Assembly: GCA_900074885.1 (NCBI GenBank)
Contig: FJUW01000082.1
Coordinates: 63,818 to 127,817, forward strand
DNA from: Rhynchosporium graminicola
Taxonomy: Eukaryota > Ascomycota > Leotiomycetes > Helotiales > Ploettnerulaceae
Reading direction: 5' to 3'
DNA: 64,000 nucleotides
The notes under the pieces are model-generated. The model was not told the origin of the DNA, did no database searches, and saw only the letters and a program-made list of their open reading frames with translations. This document shows, piece by piece, positions 1 to 64,000 of the stretch. Made by a program: the position numbers and the translations under genes. The first letter of the stretch is position 1, and the number at the start of each line of letters is the position of its first letter.

Positions 1-2105
1 ACCTGTAGATCTAGCTTTGCTATCAAACTCCTAAAACATCAGATCTCTTGCAAGCGGTCTCTGGCAAATCTGCGGCGACGGACGCAAGCTAATCACAACT
101 ATATAAATCCCGAGTCTGCCGTAAAGCTTTCATGTTGACGAGTCATCTTGATTGATTTAGTAAATCAGATCCTTAGATTATAAAAGGAATCTTACGAGCA
201 GCAGACTAATACTCACTATAATCAGGCACTAATCTCCTTCTAGCATAGGGTTCTAAGTATAATAAGTTCTCAGGTTCACAAGTTTCCATCATTTCCATGG
301 TCTACTATCCTGCAAACCACAAAGAAGATCACACGCCCATGAAATATCAGACCACGATCAGAAACGAATCCTCTGTGCTATTTCGCTACAAGTGACTGAC
401 ATACGAATTCTTGACGACCATCAATCAAATGACAAAAAAAGTGGTACATATCAGCCTTCAAAACGAGAACAAGCTCTCTCGCCAAAAGGCAAAACATAAG
501 TTCAACTCATCCGAGGAGATTGCCGAATTACAGATAAAGATTTATCGAGCAGTCTCGATGAAGCCAGTCAAGTCCGCCGTATGTGTGGCTCTCTGGTACG
601 AAGTGTTTGGACTTTGGTTTTCGGAATGTAGCTATAATTGTCTCTATACATTTGCCCAAGCTGAGCCACTTATCCGTAGCGTCGAATTACCAATTCTGAG
701 TACCTCTCCTGGTCAGCGATATTTAGATTTAGGTCCTATCGGATCCTTAAGCTTCTGACGGGCGACTAATCGCCCTCCTAATCTCCTATCCCTCTTCCCT
801 ACCCAGCTAGTGCCACTCAACATAGCACTATCCCTCACTGCAGTCTTATCCTTTTAGTAGCTTTCAGCCCTTATGAAACCAGAACGCCCCGGACTGTCTC
901 CTGGTCTACCACAAGTGCAGACGATCGAACATTCTGGTACAATGTAGTTTCCCAACTCCTTACTTGGAAAGTCTATAAATATCGATCAAATCTGACTTTT
1001 TCTTCAACATTACACTTCATGAACATTCCGCGTGAAAGCAGAAGGCTTGTGAACATACAGACCTTAAATTCCAGCCACCCTCTCTACAAGACATCACTTC
1101 CTCACATCATGATTACCAGGGGGGTCAGAACGTGCATCATACCACAAGATGTAGGAAAATCCTACTTGCAAGAAAGAAGATGTGAATTATCATTGAAAAC
1201 CACACATATCTCTTTCTTCCGACTCCCAACTCATCCTCGCTCTTATTTTCCAAATCTACTTCATCCAAATCTTCCATTTCTCCAACCACAGACACGTACA
1301 TGTTTACCACGTATAATTCCCGCTTACTCGCAGCAATTTTTCGCCATAGTTGTGCAGAATTCAAAAACAAAAAAGCGAAAGCGCAAAGATCCTGATACTC
1401 GAGATCGACCATACGTGGGTATTTCCCCACAAGTGCGTGCAGATTTCCCTCCTTTGGTATCATCCGCTGAATCCTCAGGAAACCCAGGAAGGGGGTCTAC
1501 AAGCAAGCCAACGCCCGCACACGCATACATGATCCCACACGACCTTGTTAAAAATACACGCAAGGATTTCCAAGCCATTGAGAACAAGAAAAAATTTAAA
1601 GATTCGGCTCTCGCGAATCCCCCCCTCCTCTCTTGATTAGTACACTCTCTTCTTGAATCCCTTCTCGCCGACCTCACGCGTGTGTGAAGTAGCTCGATCC
1701 CCTTCCCTATCCCCAGAGCGAAATCGACGAGCCAGATACCCACCCATAAGACCTCTCCCTCCACCTGTGCCTCCATCCTTTTCCCTCATTCACCCTCACC
1801 CTCACCCTCATCCTCACCTTGAAAATCCCCAAAGCGCGAGAAGCGCCTACGGTATTGCTAACGCGAGCGTGCAAGTATCACATATATACATATATATCTA
1901 TACTCTCCCATCCCATCCCATCCCAACAATTCAAAAGCGAGAAACCCCCCCCCCCCGACTTCCCCTCAGCTAGGAACCAAAAACAAAAGCTTGAAATCTT
2001 TTCAACTCAGAGTTTGACATGAAAGGTGGTGGGTTTTATTTACAGCTTTGGACTAACTCGTGGGTGGACTAGTTAGCTAGCTAGCTGAGAATAGTAGTAA
2101 TGTTT
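1..2105. other. Gene-poor stretch, no supportable gene
   Basis: I see no convincing coding region here. The longest open frames (about 411-758 and 1,019-1,636) have low-complexity translations with no recognisable domain, and overlapping frames on both strands are open to a similar degree. 1,620-1,960 is strongly pyrimidine-rich on the plus strand, with short tracts of CACCCT (1,791-1,818), CCCAT (about 1,908-1,925) and a run of C near 1,947-1,960. Such CT-rich tracts are common in promoters and 5' leaders of filamentous ascomycetes, but no gene start follows that I can defend. Confidence 0.5.
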
Positions 2106-2225
2106 AGAAGGAAGAAGAGAAAGAAAGAAAGAAAGAAAGAAGGAAAGAAGGAAAGAAGGAAAGAAGGAAAGAAGGAAAGAAGGAAAGAAGGAAGAAGGAA
2201 GGAAGGAAAGAAGGAAAGAAAGGAG
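2106..2225. repeat. Purine-rich GAAA/GGAAA microsatellite
   Basis: About 120 bp of almost pure A/G on the plus strand. It is built from GAAA units that pass into GGAAA/GAAGGAAA units. The strand asymmetry (polypurine/polypyrimidine) is complete over about 100 bp. No gene is associated with it. Confidence 0.9.
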
Positions 2226-2952
2226 ACTGTATGATGAGGTTTGGATGTACCCCAGCCCAGCCCTACCTACCTACGTCGTATACATATTGCCCCGGTCGAC
2301 TTTATACTAACCTCCTTCCTTCTTCCTATTTCCTGCTTTCGAGAGTCAGAGGAGATCTTATGCTATACCGTGCGTCATGACGAGAATAGCATGTTGATAA
2401 ATCGATATACGCAAGCTTAAAGATAACTTAATAGAAAAAGTTTAGTTACGGAAGTTTATTGAGAGTGAAAGTATCGGTATTGGAGAAAGGTTTGCTAACG
2501 AGTACCAATGCCGTGTAATGCTTTGCGTTGAATGCTGGATGCTATATAACCTGACAAGTATGTAAATCACATGAGCATATGTACGCCGTGCCATGAGATA
2601 GTGCCCTATCCGGATCCTATGCCTATACTCTACCAAATGCTCGTAAAATCGCTATACATATCCAAGGTATCATGCTTTCCCAATCCAATCCAATGCTTGC
2701 CAGTCATTCCATGCTGTTGCTAACCGTATCCTGTGGTATCATATGATGTCCTGTCGTATGCTGTCATATCCCATCCTGTCATGTGTGTAATCATGTCGTA
2801 GTCGTGTATTCCCAATCCAAACATCTTCCCCGCTCGAATTCGGTGTATGTGTTCCGTAAACGCATCCTTATATCTGTAACGTAGCACCTCCTGCGGCAAG
2901 CCGCATGCGACACCCAACGGAGCTCTGCAGCTTCCCATTTCTCCACACGTCC
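2226..2952. other. Intergenic stretch downstream of the orphan gene
   Basis: No supportable gene. 2,640-2,800 contains many loosely repeated CCATCCTGT/TATGCTGTC-like words (degenerate ATCC/ATGC runs), a low-complexity tract. The region is the 3' side of the minus-strand gene that ends at 2,953. Confidence 0.5.
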
Positions 2953-4487
2953 CTAATAGCCAACAACGGTCTCCGCCCTCAGCGGACTCGGTCTCCCTCG
3001 TCCCTTATTCTCACTCCCTGCACTATCCCTCCGCTTAAACATATGTTCGACCAACACTCTCGGGCTCACAAACTCCATGTCCATGTTGAACTTCGGGATC
3101 GGAAGGGTCATTGTGCGGGGTAGCATACCAGGACGAGGATTATCGTTGCTATTGTTAAAAGATGGGTTTGAGGAAGAGGTGTAAGTGCGGGAGTTGGAGG
3201 TCTGGGAGTGGAAACGCGATTTTATGCTGTCATCCACGAGGGCAATGAGGCCTGTTGCTACGATGACACTTTGATCTGTTAGTAAGTGTGCCTCTGGTGT
3301 AAAGTGTTAGTAGATTGAGAGAAGCAAACTCACTCCGCGACATCCGTAACAGCCCCCATAACCCTCTCATCACTAATCCATAAACTGCACGGTCTCACCC
3401 ATCCTCCCATCCTCTCTTCCGCCGCCTCCTGCGCTCTCGTCATCAACTCAGGCACAATATGCGCTACCGCCCTTCCATTTCCTTTACCCCCAATCTCTGA
3501 CTGGTAAAGATGATAACTAATTTCCTTGCCCTCGCCGTCCTTCTTGACAACACGTTTCCAGGTATACTTGTGTCCCCAGTATTCAAATTCGTAGCGTTTC
3601 GAGGATTTGGCGCCCCGTCGTTTGATTTGGACTTGTGCGTAATTGCTGAATTCGAGTTTGGTCGTGTTGGTTGGGATCTGGATGCTCGTATTCGATTTCG
3701 TCTTGCTGCCTTGACTCGAGGACGACGTATATGTAGCCGCATCATCGAAGCTGTCAGAATCCGATTGGTAACCACTATCCTTTCTAGTGTTGTTTCTCTT
3801 GTTCGCAGCCGTAGAATGCGCAGACGTGCCAGAGCTCGCCCGTTTGAAATCCGGCTTGACGATACTCGCCAGAGCATTACTAACACTCCTCGCCATAACC
3901 GCCGGGCTTTTCTCCTCTGGCGAACTAAACTTCCTCGCAGAATGACAAACCTCCCTCCCGGATCCTCTCTCGTATCTCCGTAACGAGAACTCTCTCTTCT
4001 TCAGATCGTTCATCTTCAGATGGAAAAGCTGGACCGTACCGCTCTTCCTCTCAATATCAACGCGTAGATTCATGTTCCCATCATAGGTCGTATCGTCGTG
4101 CCTTATACACAGCCTATTCATTGTGGGAAAGTAGGCGGCGAAATCAGACGGGTTAGAAGGGCGGATATCATGGTCGACTGGGTCGCGGTACTCGGGGAGT
4201 TCATAGTCGAGGGATTCGGAGTAGGTGGTGGGTTCCGAGTAAAGTTCGGAGAGGGATTCGACTGTTGAGGAATAGGTTTCTGTGGAGGAGCGGGCGCAGA
4301 ATGTTGTTATGGGCGAGAGGGTGTACTCAGGTTGCTTCGAATCATAGTCCGTGGTTCTTCTTGTCGACGGACTTGGACTGCTGTGAAAGGAGGTCGGTGT
4401 CGTGCTTGGTGAGTCTTGGGACTCGTCGCTGTGACTCGCAAAGCGTTCAGAGATGTCGGTCTTGCATCTTCGTATTGAGTGGGCCAT
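2953..4487 (-). CDS. Conserved fungal orphan protein, two exons, about 489 aa
   Basis: The gene is read on the minus strand as exon 1 4487-3334 and exon 2 3268-2953, a 65-bp intron. The donor is GTGAGT and the acceptor ends CAAAG. This junction gives an uninterrupted frame and joins a VTDVAD segment to VIVATGLIALVDDS. The first 120 residues are Ser/Thr/Pro-rich and probably disordered. Residues about 125-175 form a folded block (DFAAYFPTMNRLCIRHDD, then LFHLKMNDLKKREFSLRRYERGSG). A Ser-rich linker (about 180-270) follows, then a second block from LEFSNYAQVQIKRRG through YEFEYWGHKYTWKR, WVRPCSLWISDERVMG and the spliced VIVATG helix. The basic C-terminus is again low complexity. I recognise the layout as a conserved Pezizomycotina protein of unknown function; beta-rich blocks around aromatic residues could suggest a tubby/LURP-like fold, but that is speculation. 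No signal peptide is visible. The AAG acceptor is slightly unusual, and other splice choices break the frame. Confidence 0.85.
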
Positions 4488-4566
4488 GTTTGCTTATGTA
4501 CGATGTTCGACAGCTGTTGTATGTATAGTAGTGTCTAGGTGGAGCATGGGATGTTGAAGGTGTGCA

Positions 4567-4631
4567 AATATATGTATATATGTATATATGTATATATGTA
4601 GATATGTAGATATGTATATATGTATATATGT
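4567..4631. repeat. TATG/TATA microsatellite
   Basis: Tandem TATATATG-type octamers with two GATATGTA variants, about 80 bp upstream of the start codon of the minus-strand orphan gene. It lies in the likely promoter or 5' leader of that gene. Confidence 0.85.
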
Positions 4632-4639
4632 TGAGGTAT

Positions 4640-5789
4640 AGGAGACCGAGATAATGATGTGGAGGGACTAGTAATCCCTTGGAGCAAAAAGCAATGGTTA
4701 AGATCGATGGACGCCGGATCTCATAGCTACTTCGATCCGAGGATGAAGGTTCCGGAGCATGAAGATGGTGTTATAGGTTGGAAGATGATGAATCTGGCAT
4801 CAAAACACAGCGAATATGATGCGAGTATGTGGAATGCTTTACGATCAACGGACGGGAGATGGGCTGTGTTACTGAAGAACGAAGTGGGATGGATGACATG
4901 TGGAGGAATATGTGTGGATGTGGAATACCTCACCTCACCCACAGCGCCCGCGCCATGCGGTGCAGTACGAACGAAGGTTGAGGTGCGGTGCGGTGCGGGC
5001 GGGCGGGCGAGCGGAGTGCAGGAAGGGAAAGGCCGGGAAGGAAGGTTGCAGCGCCCCGGGAAGAACAGGGACGAGCCTCCCTGCCTAACCCACCAAATCC
5101 TCTTGGCATTGAACTGTGGTCACAGGATGCGCAATATCATTGGTCGACCCTGATATCTTGAGGATCTGATTGATTGGAGTCTAGTCGTCTGTAGCAGATA
5201 CTTACTGTACTTAGTACAGGGGGCAAATAATATTCAATTCTAGGCCGTGCACTCTAGATCCTTTGTGATTATTATCCCCAGTACTAAGTACTATATAGTA
5301 GTTGCTTTATGTACCATTGGGTAGCACTCCTTGTAAGGACTCCCTGTAGTAGAAACTCGTAGAATAACGCACAGACTCTACTTTGCATATTACTTTCGCC
5401 CTGTACCAAGTAGTATGCTAAGTAAGGAGATTCCTAAATAGATAGATGATTGGTTGAAGTGGCGGGAGCCCCCTCCCTCGATGGTGGTTGGATCGATCCT
5501 GTACACGTGCCCATGCCTCATGCCCCATGCTCTTGCTACCCTCAGGCTCTGATGACAGACGAGACGGGCAACTCCCCGGGATTCCATCCCTCATTACTTC
5601 GTTATTCAAGTATTACTTGTAGGTACAGTAGTGAAGGTAGGCAGGTTACCTACAGAGTATTACCTGTCACTAAGAAGAACAACCCACATACAGCGCGACA
5701 CAATCAAAGTACCTACCTATAGTACATTATGACAAGAGTAATGCGTGAAAAGGAAAGGAATGTGTCCGAGGCAGACGGAGGGAGGGAGC

Positions 5790-5790
<1 letters not shown>
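4640..5790. other. Intergenic stretch, no supportable gene
   Basis: An open frame spans 4,659-5,153 but has no recognisable motif. Its second half is produced by GC-rich GGTGCGGTGCGG/GGGCGGGCGG simple sequence near 4,980-5,015. The rest is AT-richer with repeated TAGTACT/AGTACT words (5,200-5,420). I see no RNA gene. Confidence 0.45.
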
Positions 5791-5859
<69 letters not shown>

Positions 5860-5860
5860 G
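5791..5860. repeat. (TCAA)n tetranucleotide microsatellite
   Basis: About 17 uninterrupted TCAA units. In one frame this encodes a meaningless Ser-Ile-Asn-Gln repeat, which should not be taken for a gene. Confidence 0.97.
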
Positions 5861-5866
5861 TGCTCA

Positions 5867-5903
5867 ACCCAACCCGACCCGACCCGACCCGACCCGACCC
5901 AAC
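5867..5903. repeat. (CCCGA)n pentanucleotide repeat
   Basis: About six perfect CCCGA/ACCCG units directly after the TCAA repeat. The two adjacent microsatellites make 5.79-5.90 kb a compound repeat. Confidence 0.95.
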
Positions 5904-6332
5904 TACCGAAACCTTGAGAAACAATTCGAACTTCACAGTACAATAGCAAGTATCGCGAGAACTCCCTTTTCCTGATCCACAGTCGCTAGATTCCTTCTCC
6001 GAGACTTCGCGGATGCTGCACGCACTATGACGAATGTCACTTGGTCCATCACCCCACCCTCGCTCCCATCATATTCCGTGGCCTGGGAATCGTAACCACC
6101 TCGGTTTTCTACAGAGCACCAAATCATACGTACGAAGAAGCATCGCAATAAGCCCGAGTTTGAGCACCTTTCTGCGACTCGGACTTGACTTGAGTTGCGT
6201 TGCGTTGATGACTGAGAAACCCTGGGGTACGGGATGATGATTGCTTCCCGCATGAGGAGGGAGGTGAGCTGGAATTCCGGGATGCGAACACACACAGCCC
6301 CTTCCTTCTGGCCTCCAACCCCCCCCCCCCCC

Positions 6333-6388
6333 NNNNNNNNNNNNNNNNNNNNNNNNNNNNNNNNNNNNNNNNNNNNNNNNNNNNNNNN
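6333..6388. other. Assembly gap (56 N) inside a poly-C tract
   Basis: Fifty-six undetermined bases, flanked on the left by 14 C (from about 6,319) and on the right by 7 C. The true sequence is probably a long C homopolymer or G-quadruplex-forming tract that was not sequenced. The frames crossing it are artefacts. Confidence 0.97.
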
Positions 6389-9300
6389 CCCCCCCAAAGA
6401 GTAGAGGCGATCCAGTAATCAGGTCCACGACACCCGGGGGAGATGATTCTTCCGTGAGCTTTACCTTTCAAAGGCCTTCGAAATCTCCTCACGTCCTCCT
6501 TGGGGGCTCGTATGGATCTTTCTTTACCGTACGTGCAGTGCAGTATGTACTGGCTGGCATGCTTGTACGGAAGGAAGTACACGCACGACTTCGCTCCAAG
6601 ATCCTCGGGTGGTGAATTTGTCTGCCTTGGGGATTATTCTTTCTTGCTGCCCAACTCCTTCCTCACGAAAATCCAACATCTCATTTTTGAACATGAACAA
6701 TCAATCAATATGCCAGCATCGTCGTCCAGTCAGAAATATATACAGCCCCAAATGAGTAAATCAGTCATAATGATATGAGAATAGCACACACACGCCGAAG
6801 TCAGCCAGCCAGCCTAAAGCTAAGACGGGCCTTCCTTCCTACTTACAGTACATCTGACAACTCCACCCCAGCTCCAGACCAAAGCCAGCCAGCCAGCCAA
6901 CCCACCCCCAGGACTCGCGATACCTGCCTTCCACAACGTATCGGACCGTTCGTTCAGGTGGCCCGAAATAGTTACATGTGCATCTCGCACATGCATTCAT
7001 GCTTCCTTCCGTATTGTAGGGCAACAATACATTTTGCACCTTTACCGCGCGATGCCGCCCGCACCTTTTCCCGCAGAGGCCCAATCGTTGACGACCCCGC
7101 GAATTTCTCACCCACACACCAGTACGATACTTGTAATGCGAAAGGAAGCTGGGGATTCCTAGCCAGCGAGCAGGTTTTCATGAACTCGTCCCGCGAGGAC
7201 GGTTCGTGCATAAGTTGCGTTTGATAGCACGGATGGGGTTCCTTTTGATCCAGAGTTTTTCTGCTGCAGGCTCGGAGAAGGGTCATCGCTGTAGCTTCTC
7301 GATCACGAAGAGGTGAGTGAGTGTGCCTCGTGCCTTTTTGGCATTTTGTGAAGGAAATATATTGTGATGCACTTTAGTGTGGGTCTAGAACGACTCCATA
7401 AGCCCAAGGTAAAGACGAGATAGGTAGCATTGGATATCTCGAAATGCACTTTAGTGAGGGAGGTTCCAAGGAAAGTTCACCAGACCGATGAGAAGAACAT
7501 TCTATACTCGCCATCTCCGGAACATCACAGTACATAGTGCGAACCTGATTATCTTACTGCATTTCAAAAGTCAAGTCCAATTTCTCCTCATTTGTAAATA
7601 CACTTCCGATCTCCAAGTCTTCACAGGCAAATCACCCACCATCGAACCCGACCTCAAATCCACTCCATCCAAACCTCAATCTCACACCTCACCCACTCTA
7701 TGAAAGAGAATATCGTCATAATTATCAGCTAACTCAACTGCCCACATGCGAACCAACGAACAAGAACCACCAACCGTCTGCATGAATGGCTCGAACAAGG
7801 CTGCACCTTCAGCCCTCTGCAAGGTCACCAGTGGTGAGGTGTGGCAACCTCGTACTTGCTCCTGGTTTCTGGGCACCTATGAGCTTCAAGACTGCAAGTG
7901 CCTAGACATATCCTCTAAAAAATCCGCTGCGTTGCGACCTGATGTCCTAGAATATTATTTACTAGGAAATAGAGAAAGGGTGCCCTGGCTACGCCAGAGG
8001 AGAAGGGAAGAGAGGTAGCCTCGCCCGGCCCGATACTGCGACACAGTTAATAAGGCATGCTGGTATGGAAAGTCACCTTACTCTCACATCTTACATCTCA
8101 CATATGAAATCTCACATATGACATCTCACATTTCCTTGCGCATTCACAACCCTCCAGAAACTAGATTCCTCAAGCCCTTCCTTTCATCATAACCCTCCTC
8201 AGCATCATCAACATCAATATCACGAGCCCAACCGTCATTCCTTGAACCCCCAAAAAACAAACGACCAATGAATGAACCAGTGCACTTCACTATTTCGCTT
8301 TCTCTCCCCTTCTTACCTCACGTGCCTACCTACCTCCAATGTCTCACTAAGAGAGGGCATCTAGATTCATTTCGTACGCCCACACAGCCAGCTGACCCCG
8401 AACTTTGCCTTCTCTGGGAACGCCGTCATTGGTGTAGGTGCGCAGAGAGACAGACAGACAGGGAGATGAGATGAGAGGAGATGATATTTCCTAGATTAGG
8501 CAGGGTAGGGGTTGCATATTAGCTATCAGGGTGATTTTTCTTTCCCGAATGATATCTAATTCCCGTTTCGGTTTTCTAAATCCTATACTGGCTGGTCTCT
8601 AAAAACCTTTTCTTCAACTGCTACAGTATGAAAGATATAAATAAGTTCACGGGTAACAGATGATAGATAGATATCTTTCCCTCAACAACCCACCACAATC
8701 TCGAATCCTTCCCTATCTACTAGACTACTACAGTAAAGAATGCCGAGAAGCGGAAAATCTTCAACTTCATTCCGCTTCATGGTGATTCGCGAAGCATGTT
8801 AAACACTTCAAAAGGCAATACCCGCTCCCTCCTTACCTTCTCCGCCTTCCCTTCTAAACTCGATTCCACGATCCTCATACAACACTTGGCTTTTAACAAG
8901 CCCTGTCTCTTACTCTCCTCTCATTCTAGATATTCACGGTTCATTTATCATATTTTCGTCCTCGTCCTCGTCTTGAAAATCATCCTTGCTGTCTAGCTTC
9001 TAATACCCATCATTCCTTCCTTGTACGATTATGTATTTCCGTGCCTAGGAATCGCGATCTTCAACCTCGCTTTGATATTAGGCGGTATCCCATCCGATCC
9101 CCAGATATTGGGGAAGGGGAAAGAAGACTATGTAAACAAATCAGGAACCAGGCTGAATTTCTCACGACCTGTTTCTCCTCGGGTTGTTTTTTTTCCTCTG
9201 TGAGGTACGACTCTTCTGGCACGTCTGGCTTCTTTCGAATTTCTCAATAGGATAAGTTATGATATATATATGGATAAGACGGAGACGCGAGAATGCCTGT

Positions 9301-10894
9301 TCTGAAGGCGTCTTGCGCGATGTGTTCTGGGGTGGAGGTCTGGGGTGAAATTTGCTAGTTGATGAGATAGATGAATTGGATAAAGGACATTTCTCGAGAG
9401 AGGCGAGATGGGATTTAACGGGGAGGGAAATTCTAATCGTTCATCTATCGTATGAGAGTCACCAACAGATATATTGCCAAGTTCAAATGAGCCAGAGACA
9501 CTGTATATTTGGTCTTAGTCCTCGGGAAGAGTAGATGGAATTAAATTCACTTGAGATGATATACCAAGAGAAATGGAATGGTGTGGTAGTCGTTTTAGAA
9601 TATAGATGTAATTACAAGCTAGACTTCGCAGGAATGGGAAATTATGGCTCTTGCATCCAGATAGTGAAGACGAGACTGCGTTGTGTGTAGCTTGAAGACA
9701 ATAGAGAGCCCGTCGGGAGTATACTTCAGTTGAGTATACTCACCGACTTGGCGATGGTTGATCACCTAGTTTCAAGAAGATCATAGGAAGTCTGGAAAAT
9801 CCTTCCCTGCACGTTCCATGGAAGAAATGAAAGATAGAAATGACAACAAACAAACACGTAATGGCGAGCAACATGTCATAGCTATGATTTCGGTGCAATG
9901 TCCTTTCAAAGAGCTACTTATTCCAAGTCTGTGAAGCCTATCGATTTGGGTCCGATTCAAAGGTTACTCTTTCTAACTATTGCTGAAACGATGATCACTG
10001 ACAGGTAGCACAAACCCTGATATTCTCTATTATATATACGCAAACGGTCGACAGAACCTCAACTCATTTTCAGAACTATTATTATCTAAACCTGTGTCTG
10101 TAAGAAAGGCAGAATGAAAATATGCAGCTGTCGTGTTTTAGCGTGATATTACAGTGGAGGATGTAGGAGTCCACTTCTCCAAGATCTGCTGCAAGGTTTA
10201 AACCTATGACCGATACTGCTAATAGTACAGTGATATAAAGACAAGCTTCAATCCAAAAATTGAAGACATTATAGAAGGCGAAGAAGTACACCTTGCTGTG
10301 TCGAAGAAGTGTTGGAACTGATTTTGTGTGACAAGTTTATCCTAGTTTCTGACAGATAGAACAAACAGGTAGACTTTTCCCAGAAACTGAGACACCGAGG
10401 TTTTGATTCCACGATACAAAATCCGTGATTCTCGCTGGAGGATTTAGAGATCGACTTCTCATTTATTCAATAAATAGCCTATGTCACGAAATGACGACAA
10501 GAAATAGTTCGAGGAAGAAGGGAGATGGAATGACGACTTGACCATCCTAACAGCAATTGTGATGAAGTGATCCTTCATACACTTTGAAAAGTATGATATG
10601 ATTCTGGAATCAATATCGAAATCATCAAAGGGCTGGGTATGTATCTTAAGCTCTTGGGGTATGTAATCGACGCTTCTCAGTCACAGCAAAACCATAGTGA
10701 TCGGCCCTCGACTGAATCATTGCGGAATTTGTGATTGCGCTTGAGAATTCGCCTGAACCCCTTGAACATTTCCTTATAAAAAGATTTCGATCTCTAAGTA
10801 ACGAACGTTTTCTAATCATGCAACGAACTCACGAGACCTCGATCCAAAAAAAGCAACTCACACCAAGCACAACCTCCACCCTTCAAACAAGGAA
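6389..10894. other. Long gene-poor interval
   Basis: About 4.5 kb without a gene that I can defend. All open frames are short (under 100 codons or nearly so), overlap others on the opposite strand and carry no motif. Small simple tracts are visible: GCCAGCCAGCC near 6,803 and 6,886, a CATCTCACATATGA word repeated at about 8,095-8,130, and a GACAGACAGACA run near 8,450. No tRNA or snRNA was recognised. Confidence 0.5.
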
Positions 10895-11122
10895 ATGGCG
10901 GGATCCTCAAAGAAAGTGCGGTGGATCTGCTGCGGTGATTTCGTAAGTACTTCGCAGAAAAGGGAGAGAGCTGTTTGGCTGACATATCCGCGTTGTGTAT
11001 AGTGCTTGAAACGAAATCGCATGTCATGGACCCACTGTTACAAATGCGGCCATAAGCGTTGTTCACAGAGATGCACGGTCGAAGGAGGTCGTAAGAAGAA
11101 AAGCGACTGTGTTATATTATGA
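10895..11122 (+). CDS. Mini RanBP2-like zinc-finger protein 1 with CaaX end (55 aa)
   Basis: Exons 10895-10942 and 11003-11122 flank a 60-bp phase-0 intron (GTAAGT donor, CTGAC branch site, TAG acceptor). The 55-residue product carries W10-I-C12-C13, then C17-x3-N21-x6-C28-x2-C31, which fits the RanBP2-type zinc-finger pattern (W-x-C-x2-4-C-x3-N-x6-C-x2-C). H33-x-R35-C36-x3-C40 follows. The tail is Lys/Arg-rich (GGRKKKSD) and ends CVIL, a CaaX box whose final Leu would predict geranylgeranylation. RanBP2-type fingers bind ubiquitin or single-stranded RNA in known proteins; which ligand applies here is unknown. This is the first of six tandem paralogues on the same strand. It is too short for automatic gene finders and could be missed. 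Zinc binding and prenylation are inferred from motifs only. Confidence 0.8.
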
Positions 11123-12231
11123 GTCCGAGGAACGAAGGGGGCTTTTACTGGTTAGGAATGGTAGGGGTGGAGAAGGCTTCTGTGTATAGTTAGCTTCTAT
11201 ACTGTCTGATCGATGCAATTCAACCACAACATGCCACTAAGAGATCTCGGCCAAGTCGTTGCAGATATTCAGACCTGGTTATATAGTAGGCCTCTCCGAG
11301 GATTTTTAGCTTGTATTCGAGCGTCGATTCGCTATTTTTTATTTTTTGCAGCAGAAGAGCAGGCTAGCTATCATCTGTAGCCTGTTATGCCACGAATGAC
11401 AACTAGAATCTGAGGAGCTTGCCTCTCAATACAAGCTCTCTTGCATTACTACAAGCCTTCTCTGATCTAACCTGCAAAGTCTAAAATGTCAGTATTAGGG
11501 CTTCCGTACCAGCTGTGTTGATGAAGTGTAATGTGGTGATTGCTGTTCAGACAGCTCTCTCCAAGCAGAGGAAGTGATGTTTACATGCATGACCATTTGA
11601 ACGATGACGGAACCTGGGAATAAATTGCATGATTTGACTTTGGCTTGAGGTTAACTCGCAGAGAAACTGTATAGACAAAAGGTTGGGAATGCTGGAATAG
11701 AGATGTTCGTCGATGCGAATCCAATTCTTCTCCGACGAAGCCAGACCTTTCGCGGGCTACCAAGGTATACAGCTATGAATTTAAAGTGATGACTCGATAT
11801 CGAAGTCGCGAAACTATTACAGATCATCATCTGAAGTCAAAGTCAAAGTCGGATGATTATTTGATGACTTTACCGGGTGAATGATTCGAGTCTTTTTTAT
11901 CTTTCCTGGAGATAAGTTTGCCCAAACTCACTTGAGAGATATCACAGAAGGGATCTGTTATTTTTCATTTTGACTCACTAGTAGAAGCATCGAATCCGGA
12001 ATATGCTCCAAGAGTCATAGGCAAACTGTGTATATATCAAGTCTGTGCTGCCGCCGAGGGCTTCTGAGATCTACCTTATTCTTCCAAGTCCAGAATTCAG
12101 CACCCACAAACCGAGTCTTGGGATCCAAACCCCAGATAATTACATCTACAGTACGCCAGAAGCAACCATCAAAAGCCAATAACGTCTAGATCTGAAATAA
12201 AAAACCATCCGAAAAAAATCTCAAGTCTCTT
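11123..12231. other. Spacer between paralogues 1 and 2
   Basis: About 1.1 kb with no supportable gene. It includes a T-rich tract near 11,330-11,350. It contains no zinc-finger exon that I could align with the flanking paralogues. Confidence 0.5.
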
Positions 12232-12483
12232 ATGGCTTACATGTCAAGGTGGACGTGCTCGTCTGTAAGTGATTTGTGCGACTGCTGCCTTGGATTAAAC
12301 AAATGTGAACTTCAGCTCTGGTCTAACGTTCTATCTGCTAAATAGTGTCGCAAAAGCAACTCCGCGAGCAAAAGAGTATGTGAACACTGTAGCCATGTAC
12401 GATGTAATGAATGTATGAGGTTGAATGGTATGCAACAGGGAGAGAAACCTAAGAAGAGGAAAAGTCGATGTGTAGTAAGCTAA
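12232..12483 (+). CDS. Mini RanBP2-like zinc-finger protein 2 with polybasic CaaX end (56 aa)
   Basis: Exons 12232-12264 and 12346-12483 flank an 81-bp phase-0 intron with a GTAAGT donor, a TCTAAC branch site and a TAG acceptor. The product has W7-T-C9-S-S-C12-x3-N16-x6-C23-x2-C26, an exact match to the RanBP2 zinc-finger pattern. H28-x-R30-C31-x2-C34 follows, as in its neighbours. The C-terminus is KPKKRKSR followed by CVVS. A polybasic run directly before a CaaX box is the arrangement that holds K-Ras-like proteins at the plasma membrane; the terminal Ser would favour farnesylation. The first exon is only 11 codons, and its last two positions are Ser where paralogue 1 has a second Cys. Function is unknown; a membrane-tethered binding module is the inference. 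Confidence 0.82.
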
Positions 12484-12978
12484 ATGCTGCAATATTATGA
12501 AAATGTACGGGCGGATCGTATATTAGGTATTTGTAGACTTGTGAAGACATGTGATAAGGCTCAAGGAACTGTTCTGTGGAGTTTATTTTTATTCTTTGGA
12601 TTTTTGCTATTCAACGAAGCTTTACGAACACAGAGTATACGTACTGCTTTCTAGCTTCTGCTTCATCGTTTGCAGAATTCAAGATTATGATACATGTTCC
12701 GACAGATATGCGTTGAACGAACATACGGTTTATGTAGTGATTTACAGGTGATGTAATTAACTTCTGAGTGTGCACAAAGAATTGGATTGCTGTACCTGTA
12801 TAGAAAAGTGTGATGTATTTGCGAGTATCTTTCTCTATCTTCTAGGTCCGTATCCAGACACCAGACTCCGAACTCCTGTTTCCATTACCACGAATACAAC
12901 AAACCTCTCGCCAAGCCAAACCAAACCAACTCAAAACTGAAGGAAAAGACTCATCTTAAACAAAAATCTTCGTCTCTA

Positions 12979-13224
12979 ATGGGTCGCCAGGGCAGGTTAG
13001 AATTAAGTGACACATTGTAAAGCGATCTGTTCATTGATCCCCCTCGGACGAACCCGTACAAAATGAAATCCGTACACTTTTTTACTTGTTCTTAGTGCAA
13101 AATGATGAGATCCTCATTCAGGATCTTCTGTGAAGGACGCAATCATCTACCGTGCCGAAAATGCCCAATTTTGATGGGGGCCAGCCGAGTTTGTAACCTA
13201 AGCCTGAGAAAGAAAAGGAAGTAA
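12979..13224 (+). pseudogene. Mini zinc-finger paralogue 3, degenerate
   Basis: The second exon is recognisable at 13096-13224, after a TTAG acceptor. It starts with the conserved Cys codon and keeps the 23-residue spacing of the family (C1, C12, H17, C20, C23). Position 15, a Cys ligand in the sound copies, is Arg, and position 19 (Arg) is Pro. The matching first exon should begin at the ATG at 12979, but that frame lacks the W-x-C motif and runs to a stop; a GTAAAG donor near 13016 is in a phase that does not fit. The C-terminus stops at RKKRK, so the CaaX box is gone. Both ligand loss and tail truncation point to a pseudogene; expression as a changed protein cannot be excluded. Confidence 0.65.
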
Positions 13225-13987
13225 ATCTAATCAGCTGGAGATTAATGTATGGTTCGTGTATTAGGTCTAATGCCGATGACTGCTTCATTGCAAAGGCAGT
13301 CAAGTTTCAACTCGGGGGAGGCGATTTTGCAAGCTCATTGGAAAACCATCATCCAAGAACATGACTTGCAGTAAAGTGATCAAAAGCTTATATGGGTTTG
13401 AACTATTAATTTATGTACTATCGTGAGACATATTGATAATATTGAAGTCGAGTTGCGATTGTCAAACAAGACCTACCATTGGCATGCTTTCACCTTCGCC
13501 GAAGACGAATTTAATGACGAAGGAAGTCGAGGTTAGCACTCTGAAACAGAAGTCTAGTAATCTGGATTGAAGCAAGGATCTGCTATTTTAGGGTCTTTGC
13601 TACTTATTGAAGCTTTAAACCCGCAGGGTAGCGTCATCCAGACCATACTTGGATCATATCCAGGAGGTGTGATTGTTATAGATCTTCCGAAAAGACCTTA
13701 CTGGAGAACAACTGGCTGCTGACTGATTCCCATACCAAGATAATGAATTTGGGGTGTGCTAAAAGTACCATGAATGCCGTATATAAATAAATACTGTATG
13801 GACTATTTCTCAACTTTCGTCCTTGATTTCCACGTCAAGAATCTGCATTCCAGATAACGACGTTCTTCAAACTTCGACCTGCACACCCACAAGTACACTA
13901 AAATAATCGCCGAGAAGAGTACACATCTCCAACCCGAAGCTGACCTTAGTGTTAGCATACCATTCTTATCTAACCCATCTAAGGAGG
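13225..13987. other. Spacer between paralogues 3 and 4
   Basis: About 760 bp. I see no gene, no extra zinc-finger exon and no structural RNA. Confidence 0.5.
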
Positions 13988-14248
13988 ATGTCAACGTGGT
14001 TATGCTGCAAGGCTCGGGGCCCTGAAGACGATAGAGCAGTAAGCTACCCCTAATTCCCCTTTCCTATAAAGGACACGGAAAGTGCCGAGCTAAAACGTAT
14101 GTTAATTGTATCTTAGTGCCAAAAAGAGAACACTCGGGCCAATAGGCAGTGTCAGAAATGCTGGCATTGGCGTTGTGGGCAGTGCTATAAGAAGTACGAC
14201 AGGGACGATGAAGCATTGTGTGACAAGTTCACGTGTATCATGAGCTGA
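13988..14248 (+). CDS. Mini RanBP2-like zinc-finger protein 4 with CaaX end (60 aa)
   Basis: Exons 13988-14038 and 14117-14248 flank a 78-bp phase-0 intron (GTAAGC donor, TTAG acceptor). W4-L-C6-C7 in exon 1 is followed by an acidic 10-residue insert, then exon 2 opens with C18-x3-N22-x6-C29-x2-C32-x-H34-x-R36-C37-x2-C40. The gap between the W-x-C-C part and C18 is longer than the RanBP2 consensus allows, so the first knuckle may be formed differently. The tail is DKFT-CIMS, a CaaX box with Met in the last a position and a terminal Ser. There is no polybasic run, unlike paralogue 2. All ligands are present and the frame is clean, so I take it as functional. Confidence 0.8.
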
Positions 14249-14591
14249 ATCGCGGAATCCTGGGATCCACTGCTCCTGGAGAGTCTGTGGTCGGTCATCT
14301 CGATATTGAAGTCACAGAGATTGATAGGAGTATGATTTAGGGGAAGAATCTGACTAGACTTTGTGTCATTTATCGAAGATTTATAATCACAGCAACACTC
14401 TTCCGCATTTGCATGAATGATTCACATGAAATTTGACTTTGCATAATGCCAATGACTATTACAATCTCTAATATATAATAAGTGGTGAACATCCGTAGCG
14501 GACCTAACACACTGAAACTGCCACGATCTCATCATCTCACTAAGCCCAATCTGAGCACTTCAATCAAGTCACTGCAACTTCCAAGAGAAAA

Positions 14592-14859
14592 ATGACAAAT
14601 TGGCTGTGCTGCTCGATGATTCCGATTCTTCCACACCTCGGAAGCTCACCTGTAAATAATCCCTCAGCCGCTATCCCCTAAATCCTCGAATGGATTTTTC
14701 GCCTGGTCATCTTCTAATTATTCCTAGTGCGTGAAGACAACAAATGATATCCTAAAGAATTTCGTACTCTGAGGTCACAGAAGATGTTGGAAGTGTGTTG
14801 GATTTTATGGTGAGAGACCGGATATCAATTTCGAGAAATGTCGGTGTATTATAAGCTAA
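14592..14859 (+). pseudogene. Mini zinc-finger paralogue 5, one in-frame stop
   Basis: Exons 14592-14651 and 14728-14859 flank a 76-bp phase-0 intron (GTAAAT donor, CCTAG acceptor). Exon 1 keeps W4-L-C6-C7. In exon 2 the column that is Cys in every sound copy (position 12 of the exon) is Phe (TTC), and the next ligand (position 15) is a TGA stop. The downstream part remains well conserved: H17, R19-C20, C23, then a tail ending CRCIIS, i.e. a CIIS CaaX box. Two of the four expected zinc ligands are therefore lost in adjacent conserved columns while the rest looks young. The simplest reading is recent pseudogenisation; a sequencing error at the TGA alone would not restore the Phe. Confidence 0.72.
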
Positions 14860-15216
14860 GAGTGGGGTTTGTATGATGCTGAGCTCAGTGGCCCTGTGGA
14901 TAGTTGATGATCGAGCGTAATTTTTGTACTCATAGCGAGCTGTAGGAACCTGAGCTGGGCAAGGCATCTGTATTATGAGGCTTAACGCTATTCCATGAAT
15001 GTTTTACAAAAATAGAGCAGAATCATTTTGCACCTAATGGAGTCATTTTCGGAGGGTGTGATTGTGATCGATATCGACACCGATATCGTAGAGGTATTAA
15101 TATATATTCGGACCTCATCTTCTGAATTATCTTTATCACGCCAAAGCTGAAAGAATTCACCAGACCGACAATAATCCAGCCAAAACCTACTACGACGCAC
15201 AAATCATCATAACAAA

Positions 15217-15573
15217 ATGTCCACCACCAGTCGAAGCCCACCCGCCCACCTGCAAGACTTCGATAGCCCCCACTGGCTCTGTTGTAAGACACCCCCAAAT
15301 GCTGTGTGTGAATCACCTGTAAGTATCCGTCTTCTTCAGATGAGCATCGCACACACAAGGAGAGACAATGCCGGCTAAGATATACTTCTTCTATAGTGCT
15401 TAAAACATAATCCGCTGGACAAGAAGATTTGCGAGAGGTGTCAACATGTGCGATGCGAGGAGTGCATGACTCATGATGGCTCAGAAGAGGATCTGTGTGA
15501 TCCAAATCCAAAAAGCTCAGGCATACGTGTGGGAGTTATTGACTGGCTTCTGAGGGAGATAACCTGGTTGTGA
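15217..15573 (+). CDS. Mini RanBP2-like zinc-finger protein 6, extended ends (92 aa)
   Basis: Exons 15217-15318 and 15397-15573 flank a 78-bp phase-0 intron (GTAAGT donor, CTAAG element, TAG acceptor). Exon 1 is longer than in its paralogues: about 19 extra residues precede H-W20-L-C22-C23, and a further Cys (C31) lies four residues before the junction. Exon 2 gives C35-x3-N39-x6-C46-x2-C49-x-H51-x-R53-C54-x2-C57. The C-terminus does not end in a CaaX box. It runs on through a hydrophobic VGVIDWLLREITWL end, which could be an amphipathic membrane-binding helix replacing the lipid anchor. All zinc ligands are present and the frame is open, so it is probably functional. Confidence 0.78.
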
Positions 15574-15922
15574 AGCTATAGAGGGGCTGCGTGGTTGGTA
15601 AAATAATGTACAATTAGCTTTTCGAGACATGCAAATCGATGCTTTACAATCACAGCAACAGGCCTTCATAGCCATTAGAATCATTTGCAGATATCGTACT
15701 GTGACTGGGACAGGAACTGGGAAACACCAGCATATATAATATAAGTACCCTTCGTCCCACTGAGAGTCCTCCCTAGCGAAATCATTCTGCCTACTTCGCG
15801 AACTCCTCGGAAAGAAAACACCGAAACCACTTATAACCCTTTTCGGTTCCTCAGCGACATCCGTATCCCAACACATCATTTCCGAGTCGTCTACCCCGAC
15901 TTCATTAACAGCCGCTGCAACG

Positions 15923-16114
15923 ATGAAGCGCAATGCATTAGTCGCCGTCGTGGTAGTCTTCTTGGTCCTCGTAATCGGATGTGTAGGTTTCTACGCGTGT
16001 GCGATGACCTGGAATACGCCGAAGCGCCTTCCTCGCCGAGTAAGCACCATAGACGATGGAGGAGAAGCAGGAGCAACGCCGCGGAGTGGACCAGAGCCAG
16101 AACAAGTACCTTAG
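15923..16114 (+). CDS. Small single-pass membrane protein, 63 aa
   Basis: The ORF starts with MKRNALV and continues into a hydrophobic stretch of about 20 residues (roughly residues 5-26, VAVVVVFLVLVIG-like). A short basic segment follows (PKRLPRR, about 33-39), then a Gly/Pro/Glu-rich hydrophilic tail. This is the profile of a type II or tail-out single-span protein, or of an uncleaved signal anchor. There are no domain hits that I can name. It lies 350 bp after zinc-finger paralogue 6 on the same strand. With only 63 codons a chance ORF is possible, but the clean hydrophobic core, basic flank and acceptable start context favour a real gene. Confidence 0.5.
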   Translation: MKRNALVAVVVVFLVLVIGCVGFYACAMTWNTPKRLPRRVSTIDDGGEAGATPRSGPEPEQVP

Positions 16115-16763
16115 TGAACGAAAGGACAGAATGGAGTTTTGGCAGGAGAGCATTGAGGAGAAATGGGTTGGTTTTTTAAGCTGGAGAATCATGAGGACGA
16201 GAGGCTGACAGTATTCATATGTAGTGATGGAAGTTGCGCGCAGTAATCTAGGAAAAGAAAATTGCCTTGTGGAGTTGTAGATATCAGGGAGACGAGTTGT
16301 TTTGAAAACATAAAAGTAGCAAAATGAAGCATGAGCTTTGCAGCCTTTATTGTATATCGTAGGAAAGATGACCGTGAGAGTATGATACATGAAAAAACTC
16401 CTTGAAATGATGCGCTTCGTTTATATGCACCGATGGTAATACGCGATTTTCAAACTCGCTCTCTCGGGCGCCGTGAGAGATCAGGAGTATATTCATCCCA
16501 CCGTCCACATAACCCGACCCAAAAGCCAGCCACAATTTCTTGAATGTCGCTTGTGAGGCGATCACTCCTAGTGTGCTCGCTTGAATTCGCTTCTTGCAAC
16601 TCTGGAATTTCTGTTGCATGTCGAACTTTAAGCGATTCGCGCTTGTGTGAAGGAGGCATGCAGAATCCACATGGTCTCTTGATAGGACTCGTCTATAAAC
16701 CCTCCTTGGTGAAGCGCAGTAAGGTTCTGAAGTCCAAATCTCGTGTCAGAGTCACTCAGACTT
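16115..16763. other. Intergenic interval
   Basis: About 650 bp between the small membrane protein and the convergent minus-strand gene. Several frames are open on both strands, but they mirror one another and carry no motif. Confidence 0.5.
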
Positions 16764-17722
16764 CTATTCCAGCTTTTCCATAATGTTCTTTCGTAGTTTT
16801 CTGTTTACAACTCCACCCACTCCAAAAGCGGGCACAATGCGGCACATTCTCGCAGCCGCACTAACGGCCCAATTCTTCTTGACGATCTGCCACCTATCTC
16901 CCCATGAAACATTGCCGCCTCTATTGTAGAGATCTAGCCCTAGTAAATGCATAGGTGTGCTAATGATCTGGATGCCAGCTGGAGCCACAAATTGTGCTAT
17001 TGTGTGCCCGCTGATACTCTTCTCCAACTCCTTGTTCATGTTCCTACTTATGATCGGATCGAGCAGTGGAGGTATGTTGAAGGACGCAAATATCGTAAGA
17101 CAGTCGCGAAACGCGAACAGTGCATAGGAAGGTAGAGGAACTGGTCGAGGTGGTCCACCAGAGCCAAACATCTTCGCAAAAACCGAATCCTTGATCAAGC
17201 AGAGCCCGACGTTGGCAGTAGAGGATGCTGCAAATTTTGCAGTTCCACTTGTAACATGCGAGGCAGGCTTGTTTTGTGCAGTTGATGTGAGGGTATCAAG
17301 GGTATTGGCCGTGACATATGTGCCTCCGTAAAGCATGCAAATAAGGGCGAAAGGCTTCGAAAAGATAAGGTTCTGAGGCCGGAGCAGAAAGGTCTTGAAT
17401 GAATCCTTCAGGGAAGTCTTCAGAGAAGCTTGCCCTGAGGCATTTTGCATTATCCCTCTAACAATTTGTTAGCGGTATAAACATGTTGGGTTGAGGAGAC
17501 TTACTTGTCGATGACTGTGATTAGAGGTGCTACCATGTAAGCAGCACCAGTACCACAAACGAAATCTGTTGCCAACCGCAGACCCAGATTCTTCGTATTC
17601 CATACTCGAGGTTCATGCAGAGGTGCCTCTGCCGCCTTTGCAATGGGATTCGTGGACTTCCTCGAGGAGTCCATATCGAGGTTTGGTGCTGGAGATTCCA
17701 GCCCGGACATTTGTCGTGTCAT
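16764..17722 (-). CDS. Conserved fungal membrane-type orphan, 303 aa
   Basis: The gene is read on the minus strand as exon 1 17722-17505 and exon 2 17457-16764, a 47-bp intron with a GTAAGT donor, a GCTAAC branch site and a TTAG acceptor. The junction falls inside a conserved VIDKGIMQNASG segment and keeps the frame. Residues about 45-70 (LGLRLATDFVCGTGAAYMVAP), about 105-125, about 180-205 (YALFAFRDCLTIFASFN) and about 235-260 are hydrophobic and probably membrane-associated. SKPFALICMLYGGTYVTANT and PPRPVPLPSYALFAFRDC are the most typical stretches. I recognise this as a conserved Pezizomycotina protein that is often left as a sequence orphan and is suspected to be mitochondrial. It shows weak resemblance to carrier-type membrane proteins but lacks the three P-x-D/E-x-x-K/R repeats. 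An alternative start lies at the Met four codons downstream. Function is unknown. Confidence 0.88.
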
Positions 17723-18117
17723 CTAGAAGTCATTGGCCTTGATTATTCCTAGTCCATGTTGTAAAAGATGAGTTCAAGCTTCGGCAAGTTTTGAAGAAAC
17801 AAATGCACACTTTGCTGTGCGTGTGATTGATCGTGGTGCGCGAAAATAATTAATCGATGATGTCGATTCCGGCTGCTTCAAAATACTGATAGCTTGCAGC
17901 TTCAGAACAGGCACGTGACTGGCACCACAACGCTGAGATGTTGGTGTCTTGACCTCAAGCTTTACATTCATCATCCAATAAATTTAAGGTTGTACATCAC
18001 AGCGTGTGACATCAGACTCAAATTAGTCTTACTAATCTCAATGAAACTGAACGTTGACAGCCGTGAATCGTTCATACTACATATTTTCCCTTCATAATAG
18101 CAACCGGAGTATCACTA
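17723..18117. promoter_or_regulatory. Shared divergent upstream region
   Basis: About 400 bp between the start of the minus-strand orphan gene and the start of the plus-strand F-box relic. It must contain the promoter of the orphan gene. I see no sharply defined element. Confidence 0.35.
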
Positions 18118-20212
18118 ATGAGCACTATGCTAGCTCATATGCCCGTCGGAATTGACAGTCTGCCAGAAGAGATCCCGCAGCAGATATTAGGTTGCACTTC
18201 CAGCACCGATCTACTATTACAAAGATAACTTTCAAAATGAACGTGGAACAGATCCAAATTCTCTCAGAAAATATTCATGGGCACTTGAAAATTTCTCACA
18301 CTGCCGAGCACACGCATTCTCCAACCTTGGAAATTCCTAAGGGCCATCGAAGAAAATCTGCAGCTGGCTTCTTACGTCCAAAAGGCCAGCTTCATAATGC
18401 CTGACAATGGGCATGACGGAGCAGCCATCAAGAAGTGCATCACCGTTCTTGACCCAGGAGCCTTACATATCCAGCTCCCAGTGTACCATTCGGACAAGAC
18501 GTTGATGAGCGCCGTTACGTCTTTCGATATCAGGTATCCTCTCGAAATAGCATTGAAAAGATAGCAACCATTGAGCGGACCTTCGAACCATCTTCGTGAC
18601 AGGATATCCCCCTTATTCTGTTTCCCTAGCCTCCGTCATCGAAATGCTAGGTGCTGGAATGCTTTTAGCATGCCTGTTCTGAACTCTGAAAGAGTCGAAA
18701 CCCATCAATATCATCTCGCTCTCGTTGCCAAGTACTGTCGCTTCGGATGGCGATCTCGCGGAAATTCTCAATCGGCCCAAAGCCGTCAAGTACTATTCTC
18801 ATGAAAATGCCATCGGACATTGCAATTTCTTCCAGCAATGTGGCGGTGGGAAGACCACATCCGCAGCGTACTTTCTGAGAAGCATTTCCGGTCAACGCAA
18901 AACTCTCCAGGAATTGATATCCAACCACGAATGGGATTGTTGCGGGGAAGATGGCATATTTTTGTACCTAAAGCTCATGCGAGAGTTTGCTGCCTTGGAG
19001 TAAATGGCTGTCCCTCGACAATGCTTTGTAGACGAAGTTGGGCACCCTCATACGATTTGCACAGAATTAACCTCCTGGGTTAAGGGTATTTTGTATGCAC
19101 CAAGGCAGATATGTCAGTTTTTACGAGTATGAAGCACATCTGAAGTCGTGAAAAACATCACAAAACCGATATACTTAATTCTTAGAATCACCCTATCAGA
19201 TCACTCCCTATTCTTTAAGAGTATATATACAATTACTAATATATCTTTTAAAGGTTCATTTCACCTCAAAACGCGTCGATTCGGTCAATCGATTCGGTCA
19301 ATCCGGCGACGCGTCATCAATCCAAACAAATTATCACTTCATACTACACGCGTTACGCGGTATAGGAGCTTCGAATACTATACTTAAGCTTCGAAGACTT
19401 CTATAGAATATTCGAAGCTTCCGTAGAATATTCGAAGCTCTTATACCACTCGAGCGATATCAGCAGGAGACTTTAAGAGGGAGGCCAGCAGAGATATTTG
19501 CAGAAGTATCTTCGCAGATAACTCTAGTCGACCTACTCGAGCAGCCTCCGCTACCTTCAATCGAGTAGTATCGGAACCTCGGGGAAGCCCGAATTCAACA
19601 TTTCGGGGTCGCTACCTGTTTAAATACACGGTGTCCGAGGCAGAAGACTACGAGTAGCAGCAAGTAAGAATCATCACTATACGAGCTTTACCTCGTACGA
19701 TTCGTATACTGCAAAATAATTCCACCTAGCTAGTCACCCTCGATATATACCTACTATAAGGAAGGGCTAGGAGTTCGAAGGAGAGAGTATTGATCAAATA
19801 CGAGGATAAGGCAGAGCAGGGTAGGGCTAGGGCTTAGGTATCGAGTAGGATAGGCGGGGCATTCTTCAGCGCTTTTCCCTACCTTAACTACCTATGTGGT
19901 AGGGTTTTTAGCTGTTTATCGAAGCCCAGGACTTCTTTATAGGTATCGAGGAACTACTGTATATTTGCCTTCGCGGGTAGGACCGGAAGGCGTAGCTAGC
20001 ATATCCGGCATGGGCCTTCCAGGCCTGGAACCGTTGTATGAATAAAACAAACAAACAAACATCTGAAGTCGTGGATTCAAGATTTTTTGAAGTACAAAGC
20101 AGCATGCTACCCGCACCTAAAGTCCGTGGTACTGGTGGAGGAGATCGAGGATATGCGTGAGTCAGGAGGATGTCCATACCCGGAGGTGCTTGAACTCTTG
20201 CAACGATTGTGA
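18118..20212 (+). pseudogene. Decayed F-box protein gene split by a transposon
   Basis: The frame opened by the ATG at 18118 reads into SLPEEIPQQILGCTSSTDLL, a typical fungal F-box (LP-E-I-x-x-x-I-L...S/T-D-L-L). It hits a stop soon after, at about 18,228. A second coherent piece in another frame starts near 18,337 with LRAIEENLQLASYVQKAS, the usual 'neighbours of the F-box' segment, and runs to about 18,560. Further pieces follow up to 19,135. The C-terminal piece resumes across the insertion at 19,151-20,058: the frame entering the 5' target copy continues after the 3' copy into HLKSW, YPHLKSVVLVEEIEDM and PEVLELLQRL, ending at 20,212. Such C-terminal F-PxL patterns are common in fungal F-box proteins. 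At least three frameshifts or stops plus the insertion make it non-functional. Introns may explain one of the frame changes. Confidence 0.7.
19136..20073 (+). mobile_element. LINE-like (non-LTR) insertion, about 0.9 kb
   Basis: The 15-mer ACATCTGAAGTCGTG occurs at 19,136-19,150 and again at 20,059-20,073. The 908 bp between the copies interrupt an otherwise continuous F-box reading frame. Directly before the second copy is AATAAAACAAACAAACAAAC, a simple A-rich (AAAC)n tail. A long variable target duplication with an A-rich 3' tail is the hallmark of target-primed insertion by a non-LTR retrotransposon, so this is a 5'-truncated LINE or a non-autonomous SINE-like copy on the plus strand. No reverse transcriptase motif is readable inside. 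The 5' part has internal duplications (CGATTCGGTCAAT twice near 19,277-19,302) and several GCTTCGAA-containing palindromic words (about 19,365-19,440). Confidence 0.75.
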
Positions 20213-21861
20213 GTGTCTGTCTGTTAGTTATCCGCAGCTGTCATCACGTGCTCTAAGCCGAAATCTTGCGTTAATCTTCGACGATCATGAAAATACCGTT
20301 CATTGATTAAGAGGCAGGTCATTGAATTTGGAAATTCAAGCGACACGAGTTGGATCATCCTTCATTATCGATGACTCATGGCAGAACGATTCTGGAGGAT
20401 GATACTCAGAGGCAGCATCGCTTGAAAAGCCTAGCCAAACAAATCCTCCAACACGGGTTTGCTAATTACTGGGAACTCGTTGGAATTACAGCTTCGCGCG
20501 ACCGGGCACCAAATAAATTCGTATTCAAGGAAGTCAGCAGAGTCACGATGGTTCCGCTTTCTGGTTTCACAAGCTGCAGTCTCATGATTTCAGGAAGCCG
20601 TGAGAATCCGTTTTCTCCTTTGCGCCTTATGATCATGACTCTATGCTTTCAAGATTGAATATTGAAGAGCTTATCCGAAAAACAGGTTAGGAAAAATGAT
20701 GATATCATCTAGAATTGCACATGTTGATAAGTTAAGGAGTATTAAATCTGACTACGCGGGCAAATACTTCTGCAACTGCCAGATGGGATGCACTGAGGTT
20801 AATGAACGGGACATCAGTCACTATACTGTACGCTGTGTTTTCCATTGTTCGGCGAAGCAGGAGTGATACCTATTTTGTTGGCTCTTCGAGTTCTGAAATC
20901 TGGATGTGTTGACTTGGTAGATCATGTAGTTTTGAATCTCAAATGAAAATGTCGATTTTGTCTGCCCTGCAATCCGCGCTCAGTGCTGTACATGTTTTGA
21001 TGTATTGCTATTGCAGCATGAGAAACAATTTGATTGATACAATCAAGAGAAACATCCGCCTGTCAGAGGCTGCTGATTCTGAAAAGGAAAAACTTGACTC
21101 GAAGCTGAACCTGGAGATGAACTGAGTGGTAAATTTGTAGCTAGAGACGGAGTCGACAGATTTAAGAATGTGAAACGGGTGGGTGCCTTGTGTCGTAGGT
21201 AAGACTGGGGTAGAGCATCTAAGCCAGACATGAATCTGCAGCTTTCTACTCACGATTCCGAGTTGCCATTCTCGCTCGACTCAACAACTTTGAATCTGAG
21301 TCCAAACCTTTTTTTGAGGATTTTTCAGAGAACAGCTCTCGTCTAACATTCCGACCTCGCCCCTCGCTCGATTGACCCGGATAAGCCGGGGCATCAAATC
21401 CCTGCTCCGCCAAAATTTGCAAACGACGAACAAAAATCTAAAATGCACATTTCTTCTGCACTGGGAAACAAAAATGAAATGCGACTTCACATCTCGGCAT
21501 GGATACTATGACAGCCGAGTGTACTGAGGATGAGAAGTCCCCCCCGCGTGCACACTCGACCATGTAAATCACCCAGCCTCAAAACGCAGGGGAGCACGTG
21601 GCGATTAAACCCAGCTGAACAACATCTCAGAGACCAGACGAACGACTCGGGGGCCCGATGACTCCATAAGAGAAACGCTCAACTCAGGGAGATCCGACCA
21701 GAGAATTTCTGAAGGAAAGGGAAAAATTCAGGCCTACGCAGGTGGGGAGTTTTTGTAGAGACTTACGGACATTCAGCAGGCATGTTGTTATCCTTGCATA
21801 CAGGCCCTCCAATAAACGTCGTCAGGATGACGGCTTTGATAATTTTGATCGCCAAACATAC
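20213..21861. other. Gene-poor interval
   Basis: No supportable gene in about 1.65 kb. A 102-codon frame at 20,350-20,658 has a few coding-like stretches but no recognisable domain. It might be a distant exon of the decayed F-box gene or an unrelated relic. Confidence 0.4.
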
Positions 21862-24165
21862 CTGTGGCACATAGAAGATCCCCTGCAACTCGTTCGGTAT
21901 CAAATTCATTCCCTGGTAGTGGAGTTATTGAGGCGCCAGCAAGGACCCCAAATCGACTCGGCAACACTGAAGTCTCAACTGTTGCTGTTTGTTGCAAGTC
22001 GTCTGCTCCCTGTCGTGTTTTCGGTTCCAACTCCGTCTTCTTAGTTGAAGCTATGGGGGCTCCAGGTACAAGGTACCCAAGTAGAAGTCTTAATATCTGC
22101 TATTTGTTGCACATCGAATATCCCCTGTCATATCTTCGTCCCAAGTTCACTCCTTGTTCGTTGTTCGGACAATGTTGTGGATGAGGCGCTATAAACAAGG
22201 CTCTACCCGAACTGCATCCACAATATTCGCTCGCGCTGAAAGCTGAAAAATGTGATGTCTTGTTGCATGTCGAGTATCCCCTGTTGCTTGTCTAGCTATC
22301 AATCAATGTCCCTTGTTGCATTTCGAATATTCCTTGTCACTTCCCCGATACAAATACACAGTTTTGCTTTTTCGAGGTTCCAATAGAGCTCGACCTAGGC
22401 GATACTTCCCGATTGAGACGATGCAAGGACTGTTTATACATTCACTTTTCTCGAAAAGCATTTGTTGCAGGTCGTATATCCCATGTCATTTGATTTTGCA
22501 AGTTTGTCCTCGGCTAAGATTCAAAGGGGCTTCCTTCAGATGCAGCGGACAAAGAATTTGCTCCATGAGGCTGGAGGATAATCTGTACAGCTGTTACTAA
22601 GTCGGACTTGAATGTTACAAACTTAACAAAAAGTCGTGTAACGTTATTATTGCTACTTCGGTTTATTGTTCCACTGAAGTTTTCAAGTTATCATAACGTG
22701 TTATGGTATTTGCTGGCATGCCACAGGATTGCTGGTTCGAAAGCGAAAGTGCGTCTCCGGAGAAGGGCTGTCAGCAGTAGAACCAAGTGATTCATCGGAG
22801 AAAGTTATGTTGCACGTCGTGATTCCCCTGTTCGAGGCTACTACTTCCTTAATGGTCAAGTGGACCACATTGAAGGTTAGGCAAGCACGGGACTGGAGAG
22901 TGAGACATGTGCAATGTGTCGAGTTTACCATGTTGGGCAATCAGAACGTCTCCACATCAAACAGTGTATAAGAACTTCGTGTAGTCAGTCCATTTGGAAT
23001 GTTCAGTACACATGCAAGCTTCACATTACCAAGAGAAGTACCTGCTCACGGGACCTTAGTGAGGCCGCATCGTCAAGGGCACCCATATAACGATTCAAGC
23101 CCGATTTTTCCGCCCTTACAGCTATTCTGAAAAGAGAAATCAAAATCGTTTGTTGCACATCTCATATACCCTGCCGCCCTTGCAAAAGTTTGTAGGCGTT
23201 CCACAGATGGGCAGTGTTCCGAATGCTTGGGTTCGTAATGAATCTTTTTGTTGCATGCCTCATACACCCTGCACATGATCTAGTAGATTGTAGATTGGTA
23301 TGATTGACAATGAAGAAAAGAATTCAGATTTTGTTGCAAGTCGTACACCCTTGCATATGAGGTCCATTTGTGGCTAGCCCTTTGTCTCTACGTAGCTCTA
23401 TCTGCAGACTCAACTGCACAATTTGTTTATCCAAAATAAGCATTCAGCTTCAGGCGTCTGAACTTGCAATGAACCTAGGAAACATTATTCCGGGGGTTTT
23501 ACCCACATCTTAAAATAAGTCTTGGTCAAGTTCCGTGGAGGCTAGCTCGCGGTCCAAGCTTCTAGCTTCTCAACGTCACTATTCGTTGCAAGTCATATTC
23601 TCCTAGAGTGACAGAAGTCCGAGGTCCGAACAGACCAGACATAGAATTCGGTGTCGGAGATTATCTGGAGGATTAAATTCTCTATCCATGTTGGAATCAT
23701 CCATCCATGCAGTGCAATTCCTGTTAATGACTTGGAGTCTACTACATTAAGATTCTTTGCACTGAAATCTCGCAAAGCGATTGCTCCACTGACCAACAAT
23801 CGTCGCAGCTTCTGCAATAACCGCTCTGTACTTCATGTAGTCGCTTTTCTTATCCACCTTGCTCCTTCTCTCGAATTACTCCTTTTACTTTTTGCAAAAA
23901 CACAGAAAATTGGGGAAGGAGTCACGGGTGGATGGGATCGCAGCTCTAGACCTTTTTTACGTTACTGTTGCACGATCCTATGTACTCAAATGCCGAGGCT
24001 ATTCCATCTTTGCTGAATATACGATACCCTTGACGGTATTTTGACTACTTTCGAAGTAAGTTGGGCTTGGCTTGCGACTGGCCAACAATACATATCTTGA
24101 CTCTTTGTTGCACGTCTCGCACCCCCTGCACCTGAGCTATACGCGAATACTTGACCAGCATTCTG

Positions 24166-24700
24166 TTTTGTTGCATATCGCAAACCCCCTGCACAGCTTC
24201 GAGCTTTGTATATTATCAATTCGAGAATAGTGCTGTTCGGTTCAGCTTTTTAGGGTCCTCAAATCCCCGCAAAGGCTGCTAGGCAGCTTCTAAGTGCACA
24301 CTTAGTGCGTCTACCACTCCGTTTGCTTAGTTTATTGCATATCTCAATCCCCTCGCACGGACGCTAACTATCCTTGTCCAATAGCAGAATCCTTTAGTCC
24401 AGCTTCTAAGTCCATAATTCCCTGTAGAGACGTTAACAAAAGAAGACTTGGAGCACCTAGCTGTACCTGATTCTGGTTTATTGCATATCGCATAAACCTT
24501 GCACAGTCTTCTTCCTTTGTTTAATATCAGGTTCAATAGTAGAATCTCTTCAGTCTAGCTTCTCTAAAATCTTAATTCCCTGTAGAGACATCATTAAGAG
24601 ATCACTTGAGCATCCGGCTGTTCATCATTCTGGTTTGTTATATATCGCATGACCCCTGTACAACGTCTTACCTTATCCAACATATCTGCTTGAAAAAGAT
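24166..24700 (+). repeat. Tandem units of about 150 bp within the box array
   Basis: Four successive boxes (24166, 24331, 24477, 24633) are spaced 165, 146 and 156 bp apart. Between them an extended segment is shared: 24,381-24,432 and 24,535-24,590 both read AGAATC..TT.AGTC.AGCTTCT, then TTAATTCCCTGTAGAGACA or a close variant, followed by a similar GATTCTGGTTTATTGCAT run-in to the next box. So in this part the array is a true tandem repeat of which the box is the best-kept portion. Confidence 0.7.
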
Positions 24701-25330
24701 ACCTAGTTCAGGTTAGCAGTTTTCCAGGACTTTCTATCAGCTCCTGCTATTATACAAGCTTTCTTATTCTAACAGCCACCGCCGGTTACCATGCAGCTTA
24801 TATAACATCAAACATTCGAATCCATAGCTGACTGTTCCTTTATATTGCTTTTCGAACGCTTATAATAGGGCATAGGTTTCGAAAGTCGCTAGAGTAGGGA
24901 AGAGTGATATTCAAACGCCCTTGCTACTTTTTATTTCCATTCTGGGTACTACCTTCATTCTAGAATATGGTGCGGTTCTGGCACTCTCTAAAAAGCTCAT
25001 GATGAAAACATTGGTACTGGCCTACTATTGGTCCTCTATGCTTAAACTTGAGCTCGCTGGAAGTTTGTTGCATGCCGCATACCCCCTGCCATTGAGCTAC
25101 TCAGATACTACATGGGGTATCAAGCCATGTAAATATCTCTGTTGCACATCGCACTCCCCCTGTATATAATTTGATCCTTGTTCGTTGCGTTTACTTCAAG
25201 TTTTTATTATCGTCATCTCTCAAGTGTACCTACTTCTCGACCTACCTTGAAGGCAAGAGCAGGGGTATTTGAATGGCACGGGATTGTCAAAGGACGGTCG
25301 AAGAAGTTCTAATCGTACAAGAAAAAAAAA

Positions 25331-25695
25331 ATCACCAGGGGACGGAAATTAGGCAAGTGAATTTCTAGTGCCCTCCTATTTAAGTACTTAGGGTAGAATT
25401 ACTCATTTGCACCCTGAACTTCGGTATCGACATAAGTCTATCAACTTTAATATAGTACTTGAGGAGTTGATATACGGTCGATTTAGCAAGGGTATACTCT
25501 GAGGAAACATCGCTCCTAGTACTATCTAGTACTATTCAAGGGGGGTAATAGAAAAAGTTTATGCCTGCCCTGTATCTGCTATTCAGTACTGTTTTAGGAC
25601 CGTCCTTAGCCTTTTGAATCGTTCCTAGCTCAAGAATCATTCCCCTTTCAAAATTGTTCTTACTATAGACCGGTCGAGACCCGTCCTCTGGTGAT
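25331..25695. repeat. Imperfect inverted repeat, 15-bp arms
   Basis: ATCACCAGGGGACGG at 25,331-25,345 is matched in inverted orientation by CCGTCCTCTGGTGAT at 25,681-25,695 (14 of 15 positions), 335 bp apart. The enclosed sequence is unrelated to the box array, and this interval also lacks boxes. It may be a small inserted element; no target duplication was identified. Confidence 0.4.
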
Positions 25696-27119
25696 TCCCT
25701 ATCAAGAGGTCTATTCAAAGTAGTAACCGTCAGCTGATAGCCACCGGACGATTCTTTTGCCCCCTACGCTTGCCTGTAAGGTAGATTCTCAAGACTTTGC
25801 AACGAAGCCATTTTATATACTCATTTATGACCAGTACAGATTGGTACTAGTCATGTTGCACATAGCAGCACTTTGCAACTGCTATATCCTTGTGTATTGC
25901 GACAGAGTTATTTGACCGCTTACTGATGGTATCGTTCGGCACAAACTTTTTCAGGTCCTTCAGCCTCGTCGAATGAGTGGTTGTAATCATTTACATGCAG
26001 AGCATTGAAAAGAGTATCTGTCTGAGAGAACGCGAACCCCACTTGAAAAGCTTCATCAGTGGAGTCTCTTCATTGATGCCAGTCATACGCCAACACAACT
26101 GGAGACAAAATCAATTATAGCATGTGCTTTGCAGCACATCACATTTTGAGCCTGTATCTTCTTTTCCGTTGTCGGAAGCGGATGAGGCTCTGCTGCGCCA
26201 AATTTATAGTTCCTATTTTGGATCCACTTATTCCCGCCTCACCCCAAGCTGCAGACTAGGTGAGCTGTTATCTTATCGTATTTTGTTGCAGATCACATTT
26301 TGGGTGGTAGCGCACTCTTCTGATTTCGGAAGCATGTGTAGCTCTGTGTCGAGTGTGTAGTTCTCACGTGGGTGCCACTATGCTCGAGCTAAATTAGATA
26401 TATCGTTTTCGTTGAGTATTGTTTCCCGTTTGCATAAGATCTTGACCTTAAAATCCTCAGCTATGTTGGGATATCCCCCCTAGGATGGTATTATTGAGCT
26501 TTCCAGGGCTACATAGGCCAAGTGGACAATACATCTATGTCTGTTGCACATCGCACCCCTACCCGTTGGTAAATGACATGTGCTTTGCAATTTAGTGTGT
26601 CAGGAGACTTATTATCATCAGTAGTTGAGCCGAAAATTCCAGTATTATGAATCCTTCCTAGAAGCAATTCAGATTTCAAGAAGAGTAACTAGGCATCGTG
26701 TTTATCTTTTGTTGCACATCGCGATAACCCTCCTATATATCTCTCCATCCTTGTTCATAATGCTATGTAGGAGGCATCACAGCCAGCACTGTTTATGATG
26801 GACTTCTCTGAATCCGCGAATCCTTGTCGTGAAAGTGTTTGCATGCTTATGAAGAGTAACAGCCTAAGTTTCAGACACTTTCTGTTGTACATCGCATAAA
26901 TATTGCAACCTATGTACTTGCCAGTAGTTTTTAGTGAAAGGCTCACCGTCGACATCGATTGCGTGTTCAACTTTCTTCGGGCTTTAGATCCTGTAATGAA
27001 ACTGTTGGTATCACTCTGTCGTAGTACGTACAATCAAGTAGTCTGCGTGAGCCAAAGTACAGTGATAATAGTAGTGGTATTATCTATTGTATCGTGGCTG
27101 TCCTTCCTAGGTAGTCGAG

Positions 27120-27567
27120 ACTCCGTAAGGGAGATATATCTGGCCGGCTAAACCCCGGTGTAGATACTCGACTAACACGTGACTATAGACTAACACTAGG
27201 AGTACTTTAAAGTAGCTCCAAACTATCTACTTCTCCGTATAAAAGTAACGCTTTTTACCTTCTAGCAAGAGTAATACCGTAGTACTACTCGTGCAGAAGT
27301 ATTATATAGTAATACAGGTTTCCATGTGATCAGGTCTAAAGATTCTACTTAAAAGATAACTTAACTAAACGCCTTATAGGCTCTCTTCCGGCTTCAAGTT
27401 ATCTAAATTCCCTTTATCTACTTATTCTATAAGCTTAATAACTAATTGATTTATATACAATAGCTCCTTTAGAGCTCCGTTGCAATTCGTCTTAGTTATC
27501 GCATCCGCAGGGTTATCTGACCCTACTACCTAAATCACCTCCGATATCTCTTTTCTCTCGTACGCTT
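27120..27567 (-). mobile_element. Copia-2, fragment 1 (3' end of pol and probable 3' LTR)
   Basis: On the minus strand the segment next to Gypsy-1 continues the Copia-2 RNase H frame, including a readable GSDNPADAITKTN motif (about 27,500-27,530), the usual D-N-x-A-D-x-x-T-K end of fungal Copia RNase H. The stop-rich remainder up to about 27,120 would be the 3' non-coding part and the LTR, but the outer LTR border is not sharp. Composition changes abruptly near here from balanced DNA to AT-rich, TA-rich DNA. Confidence 0.6.
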
Positions 27568-27572
27568 AATAT
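27568..27572. repeat. Target duplication AATAT of Gypsy-1 (left copy)
   Basis: The 5-bp AATAT abuts the 5' LTR. The same word at 34,121-34,125 abuts the 3' LTR. Leaving out the element plus one copy restores the host Copia-2 reading frame. Confidence 0.85.
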
Positions 27573-27807
27573 TGTGACGACTGGTCAGGTTTGGAGGTCT
27601 CTCCCTATTAGTGGAAACACTTACTGCTAAGCGAGATTACACGAGTAGAGTTTAGGGGCCCCTTTTTATATATATACTTCTATTCTCTCTCTACTTCTTA
27701 ACTCCTTAGTTATAGATTCTTAAGTGATTCTTACTACTTTATATTCATAGTAATATAAGGTCTTATTACTCAGGTAGTTTTAAGACCTTTCTAGAGTAAG
27801 TATTATA
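27573..27807 (+). repeat. Gypsy-1 5' LTR (235 bp)
   Basis: It begins TGTGAC and ends GTATTATA (ancestrally probably ending ...TTACA). It aligns end to end with 33,886-34,120; nearly all differences are C/T or G/A, and this copy is the less mutated one at its start. Confidence 0.92.
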
Positions 27808-29445
27808 TTATCTATAACTCTTTTACTTATATCTAGGAAGATAGTAAATATCTACTTATATTATACCTCTATACCTAGAGCTACTAAACGCAGGAGAATA
27901 CGCTATATAGAGAAGGCTTATACTAAGTATAACTTAAAGAATAGCACTTAAACTAAAGTAACCTAAGTCCGATAAATCGACTATTAGTTCTCCGACTCCC
28001 TTTACCTCCTATTCTTCGGCGACTCGTAATACTCGCTATAACTTACCTCTCTCTATAGTAGAGAGTACTTGCGATAACGCCTCGTCTGAGTTAAGCTCCC
28101 TAACTCCTACTATAATTAACAAACTTACTAAGTCGCTAAACCTCCCTAATAATACCCTTATATTAATAATAACTATAAGTAACTTATAGGAAGACTGCGC
28201 TTACTAGCTATAAGAGGAAGAAAGGAAGCTCGAAAAGGAGAGATAATTAAAAACAAACTTATATATAGAACTAAACTAGTTAAAGGACGAGTTCCTAGAA
28301 CTACGCTAGTTAACTACTTAGCGCTCTACTAAGTCTATATCGTTTAATAACGTTTAATAACGTATAATACAACTACTATTAATTAAAGAAGATAACGCTA
28401 CTCTTACGCCTAATAATCGTCGTCGAGAATAATCTACCGGAGGAATATTATTAATATCATATGCTACGCGTATAGAGAAGATACCGAACCTTCTAAATAA
28501 GCTCTCTGATAGAATCGATTACTCTTTAAAACTCTAGGAAGTATAGATACGTAACGCCCTCTAGCGTTACTCTAGCTACTTTATTAACGAAGATTACTAT
28601 AAAGATTAGTTACTTAACTAAATAGAAAGAATAGCTAGAACTTACCTGGAACTCTTATTCTTAGAACTAGAATATAATAAAGAAAGTAGTATAATCGATT
28701 CACTCGATATAATTACTTAACTCGTCTCCTTCTTATCTAATCTATACGACTAATAAACTATAAGAGCTAGTTACTCCGCGCTAAAGATAAATTATAAGTA
28801 GACCTTCTAGATGTTCTACTACAAGTTTCGTACGCTAGCTTATAAAGCTAGAGTAAATAATTAATCGACTCTGAAAATAGACTTATAAGAGAAGCTACCT
28901 GCATAGCTACGGAAATAGCTCTTCTAATAGTACCGAACGTTAAGGATACTAGAAGAATACGTTAAGGCTATATAAGCTGAAGACTAAGGTTAATTTATTA
29001 AAAAGACTTAATATTCAGAGTCTTCAGCTAAGGCTAGCGCGACTCGGGAACGCCCTATAAATACCTCCTCCTAGCGCTATAGTACTAACTCCTCTTCTTA
29101 TCTGTAAATTAGTCTTCTTACGCCCGAGAACACTAATATAACTAGTAAATAAGTATTATACTCTATATAAAATAATACGCCTTATGTATAATCGCTAGCG
29201 AATACTCCTCGTTACTTTACGCTTACTTTATACCTACGCTTATCGTTAGCTCGACCTAATACTCCGTATCGAATTAACGTAATTAACGCTAATAATAACG
29301 TTGATAGCGAGCTAGAAGAAACGTATAATAACGCTTAAGAGTATATTAAACTACTAGTTAAAGACTACGCCTAAGGAAAGACTCCTTCCTAGGTAGTATA
29401 TAAGATATATGATATCTTAACCTTACGAAGCTTCTTAGTAGTTAA

Positions 29446-29754
29446 TTGTTCACTATATATACTACTCTTACTAAGAATAGACTCTTATATAAGCTACTTG
29501 CACTTCTCGATTCTAGAGCTAATAAATATTATTTTATTAATTATTCTTTTCTTAAATCCCTTTCTTTCTTCTTAAAACCTTTAATTTACTTTCTGCTAAA
29601 CGTAATTCCTATTAAAGGCTTTAATAGCGTTAATAATAGTACTATTAGTTACTATACGATACTTAATTTAATAGTAGATCGTCGCGTTCAGGCATTTACC
29701 CCTTTTCTTATTATTACTCTCGGAAGCTATAGTATTATACTCAGAAGGACCTAG
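29446..29754 (+). pseudogene. Gypsy-1 aspartic protease remnant
   Basis: An open stretch of about 100 codons contains the protease active-site segment LLDSRANKYYF. The catalytic Asp-Ser-Gly has become Asp-Ser-Arg (GGA to AGA, a G-to-A change). A hydrophobic strand and the I-L-x-R-T end of the domain follow. In Ty3/Gypsy elements the protease lies between gag and the reverse transcriptase, which is its position here. This stretch survives as an ORF only by chance; it is not an independent gene. Confidence 0.8.
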
Positions 29755-30899
29755 CTTTCGGAATATTAAGTACTCTTAGATACCTAAAAATAATAGATTA
29801 TTTAGCTATTATATACTCCTCTTAGTAACGTTTATAGCTCTCCGATCGAGATTAAGGACTTACGTAAATACTATACCTACTAGCGCTACTAATATAACGC
29901 TAACGAATGAAATAAACGCCTTAATTAGTTCTAGGAAGCGTACGAGGAATAGCAAAGCGTAGCTAACCTTCCTATTAATATTCGAGCTATTATTAACTCT
30001 ATCTCTATTATTAAATAACTATTACTAGCTCGGAAGCGCATTTCTAGGGAGACTTATAGCTATAAAAATATCTAAAACTCTCCCTTAGAGAGTATTCTAT
30101 AGGTAACTAACTCTTTATTACTACCGCCGATTAGTTAGGACCGTTTCTCCGGCGTTTATACTACTTATTATAGATACGATAAGCTTAAGTGTTTATTACC
30201 TAAAGAATAAGAATAGAGTAGTAAAGAGAAGTCTTTATACTCTAGAGAAGCTACTGATATATAGCTAAAGTACGTACGATTTAGCGACGTTATTACTTAT
30301 ATCCCGCGTGAATCTCTACTTTAACCCTAATTAGAAGTCTCTATATTAAAGACTTACGTATAAGATTACGCTTATATAATTTATACTATAGACTAATAGT
30401 TACTCGGAATACTATCTCGCGACTTAACGGAAGCTACTTAAAGTATAAAAATAGCTACTACGATATTTCGGAAGCGATAAAGATTACCTCGTATACTTAG
30501 ACCTCTTCTAGAGCCTCATACGCTAGAGATTTAAACAATTAGTAGCTTAGCTTTCTATCTCTTATATAAACGCTAGAAGTCTTCTAATAATAAGATCTTC
30601 TCTATTACCCTTTACGAGATAGATAAGCTTCTTAACAACTAAATCGCAGTTTAGTAACGTAATACTAATATCGTATCTTTAACTATTAACCTTACGGAAC
30701 GTTATAAAACTGCTTAGTAATTTACTATTAGCTTAAGCGAATTAGATTCAGAATTATAGATCCCTTATAAGTATAGCTAGTAAGTATACGTCTTTTCTAA
30801 GGAAGCTAGCGATATTCTCCTTCCTTATCGCTTATACGATTACCGAACTAAGCTTAAGGAAGGGGCCGAGAAGAACTTCAAATATTCTCCTTTATATAA

Positions 30900-33745
30900 G
30901 ATATTAGCTAAAGAACTTAAAGTCGTTAAGGCGTATATTACTAATAACTTAGCTAAAGGTTTTATTAAACCTTCTTAAGTACTATACGCTAAACTTATTC
31001 TTTTCGTTAAGAAAGCTAATAGAAGTCTAAGATTCTATATCGACTTTCGCGTACTTAATAACCTCACGAGGAAGGATTAATATCTACTACTATTAATCGA
31101 TAAAACGCTAGCTAGAATCTCTACTACTAAGATATTTACTAAACTAGATATTTACTAAGCGTTCTACCGAATTCGAATGGATCTAGCCTCTAAAGAGTAT
31201 ACGACCTTCCGGACCTGTTATAGTATATATAAGTATAAGGTATTCCCTTTCAGTCTGACTAATAGCCTTACGATATACTAGCGATATATGAATAACGTCT
31301 TATTCGACTACTTGGACGACTTCTATATAGTATATCTAGATAATATTCTGATATACTCTAACGACTTACTATAGTATTAATTATACGTATATAAAGTACT
31401 ATAATAATTATAAGACGCTAGATTATAAGCCGACCTTAAGAAGTATGAATTTAATATTACTTATACTAAATACCTTAGATTTATTATCTTTACTTCTAGG
31501 ATCGAGGTAGACTCTAAGAAGGTTAATATTATATAATCTTAGAATTACTCGACTATAGTTAAGGGCGTATAATTATTCTTAAGCTTTTATAACTTCTACT
31601 GACGATTTATTAAGGACTATAGAATTATTATAAAACCTCTTATATAACTCACTAAAAATAACGTGTTATTTCGGTTCGCTAGGGAGTATAAAGATACCTT
31701 TGATTACCTAAAGCACGCTCTTACTTCGGTACTACTCCTCTACTACTATTAGTAATATCTACCTTATATAATCGAAACAGACGCTAGTAATAGAGTAATA
31801 GCAGGTATACTATTGTAATAGCACGACGAAGACTAGTTCCTAGTAGCTTACTTCTCTAAGATTATACTACCTGCCGAGCTTAATTACGCTATTTACGATA
31901 AGGAAATACTTATAATTATACGATCTTTTAGTAACTAGAGATCTGAGCTCGTAAGCGTATTATATCAGATCCGCGTCATTACTAATTATAAAGCTCTTAA
32001 GTACTTTATAACCTCTAAATAGCTAAACGTATAATAAGCATGATAAGCCGAGCTACTCGCAGATTATAACTTTATAATCACTTATTAACCTAGGAAGTAT
32101 AATCTACTCGCTAACGCTCTCTCTCGCAGAATAGATAAATTAGATAACTAGAATAACGCTAAAAGAACTCAGCGTTTATAATAGCTATTACGCAAAGACT
32201 AAATCGATCTAGTACTACTTATAAGTAACCTCTGGAATAGCTCTGACTCTATAAATAACTTTAAGCTTATTAATACCTTAGAAGTCGCTGACTTATCGCT
32301 AGTCTTTTCTATAGTATAGTAAGTACTTAACGCTAATCGTATTACGCTATTACTCTAAGCTTTATAGAAATAAGCTCTCTCTGCTACTTCTAGAAAACTA
32401 ACTATAGAAAAAGATCTTCTACTCTATAAAAGAAAACTAATTATACTTAACGTCTTATACTTTCGCACGCTACTTATATACGAAGTATATAACCGATTAG
32501 AGACTACTTATCTAAGTATAAAGAAGACCTTATAACTACTAGTATTATAATACTAGTAGTACGGAATCGCTTTAACTATTAACTAGTACTATCATAACTA
32601 TTATACTTACTGACGAATTCAAGTGCTGCGTAATAAGAAACCGGGCCTCCTCTAACCTCTACCTATACTATTACGTCTATAGGAGTATATTACAGTCGAC
32701 TACTATAGCTTTAACTGCGATAAATATAGCTATAATAATATTCTCGTATTTATCGACCGTTTTAGTAAATAAGTAATTAGTATTCTATACCGAAAGACCT
32801 CTAATACGCGCGACCTTATAAAGCTTTACTTATACTACGTATACCGCTATTTCGGAGCTCTATTAATAATTACCTCTAATAGAGAGCCTTAATTTATTTC
32901 CTGTTTTTAGACTATAGTTATTATAATTCTTAGTACTAAAAGATAGCTTTCTGCAGTAGACTACTTATAAATAGATAGCTAAATAGAGATCTATAACTAA
33001 TATCTCTAACGCAGATTACGACCTTTTATCTCTTACTATTAAGATAACTAGTCGGAATTCTTACTTATTATAGACTACGCCTAGATAACTCTCCCTTACG
33101 AATCCCTTAGAGGTCTTTTACCCTTTAAAGTCGTTTATAGATATATACTCCGCGTTAATTAGAATTAGAAAGACTTACCTGACTCTACTATACTTACTGA
33201 TAAGTTGAATACTTAGTAAGCTCTAGATTATACTAATCGCCTACGCGATACCTAGACTACTACTTAATCTAGCTTCTAACGTATATAAGCTAAGATATCC
33301 TAATCCTATAATTGCTTACGCTATAAAGTCGACTTCACTATAGACGACCTTATCTAGTTAGATATACGCTACTTTACGAGTACTCGACCTAGTAAAAAAC
33401 TCGACTTCCCGACTAATAGACTCTTCTATATAATTGAAAAGGTCAGAAGCTCTTATCGCCTAGAGCTCCTTACTAGTATAAAAGTATATAACGTATTCCC
33501 TGCTACTAAGCTATAGAAGTATCTAAACGACCCCTTACTAGGATAAACCTTACTACTGCTACTACTTATTAATATTACTAGTAATAATAAATAGGAGATC
33601 GAAGATATACTTACGTGCCGTAAGCAGCGCAATAGCCTCTTATACCGAGTTTCCTAGTTAAATTAAGACATCGATCTTATATAGTATAACGCTATAGACG
33701 TTAAATACGCTCCTACTAAGCTATAATAATTCCACCTTAATAACT
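30900..33745 (+). pseudogene. Gypsy-1 pol remnant: RT, RNase H, integrase, chromodomain
   Basis: Reverse transcriptase is readable from about 30,940 (KGFIKPS, then LRFYIDFRVLN, TKLDIY). The active-site box is YLDN at 31,333-31,344, where the second Asp has become Asn. RNase H follows at about 31,760-32,140 (ETDAS, then PAELNYAIYDKEIL, then NALSRR). Integrase is at about 32,430-33,080, with DYYSFNCDKYSYNNILVFID in its core. A chromodomain-like end lies at about 33,590-33,740 (DILTCRKQRNSLLYRVS). Stops occur every few tens of codons, so no product can be made. The order RT-RNase H-integrase separates it from Copia. Confidence 0.88.
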
Positions 33746-33885
33746 TAACGTAAGCTAGACCTCTTACTAGACTACTTAATTAGCTAAAAGCTTTCTACGA
33801 TAGAATTAATAATTATAACTACTTTAATAATAATAAGGAGATAGACTAACGCTCGAGGGCGAGCTTTTTTCGGAGGGGGGAGTAG

Positions 33886-34120
33886 TATGATAACTAGTTA
33901 AGTTTAGAGGTCTCTTCCTATTAGTAGAATCACTTACTGCTAAGCGAGATTATACGAGTAGAGTTTAGGGGCCCCTTTTCATATATATACTTCTATTCTC
34001 TCTCTACTTCTTAACTCCTTAGTTATAGATTCTTAAGTGATTCTTACTACTTTATATTCATAGTAATATGAGGTCTTATTACTCAGGTAGTTTTGAGACC
34101 TTTCTAGAGCAAGCGTTATA
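33886..34120 (+). repeat. Gypsy-1 3' LTR (235 bp)
   Basis: It begins TATGAT (TGTGAC with two transitions) and ends GCGTTATA. It is followed by the AATAT duplication at 34,121-34,125. Confidence 0.92.
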
Positions 34121-35226
34121 AATATAGATATATAAGGTTAATTATTAATCTCTTCTCTCTTGTAGTATTAAGTCGTATTACGTAGTCGTATAAAGACTTA
34201 GAATTAGTAACTATAACTAAAGGTAGTACTATGATCTCTATAATCTGCTTAATAGTAGTCTTAATAGCACTAGCTATATTAAAACCTTCTGATATAGCGT
34301 ATAGTTCAGAGGCTAGTACAGATCTAGTAACTCTCTTATAGTATACCGAAGACTAGTGAATAACATTTACCTTATTATACTTATCTATAAGTACGCAGAT
34401 ATAGCTAATTTGAGAGTAGAAGTCTTTTAAATTAGTAAATAAACCGTTAGTAAATACGAAGAGTTTAAGAGACTTCTTATCTAATTTAACGTATCGGAAG
34501 CCTTTACTATAGTTAAGTTTTTACTATAAGATTCTCTTATTCAAGAGCTTAAAGTCTTTCTCTATCGGATTTATAGTTTATATAGTAAAAGAGATATTAA
34601 ATAATACTTCTAGCTAAGAAATAGTTGCTAGGTATAAACCTCTAGCTCTCTAGGTAGTAAATTGCTCGATTTAGGTAAGACCTTATCGTATACCTCTATA
34701 GGAGTTAGTAAGATTAACTAGTTCCTTCTTAATTATTCTTAGCGTCTTATCGTACGATTATTAAGATAATCGAATAGAGCTGTTAGTTTCTAAGGTAATA
34801 TAACCTCTATTAAAGTCAATTAGATATAAAGTAGTTAATTACTCTCTCTCGTTCGTCTTGAATCTAGCCTTCTATAGCTCTCTTTCTTCTGCGTCTATAA
34901 AAGTCTTATTACCGATAAAGAAGGTATTATCAATCTGAAGACTAAGAGCTCCTATACTAGCTTTATTACCTGAAACAGATAGTAGACACGTATCGAACGT
35001 TAATAGTACTATATGAAGCTTCTTAACCTTATATCTATAGTATATACCGAACTAATAGTTCGCTGACTCTAGTATACTATATATAGGCCTAACGCACCGC
35101 AAAAACTAATATAGCTAAGTCAGAATCTCCTTTAGAGAGCGCACGAAGAAGTCACGTATTAGGTATAATATAGACTAAGTATAAGCTTATATAATATCAT
35201 AGCTATATACCTTAAACTCGGGGTGT
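34121..35226 (-). mobile_element. Copia-2, fragment 2 (RT end and RNase H)
   Basis: Minus-strand translation gives long collinear stretches of fungal Ty1/Copia pol. These are SGNKASIGALSLQIDNTFFI near 34,920-34,980, HWSSVYYKRVTRSVLASELY near 34,290-34,350, and TNSKSLYDYVIRLNTTREKR near 34,150-34,215. The left end continues in frame into fragment 1 across Gypsy-1 (a former Gln codon is now TAA at the junction). The right end continues in frame into fragment 3 across Gypsy-2. The terminal 5 bp (35,222-35,226, GGTGT) are the left duplication of Gypsy-2. Confidence 0.88.
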
Positions 35227-35726
35227 TATAACGTTCCTGGTTCTGACTAGTACGCGGTATACAGGCTCGTCGGTTAGTATCAGCTATAAAGTAAAGTAAA
35301 TAAGAAGTTCGGTTCTTAATTAGAATTAAGATATTATAAGCAGGTATTAATTACTATATGAATTTAAGTACGAAGCTCCTAACTAATAGCAGAAGTGCTA
35401 GTCTTATATAGAACCTTCTCCTCTATTAGGAGTCTTCTACTTAGGGAGTCCCTTATATAGAGTCCGACTCTATTTACTGGACTCCTACTAAGCTAGACTC
35501 TATCACGTGATCCTAGATCACCTATAACTTTATTATTACTACGATGCAGGTAGGCTTATAGTACTAGTCGCTGATTAGTACCCTAATCGTATTAGTATTA
35601 TTCTCCTAATAGTACTAACTCTCTCTTTAGTACTAAAACCCGTCTAGTACGTACTATATAGTAGTACTATTAGTATTCTGTTGCTAAGACGGTTTTAGTG
35701 CTAAGAACCTTACCGGGTTCGTAATA
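35227..35726 (-). repeat. Gypsy-2 3' LTR (500 bp)
   Basis: It begins TATAACGTTCC and ends TTCGTAATA on the plus strand (minus-strand LTR ancestrally TGTCACG...CGTTACA). It aligns along its whole length with 47,367-47,866. Confidence 0.92.
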
Positions 35727-36854
35727 CTATCCCCCTCTTATCTTAGCGTATCCTTACGCTTAAGTATACTAATAGAGATATTAACGATCAGTTAGATTTC
35801 AACTTCCTTTCCTAATATATTATCTTCTAATCCTAAGAAGGTAAAAGAGCGTATTATACTTATAATACGTATTAAAAAATTAAATCATCTAGTAGAGACT
35901 TATTCCTTTTACTAGAAATAGTATCGAAATTATTTTCTAGATCTTAAGGAATTAACTTATTATTCTAGGTATATTCGAGTGAAAAGATCCTATAATACCT
36001 TAGGGTATCTGGCTATATAGCCTCCTTTAAAAGAGGTTTATCGATTCTAGTAGCTTAAGAAAGTAAAGCGTTCTCTTATTCCTTCTAAGCCTTATCTAGA
36101 TAAATACTCCAATTAGCTTCCTTAGCTTCCTTTTCCTACTACCGAGTTAGCTATCGCAGAAAGGTCACCTTCCTTCTTTCCTCTCGAGCGGCCTTCTGAC
36201 CCGATAGTAGAGTTACTTTTTAACTTAGTCAATCCTTTCTAAGTAGATCTAGGTTTCGTTAATTAAAGCTAGCTAGTAATACTAAGTAGTAAAAGCTTAA
36301 CTTAAGTTCTTATATATTTTCCGAATATAAGTAGTTCTTCTATTTTATTAGATATCTGATAATATCTCGTTTATACTAATAGTCTAGTAGTTCCTTTATA
36401 TCGTATTCCACGAGTAAGTTAACTAGTTTAGCGTATATTTTCGGGGCTAGTAGTACTTCTAGTAGTGCTTTTTCTAATAAGGATATATAGAATATTAGGA
36501 ATATCTTCTTTATTATAGCTAATAGCTAGAGTTTATAATTTAAAAGTCCTTTAATATATTTAATTTTAAAAAGTCTAAGTTTCTTATAATCTAACTTATC
36601 ACTTAGTCTCTATATATTAATATTTTTTCATAGAAAGTAAACCTTATCCTCCTCCTATAGTATTAGCTCCTAATTATAATTCTTATTATAATAGTACGTA
36701 TTCTTCTCTGCTATAAACTAGGGTTCCTCTACGAGTTCCTTATAGAGGTCCTAGATATTCCGGACTTAGATATAAGCTATATTATTATCCTTAACTATTA
36801 AGTTAGGTTCTTTATAAGCGATAAGTTCGTAACTATAATTCGCGAAGAATAGTA

Positions 36855-36859
36855 TAACC
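36855..36859. repeat. Target duplication TAACC of Copia-1 (left copy)
   Basis: TAACC precedes the left LTR of Copia-1, and the same word is at 42,871-42,875 after the right LTR. The host integrase frame reads through when one copy and the insert are left out. Confidence 0.85.
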
Positions 36860-37097
36860 TATTAAAAGGAATATCCCTATTCTCGTATACCTATAGGGAC
36901 AGGAGCAATATTCATAGAGGAATTAGACGCTAGTAAGTTAGACTATTATCTTTATTAAGTAGCTTAACTACGTAAGTTACTATAAGTATATATCTATAAT
37001 ATATCTCGGATATTCTTTAATATCCGGGCTTATATACTAGCTCTAGTCCCGATTAGGTTACCACGTGATAATACACTAAATACTAACTATTCTAATA
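36860..37097 (-). repeat. Copia-1 3' LTR (238 bp)
   Basis: It starts TATTAAAAGG and ends TTCTAATA on the plus strand (ancestral TGTTA...TAACA). It pairs with 42,633-42,870. Confidence 0.92.
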
Positions 37098-40000
37098 CTC
37101 CCCCTTAGAGCATATCACGATTACCTTCTTACTTATAAGTCCTCTATAAGTCCTATTTAGCCTTTGAACCTTTTAAATACTACTCGTTCGAGTAGCTTTA
37201 TTATTCCGTTATTAACTATTTCTGCTATTAGGATATAGTCGACTTTAAAGCTCCTAGTTTCCGCTAAGTCGCGTACGAAGTAATAAGTAATATTAATATG
37301 CTTCGAGCGTTTATTCAGATAAGTATTCTTAGTTAAGGTAATTACTTCTTAGTTATCTCCGAATATCTATACTAGTCTCGAGTCTTCCTTAATAAAGTAG
37401 GAGTATCCTAGATCTCGTAGTACTTATATAAACTATTAGCCTTACTTTATGCAGTTCGTAAGTGCTATATATTCTGATTCGTAGCTTAATATAGTAATAG
37501 AGCGCTACTTCTTACTTAACTAAGAGAATAGTCTATTATAGAATATTAATACACTTCTAGAGATACTTTTCCGGTCGACCTTATTACTTACTTAGTCTAT
37601 ATTAGAGTAGAGAACTATAGTATTATATTCTCCCTTTAGTCTATAGCGAATTCTTATCTTAATAGTTAACTTTAAGTACTATAATAGCGCTTTTAGGGCG
37701 TATCTATAGTACTTAGCTAGATCGCTTATAAATTAACTAAGGTTTCTAAGGATAAAGGTAATATCTAGTCTCGTAAAGATTATTATATATATTAAGCTTC
37801 TAATAGCTTATTAGTATTCGTTTATATTAATCCTTTCGTTATTACTACTCGCGAGATGAAAGTTCTCGTAGCTTATTATTAGTATCTATTTCAGTTTAAA
37901 AGTTTCCTAGATAATACTAAACTTATTAAGTATACTAAGTAGATATTATTCTTAGTCGATTTTAAGGACCCTAGATAGTCTATCGTAAGTAACTCTAGCT
38001 CTAAGAATCTTCTCTATCTCCTCTAGATTCTTAGCTTTAAATCTTCTAGAAAGTTTTATATAAAACTAATCTAGCTCCTTTTTTTTCCTAGCGCTTACTA
38101 TAATATTATCGATATATATAAGGAGCTTAACTAAGTTTTCCTTATATGTAAATATATATAAGTTAGTAGTACTCTATCGAAATCCCTATTCTAATAGTTC
38201 TGCTTTTATAAGCTTATTCTAGTCTCTTACTACTTACTTTAATCTATATAAGCTTTTTAAGGCTTACTATATATAACTATTCTTAACTTTAATCCCTTCT
38301 AGAACTTTTAAGAATATATTCTCCTTAAGTTCTAACTTTATAAATATATTCTTAATATTATATTATTAGTATTCCAGATTCTCTTTAGCGACTATAGCTA
38401 AGAAAAGCCTTAGTATATCTATCCTAACTATTAGCGCGAATATTTAGTCATAATCGAGCTTATATACTTAGCTAAATCCTCTTACGATTAAGCGAGCTTT
38501 ATATTGCTCTATATTTCTATTTACTATAGTCTTTACTATATAGATCTATTTATAGGATACTAGGTTTAATCCCTCTAGTATAATAACTTCTTAGAATATC
38601 TTATTTATATATAGAGATAATATCTCCTTAGATATAGTAGCTATCTACTGCTTTACCTATAAGCTAGTTATTACTTCCTTATATATCTTTAGGATCTTAA
38701 TACCTGCGATTTCTATAGCTACGAGAGTAATCTCGATCTTATCGCTTATCTATTTATCTCTTATAGATAAGTCTTTCTAGTTAGTTTATATAAGTTATCC
38801 TTTTAGTAGTATTTTCGCTATTATAGCTCGGATCCTCTTAGTTTCCTCTTAGTCTTCCGGTTCTAATCTTACTTTTTTCCTAGCTCGGGTAAAGTACTTA
38901 GGTACCGCTTAGTTATTTATAAATTAATTAAGTTAATTATAATTAACCTAAGTAATAGGAGTTCTATCTATAGGAGTATCTATAAGTACTTTATTTGTCG
39001 ATTCCGAATCTTAGTCTAAAGCCTTAGGAATTAAATCTTATATCCGATGATCTATTAGTATTACTTTAGTAGAGTTATCTTAATACTCTAAGGTTAGTTC
39101 CGCTAATCTTAGTATTCTAATTAGTAAGATAGACTTATAAGTCGATCGTACTAATATTAGTATATTCGTAGGTCTATCTTATATAATCTTTAAGTTATCT
39201 TTAGGTATCTTATCTAGTAAGATAATCCTAAGAGTATAATCTAGTATATTCTCTTTAGTAAAGCTTAGGATATTTATTAGTAGAATAAATAAAAGTATTT
39301 CTACTCGTAGATTTTCTATTATATCGACCTCTTTACTAATTTCCTTAGGTGCTTTAGGTCTCCCGCGAGCTCTTTTATCTAGAGCGATATTTATAGTTTC
39401 TTATAACTTAGCTACGTAATTCCGAAGTCTCAAGTCGACTGATCCTCTATTACTACTTTCCTTAATAATAACTTTACTTATTATAATCGTTAAGCCTCTT
39501 TCAGGAGAGTAGACCTTAAAGTACTTAGTTATATTTTCCGAATATCCTATAAAGACTCTAACTCTACTAGAGTTAACGAGCTTATCGTAATACTCGCTTA
39601 TAGGAATAGTTTTCTTATTTATATAATAGAAGTATTTACTCCCTTATTTACGAATATAGTCGATTAATAGTATTTCTCTAGTAAAGGCTTTTATAAGATA
39701 AGTCCTTTAATTATTAATTATTAGTCTAGTAGTAGTATAGTTTCTTATATACGAATTAGCTTTAGTAGCTTTATCTTAGAATTCTAGTAGTAGCTATACT
39801 TCTTTAAGTATTATATATATATCGAATTCCATAGTCTGAATTAATCTTTTAATAAGTCTATTCTAGTGCGATAATATAATAGTTATTAACTATACTAGTA
39901 TTCTATCTTTAGCTTTCTAATTAGAGGTAGCTTTTAGTAATTCCGGTATATTATTAGATCTCGCGCGTTTAATCTTCTTTCCGGATTATAACTTAACTCT

Positions 40001-42632
40001 AACTTTCTAGTCCTTAAGTACTTAGTAAGTATCGCTCTTAGCTTTTAGTAGAATTATCTAATCTCGTCGAGAACAGATAATAATAATTATTAGGAAGTAG
40101 TAGTTTCCTTATATTATAGGCGGAAATAGTCTAGTAACGTCGAATTATACTAGATCGAGGATCTCGGTAAGCTAGAGACTTAGTTACTTTAGAATTTAGT
40201 TCTTCATTTTCGTAAGAGTATATATATCGTAGATACTTAGATCCTTAAGGATCTTAATTCTCTTCTAGAGTATAATTACTTTATATAAGTTCCGAATCTT
40301 ATTAAGTCTAAAGTATATAAATTATTAATAGTACTTAAGGTATTATTTAAGCTCTTTTCCTTCTGCGTTATCCTAGTTATCTATAGTATTCTTATCTACT
40401 TTAGTAGCTAAAAGTGCTTTTAGCTTATATACTAGCTATTTGCGTTAGCTATAGTTAACTTATCTATTACTAATTACTTATCTATTAAAAGCTTTAGAGA
40501 CGTATTTTATAATATATAAGCTTTAAGATTATATTACTTTTAAGACTTTCTTATTACTTTTTATAATCTAGATACTTTTATCGTTAAACTTTCCGAGGTA
40601 ACTATTTTTATAGAGTTTCTTTATAGAGATTAAATTAATACTTAGTTTAGGAATAAAGAGTATATTATCTAAATAATAGGAAGTTCTATCTATAGCTTTA
40701 ACTAGCGCTATTCCTCGTATACGAGAAGATAGTATTCCTCTTCTTACTTATATATAGACTTTAGATATTAGCTTTAATTCCCTAAATAAGTAGAGTTAGT
40801 TAGTTATAAATAAACTTGCGCTTATATCGACTACTTAGTCTTCAGGAGTACTCTTACTTATTAATTCTTTTAAAAATATAACTTTCTTTATAGTATTATT
40901 ATTAGAACTAGATAATTTACTTATACCTTTTCTAGAGTCTTCTAAGTCCTTATTAATATCTAAATTAGATTCTGCGATAGTAGTATATCCTTTTTTCCTA
41001 TGTCGCGAGTCTCTAGATTTTAGCTTAGTAGAGCGTTCGTTTTTACTAGTATAGGAAGATTGCGATTTCTTATCTTTAACTTATAATTTAGTCTTATAGG
41101 TTAATTTCCTATATTTCTTCTTTTCTTTTTCTAAATAGAAATTCTTAGTATACTCTCTACTTATAGTCTGGAATTCGTAACTAGTAATAAAGTAATCGCT
41201 AGATCTATAATAGAAATACTCACGAGAAATACTTATTATACTTTAGTCTAATAAACTATTATTCTCTCGAGAATAATAGTTCGAGTAATAATATATCTAC
41301 TTATACTATTTCTATACTATATATACTCTTTCTTTACTATAGTTATTACTCTTAGTGCTAAGGTCTTATAGTATTAATTCATACTCTTCTAAGGCTTTTA
41401 CCTTTTTATTAATAGTTATTAGAAACTATAGTCTAAGGCTTTTAAGGAAAGTAGTATAGCGACCTTACTTTCAGAGCGATAGAGTAAATAAGTAGAAAAG
41501 AGCCTTATCGGAATATGATTTTCTTATTTCTATATTAGTAGTAATAAGCTTCTTATAGTATTCCTTTAGGTTTCGCTATAATCTATCTATCTTATTATCC
41601 TTATTAAATATAAAGGTCTGAATATTTATTATATATATATTTATTATTAACGAGTTCGTTCTATTATATTTAACTTTTAGTTTAGTTTGTAATACTCTTA
41701 CTAAATTATACTTATTAAGTAATATAATATTATTATTACTAAGTCCTTCGATTATAATATCCAGGGCCTTCGAGTTGTCAGATACCTATTTCTCAGCTTT
41801 CTCTAGATTCTATATTCCGCTGAGCCTCTCGAAATCGCTCGTAAGGTCGTCTATAGTTAATACTAATAGTATACTTTCGGAAGTAATCTCTAGTATACTT
41901 TTGCTTTTTATTCTGTCTCGAGTTATCTAAGTAAAGTTAACTTTACTAGTATCTATTATATAAAATATATATTTTCCTTTAATCTTAACTTTAGCTTATA
42001 GAAACTATTTATTATAGTTCTTATAGCTTAGGATTAGTAGCTTATTATCTTTCCCTATTTTATCTTATAGTTATCACGCAGTACTTGATATATTCGATTA
42101 GATTTTCTATAAGTTAACTATAGTTAACTTAGTATATATATATAGTTAGTAGATATTTATCTTTTATTAGCTATTAGTTTATATAGAAGCTATACTCGGT
42201 TTAAGGGTTATAAGTAGCTTACTTACTTACTACTCGACTTTATAGTTATAGAGTTTCCTCTGAAGTCTACGAGTCGTATAGTTATTTTTACGAGAAATAG
42301 TTTTTCTTACTATCCTCGGATTATTATTATAGATCTCCCTCTAGAGTCTATAGGTCGTATAGTTAGTATTAAAGGCTTTCTTACTTATAGCTCTCCGGTT
42401 ATTATTAGCGCTCTTATATAGCTCTTTAGTCTTCTTACTTTAACTAGAATACCTTTATCTTATATATTAAGGATTTTAATCGATCGCTTTACTTTCGTCG
42501 ATTATTAGTACTCTTACTTAGCCCTTTAGTCTTCTTATATTAACTAGAATACTCTTATCTTACTTATTAGGGCTTAAATCGATCGCCTTACTTTCGTCGA
42601 TTCGAAGTTACGTTCTACCGGGGTTTATAACT

Positions 42633-42870
42633 TATTAAAAGGAATATTCCTATTCTCGTATACTTATAAGGATAGAAGTAATATTTATAGAGGAATTAGA
42701 TATTAGTAAGTTAGATTATTATCTTTATTAAGTGACTTAACTACGTAAGTTATTATAAGTATATATCTATAATATATCTCAGATATTCTTTAATATCCGG
42801 GCTTATGTACTAGCTCTAGTCCCGATTAGGTTACCACGTGATACTGCATTAAACACTAACTATTCTAATA
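42633..42870 (-). repeat. Copia-1 5' LTR (238 bp)
   Basis: Full-length match to the left LTR. It keeps a few unmutated CA/TG sites that the other copy has lost (for example GATACTGCATTAAACAC near 42,842). Confidence 0.92.
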
Positions 42871-45800
42871 TAACCTTTATTATTTCCGTAGTCGAGCTAT
42901 TATATATAAACTCTACTAATAGTAATAGTTCTATCTAATTATCTTATTAATAGTTAATATAATAGCGTAAGTATACTTTAACTACTTAGTTTATCCTTTT
43001 ATTTCCTCTATTAGTCTAAGGATAGAAAGCTATTAATAGTTTCTGTTTAGTCCCTAGGAACCTTATTAAAGTATTCTAGAACTTTAATATAAATAACTTA
43101 TCTCGATCTGATACGACTTCTTCGGGTACTCTATACTTAGAGACTATCTCCTTAAGGTATACTTATACTAAGTATTTAGCTATAAGAGTAGATAAGACTA
43201 GTATTAAGATTATATATTTAGTAAGTCTTTCTATAATAATAAGTATCATATTATAGCTAATTCCCGTGACCGGGTCCTTCGATAGCGGTAATAGCCCTAT
43301 GAAGTCCTATAATATTAATTTATAAGATATTAGTAGTATTAGTACTATAATTATCTACTTATAAGGTATATATTAGGAAGACTTATTCTTAATATAAGTA
43401 TTATAGTTAGCTAGTACTTCTTTAACTACTTAGCGGAGTCCTTCCGACTAGTAGTTTCTTAAAATCCTTAGATATATTCTCTATATCCCTTAGTATCTAT
43501 ACGCAGGAAGCTCGTATTATTCTTCAATATATACTTCTACTAAGCTTAGCGGAAGATAAATTTTCCTATTAACTCGTATAATACTATTCTTAATTATATT
43601 CCTTATAATAGGTTCCTTAGTCTTATCTAAGGATATTCTATCCTTCTTCTAAGCCTCCTTTAAGGCGTTATACTAAAGTCTTTTAATTTCTTACTTAATT
43701 ATAGTAGCTTCTCGAATATTAGTAACTATATCTCTATTATCTAGCTATCTGAGTAAGATAGTCTTATTATAGACCTTATTATTCTTATAACTTAGTAATC
43801 TACTTAGAGTATCTGCTCATGTATTATCCTTTCCTTATATATACTTAATAACTAGGTCGAAAGAGGCGAGTTCCTCGGACTATTAAGCTAATCGATAATT
43901 ATCTAAGACCTTAGTAGTTATAAAGGTTCGAAGATTTATATAGTTAGTATAGATAATAACCGGGAACTTAGCTCCTTATAAGTATATTTTCTAGTATTTA
44001 AGTGCTTTAATAATCGCTATAAGTTCTTTCTTATAGATATTATAATTCTATTTAGCTAGAGATATTTTCTCTGAAAAGTAAGCGACTAAGTATAGTTATC
44101 CTTTATTATCTCGCTATAGGTATACTACGCTAGTATAAGTATTAGAGGTATCTGTTTCTATTATACTTTCCTTCTTTTCATTAAAACTATATAGGATTAG
44201 TTCTCTTATAAATTCTTTCTTAATTCTCTGAAAAGCTTCCTTATACTAGCTAGTCTAAGTAAAAGAAATGCCTTTCCTTATTAAGCTTATAAGTAGTTTC
44301 GTAATCTTAGAATAGTTTCTAATAAACTATTAGTAGAAGTTAGCGAAACTTAATTATAATTATATATCCTTAATATTCTTTAGAGACTCCTATTCCTTTA
44401 TAGCTCTAATTTTCTCCGGGTTAATACTTATCTCTCTTAAGCGAATAATATATCTTAAGAAAATAACTTACTTAACTAAGAATTTATATTTCGATAACTT
44501 TAGTCTAGAATCTACCTTATATAGAGCTTCTATAACTTAAGTGATATAGCCTTAGTATACCTCGATAGTCTCTAAGTATACTAGGATATTATTTAGATAA
44601 TATATAGCGAACTTCCTAATAAAATCTTTAAGAATATTATTATTTTATCTCTAATATATAGCTAAAGTATTAGTTAAGCTGAATAGTATTACTATATATT
44701 CCTATAACTCTAAGGGTAATACGAAAGTAGTTTTCTACTCGTATCCCTCTTTAATTCGGATTAAATTAAACATGTTATATTAGTCTAACTTAGTATATAT
44801 CTTTGCTCGGGCTAGCTTATCCCGCAAGTACTAAGTATTCGGTAAAAGGTATATATCTCTTATAGTCTTACTATTAATTATCTAATAGTCTTCGTAAAGT
44901 CTTCCTTTAGGATCTCTTACTTTCTTAACTACTAGTATATTAATAGTATAAGATAACTTAGATTTCCGAATCTATCCTTTCTTTATACTTAACTCCTAAT
45001 ACTCTTTAAGCGTCCTTATAATATTATAGTTATAGTAATAAAGTTTCTCTGCGATAAGTATAAATCTATCCTTAAAGTTTATTTTATAATCTTAGAGTTT
45101 ATACTTAGGTAGAGCTCTTATATCCTACGGATCCTCGAACAGTTTCGAGAACTTCTTAAATAATTCGAGTAGCTATTCCCGAATATTATCTATCTAACTA
45201 GGATAATTCCTAGGTTCTATTTAATTAGGAACCCGACTTAACTAGCTAGAGTCTATTAGCGTTATTATTAAGGAGGCGGCGCTAGCTTCTTGTTTACTAG
45301 CTAGTTAATTACGTTTATATTTATAGTTACTAAATATAACTCTCTTAGTTATTTAGTCTACGCTAAGATTATAGTTATATAGCTATAATATTCCTAATAT
45401 AATATCGTATTATCTAGTAAGTATAATATCGAAGTAAAGCGTTTCTTCGTATCTATTAATAATTATCTTTATTTCTTTTATCCTTCTACGGACTTATCTA
45501 TCTAATCCGGTGCCTTTTCTATTTAATAAGATAAAGCGATATAGTTTTAAGTTAATAATAGTAGGAATATTCTATTTCTCGATAAAGGCCGGGTTTATAA
45601 AGCGTCCTATAGCTCCTGAATCGATAAGTGCTTTTATCTTAATATTATCTATTATAACTAGTAAGATTAACTAATCGAACTCTCTAGTAGTAGTAAGCTC
45701 TAAGTATAATAGTTCTATTAGAAAGTAATCATATACTTCTTCGATGATTCTTCCTATTATTTTGTCTAACTAAGTCCTAAGGCCGGGTTCGTAGGTAATT

Positions 45801-47366
45801 AGAGTATAAGGTATATAGTAATAGAGACTAGCTTATCTCTAAATAGGATCTAGTACTATTTTCTAATAAGTAACCGGTTCTAATAGATATTATCTTCTCT
45901 ACTAATAGCGTTCCCCTCCTGTTTCCTTAATAACAGCTTAAGTATCTTTAATTCGAAGGAACTAGTCTAATTATTTGAATTCCTTTAGTTCTAGTTCTCC
46001 TTCGAGATTAGCTATATAACGATCTAGTTATTCCTTAATATCCCTTATATTAACTTAGAATATAATAATAGTAATATCGTAATAAGCTATAATATAGTCT
46101 ATACCCGGGTTAGATATATTATAAGTTCAGTAATATTCTATAAAATCGAACTTAGTTCTATTATAAACTTATATTCTTCTTCTATTATTATGATTTCGAA
46201 GAGTCTAGTTTTCGTTATTATATAGGATATTATTATACAGATAGTTTCTTTTATCTTTAATACTCTAGCTTTCTTAGTCTTTATCTAGAAGATTAATTAA
46301 GTTCTCTTCGAATTCCTTACTAAATTTATAAGTTATAAAATCCTACGAACTCTATTCTGCGCTAGAAGCTTCTTAGTAATCTAGCTTCTTTTTTACTAGT
46401 CCGAATTCTCTCTTAGGTTTATTCTAAGGTTTCTCTTCTTATTTCTTCTTCTAAGAATAATTATAAGCGAGGTATCCTAGCTCACTATACGTATAATATA
46501 AGCTCTTCTCTTAACGTTTATCTTTCTTAGCTTAGCTCTTAGATCCTCTTTCTACTTTATCTATTTCTATCAGATTATAATAGTTATATTTATTATTCGA
46601 GTAAAGTTAGAAATTTCCCTAATACTTATCTTATTATTATAGAAATTAAGGTTTCCGAAGGTAAGTAAGTATAAAGTATCCTCCTTTCTTCTTCACTTAT
46701 TCCTAGATTTATTTATTAATAGTAGTAGACGATTTAATTAGGTCTTCTAGGTTATCTAGTTTATTAGTCCTAGAAATCTTATCTTTAATATAATCCTTAA
46801 GGCCTTAGTAGTATTAGGCTCTTAATCTACTATTAGTCTAGTCTAATCGTATAGAATAGCAATAGAACTTAGTAGTATATTTATAAACGGATCCTCGCTA
46901 TCGAATTCCGAGTAGGTACTTCTCGGCTTATTCTTTCTGATTAGAGTTTATAAAAACCCCTTTAATAATAGTAGTAAAGCTTATAATAGTTCGAAAAATA
47001 ACTCGACTTTTTTTTGTTATAGTAGTAGAATAAGCCCTAGTTAGATATCAATTAACTAAGTAATCACTTAAGGCTAGTTCGATCTAGTAAGCTACGGTAT
47101 CGCAGAGGAACGAAGTAATCTATAAGACTTTAAGAGAGTCCGCTTCGAACTTATCTCTATTAAAGGCGAAGTATATTTAGTACTAAAGAATAAATTATTC
47201 TAAGTTATTATAGTTTCTATAATAAGTATTAGGTAAGTTAACTTAAGGTAAAGTAACTTTATTAATCTTCTCTATTTTACTAACTTAGGATCTTTCTCCT
47301 ATAACTAATCCTTCTTTAAGGGCTATTTCGTTCTTACTAGCGATACTTTAAGTAAGGTACTTAAAG

Positions 47367-47866
47367 TATAACGTTCCTAGTTCTGACTAGTACGCGGTAT
47401 ATAGGCTCGTTAGTTAGTATTAGCTATAAAGTAAAGTAAATAAGAAGTTCAGTTCTTAATTAGAATTAAGATATTATAAGTAAGTATTAATTACTATATG
47501 AATTTAAGCACGAAGCTCCTAACTAATAGCAGAAGTACTAGTCTTATATAGAACCTTCTCCTCTATTAGGAGTCTTCTACTTAGGGAGTCCCTTATATGG
47601 AGTCCGACTCCATTTACTGGACTCCCGCTAAGCTAGACTCTATCACGTGATCCTAGATCACCTATAACTTTATTATTACTACGATATAGGTAGGCTTATA
47701 GTACTAGTCGCTAATTGGTACCCTAACCGTATTAGTACTATTCTCCTAATAGTACTAACTCTCTCTTTAGTACTAAAACCCGTCTGGTATATACTATGTA
47801 ATGGTACTATTAGTATTCTGGTGCCAAGACGGTTTTGGTGCTAAGAACCTTACCGGGTTCGTGATA
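47367..47866 (-). repeat. Gypsy-2 5' LTR (500 bp)
   Basis: Full-length match to 35,227-35,726. It ends TTCGTGATA and is followed by the duplicated GGTGT at 47,867-47,871. Confidence 0.92.
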
Positions 47867-47871
47867 GGTGT

Positions 47872-49078
47872 ATAACTACGTATACTAGTAGTAGTCGTTA
47901 GCTAACTCGTCGAATAGTTAGTAATATAATAAGCACTTAGTTCTTTCTAGAGTCGTTATACGCCTATATAACTAGTCTAGACTTCTTATAAGCTTTCTAT
48001 ATACTCTTAAACTTAATCTGATCGATGAATTTAGTATTAAAAACCCTAGCTCCGGCTAGTAATTCGTCTTTATAGACTAATTCAAAGATCCCTATAGCGA
48101 TTAAACTGTTAATCTCTTTACGTCTTAATATAGCGTATTAAAGTTCTACTACTAGGAAACTAATAAATAATTTATCTATATAATTTAAGAAAACTTTAAC
48201 GTTATCATCTCTGAATCGAATTAGCTTTCGTCGATCTCGATAAAGTTGCTTCTTTAGTACTAGTATAGCTCGATTTGACTTAGATAATACTTCTAGGAGT
48301 AAGATAAGGGGTAGTAAGAGTATAATTTCAGGTAAAATACTCTCTAGTTCGTTAGAATCGATATCTTCTTCGTACTATAGTTTAATCGACGTAGAACGAA
48401 AGGTTATTAGTCCACTATCGATTTCTACTACGTAGTTCTCTCTATCTATAGAAATAAGTAGCTAAGGTCTATCCTAGAAGCCTTTCTCTCTCTAAACTAG
48501 TACTAGAGAGTTCAGTAGAAGGTCTCTTACTACTATAGAACTAGGTCTATTCCGAGTATTCAGGGCGTTATTAACTTGCCGATGACTCTATAGCTTACGA
48601 ATCTCTTCTATAGCCTTATAAAGTATAGCAGCTCGTTAGGAGACTAATAGTAAAGAGGTATCTATCTCTACTATTCTGGGGTATACTCTAAATACTAGTG
48701 AAATAGATATAATTCTACTAGGTCCAGAAATATAGTTAATTACATGGAATACCATTTATAGTGCTATATCTTGACTAAGGTATAGTAACTCCTTCCGAAT
48801 TATCATATAAGCTCTCTTCAGAGGGCCGTGATATCTCTCTACCTTACTAATAGAGTAGTGAGCCTCTATAGGTATAACTTTAACTATAGAACCCTCTGTC
48901 TTAGTACTCTGTACGAATTGTTCCGACTTAAATTACGTACCTGCGTCTATAACGATAATATCAAGTGGCCTAAGGTAGGTATCTATCTATACTTACTTAA
49001 ATCGGTTCTATACGTGCTCTGCAGATATATTAGTAAGAAAGCCTCCGTTCTGGAAAGTAGTACCTTAATCGATTATAT
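47872..49078 (-). mobile_element. Copia-2, fragment 3 (integrase end and RT start)
   Basis: Minus-strand frames show the C-terminal integrase part (readable AHYSIGKVERYHGPLKRAY near 48,820-48,870) and the start of RT (RRKEINSLIAIGIFELVYKD near 48,080-48,130, then KSRLV). It joins fragment 2 at the Gypsy-2 site and fragment 4 at the TR-GAG site. A plus-strand open frame at 48,828-49,130 is only the antisense shadow of this integrase. Confidence 0.86.
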
Positions 49079-49284
49079 TATGACGGCGCATAGTATACGT
49101 GGCAGATACGGGCCAGTATCGGTGCCTTAGGCATACCCTCCTTATATATATATAGAGGTGCAGACTCCTTCAGAGCTCTGTATCTTTCTGTTTCCTTCGT
49201 ACTAGACTATATAAGGATCGTTCTTAACCTCCCTACTTGTTTTATTCCTGCTTATATACTGTCTAGAGCCCTTATGTTATTATA
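49079..49284 (+). repeat. TR-GAG 5' LTR (206 bp)
   Basis: Nearly identical to 51,076-51,281; the differences are almost all C/T transitions. It is preceded by TATAT (49,074-49,078). The segment right after it (TTAAATAGAAAGATTAAGA) is the likely primer-binding region. Confidence 0.88.
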
Positions 49285-49968
49285 TTAAATAGAAAGATTA
49301 AGACCGCCGGAGATAGTATTAAATAATATCTTACCTAGAAAGCTCGATTACAGACGAACTCTTTAACCTCTTTATTAAGTGTTCTATTATCTTTATTATT
49401 TTGATATAGTTTCGGCGTATATACGTACTTATCTCGACTACGTATATAACTCTCTGATTCGACGGTTAGGCTTTTAAAAGAGCTAAGATTCCGGAGATCT
49501 CTTAGATAGCTGGAGATTTAGGTATAATTGACACTTAGAAGTACTAGTTTTACGAGTTACTCTCGGATACTCGAATTACCCCCTTTACGTAGGGTTATAA
49601 TAGACGAATTTTAGGTAGAAACTTCCCTTAAGGCCTTGAAAATTTATTATCCTCTTATCCGACTTTAACTTTCCGAAAGTAGCTCTAATAGCGAAAAACC
49701 TTACTTTTAGGCTAGGACGAAATAGCTTATTACCCTAGCGGAAATTGCCGGAATTCGACTCGTAATCCCTATACCCTAGTATAATTTATCCCTCTCGGCA
49801 GAATCGACCTCCCTTTACTAGGACTTTTAATTCAACCCTCTCTATATCTACTTAACTAAGATATCTAACTCTCTTTAATCTTTTAGCTTCTTTAGAATTC
49901 GATTTCGACTTTCGCTTCTTCTATAATTTTCAAGTGTTCTATCACTTTCGCTTAGCCTCGCTTACCTA

Positions 49969-50935
49969 ATGCCTCCTAAGAAGGCTGGCTTAGCTAGCTC
50001 CTACGACTTCACCGGAATACCCTCGTAGCCCTTCCGATTCTGTAATTACTATAGAATTGCTTCAATCGATTGAAGACTATTAATTATATATAGAATCGAC
50101 TACTCGGGAGCTCTATATCGGTATTAGTCGAATTAAGCAGATGTTTACCGAGTTTTTACGTACTTAGGTATAATCGGTAAACCCTGGACCTTCAGTAAAC
50201 TCGATACCTTAATTACCGACAGAGCCTACCCTTAAACGCTTTTTAATTGATAATTTACGGACCTTCAGTAAGTCGTAATTAACTGAAAGTATTAATAATC
50301 TTAATATAGGGATCAACTCGTCTTTTAGCTAATAGCATGCTTCTATTCAGGACCGACTTGAAGTTAATTCAGACTAATACCTAACTACGCGTGCTTATAA
50401 AGCGCTAGTCTAGAGCTCTACTTCTAGCTTTACAAGAGGTTACTTAGAACTATAGTATCTCTCGGAAATTATGCCTTTCTCTTCTACTAAAGAGATAATT
50501 TCAGTACTCGCTTCTTATTACTTTTCTGGACTCGAAACGGAGTAACATCGGACTGAATTTCATAAGCTTTTAATGAAAAAGGAGTCCTTTTTATAATTCC
50601 GTACAAAGTTCCAAAGCTCGGCAATTCTCGGAGGTATAGCTGAATTAGAGTAGTACTTTTACCTTTAGCTAAAGCTTACTATATGGCTACGTATAGCTGC
50701 CGCTCTAATTAAGTACTCTTGGAAGACTGATTATTCAGCTATAGTCTCTTCTCTTATAGCACTCGATTTGAAACTCTCTCGACTACTTTTAATACCTCGA
50801 GCTACTCTAGCTCTACCGATGGTTAGTACGTCTTCTGAGCCCTTGATACCTATCGAGGAAGTATAGTATTACTACTATAAGAAGCACGGTCACTATAAGA
50901 GCGATTGTCCGATATTGAAGACGAAGAAGAAGTGA
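49969..50935 (+). pseudogene. TR-GAG gag-like gene with zinc knuckle
   Basis: A start context MPPKKAGLASSYDFTG at 49,969 opens a gag-like protein. The end is recognisable as a CCHC zinc knuckle at 50,867-50,908, with the spacing C-x2-C-x4-H-x4-C. The first two Cys codons are now Tyr (TGC/TGT to TAC/TAT, the G-to-A change), while H and the last C remain, followed by DCPILKTKKK and a stop at 50,933-50,935. The start and the knuckle lie in frames that differ by one base, so there is at least one indel besides several stops. Stops are clearly rarer than in the surrounding elements. Gag would have packaged the element's RNA. Confidence 0.75.
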
Positions 50936-51075
50936 TTTGCGTCTTACGCTTTAGATTGATAATTACTTGGATTTTGTTTGAAATTGGACTTGATTTGACT
51001 CCCTTTTCTTTCCTTTTATATAGGTTATTTGCCTTTAAAGGCTCGAGGACGAGCTTTTATCTTAGAAGGGGGTAA

Positions 51076-51281
51076 TATGACGGCGTATAGTATACGTGGC
51101 AGATACGGGCTAGTATCGGTGCCTTAGGTATACCCTCCTTATATATATATAGAGGTGTAGACTCCTTCAGAGCTCTGTATCTTTCTGTTTCCTTCGTACT
51201 AGACTATATAAGGATCGTTCTTAACCTCCCTACTTGTTTTATTCCTGCTCGTATACTGTCTAGAGCCCTTGTGTCGTTATA
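51076..51281 (+). repeat. TR-GAG 3' LTR (206 bp)
   Basis: Pairs with 49,079-49,284; followed by TATAT at 51,282-51,286. Confidence 0.88.
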
Positions 51282-52400
51282 TATATATAAGACTTATTAA
51301 TCGTCTAGTTGCATAATATCGATCACGACTTCGTAGTTAAAATATATATTATTAGTATCGTGGAGCTTAAACTTGAATCTGCTTAGTAATCTTCTATATA
51401 GCTAGTAGTGCTTACAGAGCTTAGTAAGCTTCTTTAGTACCCCTGAGTTATGCTCGTGACCGGCCTATTATAGTAAATCTTCTAGCTTTCTTACTAAAGG
51501 GTATCCGAATCGGTAGTAAAGTCGACGTAAATCCGTCTCCGTAGGTACTTTCGTATTCGATTAGAAACACATCGTAATATACGTCTTAAGTAACTCCTTC
51601 TAGAGTAAGAAGAGGTAGCCGAATCTCCGTATAACTAGTATATCTCCCTATAGTATAATAAGCACGTTACGAAGATTATCTAATATAACTCTGAGCTTAT
51701 CTATATCGTCTAAATAGAGTAGAAACAGGGTATCTGTAGCTATAACCTTAAATTAGATCTTTCTAATTAAAGAAAGTATAATTATTATACTAACAGAAAT
51801 AGCTTTACTAATACCGAATTTAACGTTTATTCCACGGGAAAGCAAGAATTCAGCCTTATATAGAGCCTTATAAGCTTCGTATTAACCTTTACCTACTATA
51901 GATACTTTTACTACTCTAGTATTAATTATAATTCTATGAAAACTAACGAATTATATCAGGAGCTACTTATTATCGTCTCTACGGTCCGGTCCTCTTCCTT
52001 AGCTTCTTCGGCAGTATCTAATAGGTACTTAAAAGCCGTGTTTACTAGGGTTTCTGTTATTAGCTATACGGCTTCTACTGAGATAAGTCCTATAGAAGTC
52101 ATGAATAGAGCTTCCGGCTAAGCGTCGGAATCGTAATCTATATCGCTCCCGGCTTCGCATAAGGTAAAAGCAGTAGCTATATACTTATCTTCTGTACCCT
52201 TGTACTCTGCGACGTATTATCTATATGCATTCTCAAAGACTCTTCTAAAGTTGCCTTTAAACTTAGAAGAGTTCTTCGCCTTAAACTTCTCCTTAGCCTT
52301 CTCTCTTTCTTCTACTATATAGTCGAAAGACATATGATCTATAGTATTATATATCTAGTACTTCTTAGCGTTACCTTCCTTATCTAGCGTATTTATCTTC
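51282..52400 (-). mobile_element. Copia-2, fragment 4 (gag end, protease, integrase start)
   Basis: On the minus strand, near 52,250-52,350, a degenerate zinc-knuckle neighbourhood reads DHMSFDYIVEEREKAKEKFK. The protease region follows (YKALYKAEFLLSRGINVKFG near 51,830-51,890), then the integrase zinc-binding part (ETDLRRLYYRFGYPLVRKLE near 51,480-51,535) and the start of the integrase core (VVIDIMQLDD near 51,310). The fragment is cut at its right side by Gypsy-3, so the N-terminal gag and 5' LTR of Copia-2 must lie beyond Gypsy-3, outside the window or lost. Confidence 0.85.
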
Positions 52401-52669
52401 TGTGACGATAACTCACCTGAATATCATATGAGAAGAAGGATAGATACTAGGGCCTAAGTCCATAGGTATCCCGGCATAACTAGTATCTGACTCGATATAG
52501 TATCAGACTAGTACTAGTATATATATATAAGGTACTTTATACTTTATCTCTCTTCTTCTTCTTTTCTTATCTTTTTGTTTCCTTAGTAGTAGACTATATA
52601 AGATCGCTCTTAGCTTCCCTACTTATTTTCTTCTTACTTATATACCGCCTCGAGTCTTATACTATTATA
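52401..52669 (+). repeat. Gypsy-3 5' LTR (269 bp)
   Basis: TGTGACGATAACTCACC start; the end is inferred from the primer-binding-like segment and from alignment of its 3' half with the TR-GAG LTR (shared AGACTATATAAG..CG.TCTTA, CTCCCTACTT, and ACT..CTAGAG/CTCGAG words). The partner LTR is not in the window. Confidence 0.75.
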
Positions 52670-54479
52670 TTAAAGAAAAAGATTAAGATAGCTAGAGATA
52701 GCTTACTATAATATCTTACTACTAAGTGAGTTATTTGATAACTACTCGTATATAGCTAAGATACTAGAGATCTCTCAGATAACTATAAATCAGGGTTTAA
52801 TTTAGCTTATTATAAATAGTACTATAGAGGAGGTCTTCGCTAATACTCCTTTAATAACTCCTTTAGTATAAATGAATTATAGATAGATTTTAAAGAAAGT
52901 ATAATAAATACCCTAGAACTTTAACTTCTATATATCGCTACCGAAATAGCTCTAATATACTCCTTTTTTTAAGCTACTATTATAGCTTCTAACTAATAAA
53001 CTAGAGACTCCTCCGGTTCTAAGGGAACTTAACGCGATCCTTCTTACTCTACTTCTAAACTTAATCTATTATATCCTTCCTTATCCTAAATATCTCTTAT
53101 ACTAGAGAATATTAATACTTTATTAAGGAAGTACTAACTAAGAAAGAAAGGAAAATAAAAGCGAAATTCACTAGAAGTATAATCGCTAAGTACTCTTACT
53201 ACTATAGATAACTCGAATCTGATCTATTCCCTCTTATAATAATTAGTAGACTAAGAGGAAAAAAATAACTCTCTAGAAGATACTATAGATAGACTAATCT
53301 CTATATAAGATAAGTTCCTTATAAGAGTATCTCGCTTATCTTCGATTCTCCTATTAGAACTAGTATTATAATCTCCTTATATTCTAAAGTTTAATAAGCT
53401 AATAAACTTTATTCTAATATATAGTATTAAGAGAGAGGATACTATTCCTAATAAACTATTACTCTCTCTTAGCGCCGAATCAATAGAGTTATACCTAAGG
53501 AAGTCTTATCTTACTAAGAAGATCTTACCTTTAGATAATAGATTAGACTTAACTTTCCTCTAATAAAGAGTATCGATATAAGACTAGCTAGCTATAAACT
53601 CTAACTACTATCTTATAGACCTCTCTTAGCGCGTTCTCGTATAGAGACTAATTACTAGATTAGCTAAGGAGTATCTTATACTTTAGTACTTAGCTAATAA
53701 GTTTAAGACTAGTAATAAAATAATTTTCTTATTAGAGGAGAACTTTCTTATTAGTTTAGAAGAAGATAACTATTATAACGCTTTCTATCGCTTAGAAATA
53801 TAATAACCTAGTTATACCCGCGAGATCTTCGCTGAGTTTCGTAGTCGATTTCAAAGCGCTACTATCTAAAGTAAAGTTAAAAAGAAGAAGTAGTTCTTTT
53901 ATATATAAGATAAGATTATACTATTCTTATATACTTTAACTCTTATTACTAAACTAATATAGAATAAGAACTACGCTTCTATAATTAGATCTTTACTTTC
54001 TTTTAATACTAAGCGTTATTATAACTCAGAATATACTTATCTTAAGAAAGCTACTACCTAAGTAAAATACTATAAGCCTACTATTACTACTACGACCTCT
54101 ACTAGTTCTACTTCTTACTAGTCCTTAAGCTTAGCCCTTCGATAAACTACTCTTGCACTATATATATATACCTTTACCCTAGTATAAGCTAATACTCCTT
54201 CCGCGCTAAAACGCCTTATTACCTGGACCGGAGAACCCCTTAGGTATTATAGTTATAGATAGCTCGGTTATATTAAGCTAGATTGCCTTAACTCGCTTAA
54301 GGTTTAATTAATCGATAAATTTCCGAAAGAGGAAAGAGTAACTAAGGAAATAATAGAAGATATACCCTCTGAATCTGAACTAATACTAAAGGGAAACGAT
54401 AAGGCTTAAGTAAAAACTCTTTCTTAAGTCTATATAAGTATAATCTCTTTAATCTTAACTTTAACTCTCTAATAAGAGG

Positions 54480-57400
54480 TAAGTAATTTATATATCTAAT
54501 TATAATTAGTATATCTAATTATAATTAGTAGGAATAAGTTAAGAGTCTCTATAAATAGCTTAATCGATACCGGAGTAAATAGCTATCTATTTATTAATTA
54601 TACTCTTACTAGATAACTATTAGAGGCTCTTAGTATTAAAATCGAGCTATTACCTTATTCTATTCTAATACGTAGTTTCTAATAATCTATTAGAACTTAT
54701 ATTATCTATTTTATATATTTATAATTTTCTATTAATAGTAAGCGTATTTATAACTACCCTTTTATTCTCCTCGATTTAGGATAATAAGATATAATTATTA
54801 GTATTAAATAGATATAACGATTTCAAGTTAAGCTAGATACGCTCTACTATAAGCTACTATAGCTAGAATAATATCTAGTTACTCTTTAATATAATAAGAA
54901 GATAATTATAACTTTACTACTTTATACACTTAGTATTAATCGATCTTACTAAATTAACGCTAACGCGCGGGACTTAGCTATAAACTAGCTAGATTGATAC
55001 TAATTACCCTAAATAGTAGCGATATAATATATTAATATATTATCTTTACTATTTAATCTATTTCCGCTTATTACTAAGGAATCCGAACTCTTTTCCGCCC
55101 CGAATTCATCGAGAAAGGTACTCGCGCTAAAACCCTATTATAAGTGCTCCTCTTAACCTCTAAGGATCTAGAAACTAGTTCTGATTTACTAAATTAGTAC
55201 TATAGCTTTTTATTTTAATATAAAATATAAAAGCTCTAAATTATTCTTTATTAGTATCTACGAGATAGATTACCTCTTATAAGACTATCTAAATAGTAAC
55301 TCTCCTAAGGATCCTAATACTAAATAACTTATAGCTAAAAAGCTACCGGAATAATATTATACTCTTAAGGAGGCCTTTTCTAAGCGGGATTCTAATATTC
55401 TTCCGCTATATCGTTTATATAATTATAAAATTATTCTAGAAGAACTATTACTTAATATATATTTACTTCTATATTAGTAATATATAGATAAACTATAAGT
55501 AACTAAGAAATACTTTATAGAGAACTTAGATAAGGGATTTATCGAATCTAGCTAAAGTCCTTTCGTATTACTTATATTATTTATCAAGAAGGCTAATAGA
55601 GGATTACGCTTCTATATTAACTATCGTAAGTTTAATACGATCACTCGAAAGCATTTATATCTAATACTTAGGATCGATAAGCTCTTAACTTATATATCTA
55701 AAGTAATAATTTTTACTAAACTAGATATCCGGGTAGTATTTAATTATATCTATATAGACCCTGAATTAGAGGAGTATATTATCTTCCGAACTCGCTTCAG
55801 ATCTTATAAATATAAGATACTCTCTTTTAGGCTCTATAATAGACTTAGTATATACTAACGATATATAAATAATATACTACTAAACTACTTAGATAATTTC
55901 TATATAGCTTACCTAGATAATATTCTTATATACTCGGAGATACTCTAAGAACACGAGAGATATATTAAATTAGTATTATAATACTTAATAGATACTAGAC
56001 TCTAAGTAGATATTAAGAAAAGCGAATTCTATATTACTTAGACTAAGTACCTTAGATATATCGTTATTACTAATAGAATCGAGCTAGATCCCGAGAAAGT
56101 AGTACTATTAGTAGACTAGAAGTATCCCGAAATAGTAATAGCTATAAAATCTTTCCTAGGATTCTATAGTTTCTATTATTAATTTATTCGGAATTTCAGC
56201 CTTATTATTAAACCTCTCTTAATACTTACTAGGCCTATAGTACTATAGAATTTCACTAACGATTATAGGAAATCCTTCGACGAGTTATATTAATAGCTAC
56301 TATTAGTATAGAAACTATACTATTTTAACCCTGAATTATAAACTAAACTAGAAATTAATACCTCTAATAATATAATAACTAGAGTTATCTTCTAATTATA
56401 TAAAGATAACTAATAGTATCTAATTAGATTCTACTTCTATGTTCTTAATAGATATAAACTAAACTAGAAGATCTATAATAAGGAATTATACGCTATTATT
56501 AAGTCTTTCGGGAAATAGAGACTTGAACTTATATCTCTATAACGCTATACTAGCGTATATATAGACTATCGATCCTTAGAGTACTTTATAACTACTAAAG
56601 TCCTAACTAGTAAGTAAGCTAGATAAATAGAATTCCTATCTGAATTCAACTTCTAAATTATATATACACTTAGTAAAGATAACGCTAAAGCTAATATCCT
56701 TAGCTATAGGGAATAGGACCTAAGGATATAGGAATAGTAGAAGCGAGATAATAGATCTCGGGTTTTATTATCTCTAGACTACTTAGACCTTAGAATTAAC
56801 GCGGAGCTAGCTAAATATTATATCGATTAAATTAGTTATATATACTTAATATCGCTAAGGACTAATATATTATCGGAACCTATATATAACTCTTTTAATT
56901 TAACTGAAAAACTATACTAATTTAACTAAGAATCGTTCTCTAATAAACAGAATACATTAGGAAATAGCTATATAATTAACGATAGCTTACTACTTTATAA
57001 TAGTCGTTTATATATATAACGCTATACCTTATTATATACTTATTTAATTAGTAAAGTCTATAATCAAGTTTCTTTCGCTTATCTAAATACTCGTAAGACT
57101 ACCGAAATAATTTCTATCTATTATTATTAGAAAGGACTCGTATCGGATATAAAATAGTATACTCGTAATTACCGCCCTTACTAGTACTCTTATCTAAAGT
57201 AAATAAAATAGTAAGGATTTCTCTACTTATTACTAGTACTTAGCTACTTTATATAGTACTTAGCTACTTTATATAGTACTTAGCTACTTTATATAGTACT
57301 TAGCTACTTTATATAGTACTTAGCTATAGATTTTAAGGACTTCCCGCCTGATAACTAGAGGTTCGATAGGATATTAGTATTTATCGATTACTTAAGGAAG

Positions 57401-58480
57401 GACTCTATATTAGTACTATACTACTATAATATCGATACCCGCGGGATAGCGATACTATTTATCTAATAGATATATTATTTCAGATATACCCCTAAGTTAA
57501 TTATATCTAATTAAGAAGCTTAGTTTATCTTATCCTTCTAGTAAGAGTTTTATTATATAATTAGAGTTTAGATTAAGCTCTCTATCTCCTTCTACTAGTA
57601 AGCTAATAGATAAATAGAGACTATAAACCGGTAAATTAACTAACGCTTTAGACCTTTCGTTAATTACTACTAGAGTAACTAAGGCGAACTACTATCGATA
57701 ATAGACCGCGCTTAAGTAACCTTATCTTATAATTCTATTAGTATAATACTATATACCCTTAAATATAGTATACTAGTATAGAATAGCTAGGATTAGAAGC
57801 AACTTACTATATCGATACTATAAGAGAAGCTTAATTATACTAATATTAAATCCTTAGCTAAACGTACTAAATCTACTATCGAGTTTATAAAAGCTAATAT
57901 ACTAGCTACTTAGCAGAGGATATACGCTATAGCTAACCTGAAATAGTATAATATTAATTAGGAAGTTAGAGATAGGGTATTTCTTTCTATAAGGAACCTT
58001 AAGAATCACTAGCTAAGTAAAAAGCTATTTAGCCTCTAGGTAGGATTATACTAAGTCTTAGCTAAGATCAGATACTCCTATAAGCTAGATTTACCTTCTA
58101 GATCTTCTATATATAATACATTCGCCTTAGAATTACTCTTTAAGGACTCGGACGACTTATTACTAAGCTAAGAGCTACTAAACCTACCCTTAGAGATTAT
58201 TACTACTTAAGAAAAGTAAGAGTTATAAGATATATTCGCTATATAGCTTCTAAGAGGTAATCTAAAGTATTAAGTTAGCTAGCTAAGTTATAACTCGGAC
58301 TTAACTTAGTATAACGCTTTCGACTTAATAAGTACTCTATATAAGCTCAGAGACTTTTACGCTATTAACCTAAGTAAACCTAGACCTCTATATAAACTAG
58401 ATTAATAGATTAAAGCCTAAGAAAACGAAATAGATAACTATAGTTACTTAGAAGATAATAAACTATTATAGATACTAGTA
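54480..58480 (+). pseudogene. Gypsy-3 pol remnant: protease to chromodomain
   Basis: The protease active site survives as LIDTGVNSYLF (Asp-Thr-Gly at 54,566-54,574). Reverse transcriptase runs from about 55,560 (KKANRGLRFYINYRKFN) to the active-site box YLDN at 55,910-55,921 (second Asp to Asn). RNase H lies at about 56,330-56,700 (KIYNKELYAIIKSF near 56,465-56,505). Integrase runs from about 57,000 to 57,700 and contains a 20-bp tandem repeat. The end at 58,170-58,350 reads like a chromodomain (LKYQVSQLSYNSDLTQYNAF). Many TAG/TAA codons lie at former Gln/Trp positions. Confidence 0.85.
57228..57327. repeat. 20-bp tandem repeat inside Gypsy-3 integrase
   Basis: The unit TAGCTACTTTATATAGTACT is repeated four times perfectly (57,241-57,320), with partial copies on both sides. 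20 is not a multiple of three, so each added unit also shifts the frame. Confidence 0.95.
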
Positions 58481-58927
58481 TTAAAATTTTATTACTAAGG
58501 ATAATCCCTCGATTATACTCTATAATAATACTATATCTAAAACTCTACTTTCTCTATTACTTTCACTTTACTAGCTTTCTCTCCTAAGGTCTTTAGAGCT
58601 TCTAGTAAATCTAGAATATCTAGAATCAGAATTACTATATCTAACTTCTTACTTAAATTTACTAATATAACTCTAGTAGTAGACTAAGTATAATAGCTAA
58701 TCCTACGGGCTTTCTTCTTTAGAGAGAGTCCGGGAGTATCTAGATCTAACTGTTGCGAGGATATGGGTCTTGGCATGGATCAGGTGACTGTAGTCACGTG
58801 CATGGTCCGTGCGGATATTCCTAGATAATATCTTCTGTCGACTCTCTATAGTAATTAGTACTGCAATATAACTAACATCTTTCAACTACTCTATGCCTTA
58901 CTCTGAAGATTAACGTAACCTTGCGAT

Positions 58928-60539
58928 AGGTTATGAGCCCCGATAGCTAGAAGTAGAGTAGTACTTAAAGAAGCAGTAGTACTATGATTCTTGATAGTAA
59001 GCGTCGAACTATTTCTTAGTACTAAAAGGGTAGAGATTCAAGTTGCGAGCTTCCGATTAAGATATAGTATACGCGTATAGTTAGTTAAACTAGCGCGTCT
59101 TTCTATAGTAAATATAATCGCGCAGAGTACTAGTAGAGAGAGTTCTTTAGCTATCGCACTTACGCTATTATTAGAAGAAGTCGAAGAAGTATACTCCGAT
59201 AACTCTAGCTCTATTGAAGAGTCTTTACTATAAGTAAGCCGTATAGTACTTAATACTCGTACTTGTATAGTAATTAAAGTCGACGATTCCGAAATTATCG
59301 CATCTCGAGGTGCAGAGTTTTCCGCGCTAGCGCCGGAAGCTACTACCTAAGTCCCTAGGACTTAAAATATACCTGATTTACCTCCTATAGACGCTAATTC
59401 GACGTCTTAGGACTATCTAGAGGAGGATCCGGAAGACCTGGAATCGGAACTTATTACTACGATTACGCTAGAGCTATATAAACGCAAGAAGATAAGTAGC
59501 TCTATATCTTTGAACTTAGCAGATAGCTATAAGCTTAAGGGAGGAGAGAACTATACGGAATAGAGAGATAAGGTACTAAATATTACTAAAACTAATAGAA
59601 TTAGTAAGTTTCTTAATATTAAATCTCGTGACTACGTGCCTAAAGAGGTAGACGAATAGGATAACGAGGTCGATAATAAAGCCCTTAAGAAGTAATAAGA
59701 TTAGGAGTCTAGAGAGAGTTAAATAAAGCTAGTAATTACGCTGAATTATAAGGCCGGACCTCTCGCGCATATAACTAGTAAAACTACCGTATTAGATATA
59801 TAGGAGGCCTTATAGGCGCAGTACGAAGGAGGTAGTAATATACTAGTGTATAACGCTATATAAGATTATATTAAGCTCTAATATAACGATTTCAACTCCT
59901 TAGAGAAGTTTATTATCGCTTTTAAGCTCTTAATTATTAAATTAGAGACTTTAATAATAGCTCTACCTCAAGTATAGTATATAATAATATTTATTACTAA
60001 AGTTTAAGAGAAGTAGCCTATATAAGCTGAAAGATAACGTTCTCTCTTAAGAGTTTCTTCTAGTAATAACTTAGATACGACTAAGAAAGCTAAATCAGGA
60101 GTGACTTTAGTTAGTTTGATCGAAGATATTACTAACGAGGTAAGAGCGAGTAACTCTACTAGAAAGATAGTAGGTCAAGCTCTATATAGTAATAAGTCTA
60201 TACCTAAGAAAGGAAGCGGCGGAGGAGCTACTAAGCCGGCTAGTAAGGATACTAGGCCGACTTATAAGCACTATAAATAGATATTACTAAAGTATACTCT
60301 AGAGAACTATTTTATTATTAATAAACAGAAGAAGAAAGAGTTTAAGGAGAAGTCTAAAAAGAAGTAGATCCCGTATACCGAATAGCTAAAGAAGAAGGAG
60401 AGAGAGAGTAAGACTAATAAGACTAATAAGAAGAAGACTAGTAGTAGAAAGAAGAAGGATAACGATTCCGACGATAGTAGTATCTTCGGCGCAGCCCTTT
60501 TACTATATTTCCCTACTATTACGGCTTCTATAGCTATAT
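58928..60539 (+). pseudogene. Copia-3 leader and gag region
   Basis: Frame-broken sequence between the putative primer-binding site and the protease. Lys/Ser-rich stretches near 60,280-60,450 (repeated AAGAAG) resemble the basic linker between gag and protease. No intact CCHC knuckle could be read. Assignment to gag rests on position. Confidence 0.5.
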
Positions 60540-63500
60540 TCTCTTACTATAATAAGTCACGATAGCTCTTCGACACTAGCGCTATAGAGTATATATCTAA
60601 CGACCTTTCTAAATTTACCTTATATACGCTAAAAGACAACTTACCCTATATACTTACTATTAATAAGCTATTACGCCCTACCGGGATTAGAAGTTATACG
60701 ATTAAGGCGATAAAGACCGACAGTATAGTGCGTATATTAGAGTACTATAATATATTATATATCCCGTAGTCTCTAGTCTGCTTATACTCCGGTTCTAAAT
60801 TGAATAAATTAGGAGGTTATTTACATAGTTCTGTTCTCTATATATCTAAGGAGAAGGAGATCTATATAATTAATAAGAATCTATTTATTATTAAAGAAGA
60901 GACGACCTCCGGCGCAGGGTACGCTAGCTTTCCGGGTTTAAGCTTACCTATAGCAGTAGAGTAAGCTATAGTCGATATAGAGCTTTAGTATAGACGTATA
61001 TGTTACGCTAGCTTTAATATAGTATAACGCACTTAATCTATAGTTACTAGTATGAAGTTTATAGAGCTTAAGACTAGTAGAACTCGCCTTTACGTACTAT
61101 ATAAGAAAGGCCGACTTATTCGGAAGGTTAATAAGGTATCGGCACGTGCACGACCTACTAGATCGATAGATAAAATCTATATAGATATAGTATACCTTAA
61201 ACCTAAGGGTCTGAATAGTTACTCTTACGCCTCTATCTTCTTATGCGCTTATTCGACTGGAAAGTGGGCTTTTACTTACGCTAAGAAGTCAGATATATAC
61301 TTAGCTAATCAAAAGCTAATTAAGTTAGCCGAAATATAGTATTACTATAAAATTAAAGTATAGAGATATAACGGGAGCAAGGAGTACTCTCTCTCTCAGA
61401 TGAAAGAGCTTACCGACTACCTTAGAATGCTACTAGAGGAGTCTACTCCGTATACTCTAGAGCAAGATAGAAGAGCTAAACGCTCTATACGTACGATTAT
61501 CGAGAAAGTACGTATAGTTATAGTAGACTAGAATATACCTAACTATATATAGCCGGAAATTCTACTCGCTTATATATATATCGCTAACCTTACCTCTACT
61601 TCTAGAGTAGAAGAGAAGACTCCTTTTAAGTGCTTCTAAGATAATATTAAACTAGGAGTGAACTATACTCCCTCTATTAAGTATCTTCGTATATTAGGAT
61701 ATCTAGTCTTCATACTAATTAATAAGGAGAAGAGAGTCTAGAGCTATAAGGTAGCTCCTAGAGCTAAAAAGGGTATTCTAGTAGGATTTAAAGGTTATAA
61801 TATCTATAGATACTTAGTTAATAGAAAGGTAGTTCGTACCTCTTATCTACGATTTGATAAAGATAGTTTAGTTATAGAACCTCACGAAGAAGACGCTATA
61901 ATAGTACCTTAAACTAGAGGTAATAATTCTATTAATACTTTAAGTTAAAATTAAGACGTCGAGGTTACTAGCGCTACTACTCCTGATACAGGTATTATAA
62001 GCTAAGACGAGGATTCCGAAGTCGAAATCGATAGTACAGAAGATACCGAGTCTATAGTTAAGGACGAAGTTCTAGTACTAGAGGTCGATATTCCGGAGCA
62101 AATTACTATATAAAAGAAGCGTAATAGGCCTTCTAGATCTAAGAACTATATGCCGGAGTACGTCCCTAGAGCTATACGCTCTAGCCGTAATAATTCAACT
62201 CTAATTTCGACGCCTAAGATAACCCCGGAACTAAATAACAGCTACTCTTATACTATCTCTCTATTAGAAGAAGTACTAGAGAGTACTAGTTAGTATCGAC
62301 TCGCCTTTTATATAGCTCAAGAAGAGTCTCTATTCTTAGATAATCCGACTACTTTAGATCAGGCTATAAAGAGAGCTAATTAGCTAGAATAGAAGAAAGC
62401 GATTATTAAGGAATACTAATCTCTTAAAGAGAAGTCGACTTAGAAGACTATAAGTCGCTCTGATATACTAAAAAGGTGCAGAGTACTAGGTTCTCGTCTA
62501 GTTTTCAAGACTAAGAGAGATATAGATAGCAAAATCGATAAATATAAGGTCAGATTTATAGTCTAAGGTTATACGTAACGTTTTAGTCACGATTACAATT
62601 AGACGTATACCGGAGTCTATAAATCTTCTACTTAGAAGATAAGCTTAGCAGTTACGGCGGAGTACGACTTAGAAGTCGAACAGTTTAATATAGTAATAGT
62701 ATTCTTATATAGTAAAGCCGATACCTAGATATATATTAAATTACTGCTATTTTATAGATAATTTAGGCGTAAACTTATAGACGATAAATATATACTCTTA
62801 CTAAAGGCTCTATACGGTCTGAAGTAGTCTCTACGTCTCTAGCAAGAGATCTTACGCAAGAAGTTCGGTATTATCGACTTTATACCTTTATAAACCGACA
62901 ATTACGTATATATCAACTAAGAAACTAGAATAATTATCGTTACCTATATCGACGATTTTCTAGTTATCTCAAAGGCTAGAATAACTCTTAAAGAGCTTAA
63001 GAAGAAGATTCTTACTATATTTGATATTCTACTAGCTAGACTAGCTAAATACTTCCTTAGCGTTAGAATTATACGTAACAGAGAGAAGAAGACGATTTCT
63101 CTTTACTAAGATACGTATATCGATAAGATATTAGATCGATTTAGAATAACTAACTATAAGAGCGCTAATACGCCCTTTACTACTAGTTCAGAGGTTTCTA
63201 TAGTCAAATTCAAGGGAGTAGCTACTCTATAAGAAATCAAGCTATATTAATAGCTTTACGGTAGTTTATAGTACCTAGCTTATACTCGCTGGGATATACT
63301 ATACTACTACTCTATACTATTATAATTTCTGATAAATCTATTACCTTAATACCTTGCGAGCGCTAAGAGAGTACTTATATACCTATAAGGTACGAAGTAC
63401 TATACTACGACTTACGGAGGAGATATTACCGATAGAGAGAAGATGAAATTAAGAGGTTTCTGCGACTCTGATTAGGCCGGTAACCGAATCGATAGAGTGT

Positions 63501-63932
63501 CGTATACCGGAGTATATTTCTTCCTTACAGGAGGTGTTTTCTTAGCTATTTCAAAGCGATAGACTACTATGGCTCTTACCTCTATAGAAGCAGAGTATAT
63601 AGCTATATGCGCCTTTACTAGAGAAGTATTATAGATACGCTAAGTACTGAAGGAGCTAGGCTATAATAAGCTAGACTCTAGGAGTATAGAGATATAGTAC
63701 GATAATTAGAGAGCTTTATCTCTATCGGAGAACCCTGAATTACACTAACGTACTAAGCATATCGATATCAAATTCCACTACTTTCGCTAGGAGGTCGCTA
63801 GAGGTTATTTAGACCCTTAGTATATACCCTTAAAAGAGAACGCGGCAGACGGTTTTACTAAACTACTTAGCTTATAAGACCTTAAGGCCTTTATAGTAAT
63901 ACTGAATATAACTGTTTTACACTTAGAATAAG
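60540..63932 (+). pseudogene. Copia-3 pol remnant: protease, integrase, RT, RNase H
   Basis: The protease is recognisable by LFDTSAIEYISND (Asp-Thr-Gly changed to Asp-Thr-Ser at 60,572-60,580). Integrase is open over 61,052-61,339 (SIDKIYIDIVYLKPKGLNSY, ending KLAEI). RT starts near 62,480 (GSRLVFKTKRDIDSKIDKYK) and has YIDDFLVIS, with YIDD at 62,945-62,956. RNase H is at about 63,440-63,870 (SIEAEYIAICAF, then HIDIKFHYFR, then ENAADGFTKLL). Integrase before RT identifies it as Ty1/Copia. About thirty stops remain, mostly TAG/TAA from CAG/CAA/TGG, so it is inactive. Confidence 0.87.
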
Positions 63933-64000
63933 GGGTATAGATATCAATCGGGAAGGCAGACTATCTTGAAGGAATTACGGAACCTGGGGTTTGTCCAGTT

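What the first reader, a model, noticed from the sequence alone, without database searches (positions are those of the whole stretch)
10895..15573. Tandem family of tiny RanBP2-like zinc-finger proteins ending in CaaX prenylation boxes
Six paralogues lie in 4.7 kb on one strand. The sound copies share W-x-C-C, then C-x3-N-x6-C-x2-C (the RanBP2 zinc-finger spacing), then x-H-x-R-C-x2/3-C. Four of the six end in a CaaX box at the very last four codons: CVIL, CVVS, CIMS and, in a broken copy, CIIS; in two of them a Lys/Arg run precedes it. A 55-60 residue protein that is only a zinc finger plus a lipid anchor suggests a membrane-tethered binding module (ubiquitin or RNA in known RanBP2 fingers). 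I know of no described family with this design. Motif matches are seen directly; prenylation and membrane location are inferred.
Basis: partly seen in the sequence, partly recalled or inferred. Interest (0 to 1): 0.92.

Follow-up and report, generated by a model that had tools for sequence, protein, structure and literature searches.

The report
Tiny fungal fingers with lipid-anchor ends
A fungus, likely of the barley-scald genus Rhynchosporium, carries a row of six small gene copies (four intact, two broken) whose predicted proteins are little more than a finger likely to bind zinc plus, in three intact copies and one broken one, a CaaX tag in the last four residues that would be lipid-modified and so likely ties the finger to a membrane.

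Summary
Six tandem paralogues lie on one strand: four sound two-exon copies (55, 56, 60, 92 aa), one broken by an in-frame TGA, one remnant. Introns in the five modelled copies are phase 0, directly before a Cys codon; an annotated Rhynchosporium secalis protein runs across the same junction in copy 6. All four strict CaaX ends in the stretch belong to array members (CVIL, CVVS, CIMS; CIIS in the broken copy); chance gives about 2e-12 for 4 of 6. The copies are old: third codon positions of the finger agree 29-50% and linkers align no better than shuffles, yet CaaX and finger residues stay. That argues for selection on the anchor.

The RanBP2 label is not supported: the full pattern fits 2 of 4 copies, Pfam gives one sub-threshold match, and all four carry a further H-x2-C-x2/3-C. 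A two-finger gene elsewhere in the genome shares outline and intron position with other spacing. The array looks like a branch of fungal W-x-C-C fingers that gained a prenylation tail. Expression, zinc and prenylation are untested. Best reading: membrane-tethered mini zinc fingers, like plant HIPPs in design, not descent.

The parts
10895..11122 (+). copy 1 (c1), exons 10895-10942 and 11003-11122, intron 10943-11002 (60 nt); 55 aa, WICC...|C..N..C..C.H.RC...C, ends GGRKKKSDCVIL; CaaX codons 11108-11119
12232..12483 (+). copy 2 (c2), exons 12232-12264 and 12346-12483, intron 81 nt; 56 aa, the only copy with a Pfam RanBP match (below cut-off); ends KPKKRKSRCVVS; CaaX codons 12469-12480
13096..13224 (+). 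copy 3 (c3), remnant of an exon 2 after a TTAG acceptor: C-x10-C kept, second Cys of C-x2-C and the Arg of H-x-R lost, no W-x-C-C exon found upstream, ends LRKKRK without CaaX
13988..14248 (+). copy 4 (c4), exons 13988-14038 and 14117-14248, intron 78 nt; 60 aa, ends LCDKFTCIMS; CaaX codons 14234-14245
14592..14859 (+). copy 5 (c5), broken: exons 14592-14651 and 14728-14859 with an in-frame TGA at 14770-14772 at a ligand Cys position; the frame after it ends CRCIIS; CaaX codons 14845-14856
15217..15573 (+). copy 6 (c6), exons 15217-15318 and 15397-15573, intron 78 nt; 92 aa, no CaaX, hydrophobic end VGVIDWLLREITWL; counterpart of R. secalis RSE6_01975 (86 of 92 residues identical, sequence runs across the same exon junction)
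10775..10781 (+). TATAWAW box 120 nt before the c1 ATG; each of the 5 copies with a modelled exon 1 has one within 300 nt (c2 -201, c4 -208, c5 -120, c6 -116)
   Evidence: 30 such sites in window 1-28000 on the + strand, 0.32 per 300 nt

Best explanation
The predicted two-exon genes of this array encode tiny proteins made of one Cys/His finger, likely to bind zinc, followed in three intact copies and one broken copy by a C-terminal CaaX box that is likely prenylated and would tether the finger to a cell membrane. Working model: farnesyltransferase (X = Ser: c2, c4) or geranylgeranyltransferase I (X = Leu: c1) would modify the last Cys, and a second signal (Lys/Arg run in c1 and c2, an extra Cys in c4) would direct the product to the plasma or an inner membrane, where the finger would serve as a binding or metal-holding module. 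The finger most likely belongs with fungal W-x-C-C / C-x2-C-x-H-x2-C-x2-C fingers, which offer seven or more possible ligands, rather than with RanBP2. Copy 6 has no box and ends in a hydrophobic stretch; copies 3 and 5 are broken. Shown: gene anatomy, CaaX ends, old divergence with kept motifs. Inferred: splicing, expression, zinc, lipid, membrane, function.
For: All four strict CaaX ends in the stretch are array members; 4 of 6 copies carry one, about 2e-12 by the contig's base rate under independence, 4e-9 for 3 of 6 if broken c5 is left out. Common descent alone is a poor explanation: third codon positions of the finger agree 0.29-0.50 in 6 pairs and linkers have z -1.2 to 0.5 against shuffles; in a neutral simulation (one start sequence, equal rates, star tree) 0.5 changes per site and lineage leave all four boxes intact with probability 2.5e-7. 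Eight exon-2 columns are invariant over 4 copies. Introns: 5 of 5 modelled, GT-AG, phase 0, before TGC/TGT; the annotated R. secalis protein runs across the c6 junction. TATA-like box within 300 nt upstream in 5 of 5 modelled copies. Kin: C96 two-finger gene with the same intron place in both fingers.
Against: No transcript data. Two of six copies are broken and c6 lacks the box; its R. secalis counterpart has lost a possible ligand (C57R), so constraint is weak at least there. No counterpart of c1, c2 or c4 was found in a set of 5.8 billion proteins; c2 was searched alone, c1 and c4 only as rows of a four-row alignment with capped words, and proteins this short are often not annotated. Some flank similarity survives between c1 and c6 (upstream z 5.2, intron 3.9, downstream 3.4), so not every pair is saturated. 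A CTRAY branch site within 30 nt of the acceptor is present in 3 of 5 introns. The one structure model had mean pLDDT 45.8 and was not used.
Confidence: 0.62

Rival explanations
1. Decaying array: once-working finger genes, now drifting, whose CaaX ends are leftovers.
For: c3 and c5 are broken, c6 has no box, and R. secalis c6 has lost a possible ligand Cys; only one protein of the family was found in the protein set.
Against: c1, c2 and c4 keep frame, splice signals, the finger residues and CaaX at distances where third codon positions are mostly near random.
Confidence: 0.15
2. True RanBP2-type fingers on a lipid anchor, binding ubiquitin or RNA at a membrane.
For: c1 and c2 fit the full RanBP2 expression; c2 scores E 5.4e-4 to PF00641 and E 0.0035 to the MDM4 finger 2cr8.
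Against: Below Pfam's cut-off; c1, c4, c6 no match; profile of four copies to MDM4 only E 0.26; extra H-x2-C-x2/3-C in every sound copy; C96 kin with other spacing.
Confidence: 0.12
3. Lipopeptide mating-pheromone (a-factor-like) precursors: the finger part would be cut off and a short prenylated peptide exported.
For: The putative Leotiomycete a-factor is tiny, CaaX-ended and not annotated in most genomes; R. commune was reported to have 5 annotated proteins of at most 100 aa with such ends (PMC10569646, section 21 read).
Against: That paper's candidate is a different protein, 45-64 aa, Ser/Thr-rich, usually with a Gly-Tyr motif and most often ending CTVM; here the conserved part is the finger, while the residues before the box differ in every copy. 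I could not read its list of CaaX proteins.
Confidence: 0.05
4. Proteins delivered into the plant host and prenylated there.
For: The likely genus is a plant pathogen; the genes are short and Cys-rich, and the one relative found is from that genus.
Against: No signal-peptide-like start in the four sound copies by eye; no prediction program was run.
Confidence: 0.04

Closest known systems
[quoted passage not shown]
   Same: Metal-binding domain plus an isoprenylation site, in expanded families (PMC10459601 abstract; PMC7504674 start of abstract in the listing).
   Different: HIPPs are described as unique to vascular plants and have heavy-metal-associated domains; here a Cys/His finger in a fungus. 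Same design, no kinship shown.
RanBP2-type zinc finger (PF00641), MDM4 finger
   Same: C-x3-N-x6-C-x2-C in 4 of 4 sound copies, full pattern in c1 and c2.
   Different: Below the curated cut-off in c2, no match in the others; additional H-x2-C-x2/3-C; no lipid anchor in known members (recalled).
Dispersed W-x-C-C / C-x2-C-x-H-x2-C-x2-C finger genes, such as the two-finger gene at C96:229310-229725 of the same genome
   Same: W-x-C-C, phase-0 intron directly before the next Cys, C-x2-C-x-H-x2-C-x2-C.
   Different: Two fingers, loop lengths not RanBP2-like, ends FDAN without CaaX; no Pfam match. Similarity to the array profile is weak: E 0.025 in a small set of frames.
Zinc finger antiviral protein, long form (ZAP-L)
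   Same: Zinc fingers made membrane-associated by a farnesylated CaaX box that is needed for activity (PMC8568172 abstract).
   Different: Large multidomain vertebrate protein with CCCH fingers and a PARP domain.
Leotiomycete putative a-factor pheromone precursor
   Same: Tiny, CaaX-ended, mostly unannotated (PMC10569646 section 21).
   Different: Ser/Thr-rich, usually with a Gly-Tyr motif, no finger reported, found in at least 111 species.

Membership tests
RanBP2-type zinc finger (PF00641) | W-x-C-x2-4-C-x3-N-x6-C-x2-C | tested here: inconclusive
   Full pattern in 2 of 4 sound copies (c1, c2), not in c4, c6.
RanBP2-type zinc finger (PF00641) | Score over Pfam's curated cut-off (27 bits) | tested here: not met
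   c2 19.6 bits; c1, c4, c6 none; no array match among 4 genome hits.
RanBP2-type zinc finger (PF00641) | Single zinc held by four Cys (recalled) | not testable with these tools
   The model of the R. secalis c6 protein had mean pLDDT 45.8.
Fungal W-x-C-C / C-x2-C-x-H-x2-C-x2-C fingers (my working group, no curated model) | W-x-C-C then C, C-x2-C-x-H-x2-C-x2-C | tested here: inconclusive
   In full in c4 and c6; c1 ends C-x3-C; c2 lacks the second Cys of W-x-C-C. The array's finger profile scores kin frames weakly: L039 E 9e-4, L041 0.004, L042 0.009, L043 0.025, in a small set chosen by motif.
Fungal W-x-C-C / C-x2-C-x-H-x2-C-x2-C fingers (my working group, no curated model) | Phase-0 intron directly before the Cys that follows W-x-C-C | tested here: met
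   5 of 5 modelled array copies and both fingers of the C96 gene; the C58 gene read by eye has its intron elsewhere.
CaaX-prenylated proteins | C-a-a-X as the last four residues | tested here: met
   3 of 4 sound copies, plus c5 after its stop; not c6, not c3.
CaaX-prenylated proteins | Lipid on the Cys and membrane location | not testable with these tools
   Needs labelling or microscopy.
Leotiomycete a-factor precursor | Ser/Thr-rich N-terminus and Gly-Tyr motif before the CaaX | tested here: not met
   Absent by eye from c1, c2, c4 against the description in PMC10569646.

The most novel reading that the evidence does not exclude
Fungi have their own HIPP-like class: prenylated mini zinc-finger proteins of 55-60 residues, carried as an old, overlooked array whose copies are split between farnesyl and geranylgeranyl anchors and between basic-run and second-cysteine targeting signals, so that one finger design is set out on several membranes.
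Probability: 0.42. Interest if true: 0.7.

Novelty: new variant of a known kind. Interest (0 to 1): 0.52.

Why it matters
Proteins under about 60 residues with an intron are easily missed by gene predictors. This array suggests that some are old and kept under selection, with a recognisable design of finger plus lipid tag. If confirmed it adds a fungal counterpart to plant HIPPs and a handy minimal model for how a CaaX box and its second signal place a small metal-binding module.

Tried and rejected
Protein searches: c2 alone, no candidate; four-copy alignment, 1 hit of 11 candidates; c6 with two short kin motifs, 1 hit of 1 candidate, the same R. secalis protein. So there is no view of the CaaX in other species. 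Genome searches with exon-2 peptides of c1, c2, c4, c6 found only array members. AlphaFold on the R. secalis protein with window exons: mean pLDDT 45.8, so no fold search was made; a first alignment for it had a misplaced c4 exon-1 row, which I dropped. The 5.8S search, meant to name the species, gave one weak match. NCBIfam gave nothing above a curated cut-off. A frame at window 22520 on the minus strand in the finger profile (E 0.032) reads without the motif: rejected. The 105, 257 and 184 base identities are overlapping extracts, not repeats. The Rhynchosporium gene MAT1-1-13 (90 aa, 330 bp, two exons, PMC10569646 section 14) was considered as the same as c6; c6 is 92 aa over 357 bp, and the MAT1-1-13 sequence was not seen. 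Literature: CaaX and zinc finger combined with fungal or membrane terms gave 0, 2, 0, 0 and 0 papers, the 2 being a pheromone paper (PMC3068285, passages seen) and PMC11611257 (listing only); Rhynchosporium commune with effector and isoprenylation gave 0. These searches cover open-licence full texts alone.
Full report
What is there. The window lies in contig C76 (130,688 bases) of a 55.3 Mb genome of 121 contigs. Six related gene copies sit on the + strand between 10895 and 15573. I rebuilt them by hand from the DNA. Four are sound with two exons: c1 55 aa, c2 56 aa, c4 60 aa, c6 92 aa. c5 is broken by a TGA at a ligand position and also has Phe at the other Cys of that pair; c3 is a remnant. 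Introns of 60, 81, 78, 76 and 78 nt in c1, c2, c4, c5 and c6 run GT to AG, are phase 0 and end directly before a Cys codon. A CTRAY branch site within 30 nt of the acceptor was seen in c1, c2 and c5, not in c4 or c6. Each of these five copies has a TATAWAW box within 300 nt before its ATG, against 0.32 per 300 nt over window 1-28000, + strand.

Which organism. One protein in a set of 5.8 billion matched the family: RSE6_01975 of Rhynchosporium secalis, 92 aa (again). It equals c6 in 86 of 92 residues, so the window is from a close relative or another isolate. The protein runs straight across c6's exon junction, an independent gene model in support of that splice. Genome size is nearest to R. 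commune UK7, 55.59 Mb in 163 scaffolds (PMC5118889, passages seen); the species is not proven. The differences are P26T, C57R, D61G, D66G, D83N and T90I; C57R removes a possible ligand of the finger in R. secalis.

The CaaX ends are beyond chance. c1 ends CVIL, c2 CVVS, c4 CIMS, and c5 CIIS after its stop. In the 4.7 kb stretch 468 stops occur over six frames; 4 follow a strict CaaX and all 4 are these (6 with a looser set). The contig rate is 10 of 16,854 including them, so 4 of 6 by independent chance would be about 2e-12, and 3 of 6 about 4e-9. Shuffling the tails of the six copies gives 0.0004 to 0.0019 each. Since the copies are related, descent must be weighed too. The finger's third codon positions agree 0.29, 0.46, 0.33, 0.29, 0.29 and 0.50 in the six pairs, linkers score z -1.2 to 0.5 against shuffles, and introns z -1.1 to 3.9. 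The mean of the third positions corresponds to about 1.4 changes per site between pairs. In a neutral simulation (one start sequence, equal rates, independent lineages) all four boxes survive with probability 0.001 at 0.2 changes per site and lineage and 2.5e-7 at 0.5. So the box has most likely been kept by selection, at least until recently. Against full saturation: c1 and c6 retain upstream, intron and downstream similarity (z 5.2, 3.9, 3.4).

What the finger is. c1 and c2 fit the full RanBP2 expression, c4 and c6 do not. PF00641 gives 19.6 bits for c2 against a cut-off of 27, and nothing for c1, c4, c6. The best solved relative of c2 is the MDM4 finger at E 0.0035; with the four-copy profile it falls to 0.26. 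The sound copies go on with H-x2-C-x2-C, or x3 in c1. The pattern C-x2-C-x-H-x-R-C occurs 35 times in the genome against 5 for the reversed control. I read 30 of the 35 as loci and 4 more in fetched stretches; 4 of the 35 are the array's own, and by eye most of the rest are frames without a finger, so only a few are kin. The clearest by gene structure is at C96:229725-229310, minus strand, with introns of 60 and 50 nt, two fingers WVCCK|C...CADCRHESCAQC and WICCN|C...CGKCKHDECEGC, and in each a phase-0 intron directly before the Cys. It ends FDAN. C58 has another gene with two such fingers and HWYCC, its intron elsewhere by eye. Sequence similarity to these is weak: the array profile scores L039 E 9e-4, L041 0.004, L042 (C58) 0.009 and L043 (C96) 0.025 in a small set of frames chosen by motif. 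I therefore read the array as a one-finger branch of this group, as an inference; RanBP2 likeness in c1 and c2 may be chance within a variable loop. Exon-2 searches found no close paralogue outside the array.

How it would work. The last Cys would be prenylated, by geranylgeranyltransferase I for CVIL and farnesyltransferase for CVVS and CIMS (rules recalled). c1 and c2 have a Lys/Arg run before the box, as in K-Ras; c4 and c5 have another Cys close to it, as in H-Ras or N-Ras, which might be palmitoylated (recalled comparison). The finger would then stand at the membrane as a binding or metal-holding module. Such a pairing is known: HIPPs join heavy metal-binding domains to an isoprenylation site (PMC10459601 abstract), and ZAP-L needs its farnesylated CaaX box for membrane association and activity (PMC8568172 abstract). 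What the fungal finger binds is open.

Rivals and limits. A decaying array is possible given c3, c5 and the C57R change. Pheromone precursors are unlikely: the published Leotiomycete candidate is Ser/Thr-rich, usually with Gly-Tyr, and most often ends CTVM (PMC10569646 section 21). No expression data, no relatives of c1, c2 or c4, and no usable structure model (mean pLDDT 45.8) were at hand.

Noticed in passing
window 15923-16114, +: A small ORF of about 63 aa shortly after copy 6, MKRNALVAVVVVFLVLVIGCVGFYACAM..., with one membrane span by eye; no Pfam match over cut-off.
   Followed up: partly
window 28000-64000: G+C falls from 0.40-0.45 to 0.26-0.36, an AT-rich block such as repeat-induced mutation could make; the array ends about 12 kb before it.
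   Followed up: no
C96:229310-229725 (L043): Unnamed two-finger gene with the same intron before a Cys in both fingers, no Pfam match.
   Followed up: partly
C116:861650-861937 (L039): Long frame with repeated C-x2-C ... C-x2-C-x-H-x-R-C-x2-CPR-like units, another finger type.
   Followed up: no
C76:27433-29016, minus (L048): 528 aa frame with WFFCCKCGNG ... CRRCYPNG, a W-x-C-C type motif on the same contig about 46 kb before the array.
   Followed up: no
C76:57789-58520 (L044): Piece of a likely chitinase: chitin-binding domain at its Pfam cut-off, glycosyl hydrolase 18 below it.
   Followed up: no
window 10666-10691, 14372-14397, 15635-15660: A 26 nt piece shared by three stretches outside the coding parts (73-88% to the reference copy); may be chance or a duplication trace.
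   Followed up: no
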